This document shows, piece after piece, positions 1-64,000 of a stretch of 64,000 bases of DNA; position 1 is the stretch's first letter; every line of letters starts with the position of its first letter. The translations under genes and the position numbers were made by a program. The notes under the pieces are model-generated. The model saw only the letters and a list, made by a program, of their open reading frames with translations, was not told the origin of the DNA and made no database searches. The stretch is from an uncultured Roseburia sp. (GTDB lineage Bacteria; Bacillota; Clostridia; Lachnospirales; Lachnospiraceae). The DNA is taken from assembly GCA_947564465.1 (NCBI GenBank), contig CANOCV010000007.1:1-64000 (forward strand), read 5' to 3'.

Positions 1-37
1 GGTGCTGACCAAATACGGGCAAAATATTTTTATTTAT

Positions 38-83
38 TTGACCCCAACATCATGAAATATAAATGTCAATAATTTGGGGGCAA
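38..83. repeat. Inverted repeat, 10-bp arms, 26-bp spacer
   Basis: TTGACCCCAA (38-47) is answered by TTGGGGGCAA (74-83), which is its reverse complement at nine of ten bases. The AT-rich spacer lies just downstream of the AraC fragment. Spaced GC-rich arms in AT-rich sequence could be a regulator or recombinase site, or the end of a mobile segment. I cannot assign it. Confidence 0.3.
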
Positions 84-90
84 TATTTGC

Positions 91-369
91 TTAAATTATC
101 TCAGTGGATTTTAAAAAAATTTGATCCATATAACTGCCTCCTAAACAATCAATCTGTGTTTTCATTGTTCTAAGAAGCGATGGCGAAAAACCTAATTCTC
201 TATTGAATGACTTAGAAAATGCACTATGGGATTTCCACCCATATTTCATAGCTACATCTGCCAACTGTTTTATACTTAAGCCATCTTCTAAGTGTAGTTC
301 AATATATAGAATAATCTGATTCACAACCATCACCTTCCATTTCCACGTGGTAGTTATACTATAAAACAT
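91..369 (-). pseudogene. AraC-family DNA-binding domain fragment with one HTH deleted
   Basis: The 92-residue reading begins like an AraC helix-turn-helix (YIELHLEDGLSIKQLADVA) and then jumps to the second-HTH landmark KYGWKSHSAFSKSFNRELGFSPS. AraC domains normally have about 45 residues between these blocks: the first recognition helix, the linker helix and the start of the second HTH. The protein therefore looks internally deleted in frame, and a two-HTH DNA-binding unit cannot form. No Shine-Dalgarno precedes the first methionine, and no effector domain follows as in GyrI-type AraC proteins. I read it as a relic; neighbouring genes are similarly broken. Confidence 0.6.
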
Positions 370-403
370 ATTCTGATTATTCGCTGTTCCTAAATTGCTG
401 AAT

Positions 404-601
404 TTATGTATGATACAGCCAATTCATACGATTTTCAAATACTACTTTGTGCACTCCCTCTTCTATCAATCCAATCTCATAACAATTATAAAACTGATTA
501 ATATGTCTCATCACCATATCTTTATCTTTCTGTGCTACAACCACATTAAAACCTACACCGCAATTAAATGTCCGTAACATTTCTTCATCACTGATTTTGC
601 T
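404..601 (-). pseudogene. PurM (AIR synthetase) C-terminal tail remnant
   Basis: On the minus strand, in a different frame from the acetyltransferase that overlaps it, about 60 codons read ISDEEMLRTFNCGVGFNVVV, then AQKDKDMVMRHINQ, YEIGLIEEG and KVVFEN before a TAA at 404-406. This matches the end of phosphoribosylformylglycinamidine cyclo-ligase, where a TFN-G-G segment is followed by a run of hydrophobic beta residues. The rest of purM is absent. The piece is joined at about 596-605 to the acetyltransferase gene and cannot be functional alone. Identification is by family memory only. Confidence 0.7.
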
Positions 602-972
602 TCTTCTAACATCATATTAAGCATCTGTGTCGCATAACCTTTTCTTCTTTCCGATGGTCTTACTCCAAATCCGATATGTCCCCATGTTCTATACCCTTCA
701 CATGTAAGATAATGTCTCAAACTTGTTGCTCCAATCAGCTTGTTGTCCTCATCCACGACGAAAAAAGAGGTAGTCGACGAGAACTGCCCATCGCCAAGAC
801 CATGCTCACAACCATCCAGCAATCTAATCAGTCTTTCAAATTCTTCTATTGTATCAATCGGTTCATCTAAAAACCATGGTGCTATTCTGGTGTTACTTTC
901 ACACCATTCTTGCATCATATCGTTATATTGTTCATAATATAATAAATCAGGTTTTACCAAATATAATTTCAT
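553..972 (-). pseudogene. GNAT acetyltransferase, 3' end replaced by PurM remnant
   Basis: A GNAT-fold N-acetyltransferase reading of 139 residues. FFVVDEDNKLIGATSLRHYL is the beta4 region, and IGFGVRPSERRKGYAT is the acetyl-CoA-binding motif A (R-x-x-G-x-A). After LEEAKS the frame runs into sequence that is PurM in another frame and stops after about 12 foreign residues, so motif B and the last strands (some 25-30 residues) are missing. The start at 972 is chosen because GGAGAG lies about 10 bases upstream and overlaps the stop of the Nudix gene before it. Probably a non-functional truncation, although a short protein could still be made. Confidence 0.65.
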
Positions 973-982
973 ATATAATCTC

Positions 983-1519
983 TCACTCTCCAATTATATC
1001 TTTTGCATATTGTAATATCGGCAACTCTCTGTTTGCAACAAGTCTTCCTAATTTTGTGTCAGAACATTTCCCGTATTCTTTCGCCGCCTCTTCAAATTTC
1101 AGTTTTAAAGTAGATAAATTAAAATCTTCTATTTCTTCCTGTGTCAAATTCTTTTCTCCAAATTCAGTCGCCTTACAAAGAAAGTAATTGTTAATATTAT
1201 GTCTGTGTATCAAATTATAATAATCGCTCACCATTCCGAGCTTACAAATAATCTCTACACTAACACCCAACTCTTCTTTCAATTCTCGTTTAATGGCGTC
1301 CCGTAAATCTTCTCCGCTCTCGACTCCTCCACCTGCTGTCTCAATCAGTGTTGCCTTTCCAAAATCATCATCGCGAATCGCTCTGACAAAATAAAAGTAA
1401 CCCTCATCATCAAAAACAATCGCTCTGGCTATTTGTCTGTCGTGATCGATGTATTCCAACGGCCACTCATTGTCCTGTAATTCTATATTTAACTCTTTAT
1501 CCTGTCCATTATTTATCAT
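983..1519 (-). CDS. Nudix hydrolase
   Basis: A 178-residue protein with a full Nudix box near residues 64-87 (GGGVESGEDL followed by RELKEELGV), matching G-x5-E-x7-REUxEExGU. The box binds divalent metal and catalyses hydrolysis of nucleoside diphosphates linked to another moiety. The N-terminal half (RAIVFDDEGYFYFVRAIRDD) fits the family beta sheet. Length and both flanks look intact, unlike its upstream Nudix neighbour. Shine-Dalgarno GGAGAT lies just before ATG 1519, four bases from the preceding stop. Substrate unknown. Confidence 0.85.
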   Translation of the reverse strand: MINNGQDKELNIELQDNEWPLEYIDHDRQIARAIVFDDEGYFYFVRAIRDDDFGKATLIETAGGGVESGEDLRDAIKRELKEELGVSVEIICKLGMVSDYYNLIHRHNINNYFLCKATEFGEKNLTQEEIEDFNLSTLKLKFEEAAKEYGKCSDTKLGRLVANRELPILQYAKDIIGE

Positions 1520-1522
1520 CTA

Positions 1523-1777
1523 TTATCTCCGTTTTCTAACTTCTTCATAAACTTCACGTATTGCCGCATCAGATGAAGTCTCCCCGATTTTTACAGCACC
1601 ACCAATCGCATAATAGTATTTTCTTTTTTCATCGTGTACCATTAATGCTTTTCCGTCTTTAATTACAATCCCAACACCTCTGAATCTAAAGCGCCCGGCT
1701 TCAGTTACAAATCCTATATTACACATTTTGTCGCCGCTTCTATGTTCTTTCTTCTTAAAAAATTCAGTTATCTCCAT
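1523..1777 (-). pseudogene. Nudix protein truncated within the Nudix box
   Basis: The 84-residue reading has a Nudix N-terminal sheet (GVGIVIKDGKALMV, YYYAIGGAVKIGE) and most of the catalytic box (GGAVKIGE...REVYEEV). It ends in RKRR and tandem stops where LG and the second half of the domain should follow. About 60-70 residues are missing. The metal-binding glutamates are present, but the fold should not close. The start at 1777 has no clear Shine-Dalgarno. It lies tightly between two intact genes on the same strand, so the deletion has fused flanking sequence neatly. Confidence 0.6.
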
Positions 1778-1785
1778 AGTTAAAT

Positions 1786-2220
1786 CTATTCAACAACAAA
1801 ATCCGTCCACTCGATTTTGTTAAGCATCATAACATCATCCGGCTTCTTCATTCCTATTTTTTCATAAAACGGAATCGCATTTTCATTGACACATGTATAC
1901 ATTATTATGTTATCTGTGCCTCCTGCCACCTCATGCAATCTGCTGACTAATGCCTTTCCTATTCCTTTTCCTGTATGTTCACGAACCACTCCAAGGTCTG
2001 TTATAAACAGCCAATATGCAAAATCAGTTATCCCAAAGCAAGCACCGATAATATCACCCTCTTCGTTTCTTGCAATGAGACTAATCGCCACTCTGCTCAC
2101 TAACGTTTCCATTCTCTCATGAAATCTTTCTTTTGGATACTGTGCCCCCAAATCTGTGTGTTTCAAAAAATCAATATATTCATCAGCCGTTATTCTTTCT
2201 TCTCTAATCGTATAGTCCAT
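1786..2220 (-). CDS. GNAT family N-acetyltransferase
   Basis: A 144-residue protein. LIARNEEGDIIGACFGITDFAYWLFITDLGVVREHTGKGIGKALVSRLHEVAG holds the GNAT beta4 strand and acetyl-CoA pyrophosphate loop (H-T-G-K-G-I-G-K), and the C-terminus shows NENAIPFYEKIGM, typical of motif B. Length is normal for a single-domain GNAT. Start 2220 is chosen over an upstream in-frame methionine because AGGAG stands 8 bases before it. Acceptor substrate unknown. The only clearly intact acetyltransferase in the left-hand patch. Confidence 0.85.
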   Translation of the reverse strand: MDYTIREERITADEYIDFLKHTDLGAQYPKERFHERMETLVSRVAISLIARNEEGDIIGACFGITDFAYWLFITDLGVVREHTGKGIGKALVSRLHEVAGGTDNIIMYTCVNENAIPFYEKIGMKKPDDVMMLNKIEWTDFVVE

Positions 2221-2273
2221 CTGATTCACTCCTCTTTTACACTTCTTGATCACATATTTTTGTTAATTCGGTT

Positions 2274-2700
2274 TCAAATCATCTTTTTAAAGCATATAAT
2301 TCTATTTTCTTCCTCAAATCCAAGATTCAAGTGAAACTTTAACGACTCTGTATTATCCAATTCGCAATCACTAACAAATTCAGTACAGCCTTCCACGTAA
2401 TCATGTCTCAAACTGCAAAGTGCAAGTCCCACATATTTTCCGGAAACTTCCTGCACTAATACTTCTTTTTCCTCTGAATCAAAGTATTCCGTTAATATTT
2501 CTTTTGCTTCATCAATTTTTCTCCTTACTCTCCTGTCGGAATCACTCCAACAATTTCACCATCTGCTATTGCAGTAAAGCATGTATTCGGATTACGATTC
2601 AAATATCTTGCAGTCCCTTCACGGGTATCATCCACAGGATTCATTGCACGCCGTGTCTGTTCCGTACTGTTCCATAGTTTTAATATATCATTGATATTGT
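2274..2700 (-). pseudogene. Mosaic of two GNAT gene fragments, one AAC(6')-like
   Basis: Read on the minus strand from about 2700, a first frame gives NINDILKLWNST, VDDTREG, LNRNPNTCF and ADGEIVGVI, the N-terminal half of one GNAT, ending at TAA 2525-2527. A second frame then gives EAKEILTEYFDSEEKE, KYVGLALCSLRHDYVEG and directly CTEFVSDCELDN, ESLKFHLNLGFEE. That is an AAC(6')-like acetyltransferase lacking the roughly 35 residues between VEG and CTEF that carry the acetyl-CoA loop. Three pieces are thus joined at two junctions. No piece can be active; similarity to aminoglycoside acetyltransferases does not imply resistance. Confidence 0.6.
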
Positions 2701-2775
2701 CACAATGACACTACTGAAAAAGTTTACACCCATATGGATATAGGTGAACTGGTAAAAGCAATTAATCTTATTTAA
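2698..2775 (+). pseudogene. Tyrosine recombinase (integrase) C-terminal remnant
   Basis: Twenty-five codons read CHNDTTEKVYTHMDIGELVK then AINLI and stop. This is the end of a phage/ICE-type tyrosine recombinase: the H of (L)GH, then the nucleophile tyrosine in VYTH about nine residues on. Everything upstream is missing; the sequence joins the GNAT mosaic directly. It points toward the rpsI 3' end and is followed by phased repeats. Confidence 0.6.
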
Positions 2776-2810
2776 ATCTATAGCGAAAGGATACGTATTA
2801 TGATTAAACA

Positions 2811-2861
2811 AAAAGGAAGAGATGTTCTTAGAATGATCTAGCATTCAATCGAACATCTCTT
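2811..2861 (-). terminator. Candidate rho-independent terminator of rplM-rpsI
   Basis: AAGAGATGTTC (2817-2827) pairs with GAACATCTCTT (2851-2861), with an inner GAATG/CATTC pairing. On the minus strand the hairpin is followed by CCTTTTTGTTT, as in an intrinsic terminator. It lies about 140 bases beyond the rpsI stop, so the inserted repeat region sits between gene and terminator. Confidence 0.55.
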
Positions 2862-2876
2862 AAAATTCAATTCTTG

Positions 2877-2906
2877 TGTTACTTGTGTGTTACTTTATTG
2901 TTACTT
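2877..2906. repeat. Three TGTTACTT direct repeats at 11-bp spacing
   Basis: TGTTACTT occurs at 2877, 2888 and 2899, exactly 11 bp apart, about one helical turn (AAGTAACA on the other strand). They lie between an integrase remnant and the 3' end of rpsI. Phased short repeats beside a core site are what arm-type integrase sites look like, so an old attachment-site arm is a fair reading. No duplicated rpsI end was found in the window. Confidence 0.4.
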
Positions 2907-2997
2907 TCTGAGTCAAATTAAGCGCTTTTCAGCGACACCCAAGACTTCTGAAACCCAGTAAATAAGCCATTTTCGAGATTTCGGGAAGTTCCACAGA

Positions 2998-3390
2998 TTA
3001 TCTCTTGGAGAACTGCGGCGCACGACGGGCTGCTTTGAGTCCGTATTTCTTTCTCTCCTTCATACGAGGATCTCTTGTTAAGAAGCCTTTAGATTTCAAG
3101 GCTGGTCTGTACTCTGTATCAACTGTAAGCAGCGCTCTTGCAATTCCGTGTCTGATAGCGCCTGCCTGTCCTGTATATCCGCCGCCCTTTACATTTACCA
3201 GAATATCAAACTTATCGGCTGTATCCGTAGCTGCCAACGGCTGACGAACGATAACCTTCAATGTCTCTAATCCGAAATAATCATCAATATCTCTTTTATT
3301 TATTGTAATCTTACCTGTACCCGGTACTAAATATACTCTGGCAACAGATGATTTCCTTCTTCCCGTTCCGTAATATTTTGTATTAGCCAA
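2998..3390 (-). CDS. rpsI: 30S ribosomal protein S9
   Basis: A 130-residue protein of standard length, with the S9 signatures [14 protein letters not shown] at the N-terminus, [19 protein letters not shown] in the middle and the basic tail RRAPQFSKR that reaches toward the P-site tRNA. Cotranscribed with rplM 15 bases upstream. The 3' end of rpsI is a known integration site for some Firmicutes mobile elements, which matters because an integrase remnant lies just downstream. Confidence 0.98.
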
Positions 3391-3404
3391 TGTTGTTTCC
3401 CTCC

Positions 3405-3833
3405 TTAAAATGTCAAAGCTTCAGGCTTCTGCGCCGCATGCTTGTGTTCCGGTCCTGCATATACGAATAACTTCGTATACATCTGTCTTCCCAACGGTCC
3501 CTTCGGAAGCATTCCCTTAACTGCATACTCAATTACTCTCTCAGGATGTTTTGCTAACATTTCTCTTAATGTGGTCTCTTTTAATCCACCAACATAATCA
3601 GAGTGACGGTAATAAACCTTCTGGTCTAATTTCTTACCGCTTACCTGAATCTTCTCGGCATTTACAACAATTACATAATCACCTGTATCAATATGCGGTG
3701 TAAATATCGGTTTATTTTTTCCTCTTAACACTTTAGCAATCTCAGATGCTAAACGTCCTAATGTCATGCCATCAGCGTCTACTACATACCATTTTCTCTC
3801 AATTGTAGCAGGACTAGCCATAAAAGTTTTCAT
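3405..3833 (-). CDS. rplM: 50S ribosomal protein L13
   Basis: A 142-residue protein with L13 landmarks: [16 protein letters not shown] near the start, [12 protein letters not shown], and the basic [15 protein letters not shown] segment. Start 3833 is chosen over an in-frame codon 60 bases upstream because it gives the family length and is preceded by AGGAGGAAGACC. First gene of the rplM-rpsI unit, with its own strong promoter at 3979-4007 and a roughly 140-base leader. Confidence 0.97.
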
Positions 3834-3972
3834 TGGTCTTCCTCCTTGATATTCTGCCAAGGCTCTGCTCACATGCGGATGTACCGGCCGCATTCACACA
3901 CGCCTTACTGCTTGTTTATAGTCAAAATATCAATCCGGGGCTTTGGCTTGATATTTCTATACTATGTCAGAC
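3834..3972 (-). ncRNA. rplM 5' leader, possible L13 autoregulatory RNA
   Basis: About 140 untranslated bases separate the promoter from L13. On the minus strand, AATATCAA near the 5' end pairs with TTGATATT about 14 bases later, followed by AAGCAGTAAGGCG and a GC-rich segment before the ribosome-binding site. Firmicutes L13 operons often carry an autoregulatory leader bound by the protein product (the L13 leader class). Position and length fit; I have not aligned it to the family model. Confidence 0.45.
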
Positions 3973-3978
3973 TTAGAT

Positions 3979-4007
3979 ATTATAGTACACGTCCCCGCGC
4001 GTGTCAA
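3979..4007 (-). promoter_or_regulatory. Sigma-A promoter of rplM-rpsI
   Basis: On the minus strand TTGACA (4007-4002) and TATAAT (3984-3979) both match consensus and are separated by exactly 17 bases. They lie between truA and rplM, so the two ribosomal genes need not rely on read-through from ecf-truA. Confidence 0.85.
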
Positions 4008-4056
4008 TCATTTTCTTCCTGATTTTTGCATGTAATCGTTCAGACAAGCTACCTTG

Positions 4057-4806
4057 TCACATGCAAAAATCATACTTAATCCCGATCATAGTAAGTCCAT
4101 GCGCCGGCGCAGTCGGTCCCGCGGCATTTCTGTCGCAGGCCTTTAATATCCCCTCTACTTCCTCCGGCTCCTTCGCCCCCGAGCCGACCTGAATCAAGGT
4201 CCCCGCTATGATACGCACCATATTATATAAAAATCCGCTCCCGCTCACCCGAATCGTGAGCAGATCCCCCTCCTTTTCCACGGTAAGCGCATAGATAGTC
4301 CGAACCGTAGTCACAGCCGAGGTAGCCGGAGCGCAAAAGCTCTTAAAATCATGCTCACCGACGAGATATTCCGCTGCCCGCTGCATCTTCTCTACACTCA
4401 GAGGACGATAATAAAAGTATGTATCGCGCCGGCACATCGGCAACGGAAATTTGCGGTTTAAAATCCGATACTCATAAGTCTTTACACTGTTACAGCGCCG
4501 CGGATGAAAATTGGGCGCAGTCTCTTTTGAACCTTGTACTACGATATCCTCCGGCAGACGCTGATTTAAGGCATAAGAAATTTTTTCCGCCGCAATCCTC
4601 GCTTCCGTATCAAATACCGCCACATTTCCAAGCGAATGTACCCCGGAATCGGTTCGGCTCGCTCCAACCACCGTAATCGGCTCCCCCAAAAGCTCCGTCA
4701 GCTTTTCGTTTAATACTCCCTCAATCGTCCTTCCGTTTGGCTGCACCTGCCAGCCGCAGTAATTCGTCCCCTCATATGCAACTATTAACATAATTCGTCT
4801 CGCCAT
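4057..4806 (-). CDS. truA: tRNA pseudouridine(38-40) synthase
   Basis: About 249 residues. TruA isomerises uridines 38-40 of tRNA anticodon stems. YEGTNYCGWQVQPNGRTIEG is the N-terminal motif, and GASRTDSGVHSLGN carries the catalytic aspartate. NMVRIIAGTLIQVG near the C-terminus is also typical. ATG 4806 is preferred to a TTG six bases upstream that abuts the ecfT stop. Downstream of ecfT on the same strand, a common Clostridia order. Confidence 0.95.
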   Translation of the reverse strand: MARRIMLIVAYEGTNYCGWQVQPNGRTIEGVLNEKLTELLGEPITVVGASRTDSGVHSLGNVAVFDTEARIAAEKISYALNQRLPEDIVVQGSKETAPNFHPRRCNSVKTYEYRILNRKFPLPMCRRDTYFYYRPLSVEKMQRAAEYLVGEHDFKSFCAPATSAVTTVRTIYALTVEKEGDLLTIRVSGSGFLYNMVRIIAGTLIQVGSGAKEPEEVEGILKACDRNAAGPTAPAHGLTMIGIKYDFCM

Positions 4807-4812
4807 ATACAA

Positions 4813-5640
4813 TCACCATCCAAAAAGAGCAGACAAATATGTCCACACAAACCGCAGCGCAATCATTGCCGCAAGATAGAGAAAAAGAACCGCATAGGCG
4901 ATGTAATCTTGTCTCTTATAACAGAGCGGCTTCATCTTGGTTCGCCCTGTCCCGCCGTTATAACAACGCGCTTCCATCGCCATTGCAAGGTCATTTGCGC
5001 GGCGGAATGCGGAAACAAACAGCGGAACAAGAAGCGGAATCATCGCTTTTGCCTTCCTGAAAATATTTCCGCTTTCAAAATCCGCGCCCCTTGCCATCTG
5101 CGCCTTCATGATCTTATCCGTCTCTTCTATCAGAATCGGTATAAATCGAAGCGCAATCGACATCATCATTGCAATTTCATGTACCGGAACGCCTATCTTT
5201 GAAAGCGGATGAAGCGATTTTTCCAGACCGTCCGTGAGCTGATTGGGCGTTGTCGTCAGCGTCATAAGAGAAGTCCCGATGATCAAAAACGCAAGGCGAA
5301 TCAGCATCAACGCCGCATTTTCGGCGCCTTCATAGGTGACGGTAAATACCCAAAACGATACCCAGGGGGTTCCCTGTGTAAGAAACAGGTTAAACAATCC
5401 CGTAATAACCATCAAAACCACAATTGCCTTTAACCCCTTCACCATATAGGAAAAAGGCACCCTGGAAATCTTTATAGCCGCCACAAGAAAGATTGCGGCA
5501 AGAACAAATGCCGCAAAACCTTTAAATACAAACAGCGATATAATATAAATCAGCGTGCCAAGCAGCTTAACCCTTGGATCTAACCTGTGAACCGGTGAAT
5601 TTGCCGGATAATATTGTCCTATTGTTATATCTCTAATCAT
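4813..5640 (-). CDS. ecfT: ECF transporter transmembrane protein EcfT
   Basis: A 275-residue integral membrane protein, the scaffold linking the two ATPases to interchangeable vitamin-binding S components. It begins with SPVHRLDPRVKLL, the family start, has several hydrophobic helices, and carries the cytoplasmic coupling motif in SAFRRANDLAMAMEARCY (the A-R-G/A-R helix region also appears as MARGADFE). Ends 7 bases before truA and follows ecfA2. Confidence 0.95.
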   Translation of the reverse strand: MIRDITIGQYYPANSPVHRLDPRVKLLGTLIYIISLFVFKGFAAFVLAAIFLVAAIKISRVPFSYMVKGLKAIVVLMVITGLFNLFLTQGTPWVSFWVFTVTYEGAENAALMLIRLAFLIIGTSLMTLTTTPNQLTDGLEKSLHPLSKIGVPVHEIAMMMSIALRFIPILIEETDKIMKAQMARGADFESGNIFRKAKAMIPLLVPLFVSAFRRANDLAMAMEARCYNGGTGRTKMKPLCYKRQDYIAYAVLFLYLAAMIALRFVWTYLSALFGW

Positions 5641-5685
5641 GTCTCTACCCGTTCTCTTTGATTTGTTCTTTCCGCTGTAAGGAAC

Positions 5686-6546
5686 TTAACGCTTCTCCAG
5701 TGACGCAAGCATTTTAAGAATTTCTTTTTTCGCCGTCTCAACCGTTGTCGCTTCTGTCCCAACGGGCAGTCCCCGCTCCGAAAGCTCATGCAAAAGGTAT
5801 GTAACGGCAGGTGCCGCAAGCCCGACCGCCTCCAATTCTCTGTAATGCCGAAACACTCCGTTCGGAGTATCATCAAACATTACTTCGCCCTGATTCATCA
5901 CAATAATGCGGCCGACATATTTGGCCACATCCTCCATACTGTGCGAGACAAGCACAACCGTAATCCCCCGCTCCTTATGCATTTTCGCAATCTGATCAAG
6001 AATCTCGTCCCGCCCTTTGGGGTCAAGCCCTGCCGTCGGTTCATCGAGAATAATCATTTCCGGCTTCATTGCCAGCACGCCCGCGATTGCCACGCGGCGC
6101 TTCTGCCCGCCGGAGAGATCAAACGGCGACTGATAATACAGTTCCTCCGAAAGTCCTACGCAATTTAAGGCCTCAAACGCTCGGACCCCGGCTTCCTTTT
6201 TGGAAAGACCCTGATTGAGCGGGCCGAAACAGACATCGTCAAAAATCGTCGTCTCAAACAGCTGGTGCTCCGGATACTGAAAGACAAGTCCCACCTTGCT
6301 CCGCAGCCCGCGCATATCATAGTCCTTGTCGTAAATATCCTCACCGTTATAGTAAATGCCGCCTGAGGTTGCCCGCATCAAACCGTTTAAATGCTGAATC
6401 AGCGTCGATTTCCCGGAACCGGTGTGTCCGATTACCCCGATAAACTCTCCGTCCTCTATCTTCAGGTTCACGTTTTTCAATGCCTGTATCTCATATGCAG
6501 TTCCCGCGCTGTATACATAATTCACTTTATTTAATATGATTGACAT
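5686..6546 (-). CDS. ecfA2: ECF transporter ATPase EcfA2
   Basis: A 286-residue ABC ATPase. Walker A is GHTGSGKST (about residues 37-45), the Q-loop is VFQYPEHQLF, the signature is DLSGGQKRR and Walker B is MIILDEPTAGLDP, followed by the H-loop VLVSHSM. The Q-loop PEHQLF form separates EcfA2 from EcfA1. It pairs with EcfA1 on EcfT to energise uptake of vitamins or metals through separate S subunits. Its start overlaps the end of ecfA1 by 16 bases, indicating translational coupling. Confidence 0.95.
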   Translation of the reverse strand: MSIILNKVNYVYSAGTAYEIQALKNVNLKIEDGEFIGVIGHTGSGKSTLIQHLNGLMRATSGGIYYNGEDIYDKDYDMRGLRSKVGLVFQYPEHQLFETTIFDDVCFGPLNQGLSKKEAGVRAFEALNCVGLSEELYYQSPFDLSGGQKRRVAIAGVLAMKPEMIILDEPTAGLDPKGRDEILDQIAKMHKERGITVVLVSHSMEDVAKYVGRIIVMNQGEVMFDDTPNGVFRHYRELEAVGLAAPAVTYLLHELSERGLPVGTEATTVETAKKEILKMLASLEKR

Positions 6547-7391
6547 ATCCGCTCAATTGCCTCCATCAGTTCCGCCCGTGTCAACACACCTTCGGGAATT
6601 GCAAGTCCTTCCCGCCTAAGCTCATGTGCCAGAAGCGTTATCTGCGGCACATCAAGGCGATAGCTTTTCAGTTCATCCACTTTCGAAAAAATTTCCCGCG
6701 GCGTCCCCTGCATCACCACACGCCCCTTGTCCATAACGTAAACCTTATCGGCGTCTACAACCTCCTCCATATAATGCGTAATTAAAAGAATTGTAACGCC
6801 CTTTTCCTTATTCAACTTATGAACTGCCTTTAAGACCTCTTTTCTTCCGTTCGGATCCAGCATGGCCGTAGGCTCATCCAATACAATGCACTTGGGCTGC
6901 ATTGCCATAACACCGGCAATGGCAACTCGCTGTTTTTGCCCTCCCGACAGCTTATTCGGAGAATGCGTACGGTATTTTAACATCCCGACAGCCCTAAGAC
7001 TGTCCTCCACCCGCTGCCAGATTTCATCCGTCGGCACGCCGATATTTTCCGGTCCGAATCCCACATCTTCCTCGACTACGCTCGCAATAATCTGATTGTC
7101 CGGATTCTGAAATACCATTCCGGCGCTCTGACGCACATTCCAGATATTCGCGTCGTCGGAAACATCGTATCCGTCGACCCACAGGCTTCCTTCCCCCGGC
7201 TCCAAAATAGCATTAATATGCTTTGCCAGCGTGGATTTGCCGGAACCGTTATGCCCCAAAATAGCAATAAACTCTCCTGCCTTTACATCAAGGTCCACCC
7301 GATCAAGCGCTGTCTGAATCGACTCCACATTGCCCTCTTCGTCTCTTCTGATATATTCATGCACTAATTTTCTTGCCTTGATAATTCCCAT
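6531..7391 (-). CDS. ecfA1: ECF transporter ATPase EcfA1
   Basis: A 286-residue ABC ATPase with Walker A GHNGSGKST (residues 46-54), Q-loop VFQNPDNQII, signature KLSGGQKQR and Walker B IVLDEPTAMLDP. The start at 7391, rather than an in-frame codon 51 bases upstream, gives the family length and follows AAAGGA. Ten bases downstream of trmL. In many Clostridia ecfA1 follows rplQ at the end of the large ribosomal operon; here trmL takes that place. Confidence 0.95.
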   Translation of the reverse strand: MGIIKARKLVHEYIRRDEEGNVESIQTALDRVDLDVKAGEFIAILGHNGSGKSTLAKHINAILEPGEGSLWVDGYDVSDDANIWNVRQSAGMVFQNPDNQIIASVVEEDVGFGPENIGVPTDEIWQRVEDSLRAVGMLKYRTHSPNKLSGGQKQRVAIAGVMAMQPKCIVLDEPTAMLDPNGRKEVLKAVHKLNKEKGVTILLITHYMEEVVDADKVYVMDKGRVVMQGTPREIFSKVDELKSYRLDVPQITLLAHELRREGLAIPEGVLTRAELMEAIERICQSY

Positions 7392-7401
7392 ATCATTCCT
7401 T

Positions 7402-7908
7402 TCACCGGGACTGCCAATGTAAGCGGTGCAGTTCTCCCTCAAGCTTCATATGATCAAACTGATTCTGACGCAGCGCCTCATACAATACAATTGCCACGGA
7501 ATTAGACAAATTAAGAGAACGCGTCTCCCCAAGCATCGGAATCCGCACGCAGTCATCCTCATGCTCCACCAGAATCTCCTCCGGAATGCCGGCGCTCTCT
7601 TTTCCAAACATAATATAACAATCCGGCTCATAGGAAACATCGGAATACACATGCCGTCCTTTTGTCGTCGCCATATAAATTTTAGCATGAGGATTTCTTT
7701 CAAGGAAATCCTCATAATTAATATATGTCGTTACATCAAGCTCCTTCCAGTAATCCATGCCTGCCCGCTTGATCGCTTTTTCATTTAACTGAAATCCGAG
7801 GGGCTCTATTAAATGCAGCCTTGTCCCTGTCGCCACGCAGGTTCTTCCGATATTCCCCGTATTGGCCGGAATTTCCGGTTCAAACAAAACAATATTCAAC
7901 TTCGCCAT
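7402..7908 (-). CDS. trmL: tRNA (cytidine(34)-2'-O)-methyltransferase
   Basis: A 168-residue SPOUT-family enzyme that 2'-O-methylates the wobble C/cmnm5U of tRNA-Leu. EPEIPANTGNIGRTC is motif 1. MFGKESAGIPEEIL and IPMLGETRSLNLSNSVAIVLYEALRQ form the AdoMet-binding trefoil knot. Length is typical. First gene of the run trmL-ecfA1-ecfA2-ecfT-truA. Confidence 0.92.
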   Translation of the reverse strand: MAKLNIVLFEPEIPANTGNIGRTCVATGTRLHLIEPLGFQLNEKAIKRAGMDYWKELDVTTYINYEDFLERNPHAKIYMATTKGRHVYSDVSYEPDCYIMFGKESAGIPEEILVEHEDDCVRIPMLGETRSLNLSNSVAIVLYEALRQNQFDHMKLEGELHRLHWQSR

Positions 7909-7934
7909 ATTCGTTGTCCCCCGTTGCTATACGG

Positions 7935-9104
7935 TCACTTATTCTCCCGCAGCTTTGTGATAAACCGCTCCATACGGTCTAACGCTTCCTTTAAATTATC
8001 AAGCGAATACGCATAGGAAATCCTCAAAAATCCTTCGCCGCAATCGCCAAATGCAGTACCCGGTACGACCGCCACACGCTCCGCATTCAAAAACGCTGTC
8101 GCAAATTCCTCCGACGTCATTCCAAACTCCTTGATACACGGGAAAACATAGAATGCACCGTAAGGTTCAAAGCACTGCAGTCCCATTTCACGAAAACGAT
8201 GAAGCAAATATCTTCTTCTTCCGTTGTACTCCTCACGCATCTGCTTCACATCCTCGTCTCCGCAGCGCAGCGCGTCTACGGCCGCATACTGTGACGTCGT
8301 CGGTGCGCACATGATCGCAAACTGATGGATCTTTAGCATCTGTTCCAATATGATCTTCGGCCCGCAGGCATAGCCAAGACGCCAGCCCGTCATCGCATGT
8401 GACTTCGAAAAACCGTTAATAACAATTGTCCTCTCCCACATGCCCGGAAGCGATGCAATTGAGACATGCTCCTCCCGATAGGTAAGCGCCGAATATATCT
8501 CGTCACTGATCACATATAAATCATGCTCCTTGATTACCTCCGCAATCGCCTCAAGATCCTTCCGCTCCATAATAGCTCCTGTCGGGTTATTCGGAAACGG
8601 CAGCACCAAAAGCTTTGTCTTCGGTGTAATCGCAGCCTCCAGCTCCTCCCTTGTCAGGCGAAATTCGTTTTCTTCTTTTAATTCGATAATTACAGGCGTT
8701 CCGTTCGCCAGCACCGCGCACGGCAGATAGGAAACATAGCTTGGCTGCGGAATCAGCACCTCGTCGCCCGGATCAAGCATAGCGCGCATCGCAATATCAA
8801 TTGCTTCGCTGCCTCCCACCGTCACAAGGACTTCATGGTTAAAATCGTATTCCAGCCCATAGTGACGCTTAAGATAAGCAGAAATTTCTATTTTTAACTC
8901 CTTTAAGCCCGCATTGGAGGTATAAAAGGTCCGGCCCTTCTCCAACGAATAAATTCCCTCATCCCGAATATGCCACGGTGTGTCAAAATCCGGTTCGCCC
9001 ACTCCCAAAGAAATCGCGTCCTTCATTTCACTGACAATATCAAAAAATTTGCGGATGCCGGAAGGCTCAATGGTTACAATTGTTTTTGATAATGGGTTTC
9101 TCAT
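7935..9104 (-). CDS. PLP-dependent class I/II aminotransferase
   Basis: A 389-residue fold-type I aminotransferase. VTVGGSEAIDIAMRA is the phosphate-binding region, LPFPNNPTGAI and VISDEIYSALTY hold conserved N and D residues, and INGFSKSHAMTGWRLGY carries the PLP-binding lysine. Sequence style resembles the aromatic/aspartate aminotransferases of Firmicutes (PatA type), but substrate cannot be fixed. Its start overlaps the stop of the Lrp gene by four bases (ATGA), so the regulator probably controls it and amino acids are the likely signal. Confidence 0.9.
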   Translation of the reverse strand: MRNPLSKTIVTIEPSGIRKFFDIVSEMKDAISLGVGEPDFDTPWHIRDEGIYSLEKGRTFYTSNAGLKELKIEISAYLKRHYGLEYDFNHEVLVTVGGSEAIDIAMRAMLDPGDEVLIPQPSYVSYLPCAVLANGTPVIIELKEENEFRLTREELEAAITPKTKLLVLPFPNNPTGAIMERKDLEAIAEVIKEHDLYVISDEIYSALTYREEHVSIASLPGMWERTIVINGFSKSHAMTGWRLGYACGPKIILEQMLKIHQFAIMCAPTTSQYAAVDALRCGDEDVKQMREEYNGRRRYLLHRFREMGLQCFEPYGAFYVFPCIKEFGMTSEEFATAFLNAERVAVVPGTAFGDCGEGFLRISYAYSLDNLKEALDRMERFITKLRENK

Positions 9105-9583
9105 GGTGTCATCAACATCCTTTCATCCTTTGCGGGTTCCGCCATTATTGTGCCGTGATCTTTATATTTCTTCAAAATAAAATTGGTTTTTGTGCTCAAA
9201 ACATATTCAAGCGCCGAGAGCTTATCCGAAACAAACTGAGAAACCTCGCGCAGCGTTCTCCCCTCTAAGGTTACCATCAAATCATAGCTGCCGGAAATCA
9301 GATACACGGAATTTACTTCGGGATAGTTATAAATCCGCTCCGCGACCTTGTCAAATCCCATGCCGCGCTGCGGCGTTACCCGGACCTCTATCAACGCCGT
9401 CACCTTTTCCACCTCAACCTTATCCCAGTTGATTAGCGTATGGTAACCGCAGATAATGTTTTCCTGCTCCATCGCCTCCAGCTCTTTTTTAACGGCAGCT
9501 TCGTCCACACCAAGGACAATTGCCAGCTCCTTCATATCAATTCTGCTGTTTTTTTCGATAAATGTTAATATTTTTTCACGCAT
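9101..9583 (-). CDS. Lrp/AsnC family transcriptional regulator
   Basis: About 160 residues: an N-terminal winged HTH (IEKNSRIDMKELAIVLGVDE), the link KELEAMEQENIICGYHTLINWD, then the RAM effector domain (ALIEVRV, VNSVYLISGSYDLMVTLEG). Start 9583 has GGAG six bases upstream and is preferred to an in-frame upstream start. It is translationally coupled to the aminotransferase, suggesting local feedback by an amino acid. Confidence 0.9.
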   Translation of the reverse strand: MREKILTFIEKNSRIDMKELAIVLGVDEAAVKKELEAMEQENIICGYHTLINWDKVEVEKVTALIEVRVTPQRGMGFDKVAERIYNYPEVNSVYLISGSYDLMVTLEGRTLREVSQFVSDKLSALEYVLSTKTNFILKKYKDHGTIMAEPAKDERMLMTP

Positions 9584-9628
9584 ACTTTCTCCTTCTTCCG
9601 ACACATATTCCGTGCTCCAACAGATTTT

Positions 9629-10612
9629 CTATACAATTTTATACAATTCGTCCGTCTTCGGCGGCTCCAAAAAACGTTTCTCATCTCCATGATACAGCAC
9701 CCGGTCATTACCCGCCGTCGCCTTTCCGATAATCGTCGCTTTCACGCCGAGCCTTTCTATCTCGCGCACCAGCGTGCTGCCGTTCTCCGCCGCCATCAGC
9801 ATTGCGCCGCTGGAAATCAATTCATAAGGATTCACATCAAAGAACTCGCAAATCTCCACGGTTTCCTGCCGAATCGGAATCCTTTTAATATCAATTTCCA
9901 GTCCGACTCCGGAAGCCTCTGCCATTTCCCAAAGCGCTCCGAATATGCCTCCCTCCGTTACGTCATGCATCGCCCCCACGCCGGAGCGTGTGGCGGCGGC
10001 AGCCTCTTCCCTGACCGATAAATATTCGTCAAACCGCTTTGCTTTTTGCAAAAACTCTTCGGTAAAACGCGCCTTTAACGCCTCTTCCTTTTCCTTGGCA
10101 ATGATTGAAGTCCCCTCCAGCGCAATCCATTTGGTGACAATAATATCCATGCCGGGCTTTGCTCCCCCTGTCGTCACAAGCGCCCCTCTTTTCGCCTTTC
10201 CAACACCGCAGACACTCACAACCGGCTGGTTGACAACCTTTGTCACTTCCGTGTGCCCGCCCATAATCTGCACATGAGCCGCCTCGCATTCCGCCTCAAT
10301 CTGCTGCATCAATGCCTTCAAATCTTCTTCCTCAAATCCGCTTGGCAAAAGCAGGGTAAGCATAACGCCGACAGGCTCCGCTCCGGCACTGGCCAAATCA
10401 TTCGTTGTAATGATGATTGCAAGCTTCCCGATATCCTGCGCCGTTCCGGTAATCGGATCCGTAGAAATAACAAACATTTCATCCTCCGCCAGCGCAATTG
10501 CCGCACAGTCCTCTCCCACCGAGGCTCCAACGAGCACTTCTTGCCTCCTGGTATGTAGTTGTCTGATTACGGAACGCTTCAAAACGTTCTCCGGTATTTT
10601 CCCTACTTTCAT
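9629..10612 (-). CDS. AIR synthase-related (PurM/HypE/ThiL-like) ATP-binding protein
   Basis: A 327-residue protein of the PurM-like superfamily. GASVGEDCAAIALAEDE and STDPITG form the glycine/acid nucleotide-phosphate site, MGGHTEV is the superfamily GGH motif, and HDVTEGGIFGAL in the C-terminal half is strongly HypE-like. No hydrogenase maturation or thiamine genes lie nearby, so neither HypE nor ThiL can be claimed. It sits 46 bases upstream of Lrp on the same strand. Start 10612 follows CAGGGA. Confidence 0.75.
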   Translation of the reverse strand: MKVGKIPENVLKRSVIRQLHTRRQEVLVGASVGEDCAAIALAEDEMFVISTDPITGTAQDIGKLAIIITTNDLASAGAEPVGVMLTLLLPSGFEEEDLKALMQQIEAECEAAHVQIMGGHTEVTKVVNQPVVSVCGVGKAKRGALVTTGGAKPGMDIIVTKWIALEGTSIIAKEKEEALKARFTEEFLQKAKRFDEYLSVREEAAAATRSGVGAMHDVTEGGIFGALWEMAEASGVGLEIDIKRIPIRQETVEICEFFDVNPYELISSGAMLMAAENGSTLVREIERLGVKATIIGKATAGNDRVLYHGDEKRFLEPPKTDELYKIV

Positions 10613-10675
10613 TTTTCATCCCTGCCATACTTACAGTTTAAGGCTGTCTCAATTCTGAAACAGCCTTTTACATGT

Positions 10676-12340
10676 TTATTCTTCCGGCGTATCCTCCTCA
10701 GGTTTGTCATCCTCCCCCGATTCATCGTCTCCGCTTTTCTTGTCTGAATTATCGTTTTTATCGGAATTGTCCTTCTTATCGGAATTATTCTTTTTATCCG
10801 ATTTACCTTTCTTGTCCGAACCATCCTTCTTTTCGGAATCGTCCTCTGGCGGCTGTTCTTCCTCCGGCGGCTGCTGCTGTTCTCTCTCCGCAATCGCCGC
10901 ATCGTTCCACTCCGCGGCTGCCGCACGGATTGTCGCTTCATCCTGTGTCGCTATCGCAGCATTGATCGCGTTAACCGCGTCCGGATTCGCCGAAGCCGTT
11001 CCCACGGAATAAATACGCGGCGACGAATTGTATTTGCTGGAATTGAACTCTTCTCTGCTCTGTTCCACACCGTCAATGCGTATAATCTTCCAAAGCTTTG
11101 CCGACTTGCCGATATGCGGCGACTGCGTCTGATGAATCGCCCCGATCGGCTCTGCCGTCGCAACAAACTTCACAACCGGATCATCCTCGCTGACTGTCTC
11201 GCTTTCAAAATCCACCGTTCGGTTTGCCGGTCTTGTCTCTTCGCCAAATATATTAAAATGAAGAATTCTTCCTTCCACATAACCCTCAATATAAACCGGC
11301 GTATCCAATGTATTTTTAAATTTCAGGTTCTTATATGTTCCCGCAATCGCGGCATCCATAGACGGACTTACATAGGAAACAAGCATAGAATGCGCAAAAC
11401 GCTCCGTTATCTCCAGCTCCGCCCGTATCACCGCATTATATAAGGTTGTCGACACCTGGCAGACACCGCCACCATAAGATTCCACCGTCGTTCCGTTCTC
11501 ATATGCCCCTGCCAGCTCATAGCCATTGGAAGCATCCAGCGGTCCAATCGAATCATATACGGAAAATTCCTCTCCCGGAAAAAGCACCGTACCGTCTATC
11601 AGACTTGTCGCGTTCAATACATTCGCCACACGTCCCGCGGAAGAATCGCTAAAATCCGTAGAATACGCGCCCAGCACGTCCTGAATCTTCTCCAGCTGTT
11701 CCCTCGACCCTTCCGGCTCCACAACGTTCGCTGTCAACGATATATTTCCGTCCTCTCCGTTCCAGCTCTCTTCGAAATATGCCGCGATATTATCTGCGGA
11801 AACCTCCACATCCACCGCGATGCCTTCATGACCTTCCACAAAAATAAATTGTCCGTTCTCACGCTTTAAGCTGTTATTCTCAGATTCCCTGTTCAGCTCA
11901 TTTACATGCTCATTCAGCCATTCTACCGTCTTGTCGTGATCTATACTGTAAGAAATGTCATAAATCTTATCCGTCTTTTCAAGATCCTTCATATCTTTGT
12001 AACGCTGAATCAGATTGCCTGTCTTTCCAATATTAACGGCTTCCTCCACCACATTCGTGTTCGCCCATTCAACTCCCAGCTCTCTGGCGCTGACTGTAAC
12101 ATGATTCTCACCGGCACTCAGCGTAAATTCCGCACCCATCTGCTCCTCTACGGCTGCCCGAACAGCCGCCTGCGCCTCTTCCGGCGTCATTCCCCCCACT
12201 GCGATATCACCGACATAGACCTTGGAAGGGATCACTGAATTATCATTCTCCTCCGCCCCCACAATTTGGGTAACCACTGCAATTCCTGCAACCGCAACTG
12301 CAATCGCTGCAACCGGAAGAATTCTCTTAAATATCTTCAT
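10676..12340 (-). CDS. VanW family surface protein with acidic/lysine tail
   Basis: About 554 residues, exported by an N-terminal hydrophobic segment (VAAIAVAVAGIAVV). Residues 35-270 hold two peptidoglycan-binding-4-like repeats; then comes the VanW domain (ATSLIDGTVLFPGEEFSVYD, GGGVCQVSTTLYNAV, ERFAHSMLVSYV). The last 55 residues are a low-complexity run of DKK/DNSDKK units ending in acids. VanW proteins occur widely in Clostridia outside vancomycin clusters and are thought to act on or bind the cell wall; nothing here indicates resistance. Start 12340 has TAGGAG eight bases upstream; an in-frame start 96 bases earlier would bury the signal peptide. Confidence 0.85.
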   Translation of the reverse strand: MKIFKRILPVAAIAVAVAGIAVVTQIVGAEENDNSVIPSKVYVGDIAVGGMTPEEAQAAVRAAVEEQMGAEFTLSAGENHVTVSARELGVEWANTNVVEEAVNIGKTGNLIQRYKDMKDLEKTDKIYDISYSIDHDKTVEWLNEHVNELNRESENNSLKRENGQFIFVEGHEGIAVDVEVSADNIAAYFEESWNGEDGNISLTANVVEPEGSREQLEKIQDVLGAYSTDFSDSSAGRVANVLNATSLIDGTVLFPGEEFSVYDSIGPLDASNGYELAGAYENGTTVESYGGGVCQVSTTLYNAVIRAELEITERFAHSMLVSYVSPSMDAAIAGTYKNLKFKNTLDTPVYIEGYVEGRILHFNIFGEETRPANRTVDFESETVSEDDPVVKFVATAEPIGAIHQTQSPHIGKSAKLWKIIRIDGVEQSREEFNSSKYNSSPRIYSVGTASANPDAVNAINAAIATQDEATIRAAAAEWNDAAIAEREQQQPPEEEQPPEDDSEKKDGSDKKGKSDKKNNSDKKDNSDKNDNSDKKSGDDESGEDDKPEEDTPEE

Positions 12341-12525
12341 AGTATTTTCTCCTACCTGCCTTTGGCGGGCAATGCCCAATTTCTTTTTATTTGATATTTT
12401 ATCACAAAAATCCTGTTTTTCAAGGTGCATATCCACTAATATATTTGACAGAAAATAAAGTTTTCTGTATATTATGACATGTAATGCGGTGTATGACGCG
12501 ATCCAGGCGGCAGCAGTTTTCTTAC

Positions 12526-12633
12526 CTAGACAAACGCCGCAATCAGCAATGGTATCAGCATTGCCGCAACAAGGACTACTGCGATGACACCCACAACCAC
12601 TCTTTTCTTTTTAGAGTTGTTAAAATTCATCAT
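12526..12633 (-). CDS. Small single-pass membrane protein, 35 residues
   Basis: A short frame starts MMNFNNSKKKR, continues as an uninterrupted hydrophobic stretch (VVVGVIAVVLVAAMLIP) and ends LIAAFV-stop. GGAGGTGAG lies seven bases before the ATG, one of the strongest ribosome-binding sites in the window. A basic N-terminus followed by one helix gives an N-in membrane miniprotein, resembling the Prli42 stressosome-anchor type in size and layout, but I cannot confirm homology. It lies between VanW and a divergent gene. Confidence 0.7.
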   Translation of the reverse strand: MMNFNNSKKKRVVVGVIAVVLVAAMLIPLLIAAFV

Positions 12634-12682
12634 CTTTCTCACCTCCATCCATAAAATGTTTATTTTTAGAAAGGCTGTTACT

Positions 12683-13300
12683 ATGTTTTTGATTATCTTT
12701 ATTATTTTTATTGCAGTGTTTACAATCCTGCTGCGCAGGCTTTCCAGCCGCGACCAAAAAATACAGGACGAGTTCTGGGACCGTGAGCTTCACTCCAACA
12801 CAGTCCGCAAAAAGGATATCAGTTCGCTTTCCTATATCACAATTCCGCTTGATACTTTCCCAATCGGAAAATATAAAGACGACGAGCTGTCTGCCAGCGA
12901 AGCCGCTTTAACCGAACTGTCGGGCAAACAGATTGTCAACCTGAACGGTATAAGCAATACCGACTTAAAGCTAAACTACGGCGTACCTAATTTTCAATTT
13001 CTCTCCGAATGCGACGAAAATTTTGCCGTCCTCGCCAAAACACTTGTCACATACGGAAACCGGCTTTTTGTGCTCGGACACTTAGAGGATGCCGCGGCCG
13101 TCCTTTGGTTTGGCATTACATGCCGCAGCGATATTGTCTCTAACTACACTCTCTTGGCCGACATTTACCGTGCCTTAGGAGAGGAAGATAAGATTGCTTC
13201 CCTGACGGACTGTGCAAACGCCCTTGACCTCGACCGCAAAGATATAATTCTAAAGAAGCTTGCCCTGGCGGAAGCGAAAGAGCCTTCCGAGCCCCTGTAA
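12683..13300 (+). CDS. Membrane-anchored protein of unknown function
   Basis: About 205 residues from ATG 12683 (AGAAAGG upstream). An N-terminal helix (FLIIFIIFIAVFTILL) is followed by a soluble part. From residue 105 onward the sequence (LGHLEDAAAVLWFGI, SNYTLLADIYRALGEEDKI, NALDLDRKDIIL) looks like two or three TPR-like helical hairpins. Transcribed alone on the plus strand, converging on the exonuclease with only three bases between stops. No function recognised; a scaffold role is a guess. Confidence 0.7.
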   Translation: MFLIIFIIFIAVFTILLRRLSSRDQKIQDEFWDRELHSNTVRKKDISSLSYITIPLDTFPIGKYKDDELSASEAALTELSGKQIVNLNGISNTDLKLNYGVPNFQFLSECDENFAVLAKTLVTYGNRLFVLGHLEDAAAVLWFGITCRSDIVSNYTLLADIYRALGEEDKIASLTDCANALDLDRKDIILKKLALAEAKEPSEPL

Positions 13301-13303
13301 GCT

Positions 13304-14023
13304 TCAGCCTGTTTTATTTGGGATTCTCCCGAACTGCGACAGTATTTTATCTATTTTTCTTGACGCCTCGCTTCTCGTCAGCGTCTCAAATAAAATATCC
13401 TCGTCTATTTTATGATAATTCAACAATTCCTTCAAGTGCTTTTTTTGCACCGGCGTCGCCGGTGTCTCTCTCTTCGGCTTATATAAAAGCGGCTTTGGCG
13501 AAAAAATCTCCTTATAGTCCCTTCCATACTTCTGCTCTAATATCTCGTACAGCTGCATAGTTGCAAGCGCGTCATCCAGCGCGCGGTGCGCCCTTCCCCT
13601 GCTGATCCTATAACATTCACACAGCTCTCCCAATGATTTTTTCCCCGGAGAAAGCGGCAGCCCTCTTGCTGCCTTTAAGGTATCAACTGCTCTCTTTTCA
13701 AAAGGAATCCGCTCATTTACAGCAAGCTGCTTCAAAAAACTATAATCGAAAATCACATTATGCCCAACCCAGATGTCGTCGCCGACAAAGGATGCAACCC
13801 GACGGATGGTCTCCTGCGGCAAAATTCCTCCGTCCGCCATTTCCTGTGTAATCCCTGTCAGCTCCACCACCTCCGTTGTCAACGGGCGCATCGGATTTAC
13901 AAAAAATTCCAAAACATCCTCTACACGCTTCCCCCTGACCCGGACCGCACCCACCTCCAAAACGGCGTCCCGTTTTGGATTCAGTCCGGTCATCTCCAAA
14001 TCAATTACCACATAATCCTGCAT
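13304..14023 (-). CDS. DEDDh 3'-5' exonuclease (DNA Pol III epsilon/PolC-type)
   Basis: About 239 residues. The catalytic acids are seen as VIDLEMTGLNP (Exo I), GHNVIFDYSFL (Exo II) and HRALDDA (Exo III, giving the DEDDh histidine and aspartate). A C-terminal extension of about 75 residues (QKKHLKELLNYHKI) has no domain I recognise. Start ATG 14023 overlaps the TGA of the radical SAM gene (TGATG) with GAGGA upstream, so the two are translationally coupled. Likely in DNA proofreading or repair. Confidence 0.9.
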   Translation of the reverse strand: MQDYVVIDLEMTGLNPKRDAVLEVGAVRVRGKRVEDVLEFFVNPMRPLTTEVVELTGITQEMADGGILPQETIRRVASFVGDDIWVGHNVIFDYSFLKQLAVNERIPFEKRAVDTLKAARGLPLSPGKKSLGELCECYRISRGRAHRALDDALATMQLYEILEQKYGRDYKEIFSPKPLLYKPKRETPATPVQKKHLKELLNYHKIDEDILFETLTRSEASRKIDKILSQFGRIPNKTG

Positions 14024-15687
14024 CACTTTTCCTCAATCCGCTCCTCACCGGCATTCTGCAAAAATGCATCCTTTTTCTCATAATCAAACAAAATGTAATA
14101 CGGCCTCTCTCTTTTTGTCCCGTCCTCTTCATAAAAAAAACGCTCCAGATGGCAAAGCTTTCCCTTTTTACAGTATTCGCGCGTCATCTCTCTCCATTCC
14201 GCCATTTCGGGCGCAAACGCAGGCCGGCTCTTCGCATTTTCCCTCGCATAAATATCATGGACCGCCGCCTCCCTGAGGCGTTCCATATGCGCTGCCGTTG
14301 TTTCATCGGCAAATTCCAGAAGAATTTCCATGCGCCGGTTCCTCGTATGCTTCAATGCAAGATATCCCTTACTCTCATAATACCTGCCCAGACTGCCAAA
14401 CATGAGAAAAGCACTGTCATAGGCCTCCCCCAAAACGGAAATAGAGCGGCAAAACTGACCGCTGTTATAATAAACCTCCAGCATCTCCTCAACCAGCTTC
14501 AGCTCCTGGATTTCTTCAAAGCGAAGCCATTTTGTGGCAAGCACCTCATAAGGAGGATGCGAGGTATAAAGAATCTCATATTCGGCGGCATGCATATACA
14601 TATAAGAACCCTTCAAAACCTTCAAAAATCCAAGCTGAAGCTGTTCCGGCTTTATCTCATAAATCTCGTCAAAGGAATGCGCAAAGGTTTCTAAATCTTC
14701 ATACGGAAGCCCCGCAATCAAGTCCAGATGCTGATGAACATTTCGCCCCGCCTTTATTTTTTGCACTACCTTCTTTACACGCGCAAGATCCATGCTCCGG
14801 CGTATCTCCTCTATGGTTTTGGGATTTGTACTCTGTACGCCGATTTCCAGCTGAATTAAACCGGGACGAAGACCCGCGATAAACTCAATTTCTTCATCGG
14901 TCAATAAATCCGCCGCTATCTCAAAATGAAAATTTGTAATCCCTCTGTCATGCTCCTTTAAGAAACGCCAGATTTCCATCGCACGCTCTCTGTTGCAATT
15001 GAAGGTCCGATCTACAAACTTTACCTGAGCCACCTCTCTGTCAATAAAAAACTTCAGTTCTTTTCTCACAAGCCCCATATCCCGAAAGCGGAGCTTTTTA
15101 TCCACAGAAGATAAGCAGTAGCTGCAGCAAAACGGACAGCCCCTGCTTGATTCATAGTAAGCGATTTTATTCTTAAAATCCTCTTCCTCATAAGGAAAAG
15201 GTACCGTGCTAAGATCCAAAGCCGTCTCCGGCAGGTTGACGCATATCTCACCGTTCTTTTGAAACGCAAGCCCCGGTATTTTCTCCAAAAGCCCAATTTC
15301 CCCGTGATAATAGCGGCACAAGTTTTTAAATATCTTCTCTCCCTCCCCCATCATAATCCCCGCGACAAACGGATTGTCTCGCAGAAACATTTCACTCTCA
15401 TAAGATACCTCCGGTCCGCCCAGCCAGATCGGAACCTCTTCACATATTTTATGGAACTCTTCTGCAATTCTGCGCACATATGAAATATTCCAGATATAAC
15501 AGGAAAAACAGAGTACATCCGGCCTCATTTTATATATTTCACTCAAAATATACTCTGTTCTCTGGTTGATCGTAAATTCAGCCAGCGCAATTTCACTTTT
15601 ATATTCACCCGCATATGCCCTCAAATCGTAAACCGCCAAATTAGAGTGAATATATTTCGCGTTGATTGCCGTAAGCAGTATTTTCAT
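14023..15687 (-). CDS. B12-binding-domain radical SAM protein (DUF4080 type)
   Basis: A 554-residue protein. The N-terminal 140 residues form a cobalamin-binding Rossmann-like domain (ILLTAINAKYIHSNLAV, WLGGPEVSYE). A radical SAM core follows, with the 4Fe-4S motif CPFCCSYC (C-x3-C-x2-C) near residues 182-189, then helical regions ending in an FxYE-type C-terminal domain characteristic of the DUF4080 group. These proteins are conserved in Clostridia without a settled reaction; methyl transfer or oxidation are possibilities. Coupled to the exonuclease downstream. GGAG lies 15 bases upstream of the start. Confidence 0.88.
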   Translation of the reverse strand: MKILLTAINAKYIHSNLAVYDLRAYAGEYKSEIALAEFTINQRTEYILSEIYKMRPDVLCFSCYIWNISYVRRIAEEFHKICEEVPIWLGGPEVSYESEMFLRDNPFVAGIMMGEGEKIFKNLCRYYHGEIGLLEKIPGLAFQKNGEICVNLPETALDLSTVPFPYEEEDFKNKIAYYESSRGCPFCCSYCLSSVDKKLRFRDMGLVRKELKFFIDREVAQVKFVDRTFNCNRERAMEIWRFLKEHDRGITNFHFEIAADLLTDEEIEFIAGLRPGLIQLEIGVQSTNPKTIEEIRRSMDLARVKKVVQKIKAGRNVHQHLDLIAGLPYEDLETFAHSFDEIYEIKPEQLQLGFLKVLKGSYMYMHAAEYEILYTSHPPYEVLATKWLRFEEIQELKLVEEMLEVYYNSGQFCRSISVLGEAYDSAFLMFGSLGRYYESKGYLALKHTRNRRMEILLEFADETTAAHMERLREAAVHDIYARENAKSRPAFAPEMAEWREMTREYCKKGKLCHLERFFYEEDGTKRERPYYILFDYEKKDAFLQNAGEERIEEK

Positions 15688-15809
15688 CTCTTTCTCACTT
15701 CTCCTGTTCCTTTTTCTCTTTTATTCCCGCGGGCAATGAGCCGGGCAGCCGCGCTAAGCGCCCTGCGGGGTATTAGACTGACTAAAATGCTCCTTTGTGG
15801 GATTACCCT

Positions 15810-17384
15810 CTACCCGTTAAAGTTCATATATGTATAATATCTCTCTTCAAAATCCGGATGCGCGGCAAGATTTACAACTCTTGCCCCTTCTGCTATTTTT
15901 CTTACGACGTCCGCGCCCTCTTTGTCCGCAAGATAGCGGATGGCTCCAAGAAGCGACGTATTGCCGACAGCCTCCGTTTTCTCCTTCAGCTCATGCGGTA
16001 TCAGTCCGATTCCCGCTGCTTTATAAACATTTAACTTACAGCCGAATCCTCCCGCAAGATATATCTTCTCAATATCCGATGATACAAGTCCCTTCTCCTG
16101 TTTCAAAAGCTCTATTCCTGCGCGTATCGCCGCCTTTGCCATCTGTATCTGACGCATGTCCTCCTGCGTAAAGCGAATCAGCCCGCCGTCTGTCTCTGTT
16201 ACCGGAAATCCATATTCCAGATATCCGCCGCGGAAGGTTCCGGTTTCATCGGCAGCCCCCGTTTTAACTGCCTCATAGGCCGTCTCCAACACGCCTGTTC
16301 CGCAGAGACCAATCGGACGCTTGTTTCCTATTGTACGCACAACCATGCGTCGGCCCATACTTGACACGCTGCAGACTGCGCCTGCAATTCCCGCCACGCC
16401 GCAGCTGATATTTCCGCCCTCAAGCGCCGGTCCGGCAGCGGCGGAAGCCGCAATCAATTCACCGCCCGCCGCAAGCGCCATCTCTCCGTTCGTTCCAAGA
16501 TCCACAAACAGCGTCGGCCTTCTTGCCTGATGCAGGTTACGGCTGTAAATGCCCGCAACAATATCGGCGCCGACAAACGCCGATATTCCCGGCAGCAGCG
16601 TCACTTCTGTCTTTGCATACCTTTCGGGCATCTCCTCCCACATTTCCCGTGCATATTTCACTCGAAGCTCCAGGGAAACAGGGCAAAACGGCGCCGCGCC
16701 AAGCCCCATGCATGAGTCTCCTGCCAAAAGATGCTGCATTGTTGTATTGGCCGCAATTACAAGCCTGTCAACCTGACACGTACCCGAATATTTTTCTAAA
16801 AGCTCATCCATACCCGCAGTAATATCCTGCCAGATAAGCCGCTTCAGCGCCTCTGCGCAGCCTTCGTTCGCCGCCTTGATTCTGCTCAAAACATCCGCCC
16901 CAAATACACGCTGGCTATTATTTTTGGCGACAACCGCCAGGCTTTTTTTGCTGGCTCCATCGACAAGAGACAGCGCGATCGTTGTCGTCCCGATATCGGC
17001 GGCTACATCGAAGTGCGTCCCGCCCCGTAAATTTTCCGAAGCCGCTTCTACCGGCGCTTGTCTCACACCGGGCGTTGATATCTCACCTTCCCCGGTATCC
17101 GTCAAAAGAATTTCTCCATCGGAAAAAAAGCTGGCGCGGCATAAAAGACGTACGCCGCAATCCAGCTCTTCCTTCGTCAAAAGACGTTTTTCTTCCGGTG
17201 TCAATGCCGCTTTCCCCTGTACAATGCGAAAACGGCATTTTCCGCAGCTGCCGCCTCCGCCGCAGGGATATGTCAGCGCATATCCGCTGCGCCTTAACGC
17301 CTTTAGCAGCGTCTCACCGGGATACTGAAAAATCTCGTTATATTTGTTATCGGTTCGTGAAATGTATATTTTAATTTTAGGCAT
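15810..17384 (-). CDS. Ferredoxin-ASKHA corrinoid activation protein (RACo-like, DUF4445)
   Basis: A 524-residue protein. The N-terminal 2Fe-2S ferredoxin domain has ligands C41, C47, C50 and C82. A long actin-like ASKHA ATPase domain follows (DVAADIGTTTIALSLVD phosphate-1, LFVDLGTNGEMAL phosphate-2, GLCGTGVLE, IYLAGGFGCKLN adenosine motif). Such proteins use ATP and low-potential electrons to re-reduce inactive Co(II) corrinoid cofactors in methyltransferase systems. No corrinoid protein or methyltransferase lies in the window, so its partner is elsewhere. Shine-Dalgarno AAGGAG precedes the ATG. Confidence 0.9.
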   Translation of the reverse strand: MPKIKIYISRTDNKYNEIFQYPGETLLKALRRSGYALTYPCGGGGSCGKCRFRIVQGKAALTPEEKRLLTKEELDCGVRLLCRASFFSDGEILLTDTGEGEISTPGVRQAPVEAASENLRGGTHFDVAADIGTTTIALSLVDGASKKSLAVVAKNNSQRVFGADVLSRIKAANEGCAEALKRLIWQDITAGMDELLEKYSGTCQVDRLVIAANTTMQHLLAGDSCMGLGAAPFCPVSLELRVKYAREMWEEMPERYAKTEVTLLPGISAFVGADIVAGIYSRNLHQARRPTLFVDLGTNGEMALAAGGELIAASAAAGPALEGGNISCGVAGIAGAVCSVSSMGRRMVVRTIGNKRPIGLCGTGVLETAYEAVKTGAADETGTFRGGYLEYGFPVTETDGGLIRFTQEDMRQIQMAKAAIRAGIELLKQEKGLVSSDIEKIYLAGGFGCKLNVYKAAGIGLIPHELKEKTEAVGNTSLLGAIRYLADKEGADVVRKIAEGARVVNLAAHPDFEERYYTYMNFNG

Positions 17385-17399
17385 AGAACGGCTCCTTTT

Positions 17400-17972
17400 T
17401 TACATATACCGGACAATTACGTCAATTCCGCCTATCACCAGCAGCCCTCCGCCTGCCAGATACGCCTTTGTCTTTTGCTCAAAGCCGAAACGGTATCCGG
17501 TATACACTCCAAGTATTACAACTAAGACAGTAAAAAGCACAATCATCGCCAGCATCAGAAATACATCCACCTTCAAAAAACCAAACGCAATGCCTGTCAG
17601 CAGCGTATATATACTCGTAATCGCAGCCATTTTCAAGAAAACCTCTATGCTAAACTTCTCTATTCTGCGCTCAACGACACTGTCGTTTTTCCATGCCTTG
17701 AAAATCATGCGCAGTCCAAGACATATAAATATCGCCGATGCAATAATTCTGCCCGTGACAAGCCTTGTATCCTTCAAATCGTAGCGGCACAGGAGACCTG
17801 CCAGAAAACTGCCAAGATATAAAGCTGCCATCTGCCATACGGACAATACCGCACATATAAGAACAAGATGTCTTTTTCTAACGCTGGCCACCAGCGCCCC
17901 CTGACATTCCACTGCCGCAAATATGTCCAGTGACAAGCCTACTGTTACAACAAGCGTCTCTATCCAGTTCAT
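17400..17972 (-). CDS. MntP-like membrane protein
   Basis: A 190-residue protein with six hydrophobic helices in two related halves, as in MntP manganese exporters. The first half carries VGLSLDIFAAV, matching the conserved G-x-S-x-D motif. In the second half the expected TS-x-D motif reads TSIYTLLTG, so the second essential aspartate is replaced by tyrosine. It sits 15 bases after the activator gene and has a good AAGGAGG. Manganese efflux is therefore doubtful. Confidence 0.6.
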   Translation of the reverse strand: MNWIETLVVTVGLSLDIFAAVECQGALVASVRKRHLVLICAVLSVWQMAALYLGSFLAGLLCRYDLKDTRLVTGRIIASAIFICLGLRMIFKAWKNDSVVERRIEKFSIEVFLKMAAITSIYTLLTGIAFGFLKVDVFLMLAMIVLFTVLVVILGVYTGYRFGFEQKTKAYLAGGGLLVIGGIDVIVRYM

Positions 17973-17990
17973 ATCAGGCCTCCTTGCACT

Positions 17991-20522
17991 TTACTCCGCT
18001 TTTACGGCATCTGTTTTCAGGATGAACTTCACACTGCCGTTTATTCCCTCCGCCACTTGGGAAAATGTTGTATAATCTTCTCCTGCCATAGCGTACGCTT
18101 CCATTCTGTCTAATAATGATTTTACATCACCTTGGTAGGTATCTGCAAGCTTTTGTATCGCTTTTTCATTAAATTCTTCCATGCCGTCCGCCAGCTCATT
18201 CGAGCCGCTCTCCAGCTTATCTACCCCCTCCGTGATCTGCCCCGTTCCGTCTGCAAGCTTAGCCGCGCCGTTATTGAGGGTTTCATTGTTGGATACCAAT
18301 GTATTGGCTCCCGTCAAAAGCTGCGAAATCCCTCCGGTCAGCGTAGGAATCGCACCTACAAGATCTCCGGTTCCTTTTGCCAGCGCCGCCGAGCCCGTTA
18401 CCAGGCTGTAACCCGATTCCTTATCCTTTGCCTCAATTCCTTCCGCAACCGTCTGCTTCGCCTCCTCCGCCGCGGTAATTGCCGCCTGTCCGGCCGCTGT
18501 CTTTGCGCCCTCATAGGCCGCCTGCCCGGCTGCCTGTCTTGCCGCGGTCACCGCCGCCTCGCCTGCCGCCGCCTTTGCGCCGGCTATGGCCGCTGACCCG
18601 GCTGCCGATCTCGCTCCTGTAACGGCCGCTTCCTGAGCCGCACCCTCGGCGCCGCTCTTTGCGGCATCGGCAACCGCGGTTCCGACTTCCCCTGCAACCT
18701 GCGACATTCCGCCCATCAGATTCCCGGTCATTGTATTGATTCCTCCCGTAATCGCAGAATCCGACATTGTCTGGCTCACATATCCGCTCACGGCATTCTG
18801 AATCTGTGAAACATACGGCTCCGTCTGCGCCATTTGAAGCGCCTGCGCCGCTGCCGTAGCCTCGTCAACTCCTGTCGCCATGACTGCCTGCTTAATCTGC
18901 TCCACGACCTGCGAAGTGACAACCTGCGTATAAATTCCCTGCGCGACCTGTCTTGTATATTCCGTCACGCCATCCGAAATTGTCCCGGACATTCCTCCCA
19001 GCTTTTCACTCACCTGCTCCTGTGCCTGTTTTTTGATATTGTTATAGTAGCTGTTCTCATCGCCCGCATCGCCGAACATATTATCCACGGCTGCCTTTGC
19101 CTGCTGTTTGATTGTCTCTGCCTGCGCATCTACGGCTGCCTCCGCCTGCCCCTTAATTGCCGCCGCCTGCGCGTCCACGGCCGCCTGCGCCTGATTTCTG
19201 ATCGCCCCGGCCTGCGCATCTACGGAACCTGACGCGCTCTTTTGAATCGCGGCCTTCTGCGCGTCAATCGTTGCATCAACCTGCTTTAACAGTGCATTTT
19301 TCTCCTTCTCGCTGAATTTCTTTTTCAGCGTCTTATCCAGCTTTGCAATACCGTCACTGATCGTCTTTGCACTGGAATTCAAGGTATTTGCGCCGTCCAC
19401 AAGAGATGCGCTGCCGTCGCTTAAGGTCTTAATTCCAAGACCTAATGTCTTTGTCCCGTCGGTGTAATCTTTAATGCCGTTTTTCAGATCCGAAACACCC
19501 TGGGAAAATGTCCCCATGCTCTCCTTTAGGGTATCAAGCCCCTCCGCCAGCTCGCCGCTTCCGTCCATCAGCTGTCCAGAAGCATCCGTCATTTCATCAA
19601 TCATATCATCAAGTGCGGACAGGTCAAATTCTCCGTTTGCGTTTATCGTGCCAAGAATTTCACTTGTAGCCAATGTAATCGTCATGTCAAGCGAGAAATC
19701 CTCCACATCAGCCGTCACTTCCACATAATCCGGAAAATTCGTCTCCTCCTCGAAGTCCTCCTCTTCGACATTCAGGCTTTCTTTTAGCCCCGGCATCGCC
19801 ATGCCGACAACTACATTATTCTTTCCGTCCGAAATAACCTTTCCGTTTGTCACATTTAAATTCGAAAAATTATCCCCGAGTATCATACCTGTCACGACAG
19901 TAAACGGCACATACACCTCATAATCTTCACCGTCTACGGTCTTTGTTGTTTTCTCGTTATTGGTATAGTCAAAACGGATTGTCACCTTTCCACTCTTTCC
20001 TGCCAGCTCCTTCGGCTCAATCTCTTCCCCGTCCAGATAGTAGGTGATTTTCTCGGAAACCGGCGCCTCCTTCTTCGTCGTACCCTGATAATAAATATCA
20101 TTTCCTCCGGCCTGCCATGTCATCGTATCTCCGCTCTTTTCAAACGCCTCATCCCCTTTTACATTTTCGATTCCTTCCAAATCAGAAGCATCCGATAATG
20201 TGTCGCTCTTATCAGGATTCTTCAGCCAGTCACTCACAATCGTTTCCCTGACCTCGCCTTTTTCATCTGCAATCAGATAAACCGTCTCCTCCTTTCCGAC
20301 AGTCTTTTCTTCCGACGAGCCTCCCAGGATATCCTTTATCGCACTCTTAATCTCTTCCTGCGCATCCTCCTGTGTGTCCGTCTCCTCCACAGCCGCATTT
20401 TTAGCCGCATTTACGGAATAGATTCCCCCTCCGGTTCCCAGCAATGCAACTGTAAGCACGCCTGCCATCACACGGATTATATATTTATGACTAAACTTTC
20501 TTTTCAATTCTGAATACTTCAT
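17991..20522 (-). CDS. Secreted YhgE/Pip-like repeat protein paired with MMPL exporter
   Basis: An 843-residue protein anchored or secreted through one N-terminal helix (VMAGVLTVALLGTGGGIYSV). Residues 75-290 look like beta domains. Residues 300-400 show the LxxG/LxDG repeats of YhgE/Pip helical bundles. Four 15-residue repeats (VDAQAAAIKGQAEAA type) start at 419, 434, 449 and 464, and five 12-residue Ala/Gly-rich repeats (AAVTAARQAAGQ type) at 632, 644, 656, 668 and 680. No C-terminal helix. It ends an operon with the MMPL transporter 18 bases upstream, so a role as its extracytoplasmic partner is likely. Confidence 0.75.
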   Translation of the reverse strand: MKYSELKRKFSHKYIIRVMAGVLTVALLGTGGGIYSVNAAKNAAVEETDTQEDAQEEIKSAIKDILGGSSEEKTVGKEETVYLIADEKGEVRETIVSDWLKNPDKSDTLSDASDLEGIENVKGDEAFEKSGDTMTWQAGGNDIYYQGTTKKEAPVSEKITYYLDGEEIEPKELAGKSGKVTIRFDYTNNEKTTKTVDGEDYEVYVPFTVVTGMILGDNFSNLNVTNGKVISDGKNNVVVGMAMPGLKESLNVEEEDFEEETNFPDYVEVTADVEDFSLDMTITLATSEILGTINANGEFDLSALDDMIDEMTDASGQLMDGSGELAEGLDTLKESMGTFSQGVSDLKNGIKDYTDGTKTLGLGIKTLSDGSASLVDGANTLNSSAKTISDGIAKLDKTLKKKFSEKEKNALLKQVDATIDAQKAAIQKSASGSVDAQAGAIRNQAQAAVDAQAAAIKGQAEAAVDAQAETIKQQAKAAVDNMFGDAGDENSYYNNIKKQAQEQVSEKLGGMSGTISDGVTEYTRQVAQGIYTQVVTSQVVEQIKQAVMATGVDEATAAAQALQMAQTEPYVSQIQNAVSGYVSQTMSDSAITGGINTMTGNLMGGMSQVAGEVGTAVADAAKSGAEGAAQEAAVTGARSAAGSAAIAGAKAAAGEAAVTAARQAAGQAAYEGAKTAAGQAAITAAEEAKQTVAEGIEAKDKESGYSLVTGSAALAKGTGDLVGAIPTLTGGISQLLTGANTLVSNNETLNNGAAKLADGTGQITEGVDKLESGSNELADGMEEFNEKAIQKLADTYQGDVKSLLDRMEAYAMAGEDYTTFSQVAEGINGSVKFILKTDAVKAE

Positions 20523-20540
20523 ATTCTTTTCCTCTCTCTC

Positions 20541-22652
20541 TTATTTTGCTGTTTCCGGCTTAAGACCTGTGTTTTTTACTGTTTCCGGCTGAAATCCCTT
20601 GCTTGTATGGATAATCAGCTTGTCAAATACCATAAACATTGTCGGCAGAACGAATGCGACTACAAGCAGACTGATCAATGCGCCTCTCGCAAGCAGACTG
20701 CAAAGGGAACTGATCATATCAATACTTGAATAGACGCCGACTCCGAAGGTTGCCGCAAAAAAGCTCAATGCGCTGACAAACACTGACTGTAAAGAGCTGT
20801 TGAGCGCCTGTGAAACTGCTTCCTGTTTTCCTGCGCCCTTATGTCTCGCCTTTTTATATTTGTTTGTCATTAAAATCGCATAGTCCACAGTCGCGCCAAG
20901 CTGTATCGTGCCGATAACAATGGATGCAATAAACGGCAGCACTGTTTTCGTATAAGCCGGAATGCCCATATTGATAAAGATCGCAAACTCAATGACCGCC
21001 ACCAAAATCACCGGAAGAGATATGGATTTTAAGACAAGTGCAATAATGGCAAAAATCAATACGATGGATACGGCGCTTACCGTCTTAAAGTCCTTATCCG
21101 TTATCGTGATCAGATCCGCCGTACACGGAGCCTCGCCAATCAGCATTGCCGTCTCGTCATATCGTTTGATAATCCCCTTAATCGCATCACACTGTGCATT
21201 TACCTCATCCGATGCCGTCTTGTATTCTGACATAATAAAGATGGTCTGCATCTCTCCGTTATCTAAAATCTCCCTTATTCTTTCCGGCATCATTTCCTGC
21301 GGAATCAAAGGACCCAAAAACGCATCCTTCCCAAGCACGGCGGCAATTCCGTCTACCTTCTTAATCTCCTCAATCATCGCAGACGCATCCTTTGATGAGA
21401 GATCACTGTCCGCAATGATAATGTGGGTTGCTCCCATATCAAAATTTTCTTCCAGCTTATTGTTTGCCTCAACACTTTCCAAATCCTTCGGCAGTGTCCC
21501 CGCCAAATCATAATACACGTCTGTATGCGTGTATCCGTACAGCGCAGGCACAAGGATTATAAAGAACAATACAAGAAACAGCGGATACTTTTTTGTTACA
21601 AAGTTACCGATTCTTCCAAGATCAGGAATAATCGCTCTGTGCTTTGTCTTTTCTATCGCTCTGTCAAATACAAGAATCATTGACGGCAGTATCGTAACAC
21701 ACCCGATCACGCCTAAGACAACGCCCTTTGCCATCACAATTCCAAGGTCCATGCCAAGTGTAAAGGTCATAAAACACATTGCCACAAATCCGGCTACCGT
21801 CGTAATGGAACTTCCGACCACCGAGCTGATTGTATTGGAAATGGCATGCGCCATCGCACGCTTTTTATCCCCCGGAAACCTCTCCTGATTTTCCTGGTAG
21901 CTGTGCCAGAGAAAAATCGAATAATCCATCGTGACCGCAAGCTGCAAAACAGCCGCCAAGGCCTGCGTAATAAATGACATTTCGCCGGCAATAAAATTCG
22001 TTCCGAGGTTATAGATAATCGCCATTCCGATGCTTAACAGGAAGAATACCGGTATCAGGAAAGAATCCATCGTAACCGCAAGCACAAGAGCCGACAGCCC
22101 CGCCGCTATCACGACATACATGATTGCCTCGCTGTTACAGATTTTCTTGATATCCGTGATAACCGCGGACATACCGCTTAAGAAACACTGTTTATCCGTA
22201 AGCCCCCGAATCTCCTCAATTGCGTCTAAGGTTTCGTCCGCCGACATAGACGTGTCAAACGTCACGATCATCATTGTCGAGTTTTTCTCCTCGTTGTTAA
22301 ACGCCTCTTTTATATCCTCCGGCAGAATATCCATCGGAACCGAGATATCCGCCAATGTGTCATACCAGATAATATCCTTCACATGCGCAACCTGACGCAT
22401 CTGATCCTCCAGCTTCACCACGCCTTTTTCATCCATTCCCTCTATCACACAGAGGGAAAACGCTCCCGTCCCAAAATCCTTAAGCAGAATTTCCTGCCCT
22501 TCCATTGTCTCAATGTCCTTTGGCAGATAGGACAGAATATCATAGTTTATTCTGGTACTGAAATATCCGACTGCGGACGGAATCAGCAAAAGAAAGCTGA
22601 TAATCAGAATCGCCGCCCTGTACCTTACAACTTTTTTTCCAAACTTAATCAT
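20541..22652 (-). CDS. MMPL/RND-family exporter
   Basis: A 703-residue RND transporter with 12 predicted helices in two halves, each with an extracellular loop domain after helix 1 (residues 35-165 and 375-510). Sterol-sensing-like helices include ITQALAAVLQLAVTMDYSIFLW and GTIQLGATVDYAILM, whose aspartates in MDYS/VDYA are the expected proton-relay positions. Members export lipids, siderophores or drugs. Cotranscribed with the repeat protein downstream; a TetR regulator lies upstream on the same strand. GGAG is ten bases before ATG. Confidence 0.88.
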   Translation of the reverse strand: MIKFGKKVVRYRAAILIISFLLLIPSAVGYFSTRINYDILSYLPKDIETMEGQEILLKDFGTGAFSLCVIEGMDEKGVVKLEDQMRQVAHVKDIIWYDTLADISVPMDILPEDIKEAFNNEEKNSTMMIVTFDTSMSADETLDAIEEIRGLTDKQCFLSGMSAVITDIKKICNSEAIMYVVIAAGLSALVLAVTMDSFLIPVFFLLSIGMAIIYNLGTNFIAGEMSFITQALAAVLQLAVTMDYSIFLWHSYQENQERFPGDKKRAMAHAISNTISSVVGSSITTVAGFVAMCFMTFTLGMDLGIVMAKGVVLGVIGCVTILPSMILVFDRAIEKTKHRAIIPDLGRIGNFVTKKYPLFLVLFFIILVPALYGYTHTDVYYDLAGTLPKDLESVEANNKLEENFDMGATHIIIADSDLSSKDASAMIEEIKKVDGIAAVLGKDAFLGPLIPQEMMPERIREILDNGEMQTIFIMSEYKTASDEVNAQCDAIKGIIKRYDETAMLIGEAPCTADLITITDKDFKTVSAVSIVLIFAIIALVLKSISLPVILVAVIEFAIFINMGIPAYTKTVLPFIASIVIGTIQLGATVDYAILMTNKYKKARHKGAGKQEAVSQALNSSLQSVFVSALSFFAATFGVGVYSSIDMISSLCSLLARGALISLLVVAFVLPTMFMVFDKLIIHTSKGFQPETVKNTGLKPETAK

Positions 22653-22693
22653 CCTTCACACTCCTTACATTTGTTTTACTATTAAGGAGTATA

Positions 22694-22733
22694 AAAAAAG
22701 AGATTGAATTTTTAAATATTCAATCTCTTTTTT
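22694..22733. terminator. Bidirectional AT-rich hairpin between tetR and MMPL
   Basis: AAAAAAGAGATTGAAT (22694-22709) and ATTCAATCTCTTTTTT (22718-22733) are perfect 16-bp arms around an 8-base loop, with poly-A on one side and poly-T on the other. It can terminate in either direction and lies 41 bases before the MMPL start, so the exporter probably needs a promoter within or after this hairpin, or partial read-through. Confidence 0.65.
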
Positions 22734-22775
22734 ATGTATTTCAAAAATATACATTTTTTGTGTTTTGTCTTTTTA

Positions 22776-22803
22776 AATATACAAATCAGTTCATTTGTAT
22801 ATT
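22776..22803. promoter_or_regulatory. 28-bp palindrome, candidate TetR operator
   Basis: AATATACAAAT (22776-22786), spacer CAGTTC, ATTTGTATATT (22793-22803): perfect 11-bp arms. A weaker TGTAT...ATACA pair lies at about 22735-22753. The palindrome sits two bases past the tetR stop and upstream of the exporter, and has the size of a TetR-family operator. No poly-T tail follows on the minus strand, which argues against a simple terminator. Confidence 0.45.
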
Positions 22804-22804
22804 C

Positions 22805-23371
22805 CTATATATCTTTTAGAATATCTTCTATGGAATGACGTATCATATAGTCATAGGTATCGGCCATATCCTGAACCGACACATTCATCCCTGTCCTCAT
22901 CCACCTTAAAACGAGGAAGCTTAGGGACTGTGCATGATACTCGGCGATCAGCCCGGGATCAATCCACGGATGAACGCTTTTCTTTCCGGTGGCCTTCCCC
23001 AAAAGCACCTCCAGCAATACATTTTTTATGCACTCCTTTGTGATATTCTCAATGGAATTCTGCCCCTCTAAACGGCAGACCTTCGTATAGAATTTTTTAT
23101 CCTTCTCTATTGTAGAAAACAGAAGTATCAGCGCCTGCGGCACCATTCCATTCCACAGCATCGGCTTGATCGGCTCTAGCAGCTCGGTCATAATAATCCA
23201 TTCCAAAAGCTCATACTTATCCTGAAAGTGATTATAAAATGTCGGACGTATAACGCCTGCCTTATCTGTAATCTCTTTTATCGTTATTTTTTCTATTGGA
23301 TGGTCTTCCGCCAGTTCCTTTAAGCTCTCTGCCAGTAATAGATCCACTGTGCTCCTACCCTGACCCGTCAT
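22805..23371 (-). CDS. TetR/AcrR family transcriptional regulator
   Basis: A 188-residue protein. The N-terminal HTH reads LAESLKELAEDHPIEKITIK followed by EITDKAGVIRPTFYNHFQDK, the classic TetR recognition helix. The C-terminal 120 residues are a helical ligand domain of the TetR_C_8-like type (YDYMIRHSIEDIL). It probably represses the MMPL exporter operon downstream and perhaps itself. The start is 12 bases from the HD-GYP stop with AGGTGAGG upstream, so the two may be cotranscribed. Confidence 0.88.
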   Translation of the reverse strand: MTGQGRSTVDLLLAESLKELAEDHPIEKITIKEITDKAGVIRPTFYNHFQDKYELLEWIIMTELLEPIKPMLWNGMVPQALILLFSTIEKDKKFYTKVCRLEGQNSIENITKECIKNVLLEVLLGKATGKKSVHPWIDPGLIAEYHAQSLSFLVLRWMRTGMNVSVQDMADTYDYMIRHSIEDILKDI

Positions 23372-23382
23372 AAATACCTCAC

Positions 23383-24429
23383 CTACACTACCAGACGAAC
23401 AATCGTGATATTTCTCGCATTTCTATCCTGATTCAGATTGATAATCTCGCCGGTTTCCAGAAGCTTCACAACCGGACGCAAAACAAAATTCGGAAAATTC
23501 TTTGTGACAACCGCACGCCGTTCATCTGAGAGCACAACCTCACAGCCCACCGGATAAACTGCAACCCACTTCAAAAACACTTCCACCAGCTTAGGGTCAA
23601 ATTCGCTTCCGCACATCGCCATAATATATTCTATCGCATCGGACGGCGGCAGCATATCACGATAAGGCCGCTTCGATGTCATTGCGTCAAATACATCCGC
23701 CAGCTTAATAATCCTTGCAAAAATACTGATTTCAAGACCTGACTTTCGCATCGGATATCCCTCACCGTTATAACACTCATGATGCTCTAACACTGCGGTA
23801 GCAACCTCCGGTGTGAAATCATAATGCTTCATCAAAAACTCATATCCGAGCTTTGGATGCTGAAGCATAATATGGCGCTCCTCCTCACGAAGCGGACGCT
23901 TCGCATTCAGGATATCATCCTCTAAAAACTTTTTCCCGATATCATGCAGCAGAGCCGCCATCGTCAAAATCCGAAGCTCCGGTTCTTCCATCCCGTAACG
24001 CACACCAATCACTGCGGACAACACGGCAACGTTGACTGAATGATAGAAGGTGTAATCATCATACGCTTTCAGATCCATCATATTATACATGATATCACCG
24101 TCGCTTAAAACTTCCTCCACAACATCCACAACAAGCTCCATAAGCCTCTGCTCTCTCGCCGCTTCATCTTCCTCTGTTCCCGTAAAAAGACTGTGTACCA
24201 TATTGAGCGCGCGGCTTCTAATCTTTGGTTTCATCAGCTGGTTAAGCTCTATATCTTTGGAGAAATCATCTTTAATATAAACTCCGTGAAATCCCATTTT
24301 CTTCAAGTTCCTGATATGGTCAGGATTCAGCTCCTCATTTCCCGCCAAAAGCATGCGGCCTTCACCGTCAAATATATCCTGCCCCAGTATCATTCTATCT
24401 TTTAATTTTTCTATTGGAAGATATCTCAT
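23383..24429 (-). CDS. HD-GYP domain cyclic-di-GMP phosphodiesterase
   Basis: A 348-residue protein without membrane segments. About 110 N-terminal residues precede an HD-GYP domain: the metal motif LLHDIGK, HHECYNGEGYP (the HHE-GYP signature) and ADVFDAMTSKRPYR. It would hydrolyse c-di-GMP to pGpG/GMP. The last 50 residues (VYPVGCEVVLSDERRAVVTKN) match the small C-terminal beta extension often seen in Firmicutes members. AAGGAG precedes ATG 24429; a short hairpin CACAGTG-CTTTC-CACTGTG lies just upstream at 24449-24467. Confidence 0.9.
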   Translation of the reverse strand: MRYLPIEKLKDRMILGQDIFDGEGRMLLAGNEELNPDHIRNLKKMGFHGVYIKDDFSKDIELNQLMKPKIRSRALNMVHSLFTGTEEDEAAREQRLMELVVDVVEEVLSDGDIMYNMMDLKAYDDYTFYHSVNVAVLSAVIGVRYGMEEPELRILTMAALLHDIGKKFLEDDILNAKRPLREEERHIMLQHPKLGYEFLMKHYDFTPEVATAVLEHHECYNGEGYPMRKSGLEISIFARIIKLADVFDAMTSKRPYRDMLPPSDAIEYIMAMCGSEFDPKLVEVFLKWVAVYPVGCEVVLSDERRAVVTKNFPNFVLRPVVKLLETGEIINLNQDRNARNITIVRLVV

Positions 24430-24668
24430 CGGTTACTCCTTTTCACTCCACAGTGCTTTCCACTGTGTCTTTTCAAACACAAATCCCTGCACGCATATTT
24501 TAAACCATTTTTTAGCCAAATACAATCATTTTCGCATAGTTATGTGAATTGTATTACGGTTCAGCCGGAATATGAGACTGGACGCCGGAGGGAGGGACGA
24601 TATGTTATCCCTGTCTGCGGTGATCTATATTGTCCTGCTTTCCGATGTCCGTCTCTCTAACTAAGCTT
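24430..24668. other. Intergenic gap before HD-GYP gene
   Basis: About 240 bases between the DUF5722 stop and the HD-GYP start on the same strand. It contains the 5' hairpin at 24449-24467 and no reading frame with a ribosome-binding site. I see no clear promoter or riboswitch-like structure. Confidence 0.4.
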
Positions 24669-27653
24669 TCATAATTGTGTACTTGCCTCTGTCTCCTCCG
24701 GCTCCGGCTTTTCTGTCTCCGTGCCGTTAACATCCGGCTCTTCCGTACTTTCCGTTCCGGTCGTCTCTGTGCTTTCTGTATCCGGCATCTCGGTTCCCGG
24801 CACCTCAGTATTATCTGCCTCGGTGCTGTCTGTTTCGGTATTCTCTGTATCCGGCTCCTGTGTATCCGGCTCCTCGGTGCCCGGATTCTCCCATGCATCT
24901 ACACGGTATGCCTTCGACCACTCTCCGTAAACCGTCAATCCGGCAGAATTTACTTCATATATTCTTATCTTATAATAGACCGCTGCATCTGTTTTTGAAT
25001 CACTGTCCGTAAAGGTATATGTGCTCTCTCCCGTCTCCGGTATCTGGTTCGCGACTGGCACATACGTTCCGTTTTCCTCATCGCTTCGTACAATCTGATA
25101 TCCGGCTGCCGCTTCGTTTTTCGTCCAGCGAAGCACTGCGCTGCCGCTCTCATCGCGCCCTGCCGTCTCTATTGTCAGCTCCTTGCTGTATGCGGTAGCG
25201 GATGCAAGCTCAGAAAATTCCGAATAAATCGTTTTATTATTCACTTTTACAAATGCACGAACCTTATAGTAATACTCCTGCCCCGTGTAATTCGGATCGT
25301 GAACATAACTGCAGGTCGCCCCATCCGTAATTGTTATCTGTCTGACATATGTACCTTCCTTTGTCCGCGATGAATATACCTGATATCCCACCGCATTCGG
25401 AACACGCTGCCACTGCAGGCCAATACGTTTTGGTCCCGGCGTAATCAGAGTTACCGACGGCTTTATCGGCTTTGGTACTGCGCTGACCGCCTCCGATGCC
25501 ACTCCCTGATATGCGTTTCCTGAAATCTGCACATACGCCGCCACCTTATAATAATAGCATTGTCCTGCGGCCACTGTATCGGTATACGTCGTCGTCTTCT
25601 GTCCTGTTACAGCAGCAACCCGTACATATCCTGTATCCTTCGAGAGAGAGCGGAATATATAATAGCCATCCGCGGCAGTTATACTCTTCCATGACAGCTT
25701 CGCCGAAGCTCCCCCCACGGAAATACTGCTTATGGAAGTCTTACCAACCGTCACCATCGCGCTTGCCGAAACGTTGGATCCCGTAAGCGTACCGCCGCCC
25801 GGAATTGCTTTGTACATCCTGATCCTGTAATAATATGTCTTTCCCATGGTAAGTCCCGTATCCGTATAAGAAGTCTGTGTATCAATCGGAATTCCATGAA
25901 TCAATTTATATGTACCGTTCTTTGAAGTTGCACGGTAAATCTGATAACCCGTTGCCGTACTGCATCTGTCCCAGGTCAGCTTAATACTTGTATTCGATGC
26001 GGATACCGCAGTAAAGCCGGTAATCTTTTTCCGCTTTGACGGCATTTTCGCAAATTTTTTCGTGCTAATTCCCGGCACCTTTTTCCACGATGACAGCCCA
26101 TCTACATATCCGATAAGATTTTTGGTAATCTTCAGGCTGTCAGGACTGTCAATATACTGATAGACATCCCATATAAAACGCCTTGCGCCGGTATTCGATT
26201 TTAAGCCCCAGCGTATCATCGCACCGCCCGGCGATAGCTCCGCGGCATTGTCTACATGTCTGCCGTAAATAAATGCCTCTATCATACTGTTCGCTTCGGA
26301 CTTATAATAGGCATATGCGTAAGCTGCAGCCTGTGTCATCTCACCTTTATCCACGGTAAATGACTGTTCGGAAAGCATTACTTTTACCGCACTGCCAAAA
26401 TGCTTTTTGACATAATTGGTAAGAACATTCAGATTCTTAAAGTTGACAATCTGTGAATCCACGGAATCTGTCGCCATCGTATCATCCCAGAATTCAGGCG
26501 GCATCAATCCCTGTGAATATGCATGGTATGCAATATACCAATTTACCTTTCCCTGCGCTTTTAATTTCTTATAGAATGTATCCAGCACGCTCTTGCTTGA
26601 AAAGTATGCCTTTCCGTCCCCGTCCGGATCATAATTCCAGTGATAATCCAGACTCAGATAAACATGCGCATTCTTATTGACGCTTCTTACCGCCGTATTC
26701 ACAATGCGGAACGCTTTCACATAATTATCCACATAGGAAGAAAGGCTCTTTCCTCCTCCGTAATTCCATTCCTTTGTATTTCCGATCTCATTACCCAAAA
26801 TCCACCCGGAAACAAGATGAGACTTTTTTCCATAACGTTCGGCCAGATAACTCATCACTGCCTCAAAAGTCTGGCACCCCGCCTTTGATGCAATCTTAAT
26901 TCCGCTGTAATTGGCACTGCTGCCTTTATACATTATAGAATCTAAATCCTTGCGCGACGAATTCTGAAGCAGCAAAATCACCGTCACCTTGCTGCCGCTC
27001 TCATTATACTGATGCACAAGCTCGTCATAGTAATCCAGAAGCTGATAATTGAAATAGTATGTCTTCCCCTTATAACGATAACCGGCGCCACCCTGCTGCA
27101 AAATACTGTTAATCGTCCAGTTAAGTACCGTATGCTGTGTGCCAAGCGCAATAGAATCGGCCGGATCTTCCGCCTGCAGTCCCTTTTTGGAATACGTCTT
27201 CGGATATGTGCTCTTATAAGATGCAAGCTTTTCAGGATTCGTTATGTATTTTGCGGTACTGATAATTCTATACTTCTTCCCGCTCTTATATGCCACCGCA
27301 AATTTCGAAAAAAGCTTACTGTTACTCTCACCGGCATTTAGAGCGACAGAAAATGTCACGGTTCCCTTCTTTGCCTTTACGGACGCAACCGGATTCTTTT
27401 TCGTCGTCTTACCCACACTCTCATAGGAATCATAGGCAATCAGGTACAGCTTTTTCCCCATTGCCTTCGTTTTCTTTTTGATTTTCGCCTTGACGGTGAC
27501 CTTCTTCCCGCTGGATCCAATCTTACATGACTGCACCGTCGCCGTCTGTTCCGCAGCCATAGCCTGACCGGAGTCCACGCACACGAAGAATGCCAAAAAC
27601 AGTCCCAGCAAAACTCCGAAATACAAACCTCGTGCGCCTTTTACTTTCCGCAT
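24669..27653 (-). CDS. Exported DUF5722-type glycosidase-like protein with fibronectin repeats
   Basis: A 994-residue surface protein. A signal peptide (LYFGVLLGLFLAFFV...AMA) is followed by a short beta domain (40-150). A TIM-barrel-like DUF5722 region (150-530) has glycosidase-like features: GWILGNEIGN, with N-E as in acid/base motifs, and VMLSEQSF, a possible nucleophile glutamate. Four or five fibronectin type III domains follow (540-920; TGYQIYRATSKNGTY, YYYRIRMYK repeats), then an ETD-rich tail of about 70 residues without a visible LPxTG motif. Substrate unknown. Its start is two bases from the MATE stop, and AGGAGG lies within the MATE coding end. Confidence 0.8.
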   Translation of the reverse strand: MRKVKGARGLYFGVLLGLFLAFFVCVDSGQAMAAEQTATVQSCKIGSSGKKVTVKAKIKKKTKAMGKKLYLIAYDSYESVGKTTKKNPVASVKAKKGTVTFSVALNAGESNSKLFSKFAVAYKSGKKYRIISTAKYITNPEKLASYKSTYPKTYSKKGLQAEDPADSIALGTQHTVLNWTINSILQQGGAGYRYKGKTYYFNYQLLDYYDELVHQYNESGSKVTVILLLQNSSRKDLDSIMYKGSSANYSGIKIASKAGCQTFEAVMSYLAERYGKKSHLVSGWILGNEIGNTKEWNYGGGKSLSSYVDNYVKAFRIVNTAVRSVNKNAHVYLSLDYHWNYDPDGDGKAYFSSKSVLDTFYKKLKAQGKVNWYIAYHAYSQGLMPPEFWDDTMATDSVDSQIVNFKNLNVLTNYVKKHFGSAVKVMLSEQSFTVDKGEMTQAAAYAYAYYKSEANSMIEAFIYGRHVDNAAELSPGGAMIRWGLKSNTGARRFIWDVYQYIDSPDSLKITKNLIGYVDGLSSWKKVPGISTKKFAKMPSKRKKITGFTAVSASNTSIKLTWDRCSTATGYQIYRATSKNGTYKLIHGIPIDTQTSYTDTGLTMGKTYYYRIRMYKAIPGGGTLTGSNVSASAMVTVGKTSISSISVGGASAKLSWKSITAADGYYIFRSLSKDTGYVRVAAVTGQKTTTYTDTVAAGQCYYYKVAAYVQISGNAYQGVASEAVSAVPKPIKPSVTLITPGPKRIGLQWQRVPNAVGYQVYSSRTKEGTYVRQITITDGATCSYVHDPNYTGQEYYYKVRAFVKVNNKTIYSEFSELASATAYSKELTIETAGRDESGSAVLRWTKNEAAAGYQIVRSDEENGTYVPVANQIPETGESTYTFTDSDSKTDAAVYYKIRIYEVNSAGLTVYGEWSKAYRVDAWENPGTEEPDTQEPDTENTETDSTEADNTEVPGTEMPDTESTETTGTESTEEPDVNGTETEKPEPEETEASTQL

Positions 27654-27655
27654 AG

Positions 27656-29035
27656 TTAATCCTCCTGTTCTTTAAAACACTCATCCAGGTGACGCATCAC
27701 ACGCCGAAGCCCCCAAAGGGTAATTAAAATAGATGCTATTTCCGCAATCGGAAACGCAAGCCACACCAACTTCAGCTCTCCTGTCAATGATAACAGATAC
27801 GCAACCGGTATCAAAACAACCAACTGTCTCGTGACGGAAACATAGAGACTGTAAATACTCTTTCCCAAGCCCTGAAAAACTCCGCTCGACACAATCGCAA
27901 AGCCCGCAAATACAAAGCTGATGCAGATAATGCGGATGGCCGGTATTCCGATCTCTAGCATATTGTCCGACGCATCAAAAAGCTTTAACATCGGTCCCGG
28001 AAATATTTCCGCCAAAAGCAGTCCGATAAACATGATAAGCACCGCATATGTCGCCCCGTATTTCATTGTCTTCTTAATCCTATCCTTATGCCCTGCCCCG
28101 TAATTATAGGCGACAATCGGAATCAAACCGTTGTTCAGCCCAAACACCGGCATAAACACAAAGCTTTGCAGTTTAAAATACACACCGAAAACGGCGGCTG
28201 CCGTAGAGGTAAATCCCATCAGTATTTTGTTCATTAAAAATACCATAAGGGAACCGATCGACTGCATCAGAATAGACGGTATCGCGACTACAAATATCTC
28301 CTTGATTACAGCCCTGTCAGGCTTCATAAGCCTAATCTGAAAGCTGACTTCCACATTGAGCCGGCAATTTAAAACAAATGCCAAAATCATCGCGCAAATC
28401 TGTCCTGTCACCGTTGCGGCGGCAGCCCCTGCGATCCCCATTTTCGGGAATCCAAAAAGTCCGAAAATCAAAATCGGATCTAAAATAATATTAATCACCG
28501 CTCCGGAAAGCTGGGTAATCATAGAACAGACTGTCCGCCCTGTCGCCTGCAGAAGACGCTCCATACACATCTGCCCGAACATACCGATGCTGACCGTCGT
28601 ACAGATTGTCATATAGCTTGTGCCGTAAGAGACAATCTCCGGGATCTCGGTTTGTACGGCAAAAAAAGGGCCGGAAAAAAGCGCGCCCAAAATCGCAAAA
28701 ACGGCATATTCTGCAAAAGCAATCAATACGGAAATATTCGCTACAATGTTCGCCTCCTGAAACCTTTTTTCCCCAAGTCTTTTCGACAACAGCGCATTTA
28801 CGCCCACTCCGGTTCCCGCCGCAAGCGCGATCATCAGCGACTGCATCGGAAACGCAAGCGACACGGCCGTAAGCGCATATTCATCAATCTTGGACACAAA
28901 AATGCTGTCCACCACATTGTAAAGCGCCTGAACCAGCATGGATACCATCATCGGCACCGACATCGTCAGCAGCAGCTTATTGACGTCCATGACACCCATC
29001 TTATTTTCCTGCGGTACTGTATTCGTTTTCTCCAT
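27656..29035 (-). CDS. MATE family efflux transporter
   Basis: About 459 residues with 12 predicted helices, NorM/DinF-like. Typical blocks include MSVPMMVSMLVQALYNVVDS, AFPMQSLMIALAAGTGVGVN and the symmetric second-half GLNNGLIPIVAYNYGAG. It exports cations or drugs using Na+ or H+. Start 29035 (MEKTN) is preferred to a TTG 33 bases upstream. It is translationally coupled to the DUF5722 gene. Confidence 0.92.
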   Translation of the reverse strand: MEKTNTVPQENKMGVMDVNKLLLTMSVPMMVSMLVQALYNVVDSIFVSKIDEYALTAVSLAFPMQSLMIALAAGTGVGVNALLSKRLGEKRFQEANIVANISVLIAFAEYAVFAILGALFSGPFFAVQTEIPEIVSYGTSYMTICTTVSIGMFGQMCMERLLQATGRTVCSMITQLSGAVINIILDPILIFGLFGFPKMGIAGAAAATVTGQICAMILAFVLNCRLNVEVSFQIRLMKPDRAVIKEIFVVAIPSILMQSIGSLMVFLMNKILMGFTSTAAAVFGVYFKLQSFVFMPVFGLNNGLIPIVAYNYGAGHKDRIKKTMKYGATYAVLIMFIGLLLAEIFPGPMLKLFDASDNMLEIGIPAIRIICISFVFAGFAIVSSGVFQGLGKSIYSLYVSVTRQLVVLIPVAYLLSLTGELKLVWLAFPIAEIASILITLWGLRRVMRHLDECFKEQED

Positions 29036-29086
29036 TGTATATACCAACCTTCTAAAATCTAATCTCAAATCTACCGTAACACGTTT

Positions 29087-29308
29087 TTATTCGTTAAATT
29101 CCACCGTGACAAAATACCCCTTTGGCGTCTCCTCTATATCTACAACCCTTCCCTCCGTAGATTTTAAACGCTCACGGAAAGAAAAATTCCCCGACATGGC
29201 ATAGGATTTTCCCAAAGTGTAATAGTAAGAGGCAGGCAGCCTCCCCTCTGTCACCGGAAGCACATCCCCCACCTCTAAAAGTCCAAGCCGCTCCATTTTA
29301 AATTTCAT
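29087..29308 (-). CDS. Small hypothetical protein
   Basis: About 73 residues beginning MKFKMERLGLLEVGDVLPV, probably cytoplasmic, with RVVDIEETPKGYFVTVEFNE at the C-terminus giving a beta-rich look. GGAG stands 11 bases before ATG 29308; a methionine three codons earlier is too close to it. No function recognised. Same strand as the MATE gene 52 bases downstream. Confidence 0.65.
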   Translation of the reverse strand: MKFKMERLGLLEVGDVLPVTEGRLPASYYYTLGKSYAMSGNFSFRERLKSTEGRVVDIEETPKGYFVTVEFNE

Positions 29309-29329
29309 CTGACGCATAACTCCACATCC

Positions 29330-29905
29330 CTACTCTTTATACTCCACGTCAATCGCATCCTCTTCTTCCTGCATCATTTTTGCAGCCTTTGTCACCCTGT
29401 ATACTACAAACAAATCGCCCAGACCGTCAAACACAAGCGCAAGCCCGACCAGCCATGTCGCCACCTCTGCCACCTGAAAATATTTCCAGATTACAAATAC
29501 ACCGAATATAATGGTTGCCGCGGAAAGCAGCATACACAGCCACCAGATATCGTCACCGTTTCTCCTGCTCTCAAGTCCGAGCTGCAAATCCTCAACGCCA
29601 TGCATAATCAAGACCACGCCTACCACAACCGATACCATCTGTGCGACAAGCTCAGGACGGACAAATATTAATACGCCCAACGCAAAAATAACGACTCCGC
29701 TTGCCAGTCCGATTCGGCTCTCCTCCCTGTTGGCCAGATAGGAAAGCGCATGCGCCAGCCCCATAACAAAAAGCACAAGTCCGATCATCCTTCCGAGCAA
29801 AATCGTAATGGCCGCCGGCCACACCATAACAACCACTCCCGTTATAATGCACAGAAGCGCGGACAATACTACATCCGCTTTTATTCTTTTTAAAATCTCC
29901 TTCAT
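29330..29905 (-). CDS. HdeD/DUF308 family membrane protein
   Basis: A 191-residue protein of six hydrophobic segments arranged as three repeated helix pairs (LLCIITGVVVMVWPAAI, GVVIFALGVLIFVRPEL, LLSAATIIFGVFVIW). This is the DUF308/HdeD layout; HdeD in enterobacteria is linked to acid resistance, but clostridial members are uncharacterised. The C-terminus is acidic. Good Shine-Dalgarno GGAGGG. Confidence 0.85.
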   Translation of the reverse strand: MKEILKRIKADVVLSALLCIITGVVVMVWPAAITILLGRMIGLVLFVMGLAHALSYLANREESRIGLASGVVIFALGVLIFVRPELVAQMVSVVVGVVLIMHGVEDLQLGLESRRNGDDIWWLCMLLSAATIIFGVFVIWKYFQVAEVATWLVGLALVFDGLGDLFVVYRVTKAAKMMQEEEDAIDVEYKE

Positions 29906-30126
29906 ACGTTTCCCTCCAATCCTGATACGGTAACTTTTATAGTAACAAAATAATTTACAATTGTCAAAACGTGTTTGCGCCCGTTTTTTCTTATATTTTT
30001 AAGATTTTTTATACTTTCTTGATTGGTTTTTGCAATGCCTTTATGCTATATTATTTTTACGCTGTATATCAAGCGTTTCTGATTCGCCGTGACATTTCTC
30101 ACCGGTTCCTGAAGGGAGGAATTTCT
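29906..30126. other. Divergent AT-rich intergenic region
   Basis: About 220 bases between the DUF308 start and the Big_2 protein start, presumably holding both promoters. An in-frame extension of the Big_2 gene reaches 29971 but lacks a ribosome-binding site and would bury the signal peptide, so it is not used. Confidence 0.4.
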
Positions 30127-31134
30127 ATGTCACGCAAAGTCAAGTTTCCATTCATTTTTCTGTTAAGCTTTATCCTTGCAGTCCTGCCTGTTTTTGGCAA
30201 TTTCAAACTTAATGTCAACGCAGCCTCCGGCTACAATTTTATTATTCTTAACAAATACTCCAAAACTTTAAATATCGGGGATGAATTTTATCTGGCCGCG
30301 ATTGTCTCAAACGGCAAAAAGCCCACCTTTTCTTCCAGTGATTCCAAAATTGCCTCGGTCAGCTCCGGCGGCAAAATCACAGCCAAAAAAGCGGGAAATG
30401 CAACAATCACGGCAAAAGCCAAGAACGCCGAAGCTATTTGCCGGATTACCGTAAACAAAACCACCATTCGGCTGAACAAAACAAAGCTCTCCTTAGAGAA
30501 CGGCAGCAGCTTCCGGCTGCACGCCACCGTGTCCACCGGCCATAAAATCACCTGGAAATCCGGCAAAAAAAGCATTGCCTCCATAAGCGAAAACGGTGTG
30601 GTAACCGCGAAAAAGCCCGGCAGTACAACTGTTACGGCAACCGCCGACAAAACCAGCGTAACCTGTAAAATTACAGTCTTAAATCCCAAGGTCACGCTAA
30701 GCCGCACGACCGCTTCCTGCTACCGCAATCAGACAATCAAGCTTTCCGTCACCTCAACCTCCAAGAGCAAGCCAAAGTGGAAAAGCAGCAAAAAAAGCGT
30801 TGCCTCCGTGGATGAAAACGGAAAAATCACAGCGTTCAAGCACGGAAGCGCCGTCATCACCGTCACCGTAGACAATGTCAGCAAAACCTGCCGGCTGACC
30901 GTAAAACAACCGAAAATCACATTCAATCCCGGCACGCTGACTTTAAAAGCCGGCGAAACCTTCACACCAAAAGTAACGGTTTCTTCCGGCAACAAACCCG
31001 TCTTTTCCAGCAGCAACATCAATATCGCAGAAGTGGATGAAAACGGCCAAATTTACGCCCGGCAGCCCGGCAAGGCATATATCTATGCCAAGGAGGACGG
31101 CATAAAGGCAAGTTTGATTCTCACTGTCCGATAA
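30127..31134 (+). CDS. Secreted protein of four Big_2 (bacterial Ig-like) domains
   Basis: About 335 residues: signal peptide (PFIFLLSFILAVLPVFG), then four Big_2 repeats of about 75 residues, each with the pattern W/F-S-S-x-x-x-x-IA-S/V-V-x-x-x-G-x-I/V-TA-x-x-x-G-x-A/T-x-I/V-T. No sorting signal or catalytic domain is visible, so it is likely a cell-wall-associated adhesin-like or structural protein. GGGAGG lies eight bases before ATG 30127. Lysine-rich throughout. Converges on the GGDEF gene. Confidence 0.85.
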   Translation: MSRKVKFPFIFLLSFILAVLPVFGNFKLNVNAASGYNFIILNKYSKTLNIGDEFYLAAIVSNGKKPTFSSSDSKIASVSSGGKITAKKAGNATITAKAKNAEAICRITVNKTTIRLNKTKLSLENGSSFRLHATVSTGHKITWKSGKKSIASISENGVVTAKKPGSTTVTATADKTSVTCKITVLNPKVTLSRTTASCYRNQTIKLSVTSTSKSKPKWKSSKKSVASVDENGKITAFKHGSAVITVTVDNVSKTCRLTVKQPKITFNPGTLTLKAGETFTPKVTVSSGNKPVFSSSNINIAEVDENGQIYARQPGKAYIYAKEDGIKASLILTVR

Positions 31135-31190
31135 CTGTTTCCAATTTTAACTACAAATTTCGGTAAGAAAAACGGCGAATCAGAATTATT

Positions 31191-32267
31191 TTATTTCTTA
31201 CAGCAAACCCTGTTCTTGCCGTCCGCCTTTGCCCTATACAATGCGGTATCCGCCTCCTCAAAGAAAGAGCTGCTTGTGCGGTAAGTTCTCGTATACTCCG
31301 CAACGCCGATGCTAATCGTAAAGCTCTTGGGTCCATCCTTGGATACAATGCTGCATGAGGCAAAATCGCGGCGTATTTTTTCCGCCGCCAAAACGGCCTC
31401 CGAAACCCGCTTTCCCGGAAAAATCATCGCAAACTCCTCTCCCCCGTACCTTGCGGCGAAATCCCTTGAACCGCAATTCTCATTCATCACACGCGCCACC
31501 GCACGGATCACCTCATCCCCGTATGCGTGACCGTATGTGTCATTTACAGATTTAAAATTGTCAATATCCGCTACAAGAATGGAAAAGTACTCATTGTCCG
31601 TCTTAAACTTCTCCATATAGTTCTCCAGTTCTTCATAAAAAGCCTCGTGATTGTACAGCTGCGTCAAAGAATCCTTCCACACCTGCGCGTCACGCTGCAA
31701 GGACGATTTGCGAACCTGCTCTTCAATCACAGCATACGCACACGCCATGGCCACAAAGACAATCATATTATCCAAAATTGTCTCGGGCGGATAACTCCAC
31801 CACTCCAAATAACGCCAAACACACAGCAAAAAGTACATAAAGACCGTTATAGCAAGCTGAATGCGCACGAGTCCCCGGCGCCTGTAAACCGATAAAAGCG
31901 AAATCGGCATGATCAGCGCCATCCCAACCATCTGTACACCCGCATGTATAAATACCGTAACGCAGGCAAACAAATTACAGGTAATGACAGAAACCAGATC
32001 AACCGTCAAATCCTTGCACCGTTCTTTGGCATTATAAATAAAAAATTTCAAAAACAGCAGCAGCGCTCCCTGCATAACGGACGGCAAGGCGAAATACAAA
32101 GCCAGATATTTCTGGTACGAATAATCCTCTCCCACCCGAAAAACAGCAAGCTTCGTTAATTCTACTACCATGCAAATGATATACACCCGCCACATGGAAC
32201 CGATTATGACCCCATCCCAGATATCTACTTCCAGCTGCCGTCTCCTTCCCTTTTCTGTTTGGCTCAT
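31191..32267 (-). CDS. Membrane GGDEF diguanylate cyclase
   Basis: About 358 residues. Six helices (residues 20-185) form an N-terminal membrane sensor module; a GGDEF domain follows (DSLTQLYNHEAF, VADIDNFKSVNDTYGHAYGD, ARYGGEEF). The active-site GGEEF is intact, so c-di-GMP synthesis is expected. The inhibitory RxxD I-site position reads GSRD: the aspartate is present and the arginine missing. Start 32267 follows AAGGTGG. Convergent with the Big_2 gene. Confidence 0.9.
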   Translation of the reverse strand: MSQTEKGRRRQLEVDIWDGVIIGSMWRVYIICMVVELTKLAVFRVGEDYSYQKYLALYFALPSVMQGALLLFLKFFIYNAKERCKDLTVDLVSVITCNLFACVTVFIHAGVQMVGMALIMPISLLSVYRRRGLVRIQLAITVFMYFLLCVWRYLEWWSYPPETILDNMIVFVAMACAYAVIEEQVRKSSLQRDAQVWKDSLTQLYNHEAFYEELENYMEKFKTDNEYFSILVADIDNFKSVNDTYGHAYGDEVIRAVARVMNENCGSRDFAARYGGEEFAMIFPGKRVSEAVLAAEKIRRDFASCSIVSKDGPKSFTISIGVAEYTRTYRTSSSFFEEADTALYRAKADGKNRVCCKK

Positions 32268-32307
32268 GCTTCCACCTTCCCCGCACAAATTGCCGAAAAT
32301 ATTACTG

Positions 32308-33225
32308 TTATTTCAGGAAACCGTTCACAATCTGTTCTTCCGCCTCCTGCTCTGTCAACCCAAGCGTCATCAGCTTAATCAACTGCTCTCCGGCTATTTT
32401 ACCGATCGCCGCTTCATGGATAAGGCTGGCATCCAAATTCGCCGCCGACAGCGACGGGATCGCATTGACCTTTGCCTGATCCATTATGATACCGTCGCAC
32501 TCCGTATGTCCGGCACACTTATTATTCCCATTTAAATGTGAAATAAATGTCTGCTCGGACTCCCCCTTTGCGACAGACCGCGAAATCACATTGGCGCTTG
32601 AATTTTCTCCGTTCAAATCTATGGTAAACTTACTCTCCGCTTTCTGCTTTCCATGCGTCATAAGCTTCTCCTTCACGATCAGAGTCGCCCCCTCCTTCAA
32701 ATCCGCCTCCGTAATACGCTCGGTCGAGTCGACGCCTTTAATCTGAACGGATTCCATCTCCATGTAACCGCCCTCATCAATATGAATCACCGTCGTCGGA
32801 TTTAAAATGCGCTCGCCGCTTCCGTCTCCCTCGCCGTAATGCTTCTCTACATAGCGCACCTTCGCATTTTTCCCGATATGGAACGTATGGATTCCGTCAT
32901 GCTCCGATGTGTCCACCCCGCAGTTATGAATACCGCACCCGGCGACAATCGTCACATCCGCATCCTCACCCACATAGAAATCATTATATACAAGATCCTT
33001 CAATCCGCTCTCACTCAAAATAACCGGTATGTGCATACTCTCATTTTTCGTCCCCGGTTTGATGATAATATCAATCCCCGGCTTATCTTCTTTTGTTACA
33101 ATGTCTATATTCGCTGTCGTATTTCTGCCCTCTAATTTTCCGTTTGTTCTTATATTATAAGCCCCCTCCGGCACCTCGTGCAGATCTGCCACCTGAGCTA
33201 ACAAGCTTTTTTGTATCTGATCCAT
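32308..33225 (-). CDS. smsB: SufB/SufD-like Fe-S scaffold subunit (SMS system)
   Basis: A 305-residue SufB/D-fold protein, much shorter than SufB (about 470), made of the beta-helix and C-terminal core. VTIVAGCGIHNCGVD gives cysteines, and HTFHIGKNAKVRYVEKHYGEG, FISHLNGNNKCAGHTECDGIIM and AIGKIAGEQLIKLMTLGL... are SufB/D hallmarks (the A-(A)-IG-x-I helix). Paired with a SufC-like ATPase 50 bases upstream, it matches the minimal two-gene SMS (SUF-like minimal) system described for anaerobes. It probably assembles Fe-S clusters for the many cluster enzymes of this host. Confidence 0.82.
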   Translation of the reverse strand: MDQIQKSLLAQVADLHEVPEGAYNIRTNGKLEGRNTTANIDIVTKEDKPGIDIIIKPGTKNESMHIPVILSESGLKDLVYNDFYVGEDADVTIVAGCGIHNCGVDTSEHDGIHTFHIGKNAKVRYVEKHYGEGDGSGERILNPTTVIHIDEGGYMEMESVQIKGVDSTERITEADLKEGATLIVKEKLMTHGKQKAESKFTIDLNGENSSANVISRSVAKGESEQTFISHLNGNNKCAGHTECDGIIMDQAKVNAIPSLSAANLDASLIHEAAIGKIAGEQLIKLMTLGLTEQEAEEQIVNGFLK

Positions 33226-33274
33226 ATTTTCACCTATCCATTTCCATTCTATTCCGTTTTATCGCAATGCGAAA

Positions 33275-34003
33275 TCACACAATCTTATCCATCAGTGTTG
33301 AGCATGCCTCCGACGTCCTAAGAAGCGTCGGCATAACCTCTTCTCTAGTTCCCACTGCGCTGACTTCGCCGTTTGCAAGCACAATAATTTTATCCGCAAT
33401 ATTTAATATGCGCTCCTGATGAGAAATAATCAAAATGGAACCGTTAATTTTCTTATGCAGCTCCTCAAATACCTGTATCAGATTATTAAAGCTCCACAAA
33501 TCAATTCCCGCTTCCGGCTCGTCAAAGATAGACAGCCTTGTTCCCCTCGCAATCACCATCGCAATCTCAATCCGCTTTAGCTCTCCGCCCGACAGGCTTG
33601 CATTTACTTCCCTGCCGATATAATCTTTTGCACACAGCCCCACCTCAGATAAGTAGGAACATGCTTCCGACACCGAAATACTTTTTCCGGCCGCAAGTGT
33701 AATAAGATCCCGGACTGTCAGCCCCTTAAAACGAACCGGCTGCTGAAAAGCAAAGCTCACGCCCGCTCTCGCACGTTCCGTAATAGACATGTCCGTAATA
33801 TCCCTGCCGTCCAAAAGAATCTGTCCGCCTGTCGGCTTGATAATTCCTGCAATCATCTTTGCAAGCGTAGACTTCCCGCCCCCATTGGGACCTGTCACAG
33901 CCACAAAACGTTCCTGTATTGTCAGATTAATATTCTTTAATATTTCCTTGTCCTTGTCATTCTCATCATTCACCTGAAAACTGATATTTTTTAATTCCAA
34001 CAT
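33275..34003 (-). CDS. smsC: SufC-like ATPase (SMS system)
   Basis: A 242-residue soluble ABC ATPase of the SufC type. Walker A GPNGGGKST (36-44), Q-loop SFAFQQPVRFKGL, signature ASLSGGELKR and Walker B LSIFDEPEAGIDLWS. The D-E-P-E-x-G-x-D form separates SufC from transport ATPases. With the adjacent SufB/D-like protein it forms a complete minimal scaffold. A good promoter lies upstream at 34051-34079. Confidence 0.85.
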   Translation of the reverse strand: MLELKNISFQVNDENDKDKEILKNINLTIQERFVAVTGPNGGGKSTLAKMIAGIIKPTGGQILLDGRDITDMSITERARAGVSFAFQQPVRFKGLTVRDLITLAAGKSISVSEACSYLSEVGLCAKDYIGREVNASLSGGELKRIEIAMVIARGTRLSIFDEPEAGIDLWSFNNLIQVFEELHKKINGSILIISHQERILNIADKIIVLANGEVSAVGTREEVMPTLLRTSEACSTLMDKIV

Positions 34004-34050
34004 CTATTTTTCCTCGTCTGCTCTATTATTCAATAAACATTATCAGCAAA

Positions 34051-34079
34051 AGCATATCATAATTTTTTCAATTTGCCAA
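34051..34079 (-). promoter_or_regulatory. Promoter of smsCB
   Basis: On the minus strand TTGGCA (34079-34074) and TATGCT (34056-34051) are separated by 17 bases, about 50 bases before the smsC start. No obvious IscR-like box was seen. Confidence 0.6.
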
Positions 34080-34265
34080 CTTACATATTATGCAGAATTG
34101 ATTGTTTTTAAGGAAAACTTAATAAAATTTTATCAAAGATTACCGTTGCTTTTTTTGCGATTTGGATTTATTCTGTTTCAAGCATAGTTGAAATAGTTTT
34201 CACATATGATTTACCTGCGGTTTATGCAGGATATAAATAATAGAAATGAAGGAGGATTTTACCAT
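34080..34265. other. Divergent intergenic region smsC / LTA synthase-like gene
   Basis: AT-rich sequence that must hold the plus-strand promoter. I find only weak -35/-10 pairs (for example TTGATT with TAAAAT) and do not assign one. Confidence 0.3.
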
Positions 34266-36290
34266 ATGAGTTCTTTTCGAAGTAATGCCGTGAAATATCT
34301 GAATAAATATTCTCTTATTTTTCATGGAATTCTTGCATGCCTGCTCTGTTTTGTCATTGAGTGCATTTCAAGACGTTCCTTTATTTCCGCATTGACGTTT
34401 GTCGGCGGACACACAGGGGCTTACCTGTACAATTCCTTTATTATATTCACAAGCCTTTCCCTTGCGTACCTTGTGCGCAGAAGAGCGCTCGTAAGACTGC
34501 TTGTAAGCGGCTTTTGGATCTTCCTTGGAACTGTCAACGGATGCATTTTATCAAAGCGTGTCACGCCGTTCGGCTTCACGGATCTAAAATGCCTGTCCGA
34601 TCTGTTTGCCATGCAGAACACCAATTATTTTACGGCGAAGGAAGCAATTCTTGTCGTATGTATTGTCGGCTCTTTCATAGCTTTTTGTATCTGGATGTTT
34701 ATAAAGGGGCCGAAGTTCCAGGGAAAGACACATAAATACTTAACCCCGCTGTGTGTATTGGCAAGCTGCCTGCTGCTTCCGCTGACCACAAAGGCTGCGC
34801 AGAGCACAAACATTGTAGCTTCCTACTTTTCAAATATTGCACAGGGATACGAAAACTACGGATTTGTATATGGATTTTCCTCCAGCGTCGTTGACCGGGG
34901 TATGAGCAAGCCGGATAACTACTCCGAAGATACCGTAAAAGAAATCCAGGCTGCCGTAAACGATTCCAAAAAGGAAACAAGCGTCGCCGCAGAGGACGCC
35001 CCTAACATGATTGTCGTGCTGTTGGAATCCTTTATTGATCCTTACGACGTAAACTTTTTGAACTTTTCCGAAGACCCGGTTCCTACCTTCCACTCTCTCT
35101 ATGAGAATTACACCTCCGGTTATTTAACAGTTCCGGTCGTAGGCGCCGGAACCGCCAATACAGAATTTGAGATCCTGACCGGCATGAGTCTTCAATATTT
35201 CGGCACAGGCGAGTATCCGTATAAAACGACGCTGAAACAGACAGACTGCGAAAGCATTGCTTCCGCCTTGTCCTCCATCGGATACGGCACTCACGTCGTA
35301 CACAATAACGGAGGAAACTTTTACAGCCGCGCCAATGCGTTTTCCATGATGGGATTTGACTCCTTTACAAGCAAGGAATGTATGAACATTCAGGAATACA
35401 CGCCGCTCGGCGATTGGCCGACAGACGATATTCTGATCGGTGAAACAATAAAGGCGATGGATTCCACCCCTGATCAATCCGATCTCGTTTACACGATTAC
35501 GGTACAGGGACACGGCAATTATCCTGAAGAAAAAATCCTTGCCAACCCGCAGATTAAAGTCAGCGGCGCAGCGGACGAGGGAAAACTAAACAGCTGGGAA
35601 TACTATGTAAACATGATTCATGAAGTAGATAAATTTATTGCCAACCTGATTGATGAAGTCTCAAAGCGCGATGAGAAGACCATGATTGTTTTCTTCGGCG
35701 ACCATCTTCCAACGATGGGACTGGAGGATGCGGATATGGCTTCAGGAGATATTTTCAAAACCAAATACGTAACCTGGAATAATTTCGGCTTAGAGAAATC
35801 CGACTGTGATCTCGCATCGTATCAGCTTTTGGCAAACTCCTTAGATCAGATGGGGATTCACGAGGGAACCATGTTCACGTTCACGCAGACGCAGAAAGAT
35901 TCTCCTACCTACTCGCAGGATTTCGAAAATCTTCAGTATGATTTGCTCTACGGTAAGCGTTACGCATACGACGGTGAGGATAAATATCCTGCCAGCGAGC
36001 TGGTTATGGGAGTGGACGATGTCACTATTAGCACCATATGGGAGTCCTTTAACGACAGGGTATGCGTTTACGGAACCAATTTTACACCTTGGACAAAAAT
36101 CTATGTAAACGGTTCTAAAATACCGACAACCTTTGTCTCAAGCTCCATACTTCGAATCAGCAAGGACGATATAAGCAGCGGCGATACTTTAACAGCCAAT
36201 ATTGTAGGCTCAAGCAGTACCGTATTCAGAAGCTCCAATGAAATGATTTACCATGGTTCAGAAGACGACACGGAAACAGAGACACCATAA
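34266..36290 (+). CDS. LTA synthase family sulfatase-fold membrane protein
   Basis: About 674 residues. Five N-terminal helices (15-200) precede an extracellular alkaline phosphatase/sulfatase-like domain. MIVVLLESFIDP has the metal glutamate, GAGTANTEFEILTG the catalytic threonine (LtaS T300 equivalent), and VFFGDHLPTMG the D-H metal motif. Such enzymes transfer glycerophosphate from phosphatidylglycerol onto wall polymers. After YDLLYGKRYAY an extra domain of about 90 residues resembles an IPT/TIG-like beta sandwich. GGAGG lies nine bases before ATG 34266; in-frame upstream codons lack one. Confidence 0.88.
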   Translation: MSSFRSNAVKYLNKYSLIFHGILACLLCFVIECISRRSFISALTFVGGHTGAYLYNSFIIFTSLSLAYLVRRRALVRLLVSGFWIFLGTVNGCILSKRVTPFGFTDLKCLSDLFAMQNTNYFTAKEAILVVCIVGSFIAFCIWMFIKGPKFQGKTHKYLTPLCVLASCLLLPLTTKAAQSTNIVASYFSNIAQGYENYGFVYGFSSSVVDRGMSKPDNYSEDTVKEIQAAVNDSKKETSVAAEDAPNMIVVLLESFIDPYDVNFLNFSEDPVPTFHSLYENYTSGYLTVPVVGAGTANTEFEILTGMSLQYFGTGEYPYKTTLKQTDCESIASALSSIGYGTHVVHNNGGNFYSRANAFSMMGFDSFTSKECMNIQEYTPLGDWPTDDILIGETIKAMDSTPDQSDLVYTITVQGHGNYPEEKILANPQIKVSGAADEGKLNSWEYYVNMIHEVDKFIANLIDEVSKRDEKTMIVFFGDHLPTMGLEDADMASGDIFKTKYVTWNNFGLEKSDCDLASYQLLANSLDQMGIHEGTMFTFTQTQKDSPTYSQDFENLQYDLLYGKRYAYDGEDKYPASELVMGVDDVTISTIWESFNDRVCVYGTNFTPWTKIYVNGSKIPTTFVSSSILRISKDDISSGDTLTANIVGSSSTVFRSSNEMIYHGSEDDTETETP

Positions 36291-36308
36291 TTGGTGAGCA
36301 TAATCAAA

Positions 36309-36350
36309 GGGGGCTGACGCACTAAATAATTAGTGCGTCAGCCCCTTTTT
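36309..36350. terminator. Strong rho-independent terminator between convergent genes
   Basis: GGGGCTGACGCACTAA (36310-36325), loop ATAA and TTAGTGCGTCAGCCCC (36330-36345), then TTTTT: a perfect 16-bp stem. It ends the LTA synthase-like transcript and, with an A-run on its left, may also serve lepB. Confidence 0.92.
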
Positions 36351-36372
36351 CGTAAAATAATTACCGCTCTTC

Positions 36373-36981
36373 TTAATCCAATGTGCCAAACGTCGATAAC
36401 GGATAATATCTAAGCCATGCCTTCCCTAAGATCTCCTCTTTTGAGACATACGTATTTGCCCAATATCTTGCATCCCACGAATTATTACGGTTATCTCCCA
36501 GCATCAAATAGCAGTCCTGCGGCACTTCAAAATGATACGGCCCTGTTTCTTTTATCCAATCCTCCTTAAGGTATTTCTCCTCAAGAGGCGTATCGCTTCC
36601 ATTAATGTATATCTTTGCCTCCCGGATATCCACAGTCTCTCCCGGCAGCCCGACTACGCGCTTCACATAATTCTGCGTCTCATCATCGGGGTACTTAAAT
36701 ATTACAATATCGCCCCGCTTAGGCTCCGAAAAAGTATACGCCAAACGGAGACCGAACAGTCTGTCCCCCTCCATAATCGTATTTTCCATGGAACCTGACG
36801 GGATTCTGGCATTGATTATAACCACCCTGTTCAAAAAGAAAGCAAGTACAACCGCCGCCACAATCGTCAGCACCCAGCTTATAATTTCTTTTATGATATT
36901 CCTGGCCGTACGATTCTCACCCGCTGCGTCCGGCGCCCCCTCCTGCGTAACATCCTGTATATTTTCATTTTCCTGCTGCAT
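36373..36981 (-). CDS. lepB: Signal peptidase I
   Basis: A 202-residue type I signal peptidase with one N-terminal helix (IISWVLTIVAAVVLAFFL). The catalytic serine lies in ARIPSGSMENT and the lysine in NYVKRVVGLPGE. The box E motif GDNRNNSWDARYW is present. It removes signal peptides at the outer membrane face. The N-terminal 25 residues are acidic and lack other features. Shine-Dalgarno GGAAGG. Last gene on this strand before the convergent terminator. Confidence 0.95.
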   Translation of the reverse strand: MQQENENIQDVTQEGAPDAAGENRTARNIIKEIISWVLTIVAAVVLAFFLNRVVIINARIPSGSMENTIMEGDRLFGLRLAYTFSEPKRGDIVIFKYPDDETQNYVKRVVGLPGETVDIREAKIYINGSDTPLEEKYLKEDWIKETGPYHFEVPQDCYLMLGDNRNNSWDARYWANTYVSKEEILGKAWLRYYPLSTFGTLD

Positions 36982-37038
36982 GATCTTTTTCCTTCCTGTC
37001 TCTTATCTTGTAAAAATCCCGGTAACCTGGCTGTTACC

Positions 37039-39153
37039 TTATCTTTCATAGACCCTATAACAATTCTTACCGGCATTTTTCGCCTGATATAATACGTCAT
37101 CCACCCTCTGATAAAGAGTTTCAAAGCTCTCCTTTCCGTCCGCCACGACAAGCCCTATACTGACGGAGATTTTATTCCATTCCGCCTTTCTTTGACTAAG
37201 TTCCTTGATGGCGCCTGTCATTTTCTCTGCCCAGACTACCGCCTCTTCTTTGTCGCAAATCCTGGAAATGCAGATCAAAAACTCATCCCCGCCCATACGT
37301 CCGACAATATGTCCCGAGCCCGCGCTTTCTTTAAACGTCCTCGCCACATTTTGAAGCAAAATATCTCCCTCCACATGGCCGTATGTATCATTTACCTGCT
37401 TGAAATTGTCAAGATCCAATGACAAAATCAACAGCTTTTTGTTTCGACGCCCCGCCTCTTCCAGTCTGATACGTACCAAACGTTCCGTCTCCATACGGTT
37501 ATACAACCCTGTCAGCCCGTCAATTCTGGATGTCTCTTTAATCTTCCTCTCGCTTCGATACCGCAACCACACAATATACGCGAGAACCGCCATAATAAAA
37601 CATGCGCTTAAGAACATAGCCAGAATCGCATCCATCGGATTTTCATATATAAAATCCCGTATCGGATGTGAGCTGCTCTTTTCGAGAGTGTTGTTTAAAA
37701 GAATCTGATCCATGCTGGAATCAGGCACACAATTCAGCGACTTGTTGATAATACCAAGTAACAGCGGATCGCACCGCTTAGAGACCGCCGCCGAAATGCT
37801 TCCCGTATACCCGCTTAGTTCGACAAGATGCAGCTTACGAAATTCCCCCCGGCTCAAATAGAAATTGGCAACATAACTGTTCGCATATGTTGCATCCGCC
37901 ATTCCGTCCGCCACCGCCTGTATACATTCTTCTACCGAAGAATAATAAGTGATGGCTTCTCTGTCATACTGCTGCTCCAACTGCCCGGTGATATAGTAAT
38001 CCTCCGGAAGCGCGAGCCTGCGGATTCCCTCCTGCCTGTCAATATTTTGTGCAATCAGGGCAACCGGCGCCTCCAAATAAGAGTTAGTCAGATAGACATT
38101 ACATTCATTTCCCCAACTGTAGCTTCTGGTAATTCCGGTAAGGATATCCGCCTTCCCCTCCCGCACGTACTCTAAGGCTTCAGAAAAATCCTTCGTATGC
38201 ACATACTCAAAATGCAGTCCGGAATACCTTTCAATCAACGCAAATAATTCTGCGGAGATCCCGTCATATTCTCCGCTCTTTTCATTATAATATTCAATCG
38301 GCTCCCAGCTTGGGTCATAAACCACCCGCAAAACCGGCTCCGATGCGATATATTCCATCTCCTGCCTCGTAAAATTCGGATGCTCCAATATGAGAGAATC
38401 AAGATATTTCTCACTCAACTGCAGCTGAAATTCCGGAGAGTTCACCATGATCTTTTCCATGGTGCCGTTTATCTCTTCCATCAAGGTACTTCCCTTGCAG
38501 GTCACAAAGCAGACGGGCTTGGCATCGAAATACACCAAAATCTTTCTGTCTGTCAGATTCCGCTCTCTGCCGGAAAACACCATGTCTATTTCACCGTTCT
38601 GCAGCATATCATCAAGGCTCCCCTCGTCCGCCGCATAAACCTTCTCCAGTGAAATCCCATAGCCCTTACAGTACTCATCAAGCACATCTTCTCTTTCGCT
38701 CTCCCTCGGCACGCCAACCTTCTTATGATCAAACGCTTCATAATCATCATACATCAGGTCGTCGTTATCGGCCATAGTATACAACTCCGGCTGCGTCGTT
38801 CCCATACTGTAACGTGAAAACTCCAGCCCCTTCCGGCTGTCCCCGCTCACATCCAGACCGCTCATCACATCTATGCTGCCATCTACAAGCATGTCAAGGC
38901 ATTCCTCATAGCTGCCCTCCACAAATTCATACTCCCAACCCGTGTACTGTGCAATTTCCGCATAAAAGTCGTAGCCATAGCCTGTATAATTCCCATGATC
39001 GTCGCGCTCCTGAAAACCGTCTAATATATAATAGCCGACGCGCACCGTTTTATTTTTTATACCGTCATCCGCTCTTGCCACCGCCTCAGACATACACAAA
39101 GACAGCGCCACGGCAAGTATAAACCAGATTCGCTTCACTTTAATTTTTCTCAT
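37039..39153 (-). CDS. Diguanylate cyclase with two extracytoplasmic solute-binding domains
   Basis: About 704 residues. Signal/first helix (IWFILAVALSLCM), then two amino-acid-binding-protein-like (SBP_bac_3) domains in tandem (about 28-255, VRVGYYILDGFQERDD; and 275-500, LRVVYDPSWEPIEYYNE). A transmembrane helix near 515-540 and a GGDEF domain follow (DGLTGLYNRMETERL, LDNFKQVNDTYGHVEGD, GRMGGDEF). The outside modules should sense a small polar ligand and set c-di-GMP output. The I-site region is SGHIV, so feedback inhibition is lacking. Start 39153 has GGGGAAGAG upstream. Confidence 0.9.
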   Translation of the reverse strand: MRKIKVKRIWFILAVALSLCMSEAVARADDGIKNKTVRVGYYILDGFQERDDHGNYTGYGYDFYAEIAQYTGWEYEFVEGSYEECLDMLVDGSIDVMSGLDVSGDSRKGLEFSRYSMGTTQPELYTMADNDDLMYDDYEAFDHKKVGVPRESEREDVLDEYCKGYGISLEKVYAADEGSLDDMLQNGEIDMVFSGRERNLTDRKILVYFDAKPVCFVTCKGSTLMEEINGTMEKIMVNSPEFQLQLSEKYLDSLILEHPNFTRQEMEYIASEPVLRVVYDPSWEPIEYYNEKSGEYDGISAELFALIERYSGLHFEYVHTKDFSEALEYVREGKADILTGITRSYSWGNECNVYLTNSYLEAPVALIAQNIDRQEGIRRLALPEDYYITGQLEQQYDREAITYYSSVEECIQAVADGMADATYANSYVANFYLSRGEFRKLHLVELSGYTGSISAAVSKRCDPLLLGIINKSLNCVPDSSMDQILLNNTLEKSSSHPIRDFIYENPMDAILAMFLSACFIMAVLAYIVWLRYRSERKIKETSRIDGLTGLYNRMETERLVRIRLEEAGRRNKKLLILSLDLDNFKQVNDTYGHVEGDILLQNVARTFKESAGSGHIVGRMGGDEFLICISRICDKEEAVVWAEKMTGAIKELSQRKAEWNKISVSIGLVVADGKESFETLYQRVDDVLYQAKNAGKNCYRVYER

Positions 39154-39251
39154 AGGCTCTTCCCCCAGCCAGTTGTTCTCCTTATAGAATACTCTTTTTT
39201 CGTCAATCCTACAAGTAAAATTGAGCGGAAGGCTCAAATTATATTACATAA

Positions 39252-41435
39252 TTAAAGCTCCTTCCGCTTCAGTTCAATCTGGTATGCCCGGTATTCTCCC
39301 AATTCAATCGGCATTGCAAGCCCCGCCTCCATTAGCGCAGAGCCGTAATAGCATCTGCCACTTTCTGTGTCCTCGTAAATACTGTCAGCCTCCAATCCTT
39401 TTAATTTCACGTAATTTACCGTCATATTTCCGTGAACTTCAAGCATCACAACACTCAGAAGAGCTCTCCCTCTATCCTCTGAGACAAAAAGCCATGCCGC
39501 AATCTCATCCCGGAAAGGATTTGACAGACGATAATAATCTCCCCGGCCAATCAGCCCGGCATACTTCCTATACTGCCCAATCTGTTCCTTTACCTCCTCC
39601 TTTTGCTCCGGAGTAAGCTTACAGATATCAAGCTCATACCCAAAGACTCCCGCCATCGCCACAACCCCTCTGGTATGAAGACTGCTGTTCCGTCCGGTCT
39701 GATGATTCGGCGCTGCGGATACATGGGAGGCTACCGTAGACGCCGGATAAAAAAATGACGTTCCATACTGAATTTTCACCCGATCCACCGCATCCGTATT
39801 GTCACTGCACCAGATCTGCGGCGTATAATACAGCATTCCCGCATCAAATCTTCCGCCTCCTCCACTGCAGCCCTCAATCAGCATATCGGGATATCTTTCC
39901 CGCAGCCTTTCCAAAAAATCATACACGCCTAACACATAATCGTAAGCCGCCTTTCCGGCATCCGTTGTCTTAGAATACAGCTCTGCAATACTTCGGTTCA
40001 TATCCCATTTGACATATTCTACGTTTCCCTGATCCAGAACACCGCAAATTCGTTCCAAAATATGATTTCTGACTTCCGCTCTTGAAAAATCAAGCACAAG
40101 CTGATTCCTGCCGCGAATCGGTTTTCTTCCCGGAATCTGCATTGCCCAATCCGGATGCATGCGATACAAATCACTGTCCTCGGACACCATCTCCGGTTCA
40201 ATCCAAAGCCCAAACTTCACCCCCAAACGGTTTACCCGCTGTATCAGCTCTGCCAGCGTACAGCCCAGCTTTTCCTCATTGACATACCAATCGCCCAATC
40301 CGCTGTTGTCATCATCCCGCTTGCCAAACCAGCCGTCATCCATAACCACCATATCAATTCCGATCTCTGCCGCTTCCCTCGCCAGGCTGCAAATCGTCTC
40401 CCCTGTAAAATGAAAATACGAAGCCTCCCAGCTGTTTAATAACACCGGTCTGATTTCATCCGCAAACTTTCCCCTGCATATGTTTTCTCTGACACAGCGG
40501 TGATATTTTTCGGACAAGCAGGAAAATCCTTCATGTGTATACGCAAGAACCGTTTCCGGCACAACAAGCTCCTCCTCCCGCTCCAACAAATAATGGAACC
40601 CGTCGCTCGAAAGTCCCATAATTGCCCGTGTCTGCCCGAACTGATCCTTTTCCGCCTCGCACAAAAAGCCTCCGCTGTAAACGAACATCATTCCATAGCA
40701 ACTCCCCGCGTCCTCGGTTGTCCCCTCCTGCGCAATGATAACCGCCGGGTTATACTGATGGCTGGAGGTTCCCCTGCGGCTTCCGATCGAAGCGGTGCCA
40801 TGTACAATTCCGCTTCTCTGAAAATTCCGCTCCATCGCATGTCTTCCGTAGAAACTAATCAGATCATAGCTGCCTCCCAGAAAATCCAGACAGGCTGACG
40901 ACGCCTTCTCTACAACAATCCGCCCGCTTCCTCCATTGATAATCTTTGCGCTTCTTGTAATGATATCCTTATCCGCAAGTACTCCATACAAAAGAAGCGC
41001 CTGCACCCGGGTAACCGGATCTTCCATAAGAATCTCTAACGTCTCCGCTTCCTCCTGCGGTGCATGCACCGCAGGAAGTCCCTTCAAACCATATTTTCCC
41101 TGTTTCACCTGATGGCTTACATAGCGAAGAGCACAACATTCCGAGCCATCCTGATTGCGAATTATAAGCGCACTGTTACGGTAATCTCCGGTACCCGCCG
41201 TAGGATATTCCTGCGGGAGCACATCGAGAGAATATGTCCTGTCTTCACCCGCTTCATAAGGATTTCCCGAAAACCCCCTGTCGTAGCCGGTAAGCAGATA
41301 GTCCATCTCTCCCGCCGTCTTTTTCCCGTAATACAAATGCAGCAGAAATCCATAGTTGTCTACCTTCATCTGATAAGTGGTGTGTTCCGTATTTAATGTA
41401 AAAATATGCTTTTCCTCATTGTAAATAATTGCCAT
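39252..41435 (-). CDS. Alpha-galactosidase (GH36)
   Basis: A 727-residue GH36 enzyme. MVMDDGWFGKRDDDNSGLG is the substrate-pocket block, YVKWDMNR carries the nucleophile aspartate, and SGGGGRFDAGM and CSDNTDAVDR hold the acid/base aspartate. Length matches bacterial AgaA/RafA. No signal peptide, so it acts inside the cell on raffinose-family or galactomannan oligosaccharides imported by the transporter immediately upstream (24 bases from the permease stop). GH36 fold and context agree. Confidence 0.95.
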   Translation of the reverse strand: MAIIYNEEKHIFTLNTEHTTYQMKVDNYGFLLHLYYGKKTAGEMDYLLTGYDRGFSGNPYEAGEDRTYSLDVLPQEYPTAGTGDYRNSALIIRNQDGSECCALRYVSHQVKQGKYGLKGLPAVHAPQEEAETLEILMEDPVTRVQALLLYGVLADKDIITRSAKIINGGSGRIVVEKASSACLDFLGGSYDLISFYGRHAMERNFQRSGIVHGTASIGSRRGTSSHQYNPAVIIAQEGTTEDAGSCYGMMFVYSGGFLCEAEKDQFGQTRAIMGLSSDGFHYLLEREEELVVPETVLAYTHEGFSCLSEKYHRCVRENICRGKFADEIRPVLLNSWEASYFHFTGETICSLAREAAEIGIDMVVMDDGWFGKRDDDNSGLGDWYVNEEKLGCTLAELIQRVNRLGVKFGLWIEPEMVSEDSDLYRMHPDWAMQIPGRKPIRGRNQLVLDFSRAEVRNHILERICGVLDQGNVEYVKWDMNRSIAELYSKTTDAGKAAYDYVLGVYDFLERLRERYPDMLIEGCSGGGGRFDAGMLYYTPQIWCSDNTDAVDRVKIQYGTSFFYPASTVASHVSAAPNHQTGRNSSLHTRGVVAMAGVFGYELDICKLTPEQKEEVKEQIGQYRKYAGLIGRGDYYRLSNPFRDEIAAWLFVSEDRGRALLSVVMLEVHGNMTVNYVKLKGLEADSIYEDTESGRCYYGSALMEAGLAMPIELGEYRAYQIELKRKEL

Positions 41436-41458
41436 ACGCTTATCCTCGCTATTTATTT

Positions 41459-42292
41459 TTATTTTACCGCACCGTTTACTACACCGTTCAAAATCTGCTT
41501 CTGGCAGACCACATAGAAAATCAAAATCGGAATCAATGCCAAAAGATACGAAGCAAATGCCAGATTATAATTTGTTCCGAACTGTGACTGGAAATTCAAC
41601 TGTGCCAAAGGCAGAGTGTTCTGATTAGAGCCCGCCATGATAATTAACGGCGTCATAACGTCGTTCCATACCGCCAACGCCGTCAGGATCGCAACCGTCG
41701 CATGCATCGGCCTCATAATCGGGAAAATGATCTTCCAGTAAGTCGTCCATGTCGAGGCTCCGTCTACTCTCGACGCCTCCTCCAATGCAATCGGAATATT
41801 TACAAGATACCCGGAATACAAAAGAACATTCATCGGCATATAAAACACCACATATAAAAGAACTACTCCAAACCAGTTTCCAAGCCCCATCTCCGCTGTC
41901 TGCTTTGCCAAAGGCATCATCAGAATTGCAAAAGGAACAAACATACCGCTTACGATAAAAAGATACACGAAACCGTAGAATTTGCTGCGCGCCTTATTCC
42001 TCCCCAGCGCATACCCCATCAGGGAATGAATCAAAATAGACAGCGCAACTGTAACCAATGTAATAATCAGGCTGTTTCCCAGAGAATGCCAAAAATCCGT
42101 TACACGCATCGCCTCTCTGAAATTGTCCAGACTCCACGACTTCGGAAGCGATAAAATCCCGCTGATGCTGTTTGTCATCTCCGTCGGCTGCTTAAACGCA
42201 ATTACAAACGTCATATACAGCGGAAACGCAATTGTAGTAAGTCCAAGTATTAAAAATGCCATTACCGGCCAGTTTGCTTTTCGTTTCATCAT
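41459..42292 (-). CDS. Carbohydrate ABC transporter permease (MalG/MsmG type)
   Basis: A 277-residue permease with six helices and the EAA loop (EEASRVDGASTWTTYWKIIFP) that docks the ATPase. Ends in NGVVNGAVK as in many CUT1 MalG-type subunits. Overlaps the other permease stop by four bases (ATGA). No ATPase gene lies in this cluster; a shared MsmK-like ATPase elsewhere is the usual solution in Firmicutes. Confidence 0.93.
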   Translation of the reverse strand: MMKRKANWPVMAFLILGLTTIAFPLYMTFVIAFKQPTEMTNSISGILSLPKSWSLDNFREAMRVTDFWHSLGNSLIITLVTVALSILIHSLMGYALGRNKARSKFYGFVYLFIVSGMFVPFAILMMPLAKQTAEMGLGNWFGVVLLYVVFYMPMNVLLYSGYLVNIPIALEEASRVDGASTWTTYWKIIFPIMRPMHATVAILTALAVWNDVMTPLIIMAGSNQNTLPLAQLNFQSQFGTNYNLAFASYLLALIPILIFYVVCQKQILNGVVNGAVK

Positions 42293-43155
42293 AACTGTTC
42301 CTCCTTACGACTGGAAAATTTCATCTGCGCAACCGAAATAACAACGATTACAATAAAGAAAATTACCGCATTTGCACTCTGGAAGCCGAACTGTCCGCCC
42401 GACATACCGTTGTTGTAAATCAGATAGGAAATGGACTCTGTGCTCTGCGCCGGTCCCCCCTTCGTCAACGCCATAATCTGATCGAACACCATCAGGAAAT
42501 TTTTCACGCACAATACCATATTGATGGAAAAAAACGGGATAATCAACGGAAACGTCAGATATCTGAATTTTTTCCATCCGGTTGCGCCGTCAAGCCCTCC
42601 CGCTTCATACACATCCTCCGGAACGGTCTGAAGCCCGGAAATGTAAATAATCGTATTCATCGCAATTGCCTGCCACGCACACACAACCATAATACCAATC
42701 CATGCAGTGTTCTGGCTGGAGAGAATGCTGGTGCTCAAAGAATTAATTCCTGCCATATCCGCCAGCGCCGGAAGAATATAAGTAAAGAAATAGTTGAAAA
42801 TATAACCTACTACCAGCGCTCCTAATACATTTGGCAGGAAATATGCGCCCCTAAAAAAGCTCTTCGCCCGAATTTTGCTGTTCAGCGCAAGCGCAAGCAT
42901 CAGGCTGATTACATTTACCACAACCGTCGTTACAATCGCAAGCTTAAATGTAAATAAATAGGATTTTCCTACACGCACATCGGAAAACAGATCAATATAG
43001 TTTCGGAAACCAACCCAGTCATAGCTGCCAAATCCTTTAAAATTCGTAAAGCTGTAAACCACGCCCCGAATCAACGGTATCGTGTTAAAGCAAATAAACA
43101 AAGCTAAAATCGGAATAGTGATAAGTAAAAACGTCCTCTTTCTCTCATTTTTCAT
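42289..43155 (-). CDS. Carbohydrate ABC transporter permease (MalF/MsmF type)
   Basis: A 288-residue partner permease with six helices and the EAA loop EAGGLDGATGWKKFRYLTFP. TLTF/PLIIPF and KGGPAQSTESISYLIY are typical CUT1 family blocks. It precedes the MalG-like gene and follows the binding protein by 18 bases. AAAGGG is the ribosome-binding site. Confidence 0.93.
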   Translation of the reverse strand: MKNERKRTFLLITIPILALFICFNTIPLIRGVVYSFTNFKGFGSYDWVGFRNYIDLFSDVRVGKSYLFTFKLAIVTTVVVNVISLMLALALNSKIRAKSFFRGAYFLPNVLGALVVGYIFNYFFTYILPALADMAGINSLSTSILSSQNTAWIGIMVVCAWQAIAMNTIIYISGLQTVPEDVYEAGGLDGATGWKKFRYLTFPLIIPFFSINMVLCVKNFLMVFDQIMALTKGGPAQSTESISYLIYNNGMSGGQFGFQSANAVIFFIVIVVISVAQMKFSSRKEEQL

Positions 43156-43173
43156 AATAGATGCACCCTTTCT

Positions 43174-44478
43174 TTATTCTGCGCCGCCGCTCTTTTGGGC
43201 GTTTGCCTTTTCTTCCTCATATTCCTGCACCAGCCGGATAATATCCCTGTTATAACGCGTCCAGTCCGTATCGAATTTCTCCAGAAATGCATCCACATCC
43301 TTCTGAATCAGAAATGTCTGGATTTGAGCATCTACCGCCATCTCGGAAGGATAATAGTGATCCTGATAGTCCGTCATATTTCCGGCATCAATATAGTCAA
43401 GCATCCCATCCAGTATGGACGGAAGCGTAAAGTCTCCCTCCTTGCACGGAATCGCACTCTGCGCATCCACGTACTTTTGAATATTCTCATCCGCAAAGAG
43501 GAAATCCAAAACCTCATAGGCCGCCTCTTTATTTTTACAATCCGCCGTCACGCAAAACTGAAGGTCAATACCGGAGTTTAGGGTATTTCCGTCCTCGGTA
43601 TCGCTCGCCGGCATAACAAAGGAATCAATATTCAAATCCGGATTTACCGACAAAATCTGCGGAGCCGCGTAACTTCCGATCGGATACATCGCCGACTCCC
43701 CTCTCGCAAACGCGGTACAGGCATCATTGTAACCGTAGGCAAACGGCTCGCTCGGCCCGTAATCCAGAAGTTTAAGATATTTTTCCGAAACCTCCCTGTA
43801 TTCTTTGGAAAATGTCGTTTCCCCGCGATTTACCTGCTTCGCCGTATCCGCGGGACTCAAATCGACCGCCATGGAATTCCACGGTGCAAGACAAGTCCAG
43901 GTATCCTTAAATCCAAAGTAAAAAGGAAGAATCCCCTCGGCCTTTATCTCCTCGCACAGGGTCAGCAGCTCATCCCACGTCTTTGGAATCTCCCAGCCGT
44001 GCTCCGAAAACATTTCTCTGTTATACATGATTCCCGCCGCATTCGCCACATAAGGAACCGCAAACGTCCCCTCCGTCTCAACCAGCTCCAGCGACTCGTC
44101 AATATCCCGATATGCCTGCTTGATCTCGGACAATCCCTCATAGTCCGAAACATCCGCGAGAATTTCCGCATCCACAAAATAGGAATAATTGATATCGCCT
44201 CCGATTCCTATGATGTCCGGATAATCCTCTCTGATAAATCTCGTTCGCAGAATCGCCATCGCATCATTCGGTGAATGAATCGTCAAATGAATCTTATCAT
44301 GTGATTCATTAAATTCTTCTTCCACCATTTCGAAATAATTGGATGCCTCCGGTTTGTACTGCACAATTTCAATCTCCACCTTTTCATTGTCCCCTGCGCC
44401 CCCGCAGCCTTCCATGGAGAATCCCGCCGCTATACAAGACAGCGTCAGCCCAATACCCATTATCCGTTTTCTTCTCAT
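43174..44478 (-). CDS. Extracellular sugar-binding lipoprotein
   Basis: A 434-residue family-1 solute-binding protein with an N-terminal lipobox (SMEGC, cysteine at 24), so lipid-anchored. EVEIVQYKPEAS..., ADVSDYEGL, VPYVANAAGIMYNREMF and WDELLTLCEEIKAEG are typical of CUT1 binding proteins. First gene of the alpha-galactoside operon, behind a promoter with a poor -35 at 44511-44539 that is likely activated by the divergent AraC protein. Confidence 0.93.
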   Translation of the reverse strand: MRRKRIMGIGLTLSCIAAGFSMEGCGGAGDNEKVEIEIVQYKPEASNYFEMVEEEFNESHDKIHLTIHSPNDAMAILRTRFIREDYPDIIGIGGDINYSYFVDAEILADVSDYEGLSEIKQAYRDIDESLELVETEGTFAVPYVANAAGIMYNREMFSEHGWEIPKTWDELLTLCEEIKAEGILPFYFGFKDTWTCLAPWNSMAVDLSPADTAKQVNRGETTFSKEYREVSEKYLKLLDYGPSEPFAYGYNDACTAFARGESAMYPIGSYAAPQILSVNPDLNIDSFVMPASDTEDGNTLNSGIDLQFCVTADCKNKEAAYEVLDFLFADENIQKYVDAQSAIPCKEGDFTLPSILDGMLDYIDAGNMTDYQDHYYPSEMAVDAQIQTFLIQKDVDAFLEKFDTDWTRYNRDIIRLVQEYEEEKANAQKSGGAE

Positions 44479-44510
44479 AGCACCTTCTCCTTCTCTGTTT
44501 TGATGTTTTT

Positions 44511-44539
44511 ATTATAACATGCCATAATGCTTGTAATAA
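44511..44539 (-). promoter_or_regulatory. Activator-type promoter of the alpha-galactoside operon
   Basis: On the minus strand TATAAT (44516-44511) is consensus, but the -35 position 17 bases away reads TTATTA (44539-44534). A good -10 and a poor -35 next to an AraC gene fit activator dependence. Confidence 0.6.
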
Positions 44540-44558
44540 ATACCACCATTTTTGATAT

Positions 44559-44574
44559 TTTATGCCTTTATGCC
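44559..44574. promoter_or_regulatory. Tandem TTTATGCC repeats, candidate AraC-protein operator
   Basis: TTTATGCC occurs twice without a gap (44559-44566 and 44567-44574), about 20 bases upstream of the -35 of the transport operon and just upstream of the regulator's own promoter. The spacing is close for two HTH contacts of one AraC monomer. The pattern suits an AraC activator site that also affects the regulator gene. Confidence 0.45.
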
Positions 44575-44591
44575 ATTTTTACTTCCTTTCG

Positions 44592-44621
44592 TTGAATTCA
44601 TCTAGCATTTTGATATATAAT
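44592..44621 (+). promoter_or_regulatory. Promoter of the araC-type regulator
   Basis: TTGAAT (44592-44597) and TATAAT (44616-44621) with 18 bases between them, 25 bases before the ATG of the regulator. Confidence 0.6.
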
Positions 44622-44645
44622 GAAAAAAACAATCGGAGGCATATT

Positions 44646-45494
44646 ATGAGTGAGGTAATCTTTTCGGTATTTCCAAGTGAAAATTTTGTAGATTTAGGTC
44701 TGTATCAATTTGGCTGGGAAAAATGCGACCCTTCCCAATCATTCGGACCGGCAGCCAGAAACCACTATCTATTTCACTATGTTATATCCGGCACCGGCAC
44801 CCTGTATGCCGAAAATTCCAAGGGTGAATCCATAGAATACCACATCAAAAGCGGCCAGGGCTTTATGATGTTTCCTCATCAGATATGTACTTATATCGCG
44901 GACAATACGATTCCATGGGAATACACCTGGATTGAATTTGACGGGCTGCGCGCCAAGGAAACTCTGGAACTGGCGGGTTTAAACCCAAATCAGCCGGTAT
45001 ACAAATCCCGCTATAAAAATATCTCCGATGCGATGAAAACAGAAATGCTCTACATTGTAAACAATAAAGACGCCTCGCCGCTTCACTTAATCGGACATCT
45101 TTATCTGGTGATTGACAATCTTATCCGCTCTTCTTTTTCAGCGCATCTCGTCCAGGAAAACAAACTGCGCGACTTTTACATTAAGGAAGCGTTTGCCTTC
45201 ATTGAACAAAACTTTCAAAACGACATCTCTGTGGAGGACATTGCCGCCTCCTGTGGCCTGAACCGCAGCTATTTCGGCAAAATCTTCCGCGAAAACATCG
45301 GAAAAACTCCGCAGGAATTTCTGATTTCGTACCGCATGACGAAGGCAACCGAGCTGTTAAAGTTAACCACACTCTCTATTGCAGATATCGGAAACGCGGT
45401 CGGCTACCCAAACCAGCTCCATTTTTCGAGAGCATTTAAAAATGTATATGGGATCTCTCCAAGACAATGGCGCTATGAAAATAACAGCAGATAG
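44646..45494 (+). CDS. AraC family regulator of alpha-galactoside use
   Basis: About 282 residues. The N-terminal cupin-like domain (HYLFHYVISGTGTLY, GQGFMMFPHQICTYIAD) binds sugar. The C-terminal double HTH reads ISVEDIAASCGLNRSYFGKIF and LSIADIGNAVGYPNQLHFSRAF, ending KNVYGISPRQWR. Divergent from the binding-protein/permease/GH36 operon, so it likely activates it, as MsmR/RafR do. Start 44646 follows GGAGG; an in-frame upstream ATG lacks one. Confidence 0.93.
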   Translation: MSEVIFSVFPSENFVDLGLYQFGWEKCDPSQSFGPAARNHYLFHYVISGTGTLYAENSKGESIEYHIKSGQGFMMFPHQICTYIADNTIPWEYTWIEFDGLRAKETLELAGLNPNQPVYKSRYKNISDAMKTEMLYIVNNKDASPLHLIGHLYLVIDNLIRSSFSAHLVQENKLRDFYIKEAFAFIEQNFQNDISVEDIAASCGLNRSYFGKIFRENIGKTPQEFLISYRMTKATELLKLTTLSIADIGNAVGYPNQLHFSRAFKNVYGISPRQWRYENNSR

Positions 45495-45509
45495 CTTTCC
45501 ACATCCATA

Positions 45510-45539
45510 TTGACACGCGGAAAATTTAAACCGTATAAT
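45510..45539 (+). promoter_or_regulatory. Sigma-A promoter of the 45.6-kb lipoprotein gene
   Basis: TTGACA (45510-45515) and TATAAT (45534-45539), both consensus, 18 bases apart, 42 bases before the ATG. Confidence 0.75.
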
Positions 45540-45581
45540 GTATGTATCGTAAATTGACGAAAATGAAAGGAAATGGAGATT

Positions 45582-47315
45582 ATGAAAAAGAAATCATTAT
45601 TTGCAGCCGCCTGTCTTTCACTTATGTGTTTGACGGCATGCCAGAGCGCCAAGTCCACTATGGGTGACTCCTACTGGAGCGACCTTAAGGAAGCCGGACA
45701 TTTTTATGATTACGTCGAAGAACATGCCGGTGATTTTGACATGGAGGCTCTAAAAAATGAAGCCTCCTCCTCTGACAGTACCTTAAGCCAGCAGTTCAAA
45801 GCGATCGCGCTTTTATCTGCAACGGAATACCAAAACTACGAAGGTGAGGATTCCCGGTTCCTGTTTGATTACCCGATCAGCGCGGAATATGCAAACAACT
45901 ATCTGGCAAAGGTGAATTCCGAGGGCGATGAATTTTTTGCATCCTTAGACGATGCCTTCTATCCGTATGAATGTATTGAGCCCGTGTTCGCAGCTGCCGA
46001 CAGCCTTGACGGAGAAACCCTTAAGAACCTCTTAAGCGGTTTTCCAGCAGACGCAAGCTACGGCAGCAACATTACAGATACCGTTAAAAAATGGGTTAAT
46101 GCCAACCCGACAAAAATCCCGGAGATCAGTGAAGCCTTGACGGAACTCGGCTTCTTTGACGACTGGACTCTGGACGACTGGAAATCAGCGTATTTCTATA
46201 ATTACTCAGATTCTTATCACGTGCGGACAGATACGACTGCGAATGCGCTTACCTACATAAATTATCTGCGTGAATCTATGCTGCCGGAGCTGGAATCAAA
46301 GTTTGGCATAGACGACTTAAAAAACGCCTCGGAGCTTACAGGAGAGAATTATTTTTCCACAAATATGACCGTTGCCATTGCTGACGGCCCGGAACTTAAG
46401 GATGGAGAAGAAAGCAATCCGTCCGATTCCATAGAACTGGAAGGCAAAAAGGTCGCCGCTTTCTACCGAAACCCTCACACGGAAGAATTTAAAAATTCGC
46501 CGCCGCCGCTTGCGCTTTTGGGCGATTTCATGCTGGAACTTGCCGACGAGGAATGCCCGAAATCACCGGAGGAAGCCGATTACTATCTCGTTCTGACACC
46601 GGCCTATGAGTACGGCGACTATTATCAGGACAATGCGGGAAACGAAACAAAAATTCAGCAGGTGTATGCAACCACCGCAATCGACTTATACGATGCAAAG
46701 ACCGGCACATTACTCCGCCATCTCGGAGATATCACAGAGATGCCGCCGTCTACCATTTTTAAAGACTTATCCGAGGAATCCGCTCAGTATCCTGACATTA
46801 CTTCCGCTGATGTTTTGACATATATTTACCATAATGTCAACACCCCGGATTCCTACACCAGTCTGCTTGACAACACTGTCGGTCTGGGTTCCGAGCTCTC
46901 AAAAGACGAATCCGTTATTCTTGGAAACTGGGAGATAACATATCATTCCAGTCAAACCGTAAAGGAATTTGATGAGGGCATGTTCCGCTACACAGCGAAA
47001 GACGGATGCCAGTTCATCAGAGGTGAATTTACCATCAAGAATGTCGGAACCGAGAACGATACCTTCCTCCCTATGGTATATTATGTCGATAAAGATCCAA
47101 TCGTACAGATTACCGATGCAAATCGCGAGAATTTCTACAATTGTGTCGACGCCATGAGCGCCAGCAGATGCTTAAACGGCACCTCCTTAGAGCCGGGCGA
47201 GTCAAAGGACGGCGAGCTGATTTTTGAGGTGGCTGATGAAGCAATCCAGGGAGAGGGGCCTCTTTACGCAGCGGTATCCTTGGGCAACAAGATTGTCTAT
47301 TATACATTAGAGTGA
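45582..47315 (+). CDS. Large lipoprotein of unknown function
   Basis: About 577 residues with a lipobox (LMCLTAC, cysteine near residue 20), so anchored outside the membrane. The middle (NEGDEFFASLDDAF..., ALTYINYLRESMLPELE) is helical, and the C-terminal 150 residues look like a DUF4352-type immunoglobulin-like domain (EFTIKNVGTENDTFLPMVYYVD, LEPGESKDGELIFEV). No enzyme motif recognised. The gene has its own promoter, and GGAG lies six bases before ATG 45582. Confidence 0.8.
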   Translation: MKKKSLFAAACLSLMCLTACQSAKSTMGDSYWSDLKEAGHFYDYVEEHAGDFDMEALKNEASSSDSTLSQQFKAIALLSATEYQNYEGEDSRFLFDYPISAEYANNYLAKVNSEGDEFFASLDDAFYPYECIEPVFAAADSLDGETLKNLLSGFPADASYGSNITDTVKKWVNANPTKIPEISEALTELGFFDDWTLDDWKSAYFYNYSDSYHVRTDTTANALTYINYLRESMLPELESKFGIDDLKNASELTGENYFSTNMTVAIADGPELKDGEESNPSDSIELEGKKVAAFYRNPHTEEFKNSPPPLALLGDFMLELADEECPKSPEEADYYLVLTPAYEYGDYYQDNAGNETKIQQVYATTAIDLYDAKTGTLLRHLGDITEMPPSTIFKDLSEESAQYPDITSADVLTYIYHNVNTPDSYTSLLDNTVGLGSELSKDESVILGNWEITYHSSQTVKEFDEGMFRYTAKDGCQFIRGEFTIKNVGTENDTFLPMVYYVDKDPIVQITDANRENFYNCVDAMSASRCLNGTSLEPGESKDGELIFEVADEAIQGEGPLYAAVSLGNKIVYYTLE

Positions 47316-47346
47316 TGGCGTTCCGATTTTTATGCGTTTAGCTGTC

Positions 47347-47373
47347 ACTATCCTCCTTTTTCAACATATTTTA
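47347..47373 (+). promoter_or_regulatory. Candidate sigma-K (late mother-cell) promoter
   Basis: AC (47347-47348), 16 bases, CATATTTTA (47365-47373) fits the sigma-K pattern AC-N16/17-CATANNNTA. It lies 31 bases before the ATG of a SpoIID/LysM protein, which would suit expression in the mother cell late in sporulation. Short degenerate motifs arise by chance, so this is supportive only. Confidence 0.45.
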
Positions 47374-47403
47374 TAACATCAGGAAAAAGGAGAACATGAA
47401 TTT

Positions 47404-49044
47404 ATGTCTATCGGTTATTTGATCATGCAGGCCCGGACTGCCCATGACGCCGTTCCTCTGAGCGGCGTGCAGATCCGGGTTATGGATGATTTCGGAAACA
47501 CGATCTATGCACTGACAACAGATGAGAGCGGCGAAACCGAACGACTCCCGCTGGAAACTGTGGATAAAAGCTTTTCTCAAAATCAATATTATTCTGGAAC
47601 GCCGTATGTTAGCTACAATGTTCTTGCACAGGCATCCGGCTTTAACTCCCTTTACATCACAGATATCCCAATCTTCGAAGGTGAAACAGCTACTCTGCCG
47701 CTCGCGCTTGTCCCGATGCAGCAAATGCAGCGCCGCCCTTCCCAGACAGAGATATCTGTCGGAAAACCCGCCGTCGCAATGCCGGAGGTACGCAATCAGG
47801 AGGGCGCGGCCCAAACGCCTTATGTGCTGCGCCAGGTTGTGATTCCGAATCCGATCACCGTACATCTGGGTACGCCTGCTTCATCCGCATCAAACGTGCA
47901 GGTATCCTTTCCCGACTATGTAAAAAATGTTGCAAGCAGCGAAATTTATCCTACCTGGCCGACCGCCGCTCTGACGGCCAATATTTACGCCATTATCACA
48001 TTCGCCTTAAACCGCGTTTACACCGAATGGTACAAAAGCCGCGGCTACAACTTTGATATTACAAACAGCACTGCTTATGACCAGTACTTTGTATACGGCC
48101 GCCCGATCTATGATTCCATCAGCCGGATTGTAGACAAAATTTTCAATGAGTATGTCCGCAGACAAGGACAGCTTGCTCCCTACTTTACTTCCTTCTGCAA
48201 CGGAACCACCTCCACCTGCCAGGGAATGTCACAGTGGGGAACCGTAACGCTTGCAAACCGCGGCCTTACTCCGCTTGAAATTCTGCGCTCGTACTACCCT
48301 AACGATGTGGAAATTGCGGAGACAAATATCATCACCAACGTCCTCTCCTCCTATCCGGGAACCCCGCTAAAGGTCGGCAGCACAGGGCTTGACGTTCAGA
48401 CCATACAGACGTATCTGAACAGAATACGAAAAAATTACCCGGCCATCCCCGCTATTACCGACGAAACAGGCGTCTTCCAAAACAGCACAAGAGATGCCGT
48501 GAGGAAATTCCAAAGCATCTTCGATTTGGCCACGGACGGCATTGTCGGAAAAAGTACCTGGTACAAACTTTCAAGTCTGTATGCCGCTGTAACCAGACTG
48601 GCGGAATTGGACAGCGAGGGCACGACGCTTGGCATAGGAACCGTTCCCCCGTCTGTTGTCCTCAGACAGGGACAAAGAGGCCAGGACGTTATCACTCTGC
48701 AGTATCTTTTGAATGTAATCTCCGAATATTATCCGAGTGTCCCCGCCCCTGCACAGGACGGTATATTTGGAAATGAAACAAGACGGGCGGTCGTCGCATT
48801 TCAACAGACAATGCGCCTTGACCCCGACGGCTTTGTCGGCCCGCTCACATGGAAAGCTCTCTATGAAACGTATCAGGGAATCGGGCAGAATTCCCCCGGC
48901 TCCGGCACAACATATGTCGTTCAGCCCGGCGACAGCCTCTGGTTGATTTCCCGCAAATATAACACTACCGTAGACGCCCTAAAACGTCTCAACGGGCTGA
49001 CGAGCGATCTCATTATGGTTGGGCAGGTACTTAGAATCCCGTAA
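47404..49044 (+). CDS. SpoIID-like spore wall protein with two PG-binding and one LysM domain
   Basis: A 546-residue protein without a signal peptide. Residues 10-110 resemble a carboxypeptidase-regulatory/prealbumin-like beta domain (SGVQIRVMDDFGNTIYALTT). Residues 165-310 are SpoIID-like (NIYAIITFALNRVYTEWY, SFCNGTTSTCQGMSQWGT, GLTPLEILRSYY). Two peptidoglycan-binding-1 domains follow (320-395, DGIVGKSTW; 420-495, DGIFGNETR), then a LysM (502-546, YVVQPGDSLWLISRKYN). SpoIID proteins are lytic transglycosylases. Lack of a signal with cortex-binding domains suits assembly in the mother cell onto the spore. A ribosome-binding site AAAAAGGAG precedes the ATG. Confidence 0.85.
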   Translation: MSIGYLIMQARTAHDAVPLSGVQIRVMDDFGNTIYALTTDESGETERLPLETVDKSFSQNQYYSGTPYVSYNVLAQASGFNSLYITDIPIFEGETATLPLALVPMQQMQRRPSQTEISVGKPAVAMPEVRNQEGAAQTPYVLRQVVIPNPITVHLGTPASSASNVQVSFPDYVKNVASSEIYPTWPTAALTANIYAIITFALNRVYTEWYKSRGYNFDITNSTAYDQYFVYGRPIYDSISRIVDKIFNEYVRRQGQLAPYFTSFCNGTTSTCQGMSQWGTVTLANRGLTPLEILRSYYPNDVEIAETNIITNVLSSYPGTPLKVGSTGLDVQTIQTYLNRIRKNYPAIPAITDETGVFQNSTRDAVRKFQSIFDLATDGIVGKSTWYKLSSLYAAVTRLAELDSEGTTLGIGTVPPSVVLRQGQRGQDVITLQYLLNVISEYYPSVPAPAQDGIFGNETRRAVVAFQQTMRLDPDGFVGPLTWKALYETYQGIGQNSPGSGTTYVVQPGDSLWLISRKYNTTVDALKRLNGLTSDLIMVGQVLRIP

Positions 49045-49112
49045 GAAATTAGGAAAATCATAGGCTTTAACACTTCACAGCAACAAGGTCTTTCCTATGA
49101 TAAAATTCAAAA

Positions 49113-49142
49113 CCCGCCGACGGAAGCAATTCCGTCAGCGGG
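49113..49142 (-). terminator. Rho-independent terminator after the flavoprotein gene
   Basis: CCCGCCGACGGAA and TTCCGTCAGCGGG (one G-U pair) form a 13-bp stem with a GCAA loop; on the minus strand TTTTGAATTTT follows. It serves the pfkB-flavoprotein unit and stands between convergent genes. Confidence 0.8.
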
Positions 49143-49163
49143 CCTTAGTCTCATATTCTTTTC

Positions 49164-49781
49164 CTAGCGGATAAAATTCATCGGCGCAAACGGTTCCTTT
49201 TGCGGAATGCCATATTTTTCCCGTCCAAGCGCAATACTCTTCATAAGAAACGCCATATTTCCAGCCAATGTTCTCATTCCCTGGAGCCCTTCCGTATCCT
49301 GCTGCGCTTCCCCCGGCTGTGCGCCATGAATACTGTTCCAATACTGTCCCGATGCCACCGGCATACCTGAAATTGTAAAATATTTATTCAGCTCATCAAA
49401 GGTCGCAGACAGACCGCCCCTTCTCGCCGCCACAACGCTTGCCCCAACCTTCATCGTCTTATCGAACGGCGTACTGTAAAAGAGTCTCGTCAAAAACGCC
49501 ACCAGCGTTGCGTTCGCCGATGCATAATACACCGGACTTCCGACAACCAACCCGTCGCAGGCCTCGAACTTCTGCGCCGTCTCGTTTACCAGGTCGTCGA
49601 ATACACACTTCCCGTTTTTCTTACAGGCAAGACAGGCAATGCAGCCCCGTATGTCTTTATTCCCCACATGCACGATCTCTGTTTCAATTCCTTCCTGCCC
49701 AAACACACCCTCCATCTCATGCAAAGCGACATATGTATTTCCCTTCGCCCGCGGACTTCCGTTTATCATCAATACCTTCAT
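49164..49781 (-). CDS. Flavodoxin-like NAD(P)H-dependent FMN oxidoreductase
   Basis: A 205-residue protein with the FMN loop INGSPRAKGNTYVAL, the IRGCIACLACKKNGKC cysteine pattern of NADPH-dependent FMN reductase/iron-sulfur flavoproteins, and VVGSPVYYASANATLVAF. Cofactor reduction or quinone/nitro-compound reduction is likely; four cysteines may hold a disulfide or a cluster. Its ATG overlaps the stop of the sugar kinase by four bases and its AAGGAGG lies within it. Confidence 0.88.
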   Translation of the reverse strand: MKVLMINGSPRAKGNTYVALHEMEGVFGQEGIETEIVHVGNKDIRGCIACLACKKNGKCVFDDLVNETAQKFEACDGLVVGSPVYYASANATLVAFLTRLFYSTPFDKTMKVGASVVAARRGGLSATFDELNKYFTISGMPVASGQYWNSIHGAQPGEAQQDTEGLQGMRTLAGNMAFLMKSIALGREKYGIPQKEPFAPMNFIR

Positions 49782-50749
49782 GAAAAACCTCCTTTCGAAA
49801 TATTTTCCAAAATCTCTTCCTCAAACGGCATGACCCGCAGTGCCCCTTTTCTCGTTGTAATCAACGAAGCCGCACTGTTGGCAAATGTAAGCATCTCCTT
49901 TAAATCGTCCTTTCCAAGCTGAGTCAAGCCATGTTCAAGGATGTAATGCAGGATGCATCCGCAGAATGTGTCTCCCGCACCTGTTGTTTCTATCGTATTC
50001 TTCTGCCAGAACGGAGCCGCTTCTACCATATCGCCTTTATAATACGCCCGGCTCCCCTCCTTACCCATAGAAACCAAAATCAACGGAATCTGAAATCTCT
50101 CACGGATCCATTCCACACCCTTCGTATAATCCGTTTCTCCTGACAGCCACTGTATCTCATTATCCGATATCTTCAAAATATCGCATTGTCCCAGGCCGTA
50201 TAAAATCTGCTCCCTTGCCTCGTCCAAAGTCTTCCACAGCGGAGGTCGCAGATTGGGATCAAATGAGATAAGCACACCGCTTTCCTTGGCTGTTTTAAGC
50301 GCTTTCTTTGTCGCCTCTCTCACCCCCTCATGGGTCATAGACAAGCTTCCGAAATGAAAAATCTTAGAGCTGCGGATTAACTCCTGCGGTACTTCGGCCT
50401 CTGTCAGCATTACATCCGCTCCCGGATTTCTGTAAAAAGAAAAATCCCTGTCTCCGTCAGGATGGGTATGTACCATCGCCAACGTCGTGTGCACCTCATC
50501 ATCCATATACAGATAATCCGCACCGATACCGACATCACAGAGCGCCTCTTTTAACTGACTCCCGAAAGAATCCTTCCCCACCTTTCCGATGAATGAAGTG
50601 GTATGCCCCAGTCTGGTCAGCATTGCAAGCACATTGCATGGCGCTCCTCCCGGGTTCGCCTCAAACAAAGGATTTCCCTGCTCACTTTCGCCACTTTGAG
50701 TGAAGTCTATAAGCAGCTCCCCCAATGCCGTTACATCAACCTCTACCAT
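49778..50749 (-). CDS. PfkB family sugar kinase, probably fructokinase
   Basis: A 323-residue ribokinase-fold protein. ANPGGAPCNVLAMLTRLGH is the sugar-binding start, IGKVGKDSFG and DPNLRPPLWK (fructokinase-type N-R-P-x-x-W) follow, and TTGAGDTFCG has the catalytic aspartate. It phosphorylates fructose (ScrK/FrcK-like). Its product would use the fructose released if raffinose-type sugars from the nearby GH36 locus yield sucrose; no sucrose hydrolase lies in the window. GGAGG precedes ATG. Confidence 0.88.
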   Translation of the reverse strand: MVEVDVTALGELLIDFTQSGESEQGNPLFEANPGGAPCNVLAMLTRLGHTTSFIGKVGKDSFGSQLKEALCDVGIGADYLYMDDEVHTTLAMVHTHPDGDRDFSFYRNPGADVMLTEAEVPQELIRSSKIFHFGSLSMTHEGVREATKKALKTAKESGVLISFDPNLRPPLWKTLDEAREQILYGLGQCDILKISDNEIQWLSGETDYTKGVEWIRERFQIPLILVSMGKEGSRAYYKGDMVEAAPFWQKNTIETTGAGDTFCGCILHYILEHGLTQLGKDDLKEMLTFANSAASLITTRKGALRVMPFEEEILENISKGGFS

Positions 50750-50780
50750 CCGTTTTCCTCCTTATTTTAATTTATATTTC

Positions 50781-51407
50781 TCACTGAACAGAGAGCGTAT
50801 CTTGAGGATTCTCATCCTCAAATTCAAATACGCACTTTTCAAACACGTTAATCACATGCGTGTCCTGATATTTATCGTAGCGCTTATGCCTGCTTCCGTA
50901 ATTCAAGTGCATATGTCCGTGAAGAAAATATTTCGGACGGTACTTCTCCATCAACGTCCGAAACACCCGAAAGCCCTGATGCGGCAGATCGCGTCCGTCA
51001 TTTAACTGATAGGCGGGCGCATGCGTCACCAATATATCAAAGCCGCGTTTTCTGAACAGCTGAAAACGCAGCTTTGAAGCTCGCTGCTTCATCTGCCACT
51101 CCGTATACTGATGTGTCCCCGAGCTGTAACGCATCGAACCGCCAAGCCCTAAAATTCTAACACCCTTGTGAACATATATCCGATCTTCAATGCAGACACA
51201 GCCCTCCGGCGGAAATTTGTCGTACTTTTCATCATGGTTCCCATGTACATATAATACCGGCGCAGAGGAAAACGTCACCAAAAAGGAGAGATAGTGAGGG
51301 TCCAGATCACCGCAGGAGATAATCAAATCGATATCCTCAAGCTTACTCTTATCAAAATATTCCCACAAATATTTAGATTCTTCATCCGAAATTGCCAATA
51401 TCTTCAT
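50781..51407 (-). CDS. Calcineurin-like metallophosphoesterase
   Basis: A 208-residue phosphoesterase. Metal ligands are seen in LAISDEESKY, IISCGDLDPHYL, VHGNHDEKYD, ILVTHAP and LHGHMHLNYG, the complete D-x-H/GDxx/GNHD/GHxH set, except that the first motif reads SDEE instead of D-x-H. Substrate unknown. It starts nine bases from the preceding stop of the BMP-fusion gene, suggesting cotranscription. Confidence 0.88.
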   Translation of the reverse strand: MKILAISDEESKYLWEYFDKSKLEDIDLIISCGDLDPHYLSFLVTFSSAPVLYVHGNHDEKYDKFPPEGCVCIEDRIYVHKGVRILGLGGSMRYSSGTHQYTEWQMKQRASKLRFQLFRKRGFDILVTHAPAYQLNDGRDLPHQGFRVFRTLMEKYRPKYFLHGHMHLNYGSRHKRYDKYQDTHVINVFEKCVFEFEDENPQDTLSVQ

Positions 51408-51415
51408 TGTATAAA

Positions 51416-53329
51416 CTATCCCTCGTTTTTCTTTACTCCCTGCTGCTTGATCACAGGCTCCGCCTGTTCCTTCAGCTCTTCCTTATCCGGAATGCTTCCG
51501 ATTACATTCTCGGCCAGCCAGTCCATCGTCATAATCTCCTCGGAGGTAAGGCTACGCTTTGGATCATCCGATACCACACCTGTCTGAGAATATAGTATGC
51601 CCGAAAACGGGTTAAATACCTCCGTACTGATCGCTGTTTTCAAAAGACCCGCCAAACGCTTTTGTCCAATTGGCAAATACTTGGAAAATACTACGTCAAT
51701 CACACCCTCGGCCATTCCCCACCAGTAGTTTATGGCTTTCTTGGCAGAAGGGTCGTCGTCATACTTCCATGTTCCGTCCATAATCGCGCAAATCAGCTGC
51801 TCATAAAATTTCCCCCAGTGCCAAAGCGGCATGCCAAAATTCCTTGGCATCCCCTCTTCAATATGATAGATACCGAAAAACCGGGACGCTTCCTCCGGGA
51901 TTACCATATCTCTTCCCGATACACAGGAAGATCCTGTTTCCCGGATACGCTCCTCAATCTCCATCTCCTCTTTGGCAGAAGACCACTCCAGATAAACCTT
52001 TGCCCTTGGATTAATCAGCTTTGCTCCCAACGCAAATGCATTGATATTGGCAATTGTACCGTAAATCGGATAATCGGCAATATACGTAAGCCTATTGTTC
52101 TCGGCCATTGCTCCGGCAATCGCACCCATTAAAAATTTGGCCTCATACATTCTTGAATAATACGTCCGAATATACCGGTGGGAGGTGTTTAAGGAGCAAT
52201 TCAAAATCCTGACCTTCGGGTTGGCAATTGCCGCCTTCACACTCGCCTGCACAAAAGCCGGCGTCGTCGTAAAAATGATATCACAGCCCGCATTTATGGC
52301 ATCCTCAATCATGGCATCCACATTTTCCTGCATTCCGTTTTCATAGCAAACCGTATGTACCTCCTCCGGAAATGTCTCCTCCAGATGAAGCCGGCCAAGC
52401 TCATGGGCATACGTCCAGGCAGAGGTTCCAGGCGTTTTTTCATAAACAAACGCAATATTCAACTTCCGCGGCGACTGCAGATGCAAAATACTAAGCGGCG
52501 ACTTCTTTTTCTGATTTGGCTTCATTTTCAAATCAATTTCCGATTCCTCCCCAAGAAGCACAAACTCTTCCCAGCTTTTCGCAATCAGCTCCTGCATCTC
52601 ACTGGTGGTTTTCCCGTCAATCACATCATAACCGTACAGCGTTATAAATGATAAAAACGCATCGCCCGGCGTAATATCCAGCTTATCTCCGCCTTTTGCC
52701 TTATATTCAGAGGTAAACCTCGTATAAATGGAACTGAATTCTAACAGCTCTTCTTCCGTCCACTTCTCCTGCGGTTCTTTTCCCACTGCCTCCTGCAGCT
52801 TGGCATACCCGCCCTCCTGTGAAAACCAAATATAATTAATCGGCGCCAGGCGGTAGAAATCCAGATATTCATAATAAATCTTATTTTCTTTTTCCTCGGT
52901 GCGCTTTGGTACGATACGGATCACATCTCCCAAAACGGAAACGGCTCCGGTATATTTCATCACACTGACGCGCTTATTTCCCTCCACTACATAAAATTTG
53001 TACATATATTCATAAACTTTAATCGGATCACGAATGCCCTTCTCCACATGAGAGTCCAACAACTTTACCCACTTAGTGGCAAATTCGGTGTTCTCCTGCA
53101 ATATCGGCATAAAATTTCCCGCAAACGAGCTGCTCCTTGCAGCAGTTTTCGTTCCCTCTATCTGCTCTATGGGAATCTGCACCTGTCCAATCGGCACCTC
53201 GGAGTAAGATCCCCTCGCCGGCAAAATATCATCCAGGACCTGCAAAATCGGTCTTTCTCCCCGCAGCATCCTCATCTGATAATCCTTCTTCCCTAATTTT
53301 AGTGCTTTTTTATAATCTTCTTTTCCCAT
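51416..53329 (-). CDS. Cytosolic fusion of a ParB/Srx-like domain and a BMP-type binding protein
   Basis: About 637 residues, with no signal peptide or lipobox. Residues 40-160 show a ParB-like core (QVQIPIEQIEGTK, RDPIKVYEYMYKFYVVEGNKRVSVMKYTGA, where YVVEG-x-x-R-V is the motif). A helical linker follows, then from about 300 a BMP/PnrA-type purine-nucleoside-binding fold (LNIAFVYEKTPGTSAWTYAHELGR, IFTTTPAFVQASVKAA, NCSLNTSHRYIRTYYSRMYEAKFLMGAIAG). Location inside the cell argues against transport; nucleoside sensing or regulation is a guess. AGGAGG lies before ATG 53329. Confidence 0.75.
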   Translation of the reverse strand: MGKEDYKKALKLGKKDYQMRMLRGERPILQVLDDILPARGSYSEVPIGQVQIPIEQIEGTKTAARSSSFAGNFMPILQENTEFATKWVKLLDSHVEKGIRDPIKVYEYMYKFYVVEGNKRVSVMKYTGAVSVLGDVIRIVPKRTEEKENKIYYEYLDFYRLAPINYIWFSQEGGYAKLQEAVGKEPQEKWTEEELLEFSSIYTRFTSEYKAKGGDKLDITPGDAFLSFITLYGYDVIDGKTTSEMQELIAKSWEEFVLLGEESEIDLKMKPNQKKKSPLSILHLQSPRKLNIAFVYEKTPGTSAWTYAHELGRLHLEETFPEEVHTVCYENGMQENVDAMIEDAINAGCDIIFTTTPAFVQASVKAAIANPKVRILNCSLNTSHRYIRTYYSRMYEAKFLMGAIAGAMAENNRLTYIADYPIYGTIANINAFALGAKLINPRAKVYLEWSSAKEEMEIEERIRETGSSCVSGRDMVIPEEASRFFGIYHIEEGMPRNFGMPLWHWGKFYEQLICAIMDGTWKYDDDPSAKKAINYWWGMAEGVIDVVFSKYLPIGQKRLAGLLKTAISTEVFNPFSGILYSQTGVVSDDPKRSLTSEEIMTMDWLAENVIGSIPDKEELKEQAEPVIKQQGVKKNEG

Positions 53330-53610
53330 AATATCCTCCTGTTCCATCTCGCACCTATTCTACCATAAACTTCTTCTATAATCTATACCCCTCTTTCATA
53401 TAGCTTACCATTCACTGCTATTCATGGCCGGATGGAGCTTATAACAACAATTCGGAGCGATATGTACAGTTTTTCTACACAAAAAGCGGGCGAATCCATT
53501 TTATCACAGGCGAGGACAACACGACCTCTAATTGTCTGCTCAAATGTACATTCGTCCACTTTCCGGCCTTCTGTAACTATCACAGGATGAATCCGACTCC
53601 CCAGACATTC
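53330..53610. other. Gap without an assignable gene
   Basis: About 280 bases upstream of the BMP fusion. On plus and minus there are open readings of 60-75 codons (plus around 53430-53650, minus around 53430-53600), but neither has a start with a ribosome-binding site or a family I recognise. Either may be a relic. Confidence 0.3.
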
Positions 53611-53973
53611 TTAATAAACCAGCGCCGTAAACGTAAACTGAATTAGCTTCCACTCATTTTCCCGATTGACATAAACCTCGGTTACTGCAAAATGATGCGT
53701 CGTCGGCTTGCCGTCCAGCAACAAACCATAATTGCAGTCCGTGATAACCACCGCCGTATCTCCAAATATGTCAGCCTTCCGATCATTGAACTTGATCTCT
53801 GTCGGCTGAAAGGCCCCGCTTGTGTAAAACTCAATTTCCTTATCCAGCTTACAGCTAATCCCGATATGCACAAAATTGCAATTCGGATCGGCAATCTGAC
53901 GCATTCCTGCCTCATCCGCCTGTTCCATTACCTGCCAAAACTTCTTTGACGTTTCCAAAACTTTATTTTCCAT
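53611..53973 (-). CDS. SnoaL/DUF4440-like (NTF2 fold) protein
   Basis: About 120 residues of NTF2-like fold: helical start (ETSKKFWQVMEQADEAGMRQI), then beta strands with NFVHIG, DRKADIFGDTAVVITDCNYG, and KPTTHHFAVTEVYVNRENEWKLIQFTFTAL, the DUF4440 closing motif. These small domains bind hydrophobic or sugar-like ligands or act as enzymes; the role is open. Start 53973 has AGAGGAA upstream and is preferred to an earlier methionine. It is apart from the ABC operon by about 140 bases. Confidence 0.75.
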   Translation of the reverse strand: MENKVLETSKKFWQVMEQADEAGMRQIADPNCNFVHIGISCKLDKEIEFYTSGAFQPTEIKFNDRKADIFGDTAVVITDCNYGLLLDGKPTTHHFAVTEVYVNRENEWKLIQFTFTALVY

Positions 53974-54152
53974 ATTTCCTCTCTTTCCGCCGCAAGCCGT
54001 ATTCCCTTCCACAATAGCGGCATATAATCTCCATGCTGTTTAGTTATAATATAAACAAAAAAAATTCTCTGCGGAAGTCCCGTTTTGTTCAGCACTTTAT
54101 ACTCACGGGTTATAACTGTGATTCAATTTTTACAAAGATTATTATATATCTT

Positions 54153-54815
54153 TTATATTTTACCATCTGCCATATAAATAATACGATCGGCATACTCTGC
54201 CACCTTTTTATCATGCGTAACCATAATGATTGTCAATCCCTGACCATTTAGAGTTTTTAACAATTGCATGATCTTTATCCCATTTTCCTCATCCAGACTT
54301 CCGGTCGGTTCATCTGCCAAAAGAACCTCCGGCTGATTAGAAATCGCCCTTGCAATGGCAACACGCTGCTGCTCACCGCCCGACAGCTGAAAAGGTCTGC
54401 CTGTTTCCCTTCCGGCAAGCCCCACCATTTCCAAAAGCTGCTTCGCTCTTTTTTTCCGCTGACCGGACTTTGCTCCTGCATAGCCCAAAGGCAACGAAAT
54501 ATTATCTATAATGCTAAATTCAGGCAGCAAATGAAATGCCTGAAACACAAATCCCACCTTTTTGTTGCGGAAATGTGCCAGCTGCCTCCTGTTAAAGTCG
54601 GATACTTGCATCCCCTCAAACAGGTAACTTCCTCGGTCTGCCAGATCCATTCCTCCCATAATATTCAACAGGGTACTCTTTCCACATCCCGAACGCCCCA
54701 TAATAGCAATAAATTCCCCTTTATTTACTTCCAAGCATACGTCCTTTAAAACTTCATTTTTCGCATCCCCGGACTGGTATGTTTTTACCAAATTTTTTAT
54801 TGTGATAATCTGCAT
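54153..54815 (-). CDS. MacB/LolD-type ABC transporter ATPase
   Basis: A 220-residue ATPase of the type that pairs with FtsX-like permeases. Walker A GRSGCGKST (39-47), Q-loop FVFQAFHLLPEFS, signature QLSGGEQQR, Walker B VLLADEPTGSLDE, H-loop IIMVTHDKK. The FQAFHLLP form is the LolD/MacB group that performs mechanotransmission instead of solute transport. It is last in an operon with two permeases (7 bases from the nearer) and so forms a heterodimeric MacB-like complex, which often exports or gives tolerance to antimicrobial peptides. Confidence 0.95.
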   Translation of the reverse strand: MQIITIKNLVKTYQSGDAKNEVLKDVCLEVNKGEFIAIMGRSGCGKSTLLNIMGGMDLADRGSYLFEGMQVSDFNRRQLAHFRNKKVGFVFQAFHLLPEFSIIDNISLPLGYAGAKSGQRKKRAKQLLEMVGLAGRETGRPFQLSGGEQQRVAIARAISNQPEVLLADEPTGSLDEENGIKIMQLLKTLNGQGLTIIMVTHDKKVAEYADRIIYMADGKI

Positions 54816-54821
54816 ATTGTC

Positions 54822-56081
54822 CTACAACTCCTTTAATACCTTGATCGGTTCCCTGTTTTTGACCCCGGCTAATGCAATAAGACAGCAACCTGCTGATGTG
54901 ACCAGACAGAATACCAGCACATATACTACACAAATCGGATAAAATGCTATCTCCGTAGCAATGCCCGAGAAACCTGACGCAGCCACAGCCGAAAACAATA
55001 CCCCCAGACCTCCGCCTGTGAGAAAAAGCAGAAACACCTCCCCAAATAACTCTAAGAAATTCCTGACTTCGGTAGCCCCAAAAGCAAAGGCGACAGCCGC
55101 CGTTTTTTTTCTTTTCTGCAGCGCAATCAATAATATTCCTATCATGCTTACCGTAACAATGGCAAGCGTAACAATAGACACTGCAAGGAACATTCTAACT
55201 AAATTATCCTGCTCCTGTGCCCTCTTTTCCATTTTAAGGTATTCATCCGAAACATAAATAATATATCTTCCATCTTGCATGTCTGATATTTTATTGAGCA
55301 ATTCAGGAAGCAGGCTTGACTGATCTTCCATGTTTTTATTCTGTACCATGAATATAACATCGTCCGTCTCTTCTCCTGCATTAAAATCATCCATAAAGTT
55401 TATCGGGCAGATAACACAGTCTTCCACAAGTATCTGCTCTGTGATTCCGGAGGTCCGGTCTATATATTCTGTTTTTTCCCCCGCCGGTATCTCTTTGTAT
55501 TCTACGCCGCAGCCTTTTGAAAACCATATCTTGCCGTGCCTCGCCATAAATTCATTTGAACCCCGCATGGCTGCCTTAACGGTTCCCTCCTCGGCCCTTT
55601 CCATTTTACTCAGTGATTTGTACGCCCTTCTTCCCGCATATGCCTGATCGTTTTCCCTCGCAAACCCAAAGCATTTCTCAAACATGTTATCATTCATAAA
55701 AAGATACCATACTTCCGCCGTTGACAGCTCCCCCTGCTTCCCTTCAAAAAAACAAGTCTCCAAAACCACGACTGTATAATACAGATTCAGCTCCTTTTCA
55801 TATTCCCGCTCCAATTGCAGATATCCATCGTAATCTATGACCAGACGGGAAGCATTTTCATATTCCGCTTCTTTATCACGCTCTCCTACTTCCCATTGAA
55901 TCGGTATCATCCCTTCCGCCATCTCCTGCCTGTAACGCGCTAACACTTCCCGATTTGTAAATGTAAGATTCAGACAGGTTACCAAAACGAATATTCCCAC
56001 AGCCATTTCAAAGATAATCAGCCAATATATTCTCCGGTTATTCCACATCTGTTTCCAAACACGATATAACAAATACCTCAC
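54822..56081 (-). CDS. FtsX-like ABC permease (second)
   Basis: A 419-residue FtsX-type permease with one N-terminal helix (IYWLIIFEMAVGIFVLVT), a large extracytoplasmic domain (45-280) containing several cysteines, and three C-terminal helices (FLAVSIVTLAIVTVSMIGIL, FLELFGEVFLLFL, ICVVYVLVFCL). MGIL/RKKTAAVAFAFGATE resembles the RRREIGILKAIGAT motif. Start is GTG inside the GTGA overlap with the previous permease, with GGAGG upstream. Confidence 0.88.
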   Translation of the reverse strand: MRYLLYRVWKQMWNNRRIYWLIIFEMAVGIFVLVTCLNLTFTNREVLARYRQEMAEGMIPIQWEVGERDKEAEYENASRLVIDYDGYLQLEREYEKELNLYYTVVVLETCFFEGKQGELSTAEVWYLFMNDNMFEKCFGFARENDQAYAGRRAYKSLSKMERAEEGTVKAAMRGSNEFMARHGKIWFSKGCGVEYKEIPAGEKTEYIDRTSGITEQILVEDCVICPINFMDDFNAGEETDDVIFMVQNKNMEDQSSLLPELLNKISDMQDGRYIIYVSDEYLKMEKRAQEQDNLVRMFLAVSIVTLAIVTVSMIGILLIALQKRKKTAAVAFAFGATEVRNFLELFGEVFLLFLTGGGLGVLFSAVAASGFSGIATEIAFYPICVVYVLVFCLVTSAGCCLIALAGVKNREPIKVLKEL

Positions 56082-57187
56082 CAGTTGACCTCCCCTTCTA
56101 TCAGCTCTCTAATCTCCCTTTTCATTTTAAGAAAAGAAACGCTGCTCATAAAGAGGATAAGCACGATCCCCATACCCAAAATCTGCCCCAAAACAGAAAT
56201 TCCATATTCCACTCCGAATGGTAAGACCTTCTCTATCGGCAGCATCAGAATTACCCCGTCAAGCCCAAAAGCGCACGCCACAAGTATTATATTTTGAATC
56301 GCTTCCTCCAAAAACAACCGTCCGTCGGTTGCCCCTAAAGCTTTTTGTATGCCGTATAAATGCCGTTCCCCCGACGCCTTCCCCAATGTTATAATCCATA
56401 TGCCAAGCGCGGCAAAAACAAATACCGCGCTCCCGACCATCAGCCACTTTTTATGATTTTCCCGATAGCTTGGCTCCATCACTTCACGCTCCTCCTCTTC
56501 CGCGCTCATAACGGAATACACGTCTTCTATGCCGCTTTTCGCCAGCTGTCCTTTCAACGCTTCTGTCTCAAACTGCTTAAGGGGCATAAACAAGATGCGG
56601 TGCTGCATACTTCTTCCCCCCATAATACCGTCCATCTCGCAATAAGGAAGAATGATATCTGCATACACCCTGGTAGCCCGTATAATCCCTGCCACAAGAT
56701 ACTTCTGTCCGTTCAGAGTCACATAATCCCCTGCTCTTGCCCCCTTTAACGCAAGTCTGGAGCTTTCCTTTAATATACAAATATTTTTATCCGCTTTAAA
56801 ATCCTCGTCTGCAAACATCCTTCCTTCTGTCAGAAGATACGGCGTAACTTGAAAAAAGCCCGGCGACACGCCTCCCACGGAAGAAATCAAATCCTCCTTC
56901 CACCCTGCTGTCATCTGAAAGACTGATTCATACATTATTTTGTCTGCTTTTGTATTTTCCAGGATTCTCCTTTCCATTTCGCTATCTATAAAACCACTAA
57001 AGCAGCCTACTGCTAATATATCTGAACCGTTTGGATAAAGGTTATCCCGGTATAATACATTTAAAGAGTAGATTTCACCGAGTACATAAATAGGACATAA
57101 AAACCCGGCTGCAATTGATAAAATCAGGACAAGGCTGATACCCTTGTTATATACAATCCTGTTCCATACGCTTTTTAGGGCCAACAT
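56078..57187 (-). CDS. FtsX-like ABC permease (first)
   Basis: A 369-residue permease with the same layout: N-terminal helix (ISLVLILSIAAGFLCPIYV), extracytoplasmic domain, then helices near 255-355. RHLYGIQKALGATDGRLF is the FtsX/MacB G-x-x-K-A-x-G-A motif. It overlaps the second permease by four bases, so a heterodimer is likely. A 12-base gap separates it from the lipoprotein gene. Confidence 0.88.
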   Translation of the reverse strand: MLALKSVWNRIVYNKGISLVLILSIAAGFLCPIYVLGEIYSLNVLYRDNLYPNGSDILAVGCFSGFIDSEMERRILENTKADKIMYESVFQMTAGWKEDLISSVGGVSPGFFQVTPYLLTEGRMFADEDFKADKNICILKESSRLALKGARAGDYVTLNGQKYLVAGIIRATRVYADIILPYCEMDGIMGGRSMQHRILFMPLKQFETEALKGQLAKSGIEDVYSVMSAEEEEREVMEPSYRENHKKWLMVGSAVFVFAALGIWIITLGKASGERHLYGIQKALGATDGRLFLEEAIQNIILVACAFGLDGVILMLPIEKVLPFGVEYGISVLGQILGMGIVLILFMSSVSFLKMKREIRELIEGEVNW

Positions 57188-57199
57188 TGATTCATCCCC

Positions 57200-58147
57200 C
57201 TACTTATAGATTCTGTATAATTTATTCTCATTTATGTCAGATAAATAGAATACATCCTTTTCATCAATATACGCCAGGTACATTCCATTGTTTATGTTTT
57301 CCAGATGAAAAAGAGACTCCGCATTTTCTCCGTCTTTATCCATTCTAACAAGCGTGCCCCATGCGGCGGAAAGCATAAAGAGCTCCTCTTTTACAAAACA
57401 AAAATCATTTGGTGTCATCGCGTTGGGAAGCTGGCTGATTTTCTCCATCTTTTTATCTTTTACCTTATATAAGCTGTTGCTGCCCGACTGCCCGATTTCC
57501 TCCCCGCCTTCCTCAAATAATTCCATGGTATCCGCTGCATACACCTCGCCGTCACACTCCGCCAGATACCCTACAAACGGCGTTTCCAAATGACTTACTT
57601 CTCCATCCTCTACAAAATACAGGAAGGAATCCAGTCTCCCTGTGCTGTCCGTGCTCACATAGATAATACCGTCCCCATCGACCGCGATATCAATATAAAA
57701 ATGATCTCCCTGCTTATGTACCAAGGCTCCAAGCGCAATAGACTCCACAAACTCAAAATCGCCATCCAATATCTGTATCCTGTCATTTCCCGCGTCCAAT
57801 ACATAGAGTCTGTCGTCATGCACCGTTAAACCTGTCGGCTGCATAAATTCTACTTGCCCGCCCCCCAAGGCGCCGATACATTCCAAAAGCTCCCCGTCCG
57901 GATTCAATACAAACAGACAGTGTTTTTCTTTATCGCTAACCACAATTTTATCCTGAAACCGGCAAATGCCCGCCGGCTGCTCCATATCCTCTAACGTGCA
58001 CTCTTCAATCTGATACCCCGTCTCCGGGGCAGCTGGAATTACCTCCGCATCGTACTGCCATCCCTGCTTGGGCCTCTCCTGCCCGCACGCACAATTGCAT
58101 AAAACACATAAAATCAAAAACGCAACCAAAAATTTTTTTCTTATCAT
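57200..58147 (-). CDS. NHL/6-bladed beta-propeller lipoprotein
   Basis: A 315-residue lipoprotein with lipobox LCNCAC (cysteine about 21). About six repeats follow the pattern D-x-(L/I)-Y-V-x-D-x-x-x-x-R/(K)-(I/L)-x-x-x-D (YVLDAGNDRIQILD; FYLSDINENKLYRIY), a NHL/BF3164-like propeller. Such lipoproteins occur beside small secreted cysteine-bearing peptides in Bacteroides (NVEALA loci), and the same combination is seen here in a Firmicute. Expected to display a binding surface outside the membrane. AGGAG before ATG. Confidence 0.85.
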   Translation of the reverse strand: MIRKKFLVAFLILCVLCNCACGQERPKQGWQYDAEVIPAAPETGYQIEECTLEDMEQPAGICRFQDKIVVSDKEKHCLFVLNPDGELLECIGALGGGQVEFMQPTGLTVHDDRLYVLDAGNDRIQILDGDFEFVESIALGALVHKQGDHFYIDIAVDGDGIIYVSTDSTGRLDSFLYFVEDGEVSHLETPFVGYLAECDGEVYAADTMELFEEGGEEIGQSGSNSLYKVKDKKMEKISQLPNAMTPNDFCFVKEELFMLSAAWGTLVRMDKDGENAESLFHLENINNGMYLAYIDEKDVFYLSDINENKLYRIYK

Positions 58148-58234
58148 AGCTTATGCTCCTCTCTCTAACAAAAACCAATCCTGCTTTCAGGCTAATATAC
58201 CAAAGTCAAACCCTGCTAAATTCTCGTTTCTTTT

Positions 58235-58513
58235 TTAACAGCATCCGTCATTTATTGTCCTTGTTTGGTACTTTACACTAGATTCTCCTGTCATTTCTGT
58301 AACACAAGTTTTCTTATCTCTTATGTCCATATACCTATAAGGGATGCCTCCGCCAGCATAGTTACAAATCGGTGTTGAACAATAAGTTTTTAATATTTTA
58401 TCCTGATGCCAATCGGTGCACTTTGCATCCACTTGCGCAACTCCACCAAAGAGACCAAAGAACATTGCCGCCGCCATCGTTGTAATTACACCTTTTTTCA
58501 TTAATTTATTCAT
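58235..58513 (-). CDS. Secreted six-cysteine small peptide, candidate bacteriocin or signal
   Basis: A 92-residue protein with a textbook Sec signal (MNKLMKKG, then hydrophobic VITTMAAAMFFGLFGG, cleavage after VDA near residue 30). The mature part of about 62 residues has cysteines at 32, 45, 50, 70, 91 and 92, an even number that can form three disulfides, and otherwise polar sequence (KCTDWHQDK, NYAGGGIPYRYMD). AAGGAG lies seven bases before the ATG. The gene upstream codes for a double thioredoxin protein, which suggests oxidative folding. No double-glycine leader, so not a class IIb type. Function is inferred from context only. Confidence 0.8.
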   Translation of the reverse strand: MNKLMKKGVITTMAAAMFFGLFGGVAQVDAKCTDWHQDKILKTYCSTPICNYAGGGIPYRYMDIRDKKTCVTEMTGESSVKYQTRTINDGCC

Positions 58514-58546
58514 AATTCTTCTCCTTTCTCTTCGCCTGAAAGCAGA

Positions 58547-59422
58547 CTATTGGTTTACTAATAAAGATTTCAGTTCTGTTACAGGTGTTTCACCAATAAC
58601 ACTTATTTTATTATCCTTACCAAATATCAAAAAACTTGGATACCACTTAATGCCATATGTATGTTTAAAAATTGCATCCTTATCCCTGACATGTGAATTA
58701 TCTACATCATCATACTTATAGATTTTCACCACATCATATATTTCTTCAACTTCCTTCGATTCAACAATGGGATCGGCGGCTTCACAATCTTTGCATCCCT
58801 GCATCGCAAAATATATCATCTTCTTTTTGTCAGAATCCCCAAAAAAGTTTTTCAAAATGTATTCATTTGCATTTTCTTTAAGTTTATCTTCAGATACAAT
58901 TTTCATATCAACCAACTTTTCTACCAATAACAATGAGTCAGTAGTAAAAAATTTCACTTTAGCATTGTTATCCAGTACGTAAAAAGTCGGCGTAGTGGTA
59001 GAAAGTTTATAATCTACCATCTCATAACAAATCTCTCTGTCAATATTATTTTGCTCAATTAATTTCTCGGAAATTTTATCTACCCATAAAAAAATGTAAT
59101 TGATATCTTCTTCCCCAAATACGCTCTTTAGCCTGTCATAATTGTCAAGTATTTCAGCACATCCATGACAAGTTGATGATAAGTAAAAGACAACTCGGTA
59201 TCCATCGGTATCCGGTAACCCTTCCAAAACTTCTCCATCTATCGTTTTTACTTTAAATCCCTGCATATAGTCATCATACTGCATAGACATAGCTTCATAA
59301 CTCTTCACATCACCCCCATCGCTCTTCATAAACAAAATACCAGATACTATCATAATTAAAATAACCGCGATAAGCGCACTTACCGTCCCAATATATAGTT
59401 TTAATGATACCTGTTTCTTCAT
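58547..59422 (-). CDS. Membrane protein with two thioredoxin-like domains (CHGC and CKDC)
   Basis: About 291 residues: one helix (TVSALIAVILIMIVSGILF), then two extracytoplasmic thioredoxin folds. The first (about 60-175) has STCHGCAE, the second (about 200-290) QGCKDCEA. WYPSFLIFG fits the second domain, with Y-P as cis-Pro. No helical pump segment as in DsbB or CcdA is present. First gene of the peptide operon; the likely role is thiol oxidation or isomerisation of the following six-cysteine peptide. Start 59422 is preferred to one 42 bases upstream. Confidence 0.85.
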   Translation of the reverse strand: MKKQVSLKLYIGTVSALIAVILIMIVSGILFMKSDGGDVKSYEAMSMQYDDYMQGFKVKTIDGEVLEGLPDTDGYRVVFYLSSTCHGCAEILDNYDRLKSVFGEEDINYIFLWVDKISEKLIEQNNIDREICYEMVDYKLSTTTPTFYVLDNNAKVKFFTTDSLLLVEKLVDMKIVSEDKLKENANEYILKNFFGDSDKKKMIYFAMQGCKDCEAADPIVESKEVEEIYDVVKIYKYDDVDNSHVRDKDAIFKHTYGIKWYPSFLIFGKDNKISVIGETPVTELKSLLVNQ

Positions 59423-59449
59423 ACCTTTTACTTCCCCCTTATTTCGGTA

Positions 59450-59478
59450 TTGTATTTTTTTCACACATTTGATATAAT
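59450..59478 (+). promoter_or_regulatory. Possible promoter of the kinase/regulator genes
   Basis: TTGTAT (59450-59455) and TATAAT (59473-59478) with 17 bases between them, 100 bases before the kinase ATG, in the AT-rich divergent region. The -35 is poor. I saw no convincing LytTR repeat pair; only weak GTT-centred elements at about 59532 and 59553 (21 bp apart). Confidence 0.35.
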
Positions 59479-59577
59479 TTGTTTACACTTATTTTACAGT
59501 GTTTTTTTTTTGATAACCATTTTTTTCCTATTCGTTGCTTTTTTCGACATGAACGTTTTCCGGGGGAGGAGAGCCTT

Positions 59578-60411
59578 ATGAAAAATGTACTTTTTTTGTT
59601 GTACACTATACTATATTTCAAATCTGATATTCCGGCAGGATACTCCACAAAAGTTTTCACCTATCATGGAGTAATTCTTGGCATTTTTCTATTATCTATC
59701 CTGATATTATTTTATCTTTTATACAAGCTGCTTCAAGAAAATCACAAATTAAAAGCTCACCAAAAAGAACAAAATACGTTGCAAGACTACGCTAAAAAGA
59801 TGGAGGATTTCTACGAAGAATTTCGCATTTTTCGACATGATTATAAAAACATTCTTTCCACACTTACCTACTACATAGAAACAGAGGATCTCCCTCAACT
59901 GAAAATATATTTTGAAGAAAAAATAGTGCCGTATGGAGAAACCTTATTTGCCAACAAATATGTTCTCGGGAAATTACATATGATAAGGATTCCCTCTATT
60001 AAAAGCATACTTTACTCCAAGTTGGCGGCATCTCTCAATAAAGGTTTGTCATTAAACTTAGAATTAACGGAACCGTTAACTGATATTTTTATAGATGAAC
60101 TAACGTTGTCTAATATTCTTGGAATTATACTCGACAATGCTATGGAAGCTGCCATTGTAACATCAGAAAAGCGTATTTCTATAGCCGTAATTTGCACAGA
60201 AGAGAGCCTCCTCTTTTCTTTTACGAACAGCACACTTCCGATAGAAGTCCCTGTTTCTAAATTATACGAAAAAGGATATACCACAAAAGAGAACCATGAT
60301 GGCCTGGGATTGTACACCGTAAAAAAAATCAGTGACAGTTTAGACAATGTTTCCTATATTGCACAATACAATGGACTGTTTCATCAAATACTTGAAATTA
60401 TGCGAGGATAA
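59578..60411 (+). CDS. GHKL-type sensor histidine kinase with short membrane part
   Basis: About 277 residues. The N-terminus has only two hydrophobic stretches (FLLYTILYF and ILGIFLLSILILFYLLY), while AgrC/ComD proteins have six or seven helices. A coiled linker follows (LQENHKLKAHQKEQ), then FRIFRHDYKNILSTL with the phosphoacceptor histidine and a GHKL ATPase (ILGIILDNAMEAAI N box, DGLGLYTVKKI G box). The trimmed sensor suggests the signal is relayed by another membrane protein or sensed from within the bilayer. ATG 59578 has GGGGAGGAG. Confidence 0.88.
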   Translation: MKNVLFLLYTILYFKSDIPAGYSTKVFTYHGVILGIFLLSILILFYLLYKLLQENHKLKAHQKEQNTLQDYAKKMEDFYEEFRIFRHDYKNILSTLTYYIETEDLPQLKIYFEEKIVPYGETLFANKYVLGKLHMIRIPSIKSILYSKLAASLNKGLSLNLELTEPLTDIFIDELTLSNILGIILDNAMEAAIVTSEKRISIAVICTEESLLFSFTNSTLPIEVPVSKLYEKGYTTKENHDGLGLYTVKKISDSLDNVSYIAQYNGLFHQILEIMRG

Positions 60412-60416
60412 CGAAT

Positions 60417-61199
60417 ATGATACGTATTTACTTATGTGATGATGAGCCGTTCTGGCTGAATCGGCTGAACAAAGCCATAGCTGATTATCTGGTAGAAAGT
60501 GACTGGGAACTGACGATAGAATATCAATCCACATCGCCAGAAAATCTTTTGCAGCACCTAAAAAAACATACTCCTTCTCATGGTATCTATTTTTTAGATA
60601 TAGATTTCAAAACTGTCATAAATGGTTTAGACATTGCAAAACAGATTCGCATTTTAGATACATATGCCTCCATTATCTTCATTACCTCTCATGACGAAAT
60701 GGTTATGGAAACTTTCCGCTTGAAACTATCTGTTTTAGATTATATTATCAAAGATAATTCCTCACTTGAAGTGCAGGTTCATCAATGCCTGGCACATATT
60801 GAAAAATACTATTTGAAGCAAACCGAAAAGGATTCCTCCACCATAACGATTCGCATCGCCGGCTCATTTTACACTATCCCGACATATGAAATCTATTATG
60901 TAGAATCCATCAAAAACACTCATAAAATATGCATGCATTTGCAATCAACACTTTATCACTTTTCCGGCTCCCTATCTTCTGTCAAAGAACATCTGGGAAG
61001 CGATTTTGTACAATGTCATAAAAACTGCCTTGTCAATATCCGTCATATTGTAGAACTAAGCGCCTCAAATCACCAAATATTGTTGGACAATGGAGAATAC
61101 TGTTTTTCCTCCGTTAGGGAATGGAAATATTTAATACAAAAATACCAGTCCGCACACAGCATCTTAACATCCGTGCTGCCGACGCTGAGCCTGCCGTAA
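60417..61199 (+). CDS. LytTR-family response regulator
   Basis: A 260-residue regulator. The receiver domain (1-125) has acid residues CDDE and the phosphoacceptor aspartate in YFLDIDF, plus ITSHDEM and the lysine in DYIIKDN. The LytTR DNA-binding domain (145-240) shows IYYVESIKNTHKICMHL, VQCHKNCLVNIRHI and LDNGEYCFSS. AgrA/VirR-like. Six bases after the kinase and coupled to it. It probably controls the divergent peptide operon. It converges on the flavodoxin gene with only six bases between stops, so no terminator can lie there. Confidence 0.92.
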   Translation: MIRIYLCDDEPFWLNRLNKAIADYLVESDWELTIEYQSTSPENLLQHLKKHTPSHGIYFLDIDFKTVINGLDIAKQIRILDTYASIIFITSHDEMVMETFRLKLSVLDYIIKDNSSLEVQVHQCLAHIEKYYLKQTEKDSSTITIRIAGSFYTIPTYEIYYVESIKNTHKICMHLQSTLYHFSGSLSSVKEHLGSDFVQCHKNCLVNIRHIVELSASNHQILLDNGEYCFSSVREWKYLIQKYQSAHSILTSVLPTLSLP

Positions 61200-61204
61200 A
61201 AGGA

Positions 61205-62002
61205 TTATATCATCCCATCGGCGGTGGCAGTTAAAACCGTGCCGCCCTCACTGCCTTCCGAAAGCTCTGCTCTTGCATTAATCCCAAGTCCCTGCGCCCA
61301 ATTCACAATTGTTTCCTCACTTTCCGCCACATCATTGCGAGATAAAACCAGTTCATTCTCCATCATCAACGCCCCCGGCTGCAGCCGTGAGATGGTATCC
61401 ACCGTGCGGGAAGCCCCACTGCCACCATGAGTGATAAACGGAATAATCGTCTTTGCTCCAAAATCATATTCCTCTAAAAAAGTGTACAAGGGCTGAGGCA
61501 TATCACCCCACCAGTTAGGAAAACCAAGGAATACATACTCGTATTTGTCAAAATCCTCCACATGTGCGGCAAGCTTTGGACGAAGCCCGGCATCCTGCTC
61601 ATCCGCCGCCTGATCCACTAACGGTTCATGGTCAAGCGGATACGGTTCCTGCGTCTCAATGCGAAACAGATCGCCGCCGACGGTCTGTTGGATCAGCTTT
61701 GCCACATACTCCGTACTGCCCAGCTTTTCCCCCTCTTTGACGACGATACTGGCGCCGGCAATGGCTTCCACGCCATCCGTATCCACATCCTCCGGTACGG
61801 AAAAGTATGCAATCAGTATGTTAGCGTTTGAAGCTTTAGCCTCCGCCGTATTTTCTGCATTACTTTCTTCTGCGGGTACGGCCGCACTTTCCCGGTTTAC
61901 ATCCGACTCCGTAGCAACGGAAGCATTCCGCCCTTCTGTGCCGCAGGCCGCAAAACAAAACGCCAGAATTGCCACTAATTGCAGACATATATTTCGCTTC
62001 AT
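61205..62002 (-). CDS. Lipid-anchored flavodoxin
   Basis: A 265-residue protein with lipobox FCFAAC (cysteine at 20), an Ala/Glu/Ser-rich linker to residue 60, then a flavodoxin domain (NILIAYFSVPEDVD, GSTEYVAKLIQQTVGGDLFRIE, VFLGFPNWWGDMPQPLYTFLEEYDF, PFITHGGSG). The flavin phosphate loop after IAYFS lacks the usual T-G-x-T run, as in Flavodoxin_4-type members. Flavodoxins on the outer membrane face are unusual and could take part in extracytoplasmic electron transfer or flavin-linked redox. Confidence 0.85.
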   Translation of the reverse strand: MKRNICLQLVAILAFCFAACGTEGRNASVATESDVNRESAAVPAEESNAENTAEAKASNANILIAYFSVPEDVDTDGVEAIAGASIVVKEGEKLGSTEYVAKLIQQTVGGDLFRIETQEPYPLDHEPLVDQAADEQDAGLRPKLAAHVEDFDKYEYVFLGFPNWWGDMPQPLYTFLEEYDFGAKTIIPFITHGGSGASRTVDTISRLQPGALMMENELVLSRNDVAESEETIVNWAQGLGINARAELSEGSEGGTVLTATADGMI

Positions 62003-62023
62003 ATTGTTTCCCTCTTCCTTTCT

Positions 62024-62874
62024 CTACTTTACATCCTCAACACGAATCTGTATAACAGGGCGTACGCCATCACAAATCGTCACTTTGTAGCCTTTGTAGT
62101 AAATCTTTCCGGATGAAAGAATATTTGCCGCATACTTTCTGTTCACTCCTGCCGTTCTAGGCCACCAACATCCCATTCCTGTGTCCCGTGTCAGTGCCCC
62201 CATAGCTTTGGCATAATCCGTCGTTTTTGCTTTTCTTGCATTATTTGACGTAAACCCATATGATGCCTTTGCCGCCTCTTGCGCAGACAGAAGATACACC
62301 TTGTCTTTAACACTTTTTCCTCCGGATGTCCCATACTTTTTGTTCTTTGATGTAGAAACGGAGACCTTTGCCAGCAGTTTTCGTTCCGATGCGGAGAAAG
62401 CTGTACGATAAAATTCCCCATTCAGCCATTTTCTCATATAACTGCCTGCCCAACTCACAGCCTTCAACTTATTATGGTACTGCTGATTATCTATAATCTC
62501 ATCTGCCAACAATATGTACCTTCCATTTAGCTCCCCAATGATTCTCCATTTTATAGGCGTACACTCAAAATAGTGGTAACCACTGTCCTCCCACTGATAA
62601 AATTTCTCCCCGCTTCCGATATAGCGGGCATCTGACTTCTTTATTCTCTTATATTTTACCCATTTACAACAGCATAGCCGTTCTTATTATAGGAAGCAGT
62701 TTTAATTTTCTCTGTTAATTTCTTCCCCACAATTTCTTCCTTGGGATAGCTTCCCATATAAATAATATCTCCTTGTTTTTTCACTGCAGCCTCACAGTCC
62801 ATAATCAAAAAATGTGTCCCCCAAATTAGAGCCGCCGCTAAAACTAATAATTTTAAATATCCTCTTTTCACCAT
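62024..62874 (-). pseudogene. DUF6273 exported protein interrupted by a one-base frameshift
   Basis: Two frames make one protein. Residues 1-72 run from ATG 62874 (AAGGAGG upstream): signal helix (LKLLVLAAALIWGTHFLI), then GDIIYMGSYPKEEI and NKNGYAVVNG, ending at TAA 62656-62658. One base to the side, the minus strand continues with VKYKRIKKSDARYIGSGEKF to the clear DUF6273 part (WAGSYMRKWLNGEFYRTAFS, ARKAKTTDYAKAMG, GVRPVIQIRV). The break is at the C-run 62659-62661, where one extra base would restore AVVNGVKYKR. A decayed gene, sequencing error or slippage site are all possible. Confidence 0.7.
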
Positions 62875-63055
62875 GATTGTTCTTCCTCCTTTTTCGTTTC
62901 TCCCAAAATCCTTTGCAAATACAGGCAAATCGTTGGTAAGATGTCTTCTGATAAATTTAATATATCCTCCAAAAGTTCATTTGAACAGTAGGCACTTTTT
63001 TGTAACCTATTGCTATTTTGGAGGTAAGAACATTTTGGGTGTTGGGAGTTATGCG
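62875..63055. other. Gap between the DUF6273 gene and the hydrolase
   Basis: About 180 bases. The readings here have no ribosome-binding site or family match. I see no hairpin of terminator type. Confidence 0.3.
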
Positions 63056-64000
63056 TTAAGTCTGACTTTCCCAAAATTGTACCGCATCATTAATCCATCC
63101 TTCCGCAACTGTTCCGCTTCCCAATCCAAAACCATGGCGAAGTCCCTCATAGACATGAAATTCCGTGGGAATCCCAAGCGCCTCCATTGCGTTAAGCCTC
63201 GCCTGCATGGTACGCCAGCTTGCAATGCCGTCATTCGTTCCTACGCATGAATAGGTGGGCGGGTCCTTCTTGCTGTACTCGCTGTGCCCCGTGTACTGTA
63301 TCACCACAGCGCCCGGACCGGGCAACTCATCACCACCAAAAGCTGCCGTTCCGTAAGTGCCAAGATAAGCTGTCATCCTTCCCCCCGCAGAACCTCCCCA
63401 CAGAGAATAACAATCCGTATTTACCTCCAATTCCTCCGCATGCTCAAAGATAAAACTGATTGCCCTCGCTAAATCTTCACATGCAGTCTGAGCACCGGGA
63501 CGGTAAATCAATGCAAAGGCATTATAGCCCATCTTCGACAATTCCAACGCATGCGGAAAGCTGTCGTGCATAGCGCCTACATACGCAAATCCGCCGCCCG
63601 CATTGCAGACCGCAAATTTTTCACCCGGATTTCCTTTAAAGAAAAACAGGCCCGTATCCCTCTTTGCCGAATCGGCCGCCTTCTCCTCCTCCGTATAAAT
63701 ATCATAGAAAATCGTATCACCTGCCTTAGCGTGGTCTTTCATGTAATTTACAATCTCCACTGTCTTGTCGGAATCAATATTGTTGTACCATACCAGCCGA
63801 AGCTCCCCCAATGTATTCCCACTATAATAGCTGTCGTCAACCGGGAAAATAAGTCTGCCATATTCTCCAAACACGGGGTCTGACAGAACATCTATTATCT
63901 TTGTATCTGCGGTGTAGGATATATCTGCATTTTGCTCCGCCTTCATAGACTCCTCCTCTCCAACCTCCTGCTGCCGGATTGTTTCCGGTACATCTTGACC
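63056..64000 (-). CDS. Alpha/beta hydrolase (esterase-like), 5' end beyond the window
   Basis: The frame remains open to the window edge: eighteen codons precede the first in-window methionine, so the start and a probable signal or lipobox are missing. The hydrolase part has the oxyanion motif NAGGGFAYVGAMHD, the nucleophile elbow LWGGSAGGRMTAYL (GGSAGG), and the late acid/histidine motifs GTNDGIA and GLRHGFGL. This pattern resembles acetyl xylan esterase/BD-FAE-type enzymes. About 315 residues are visible. The last 50 residues form the cap end. Confidence 0.85.
   Translation of the reverse strand, partial: GQDVPETIRQQEVGEEESMKAEQNADISYTADTKIIDVLSDPVFGEYGRLIFPVDDSYYSGNTLGELRLVWYNNIDSDKTVEIVNYMKDHAKAGDTIFYDIYTEEEKAADSAKRDTGLFFFKGNPGEKFAVCNAGGGFAYVGAMHDSFPHALELSKMGYNAFALIYRPGAQTACEDLARAISFIFEHAEELEVNTDCYSLWGGSAGGRMTAYLGTYGTAAFGGDELPGPGAVVIQYTGHSEYSKKDPPTYSCVGTNDGIASWRTMQARLNAMEALGIPTEFHVYEGLRHGFGLGSGTVAEGWINDAVQFWESQT

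What the first reader, a model, noticed from the sequence alone, without database searches (positions are those of the whole stretch)
58235..58513. A Sec-exported 62-residue mature peptide with three potential disulfides
A textbook signal peptide, an Ala-rich cleavage site, an even cysteine count with two vicinal cysteines at the very C-terminus, and a strong ribosome-binding site. The vicinal CC end is unusual. It matches no bacteriocin leader type I know (no double-glycine).
Basis: partly seen in the sequence, partly recalled or inferred. Interest (0 to 1): 0.62.

Follow-up and report, generated by a model that had tools for sequence, protein, structure and literature searches.

The report
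Exported cysteine peptide with folding operon
A gut bacterium carries a small exported peptide, probably held together by three disulfide bonds, next to genes that look built to fold it and perhaps to protect the cell from it; it founds a small, fast-changing and previously unnamed peptide family that may be a new type of bacterial antimicrobial.

Summary
The reported ORF is real: 58513..58235 (-), 92 aa, strong RBS, Sec-type signal, six mature cysteines ending in CC. It is gene 2 of a six-gene operon: two-domain thioredoxin (CxxC + CxxC), peptide, NHL/6-bladed propeller, two FtsX/MacB permeases, ATPase. An AgrC/AgrA-like GHKL/LytTR pair is divergent. I found 11 relatives in five other Clostridia genomes, beside the same kinds of genes; one genome carries five. 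Nothing in Pfam, NCBIfam, PHROGs, PADLOC or PDB matches. The cysteines are the conserved skeleton: nine members keep all six, and two separate lineages have exactly four, which predicts C1-C4 plus C2/C3 paired to the final CC. Between two close species the first 25 signal-peptide residues are identical while the mature part is only 60% identical (dN 0.265 versus 0.02-0.10 in the other operon genes). Extra peptide copies alternate with extra FtsX permease copies. Best reading: a secreted, enzymatically oxidised peptide of bacteriocin-like logic with ABC self-protection (about 45%). Activity, immunity and the disulfides themselves are untested. New family, known kind of arrangement.

The parts
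58235..58513 (-). Exported six-Cys 'CC-end' peptide precursor, 92 aa (signal 1-30, mature 31-92)
58424..58513 (-). Sec signal peptide (cleavage predicted after VDA30; inferred)
   Evidence: sequence; residues 1-25 identical in G003
58238..58423 (-). Mature peptide, 62 aa, Cys 32, 45, 50, 70, 91, 92; local divergence peak against G003
58514..58546 (-). RBS/intergenic AGAAAGGAGAAGAATT, identical in G003
58547..59422 (-). Membrane-anchored protein with two thioredoxin-like domains, CHGC and CKDC, both with cis-Pro (TPTF, YPSF)
   Evidence: Pfam Thioredoxin_2 3.1e-06; motif conservation
57200..58147 (-). NHL / 6-bladed beta-propeller protein, probable lipoprotein (window lipobox imperfect, relatives' clean)
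   Evidence: NHL 8.9e-12, DUF5128 2.2e-09
56078..57187 (-). FtsX/MacB-type ABC permease a
   Evidence: MacB_PCD 9.7e-12
54822..56081 (-). FtsX-type ABC permease b
   Evidence: FtsX 5.3e-10
54153..54815 (-). MacB/LolD/DarD/Lcn972-like ABC ATPase
   Evidence: ABC_tran 2.8e-34; DarD, MacB, LolD, L_ocin_972_ABC 224-242 bits, all below cut-off
59578..60411 (+). GHKL histidine kinase; only the cytoplasmic part is AgrC-like; short N-terminal membrane part
   Evidence: HATPase_c_5 1.3e-11; AgrC model matched at 144-399 only
60417..61199 (+). LytTR response regulator, AgrA-like
   Evidence: LytTR 5.6e-17
54152..61149 (.). Accessory block: the continuous stretch shared with G003; G005 of the same genus has the flank but not the block

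Best explanation
The ORF makes a Sec-exported peptide that the adjacent membrane-anchored two-domain thioredoxin oxidises or proofreads outside the cell, giving a compact fold with three disulfides (C1-C4, and C2/C3 joined to the C-terminal CC). The peptide is released or surface-held and acts on neighbouring, probably related, bacteria (bacteriocin-like). The FtsX/MacB-type ABC, with the propeller protein as the extracellular binding partner, keeps the producer's own envelope clear of it. Shown: ORF, operon, family, cysteine pattern, fast mature part, peptide/permease co-duplication, patchy presence. Inferred from sequence: export, oxidation by the thioredoxin. Inferred only from arrangement: antagonistic activity and ABC-mediated self-protection.
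For: Same-strand operon thioredoxin, peptide, propeller, FtsX, FtsX, ATPase. Peptide family found beside thioredoxin and propeller genes in G003, G363, G707, G709 and, in another Clostridia family, G543; G543 peptide detected by the profile at E 2.8e-07 among 131 frames of its locus. Both CxxC motifs and both cis-Pro invariant in six thioredoxins. Mature cysteines occur only in even numbers: nine six-Cys members, two four-Cys members lacking C1 and C4, one lacking one mid-chain Cys and one of the CC. Mature part dN 0.265, omega 0.46 against 0.09-0.19 for neighbours (Fisher p 1.5e-4, pooled); first 25 residues unchanged. In G363/G707 extra peptides alternate with extra FtsXb permeases. Accessory in its genus. 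Published parallels: PedC, a putative thiol-disulfide oxidoreductase that raises pediocin potency (PMC4919988); Lcn972-type Sec-exported bacteriocins with membrane/ABC genes (PMC11796350); actifensin operons with several peptide genes and ABC genes (PMC6989792).
Against: No activity data. Mature omega is 0.46, not above 1, so positive selection is not shown; recombination could explain part of the divergence, since dS also jumps from 0.17 to 0.58 at the signal/mature boundary. Charge ranges from -4 to +12, unlike a simple cationic antimicrobial. G543 has thioredoxin, peptide and propeller but no ABC nearby, so the ABC cannot be the only self-protection. An NHL propeller is not a known bacteriocin-immunity protein; no paper was found linking the two.
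Confidence: 0.45

Rival explanations
1. Signalling peptide: the oxidised peptide is a pheromone sensed by the adjacent GHKL/LytTR pair (or via the propeller and ABC, Bce-like), with fast mature evolution reflecting specificity groups.
For: Divergent AgrC/AgrA-like pair next to the operon in the window and in G003; secreted peptide with conserved signal and variable mature part.
Against: No such two-component pair at the G363, G707, G709 or G543 loci; an ECF-sigma-like gene lies by two of them. No AgrB/AgrD; the kinase lacks the multi-span AgrC sensor region. Large six-Cys peptides are not typical Gram-positive pheromones.
Confidence: 0.2
2. Surface redox or metal module: the thioredoxin, Cys-rich peptide and propeller form an extracytoplasmic thiol relay or metal-binding patch, the peptide being a carrier rather than a weapon.
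For: Thioredoxin, peptide and propeller are the minimal set in G543; Trx and NHL domains occur fused in NHLRC2 (PMC6107167, abstract); vicinal CC could bind metal.
Against: A carrier should be conserved, but the mature part is the fastest-changing segment; cysteines are lost in twos as structural disulfides would be; multiple diverged paralogues in one array.
Confidence: 0.17
3. Host- or niche-facing surface peptide (adhesin-like or structural), diversified by niche or immune pressure, with the ABC handling envelope stress or lipoprotein traffic.
For: The nearest named relative is an uncultured Roseburia MAG; patchy presence and fast mature part would fit.
Against: No sorting or anchoring motif in the precursor (sequence); peptide/permease co-duplication is better explained by matched specificity.
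Confidence: 0.13

Closest known systems
Lactococcin 972 family (lcn972; streptococcin B scbABC)
   Same: Sec-exported small peptide followed by membrane protein(s) and a related ABC ATPase; ATPase scores 224 bits with TIGR03608
   Different: Peptide does not match the family; ATPase below the 254.85-bit cut-off and better matched by DarD/MacB/LolD; Lcn972 operons have three genes, here there are also thioredoxin and propeller
Pediocin-type class II operons with PedC-like thiol-disulfide oxidoreductase (also BdbA/sublancin)
   Same: Dedicated thioredoxin-fold protein encoded with a disulfide-bonded exported peptide
   Different: Sec signal instead of double-glycine leader; two-domain membrane-anchored thioredoxin, no match to a PedC family model; no peptidase-type exporter
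Actifensins / bacterial defensins / laterosporulins
   Same: Six-Cys secreted peptides, several copies per operon, ABC genes nearby, degenerate mature sequence
   Different: Spacing CX12CX4CX19CX20CC does not fit CX(2,18)CX(3)CX(2,12)CX(4,17)CXC; no sequence match
Agr quorum sensing (AgrBDCA)
   Same: Adjacent GHKL/LytTR pair with AgrC/AgrA-like domains
   Different: No AgrB, no AgrD-like peptide, kinase matches only the cytoplasmic part of AgrC, pair absent at relatives' loci
NVEALA peptides of Bacteroidota
   Same: Small Sec-exported Cys-containing peptides; association with propeller proteins is recalled, not tested
   Different: No PF14055 match in this genome or peptide
NHLRC2-like Trx-NHL proteins
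   Same: Thioredoxin and NHL propeller working together
   Different: Separate genes here, with an exported Cys peptide between them

Membership tests
Lactococcin 972 family | Peptide matches the Lcn972 family model | tested here: not met
   no Pfam or NCBIfam family for the window peptide, nor for the eight aligned members at E<=0.1 apart from one weak unrelated match
Lactococcin 972 family | Lcn972-type ABC ATPase above TIGR03608 cut-off | tested here: not met
   224.3 bits against 254.85
Class IIa/pediocin-like bacteriocin | Double-glycine leader (and YGNGV box, from general knowledge) | tested here: not met
   precursor sequence
Class IIa/pediocin-like bacteriocin | Dedicated thiol-disulfide oxidoreductase in the operon (some members) | tested here: met
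   two-domain thioredoxin with two CxxC; oxidoreductase activity itself not tested
Bacterial cis-defensin | Regex CX(2,18)CX(3)CX(2,12)CX(4,17)CXC (PMC11561630) | tested here: not met
   spacing CX12CX4CX19CX20CC read from the sequence; regex
Bacterial cis-defensin | CS-alpha-beta/CSH fold | tested here: inconclusive
   AlphaFold2 with two sequences, pLDDT 33
AgrD-type autoinducer | AgrB processing enzyme next to the peptide | tested here: not met
   none among the annotated neighbours
NVEALA | PF14055 match | tested here: not met
Bacteriocin (functional class) | Kills or inhibits related bacteria | not testable with these tools
   needs purified peptide
Bacteriocin (functional class) | Linked self-immunity genes | not testable with these tools
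   candidates FtsX/ATPase and propeller only by position and co-duplication

The most novel reading that the evidence does not exclude
A previously undescribed class of Sec-exported, enzymatically oxidised antagonistic peptides in Clostridia, in which a two-domain thioredoxin folds the peptide and an NHL propeller (not a classical immunity protein) neutralises it at the producer's surface, with matched FtsX permeases added in Lachnospiraceae and diversified peptide-permease arrays.
Probability: 0.3. Interest if true: 0.75.

Novelty: new variant of a known kind. Interest (0 to 1): 0.52.

Why it matters
Strict gut anaerobes are not expected to make disulfides readily outside the cell; a peptide family that travels with its own two-CxxC thioredoxin gives a clear case to study dedicated oxidative folding there. 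If it is antagonistic it adds a new peptide class and a possible new self-protection protein (NHL propeller) for Roseburia-like commensals. The family also gives testable disulfide predictions from natural four-Cys variants.

Tried and rejected
AlphaFold2 on the mature peptide (window plus one relative): pLDDT 33, unusable, so no fold search was run. PDB sequence search: no credible match for the peptide; the peptide-profile hits to designed TIM barrels, Cas9 and others at E 0.0055 and above were taken as chance. Weak search hits in G012, G464 and G596 were inspected and rejected as unrelated frames; the other weak hits were not opened. Viral contigs: no thioredoxin relative; the peptide alignment was too diverse to scan. 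Plasmids: no peptide or thioredoxin match. Rfam: no RNA in the operon. Simple sigma-70 scan barely above shuffles, not used. Thioredoxin relatives in G618, G450, G557 and G620 lie in other gene contexts without a recognisable peptide-propeller pair. NVEALA: no literature held and no match. Ordinary cationic antimicrobial: charge not conserved.

Full report
Observation. The reading frame 58513..58235 (-) encodes MNKLMKKGVITTMAAAMFFGLFGGVAQVDA / KCTDWHQDKILKTYCSTPICNYAGGGIPYRYMDIRDKKTCVTEMTGESSVKYQTRTINDGCC (the slash marks the predicted cleavage). It has a strong Shine-Dalgarno sequence, a Sec-type signal with V-x-A cleavage, and six cysteines in a 62-residue mature part, the last two being the C-terminal residues. 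A rule-based scan found no other such frame in the window and none in 40 shuffles.

Context. It is gene 2 of a minus-strand operon: a membrane-anchored protein with two thioredoxin-like domains (59422..58547), the peptide, an NHL/DUF5128-type propeller (58147..57200), two FtsX-type permeases (57187..56078, 56081..54822) and an ABC ATPase (54815..54153). Divergently lie a GHKL kinase and a LytTR regulator (59578..61199 +), AgrC/AgrA-like in their cytoplasmic domains only. The continuous block shared with the nearest relative G003 (record CANDCP010000002.1, an uncultured Roseburia MAG) is 54152-61149, and G005 of the same genus has the flanking genes 50781-53340 but not the block, so the module is accessory. 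Only two of eight genus members carry the thioredoxin.

Family. No Pfam, NCBIfam, PHROG, PADLOC or PDB match for the peptide. Searching 397 genomes of the family plus selected relatives and other Clostridia gave relatives in G003, G363, G707, G709 and G543. Contexts: G363 has four six-Cys peptides on contigs C107 and C20, probably one locus split by the assembly (the third lies near the end of C107, the fourth at the start of C20), interleaved with propeller, thioredoxin and FtsX genes, with the ATPase after the last permease; G707 has three in one array, with the second peptide-propeller pair of G363 absent. In the arrays the added unit is a peptide followed by an FtsXb-type permease, which suggests matched specificity. 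G363 (contig C31) and G709 carry a second type with two propellers, thioredoxin, two permeases and, in G363, the ATPase (the ATPase was not recovered in the G709 stretch). G543, of another Clostridia family, has only thioredoxin, peptide and propeller. In G706 the thioredoxin is followed directly by a propeller at a contig end and no peptide was seen. The minimal conserved set is therefore thioredoxin, peptide and propeller; the ABC is a Lachnospiraceae addition or a G543 loss.

Cysteines. Nine members have six mature cysteines in the order C..W..C(R/S)(T/S)PxC...C...GCC. The C31-type peptides have four, lacking C1 and C4. The G543 peptide also has four, keeping C1, one mid-chain Cys (C3 in the profile alignment), C4 and one Cys at the end (MAFFT and HMMER agree on the mid-chain Cys as C3, but the region is short). 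Loss in twos predicts disulfides C1-C4 and C2/C3 with C5/C6; which of C5/C6 pairs with which is not resolved. This is inference, not measured.

Evolution. Window against G003: residues 1-25 identical; mature part 60% identical with dN 0.265, dS 0.578, omega 0.46. Operon genes: thioredoxin 0.024/0.170 (0.14), propeller 0.065/0.424 (0.15), permeases 0.091/0.487 and 0.098/0.543 (0.19, 0.18), ATPase 0.096/1.10 (0.09). The nonsynonymous excess of the mature part over pooled operon genes has Fisher p 1.5e-4. Nucleotide identity is 93-100% over the thioredoxin 3' half and signal sequence, drops to 75-83% across the mature part and recovers to 87-95% in the propeller 5' half. dS also rises at the boundary, so recombination or cassette exchange may contribute; omega stays below 1, so positive selection is not demonstrated.

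Thioredoxin. In six relatives both CxxC motifs (CHGC/CKTC/CAGC/CGGC and CKDC/CMDC/CGDC), a third Cys (C132) and the cis-Pro of each domain are invariant. It is thus a plausible dedicated oxidoreductase. PedC, shown to raise pediocin potency and thought to form its disulfides, is a functional parallel (PMC4919988); it is not the same family by the models searched.

Mechanism. Best supported: Sec export, oxidation by the two-domain thioredoxin, and an extracellular antagonistic role with self-protection by the FtsX/MacB ABC and/or the propeller (0.45). Parallels are Lcn972-type operons, where immunity roles of the membrane/ABC genes are presumed but not proven (PMC11796350), and actifensin operons with multiple peptide genes and ABC genes (PMC6989792). 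Rivals: pheromone for the adjacent kinase (0.2), weakened because the pair is not at the other loci; redox/metal relay (0.17), weakened by the fast mature part; surface or host-facing peptide (0.13). Charges from -4 to +12 argue against a generic cationic antimicrobial.

Membership. Not Lcn972, not class IIa, not a bacterial cis-defensin by the published spacing, not AgrD, not NVEALA; each failed at least one tested defining feature. It can work like a bacteriocin system without being a member of a named family. I rate it a new peptide family in a new variant of a known kind of arrangement.

Limits. The rarity claim rests on sampled genomes (1,968 genome searches in total, many overlapping), six-frame search sensitivity and fragmented MAGs. 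Structure prediction failed for lack of depth. The association of NVEALA peptides with propellers is recalled, not tested.

Noticed in passing
window 58423-58513 versus L009 7659-7749: Sharp identity step at the signal/mature boundary between two species (about 97-100% upstream, 75-83% in the mature part), possibly a recombination breakpoint that swaps mature cassettes.
   Followed up: partly
L008 3535-10146 and L034 401-679 (G363): Four diverged paralogues of the peptide alternating with propeller and FtsX genes on two contigs that probably abut; their signal peptides carry a CC in the hydrophobic core.
   Followed up: yes
L039 11496-11729 and L044 14456-14689: Second, four-Cys type of the peptide with two tandem propellers; an ECF-sigma-like gene and a roughly 500-aa protein with one apparent membrane span lie next to both loci.
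   Followed up: partly
L058 7458-8594 (G543): Minimal thioredoxin-peptide-propeller trio in another Clostridia family; the mature peptide is very basic (+12) and no ABC genes are adjacent.
   Followed up: partly
window 59578-59700: Short N-terminal membrane part of the kinase with a small loop (KSDIPAGYSTKVFTYHG) that differs in G003 (KSDIPAKCSTEFFACYG); could be peptide-specific sensing.
   Followed up: no
window 59423-59577: Divergent promoter region with an 11-bp spaced pair CACTGTAAAAT/AAGTGTAAACA; only one copy is evident in G003.
   Followed up: no
L059, L060, L061, L062: Distant relatives of the thioredoxin in other Clostridia; in L060-L062 a second exported protein follows it (in L060 with a visible CxxC-type motif), in carbohydrate-gene contexts.
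   Followed up: no
window 61205-62512: Exported flavodoxin-like protein (Flavodoxin_4) next to a DUF6273 protein, just outside the block.
   Followed up: no
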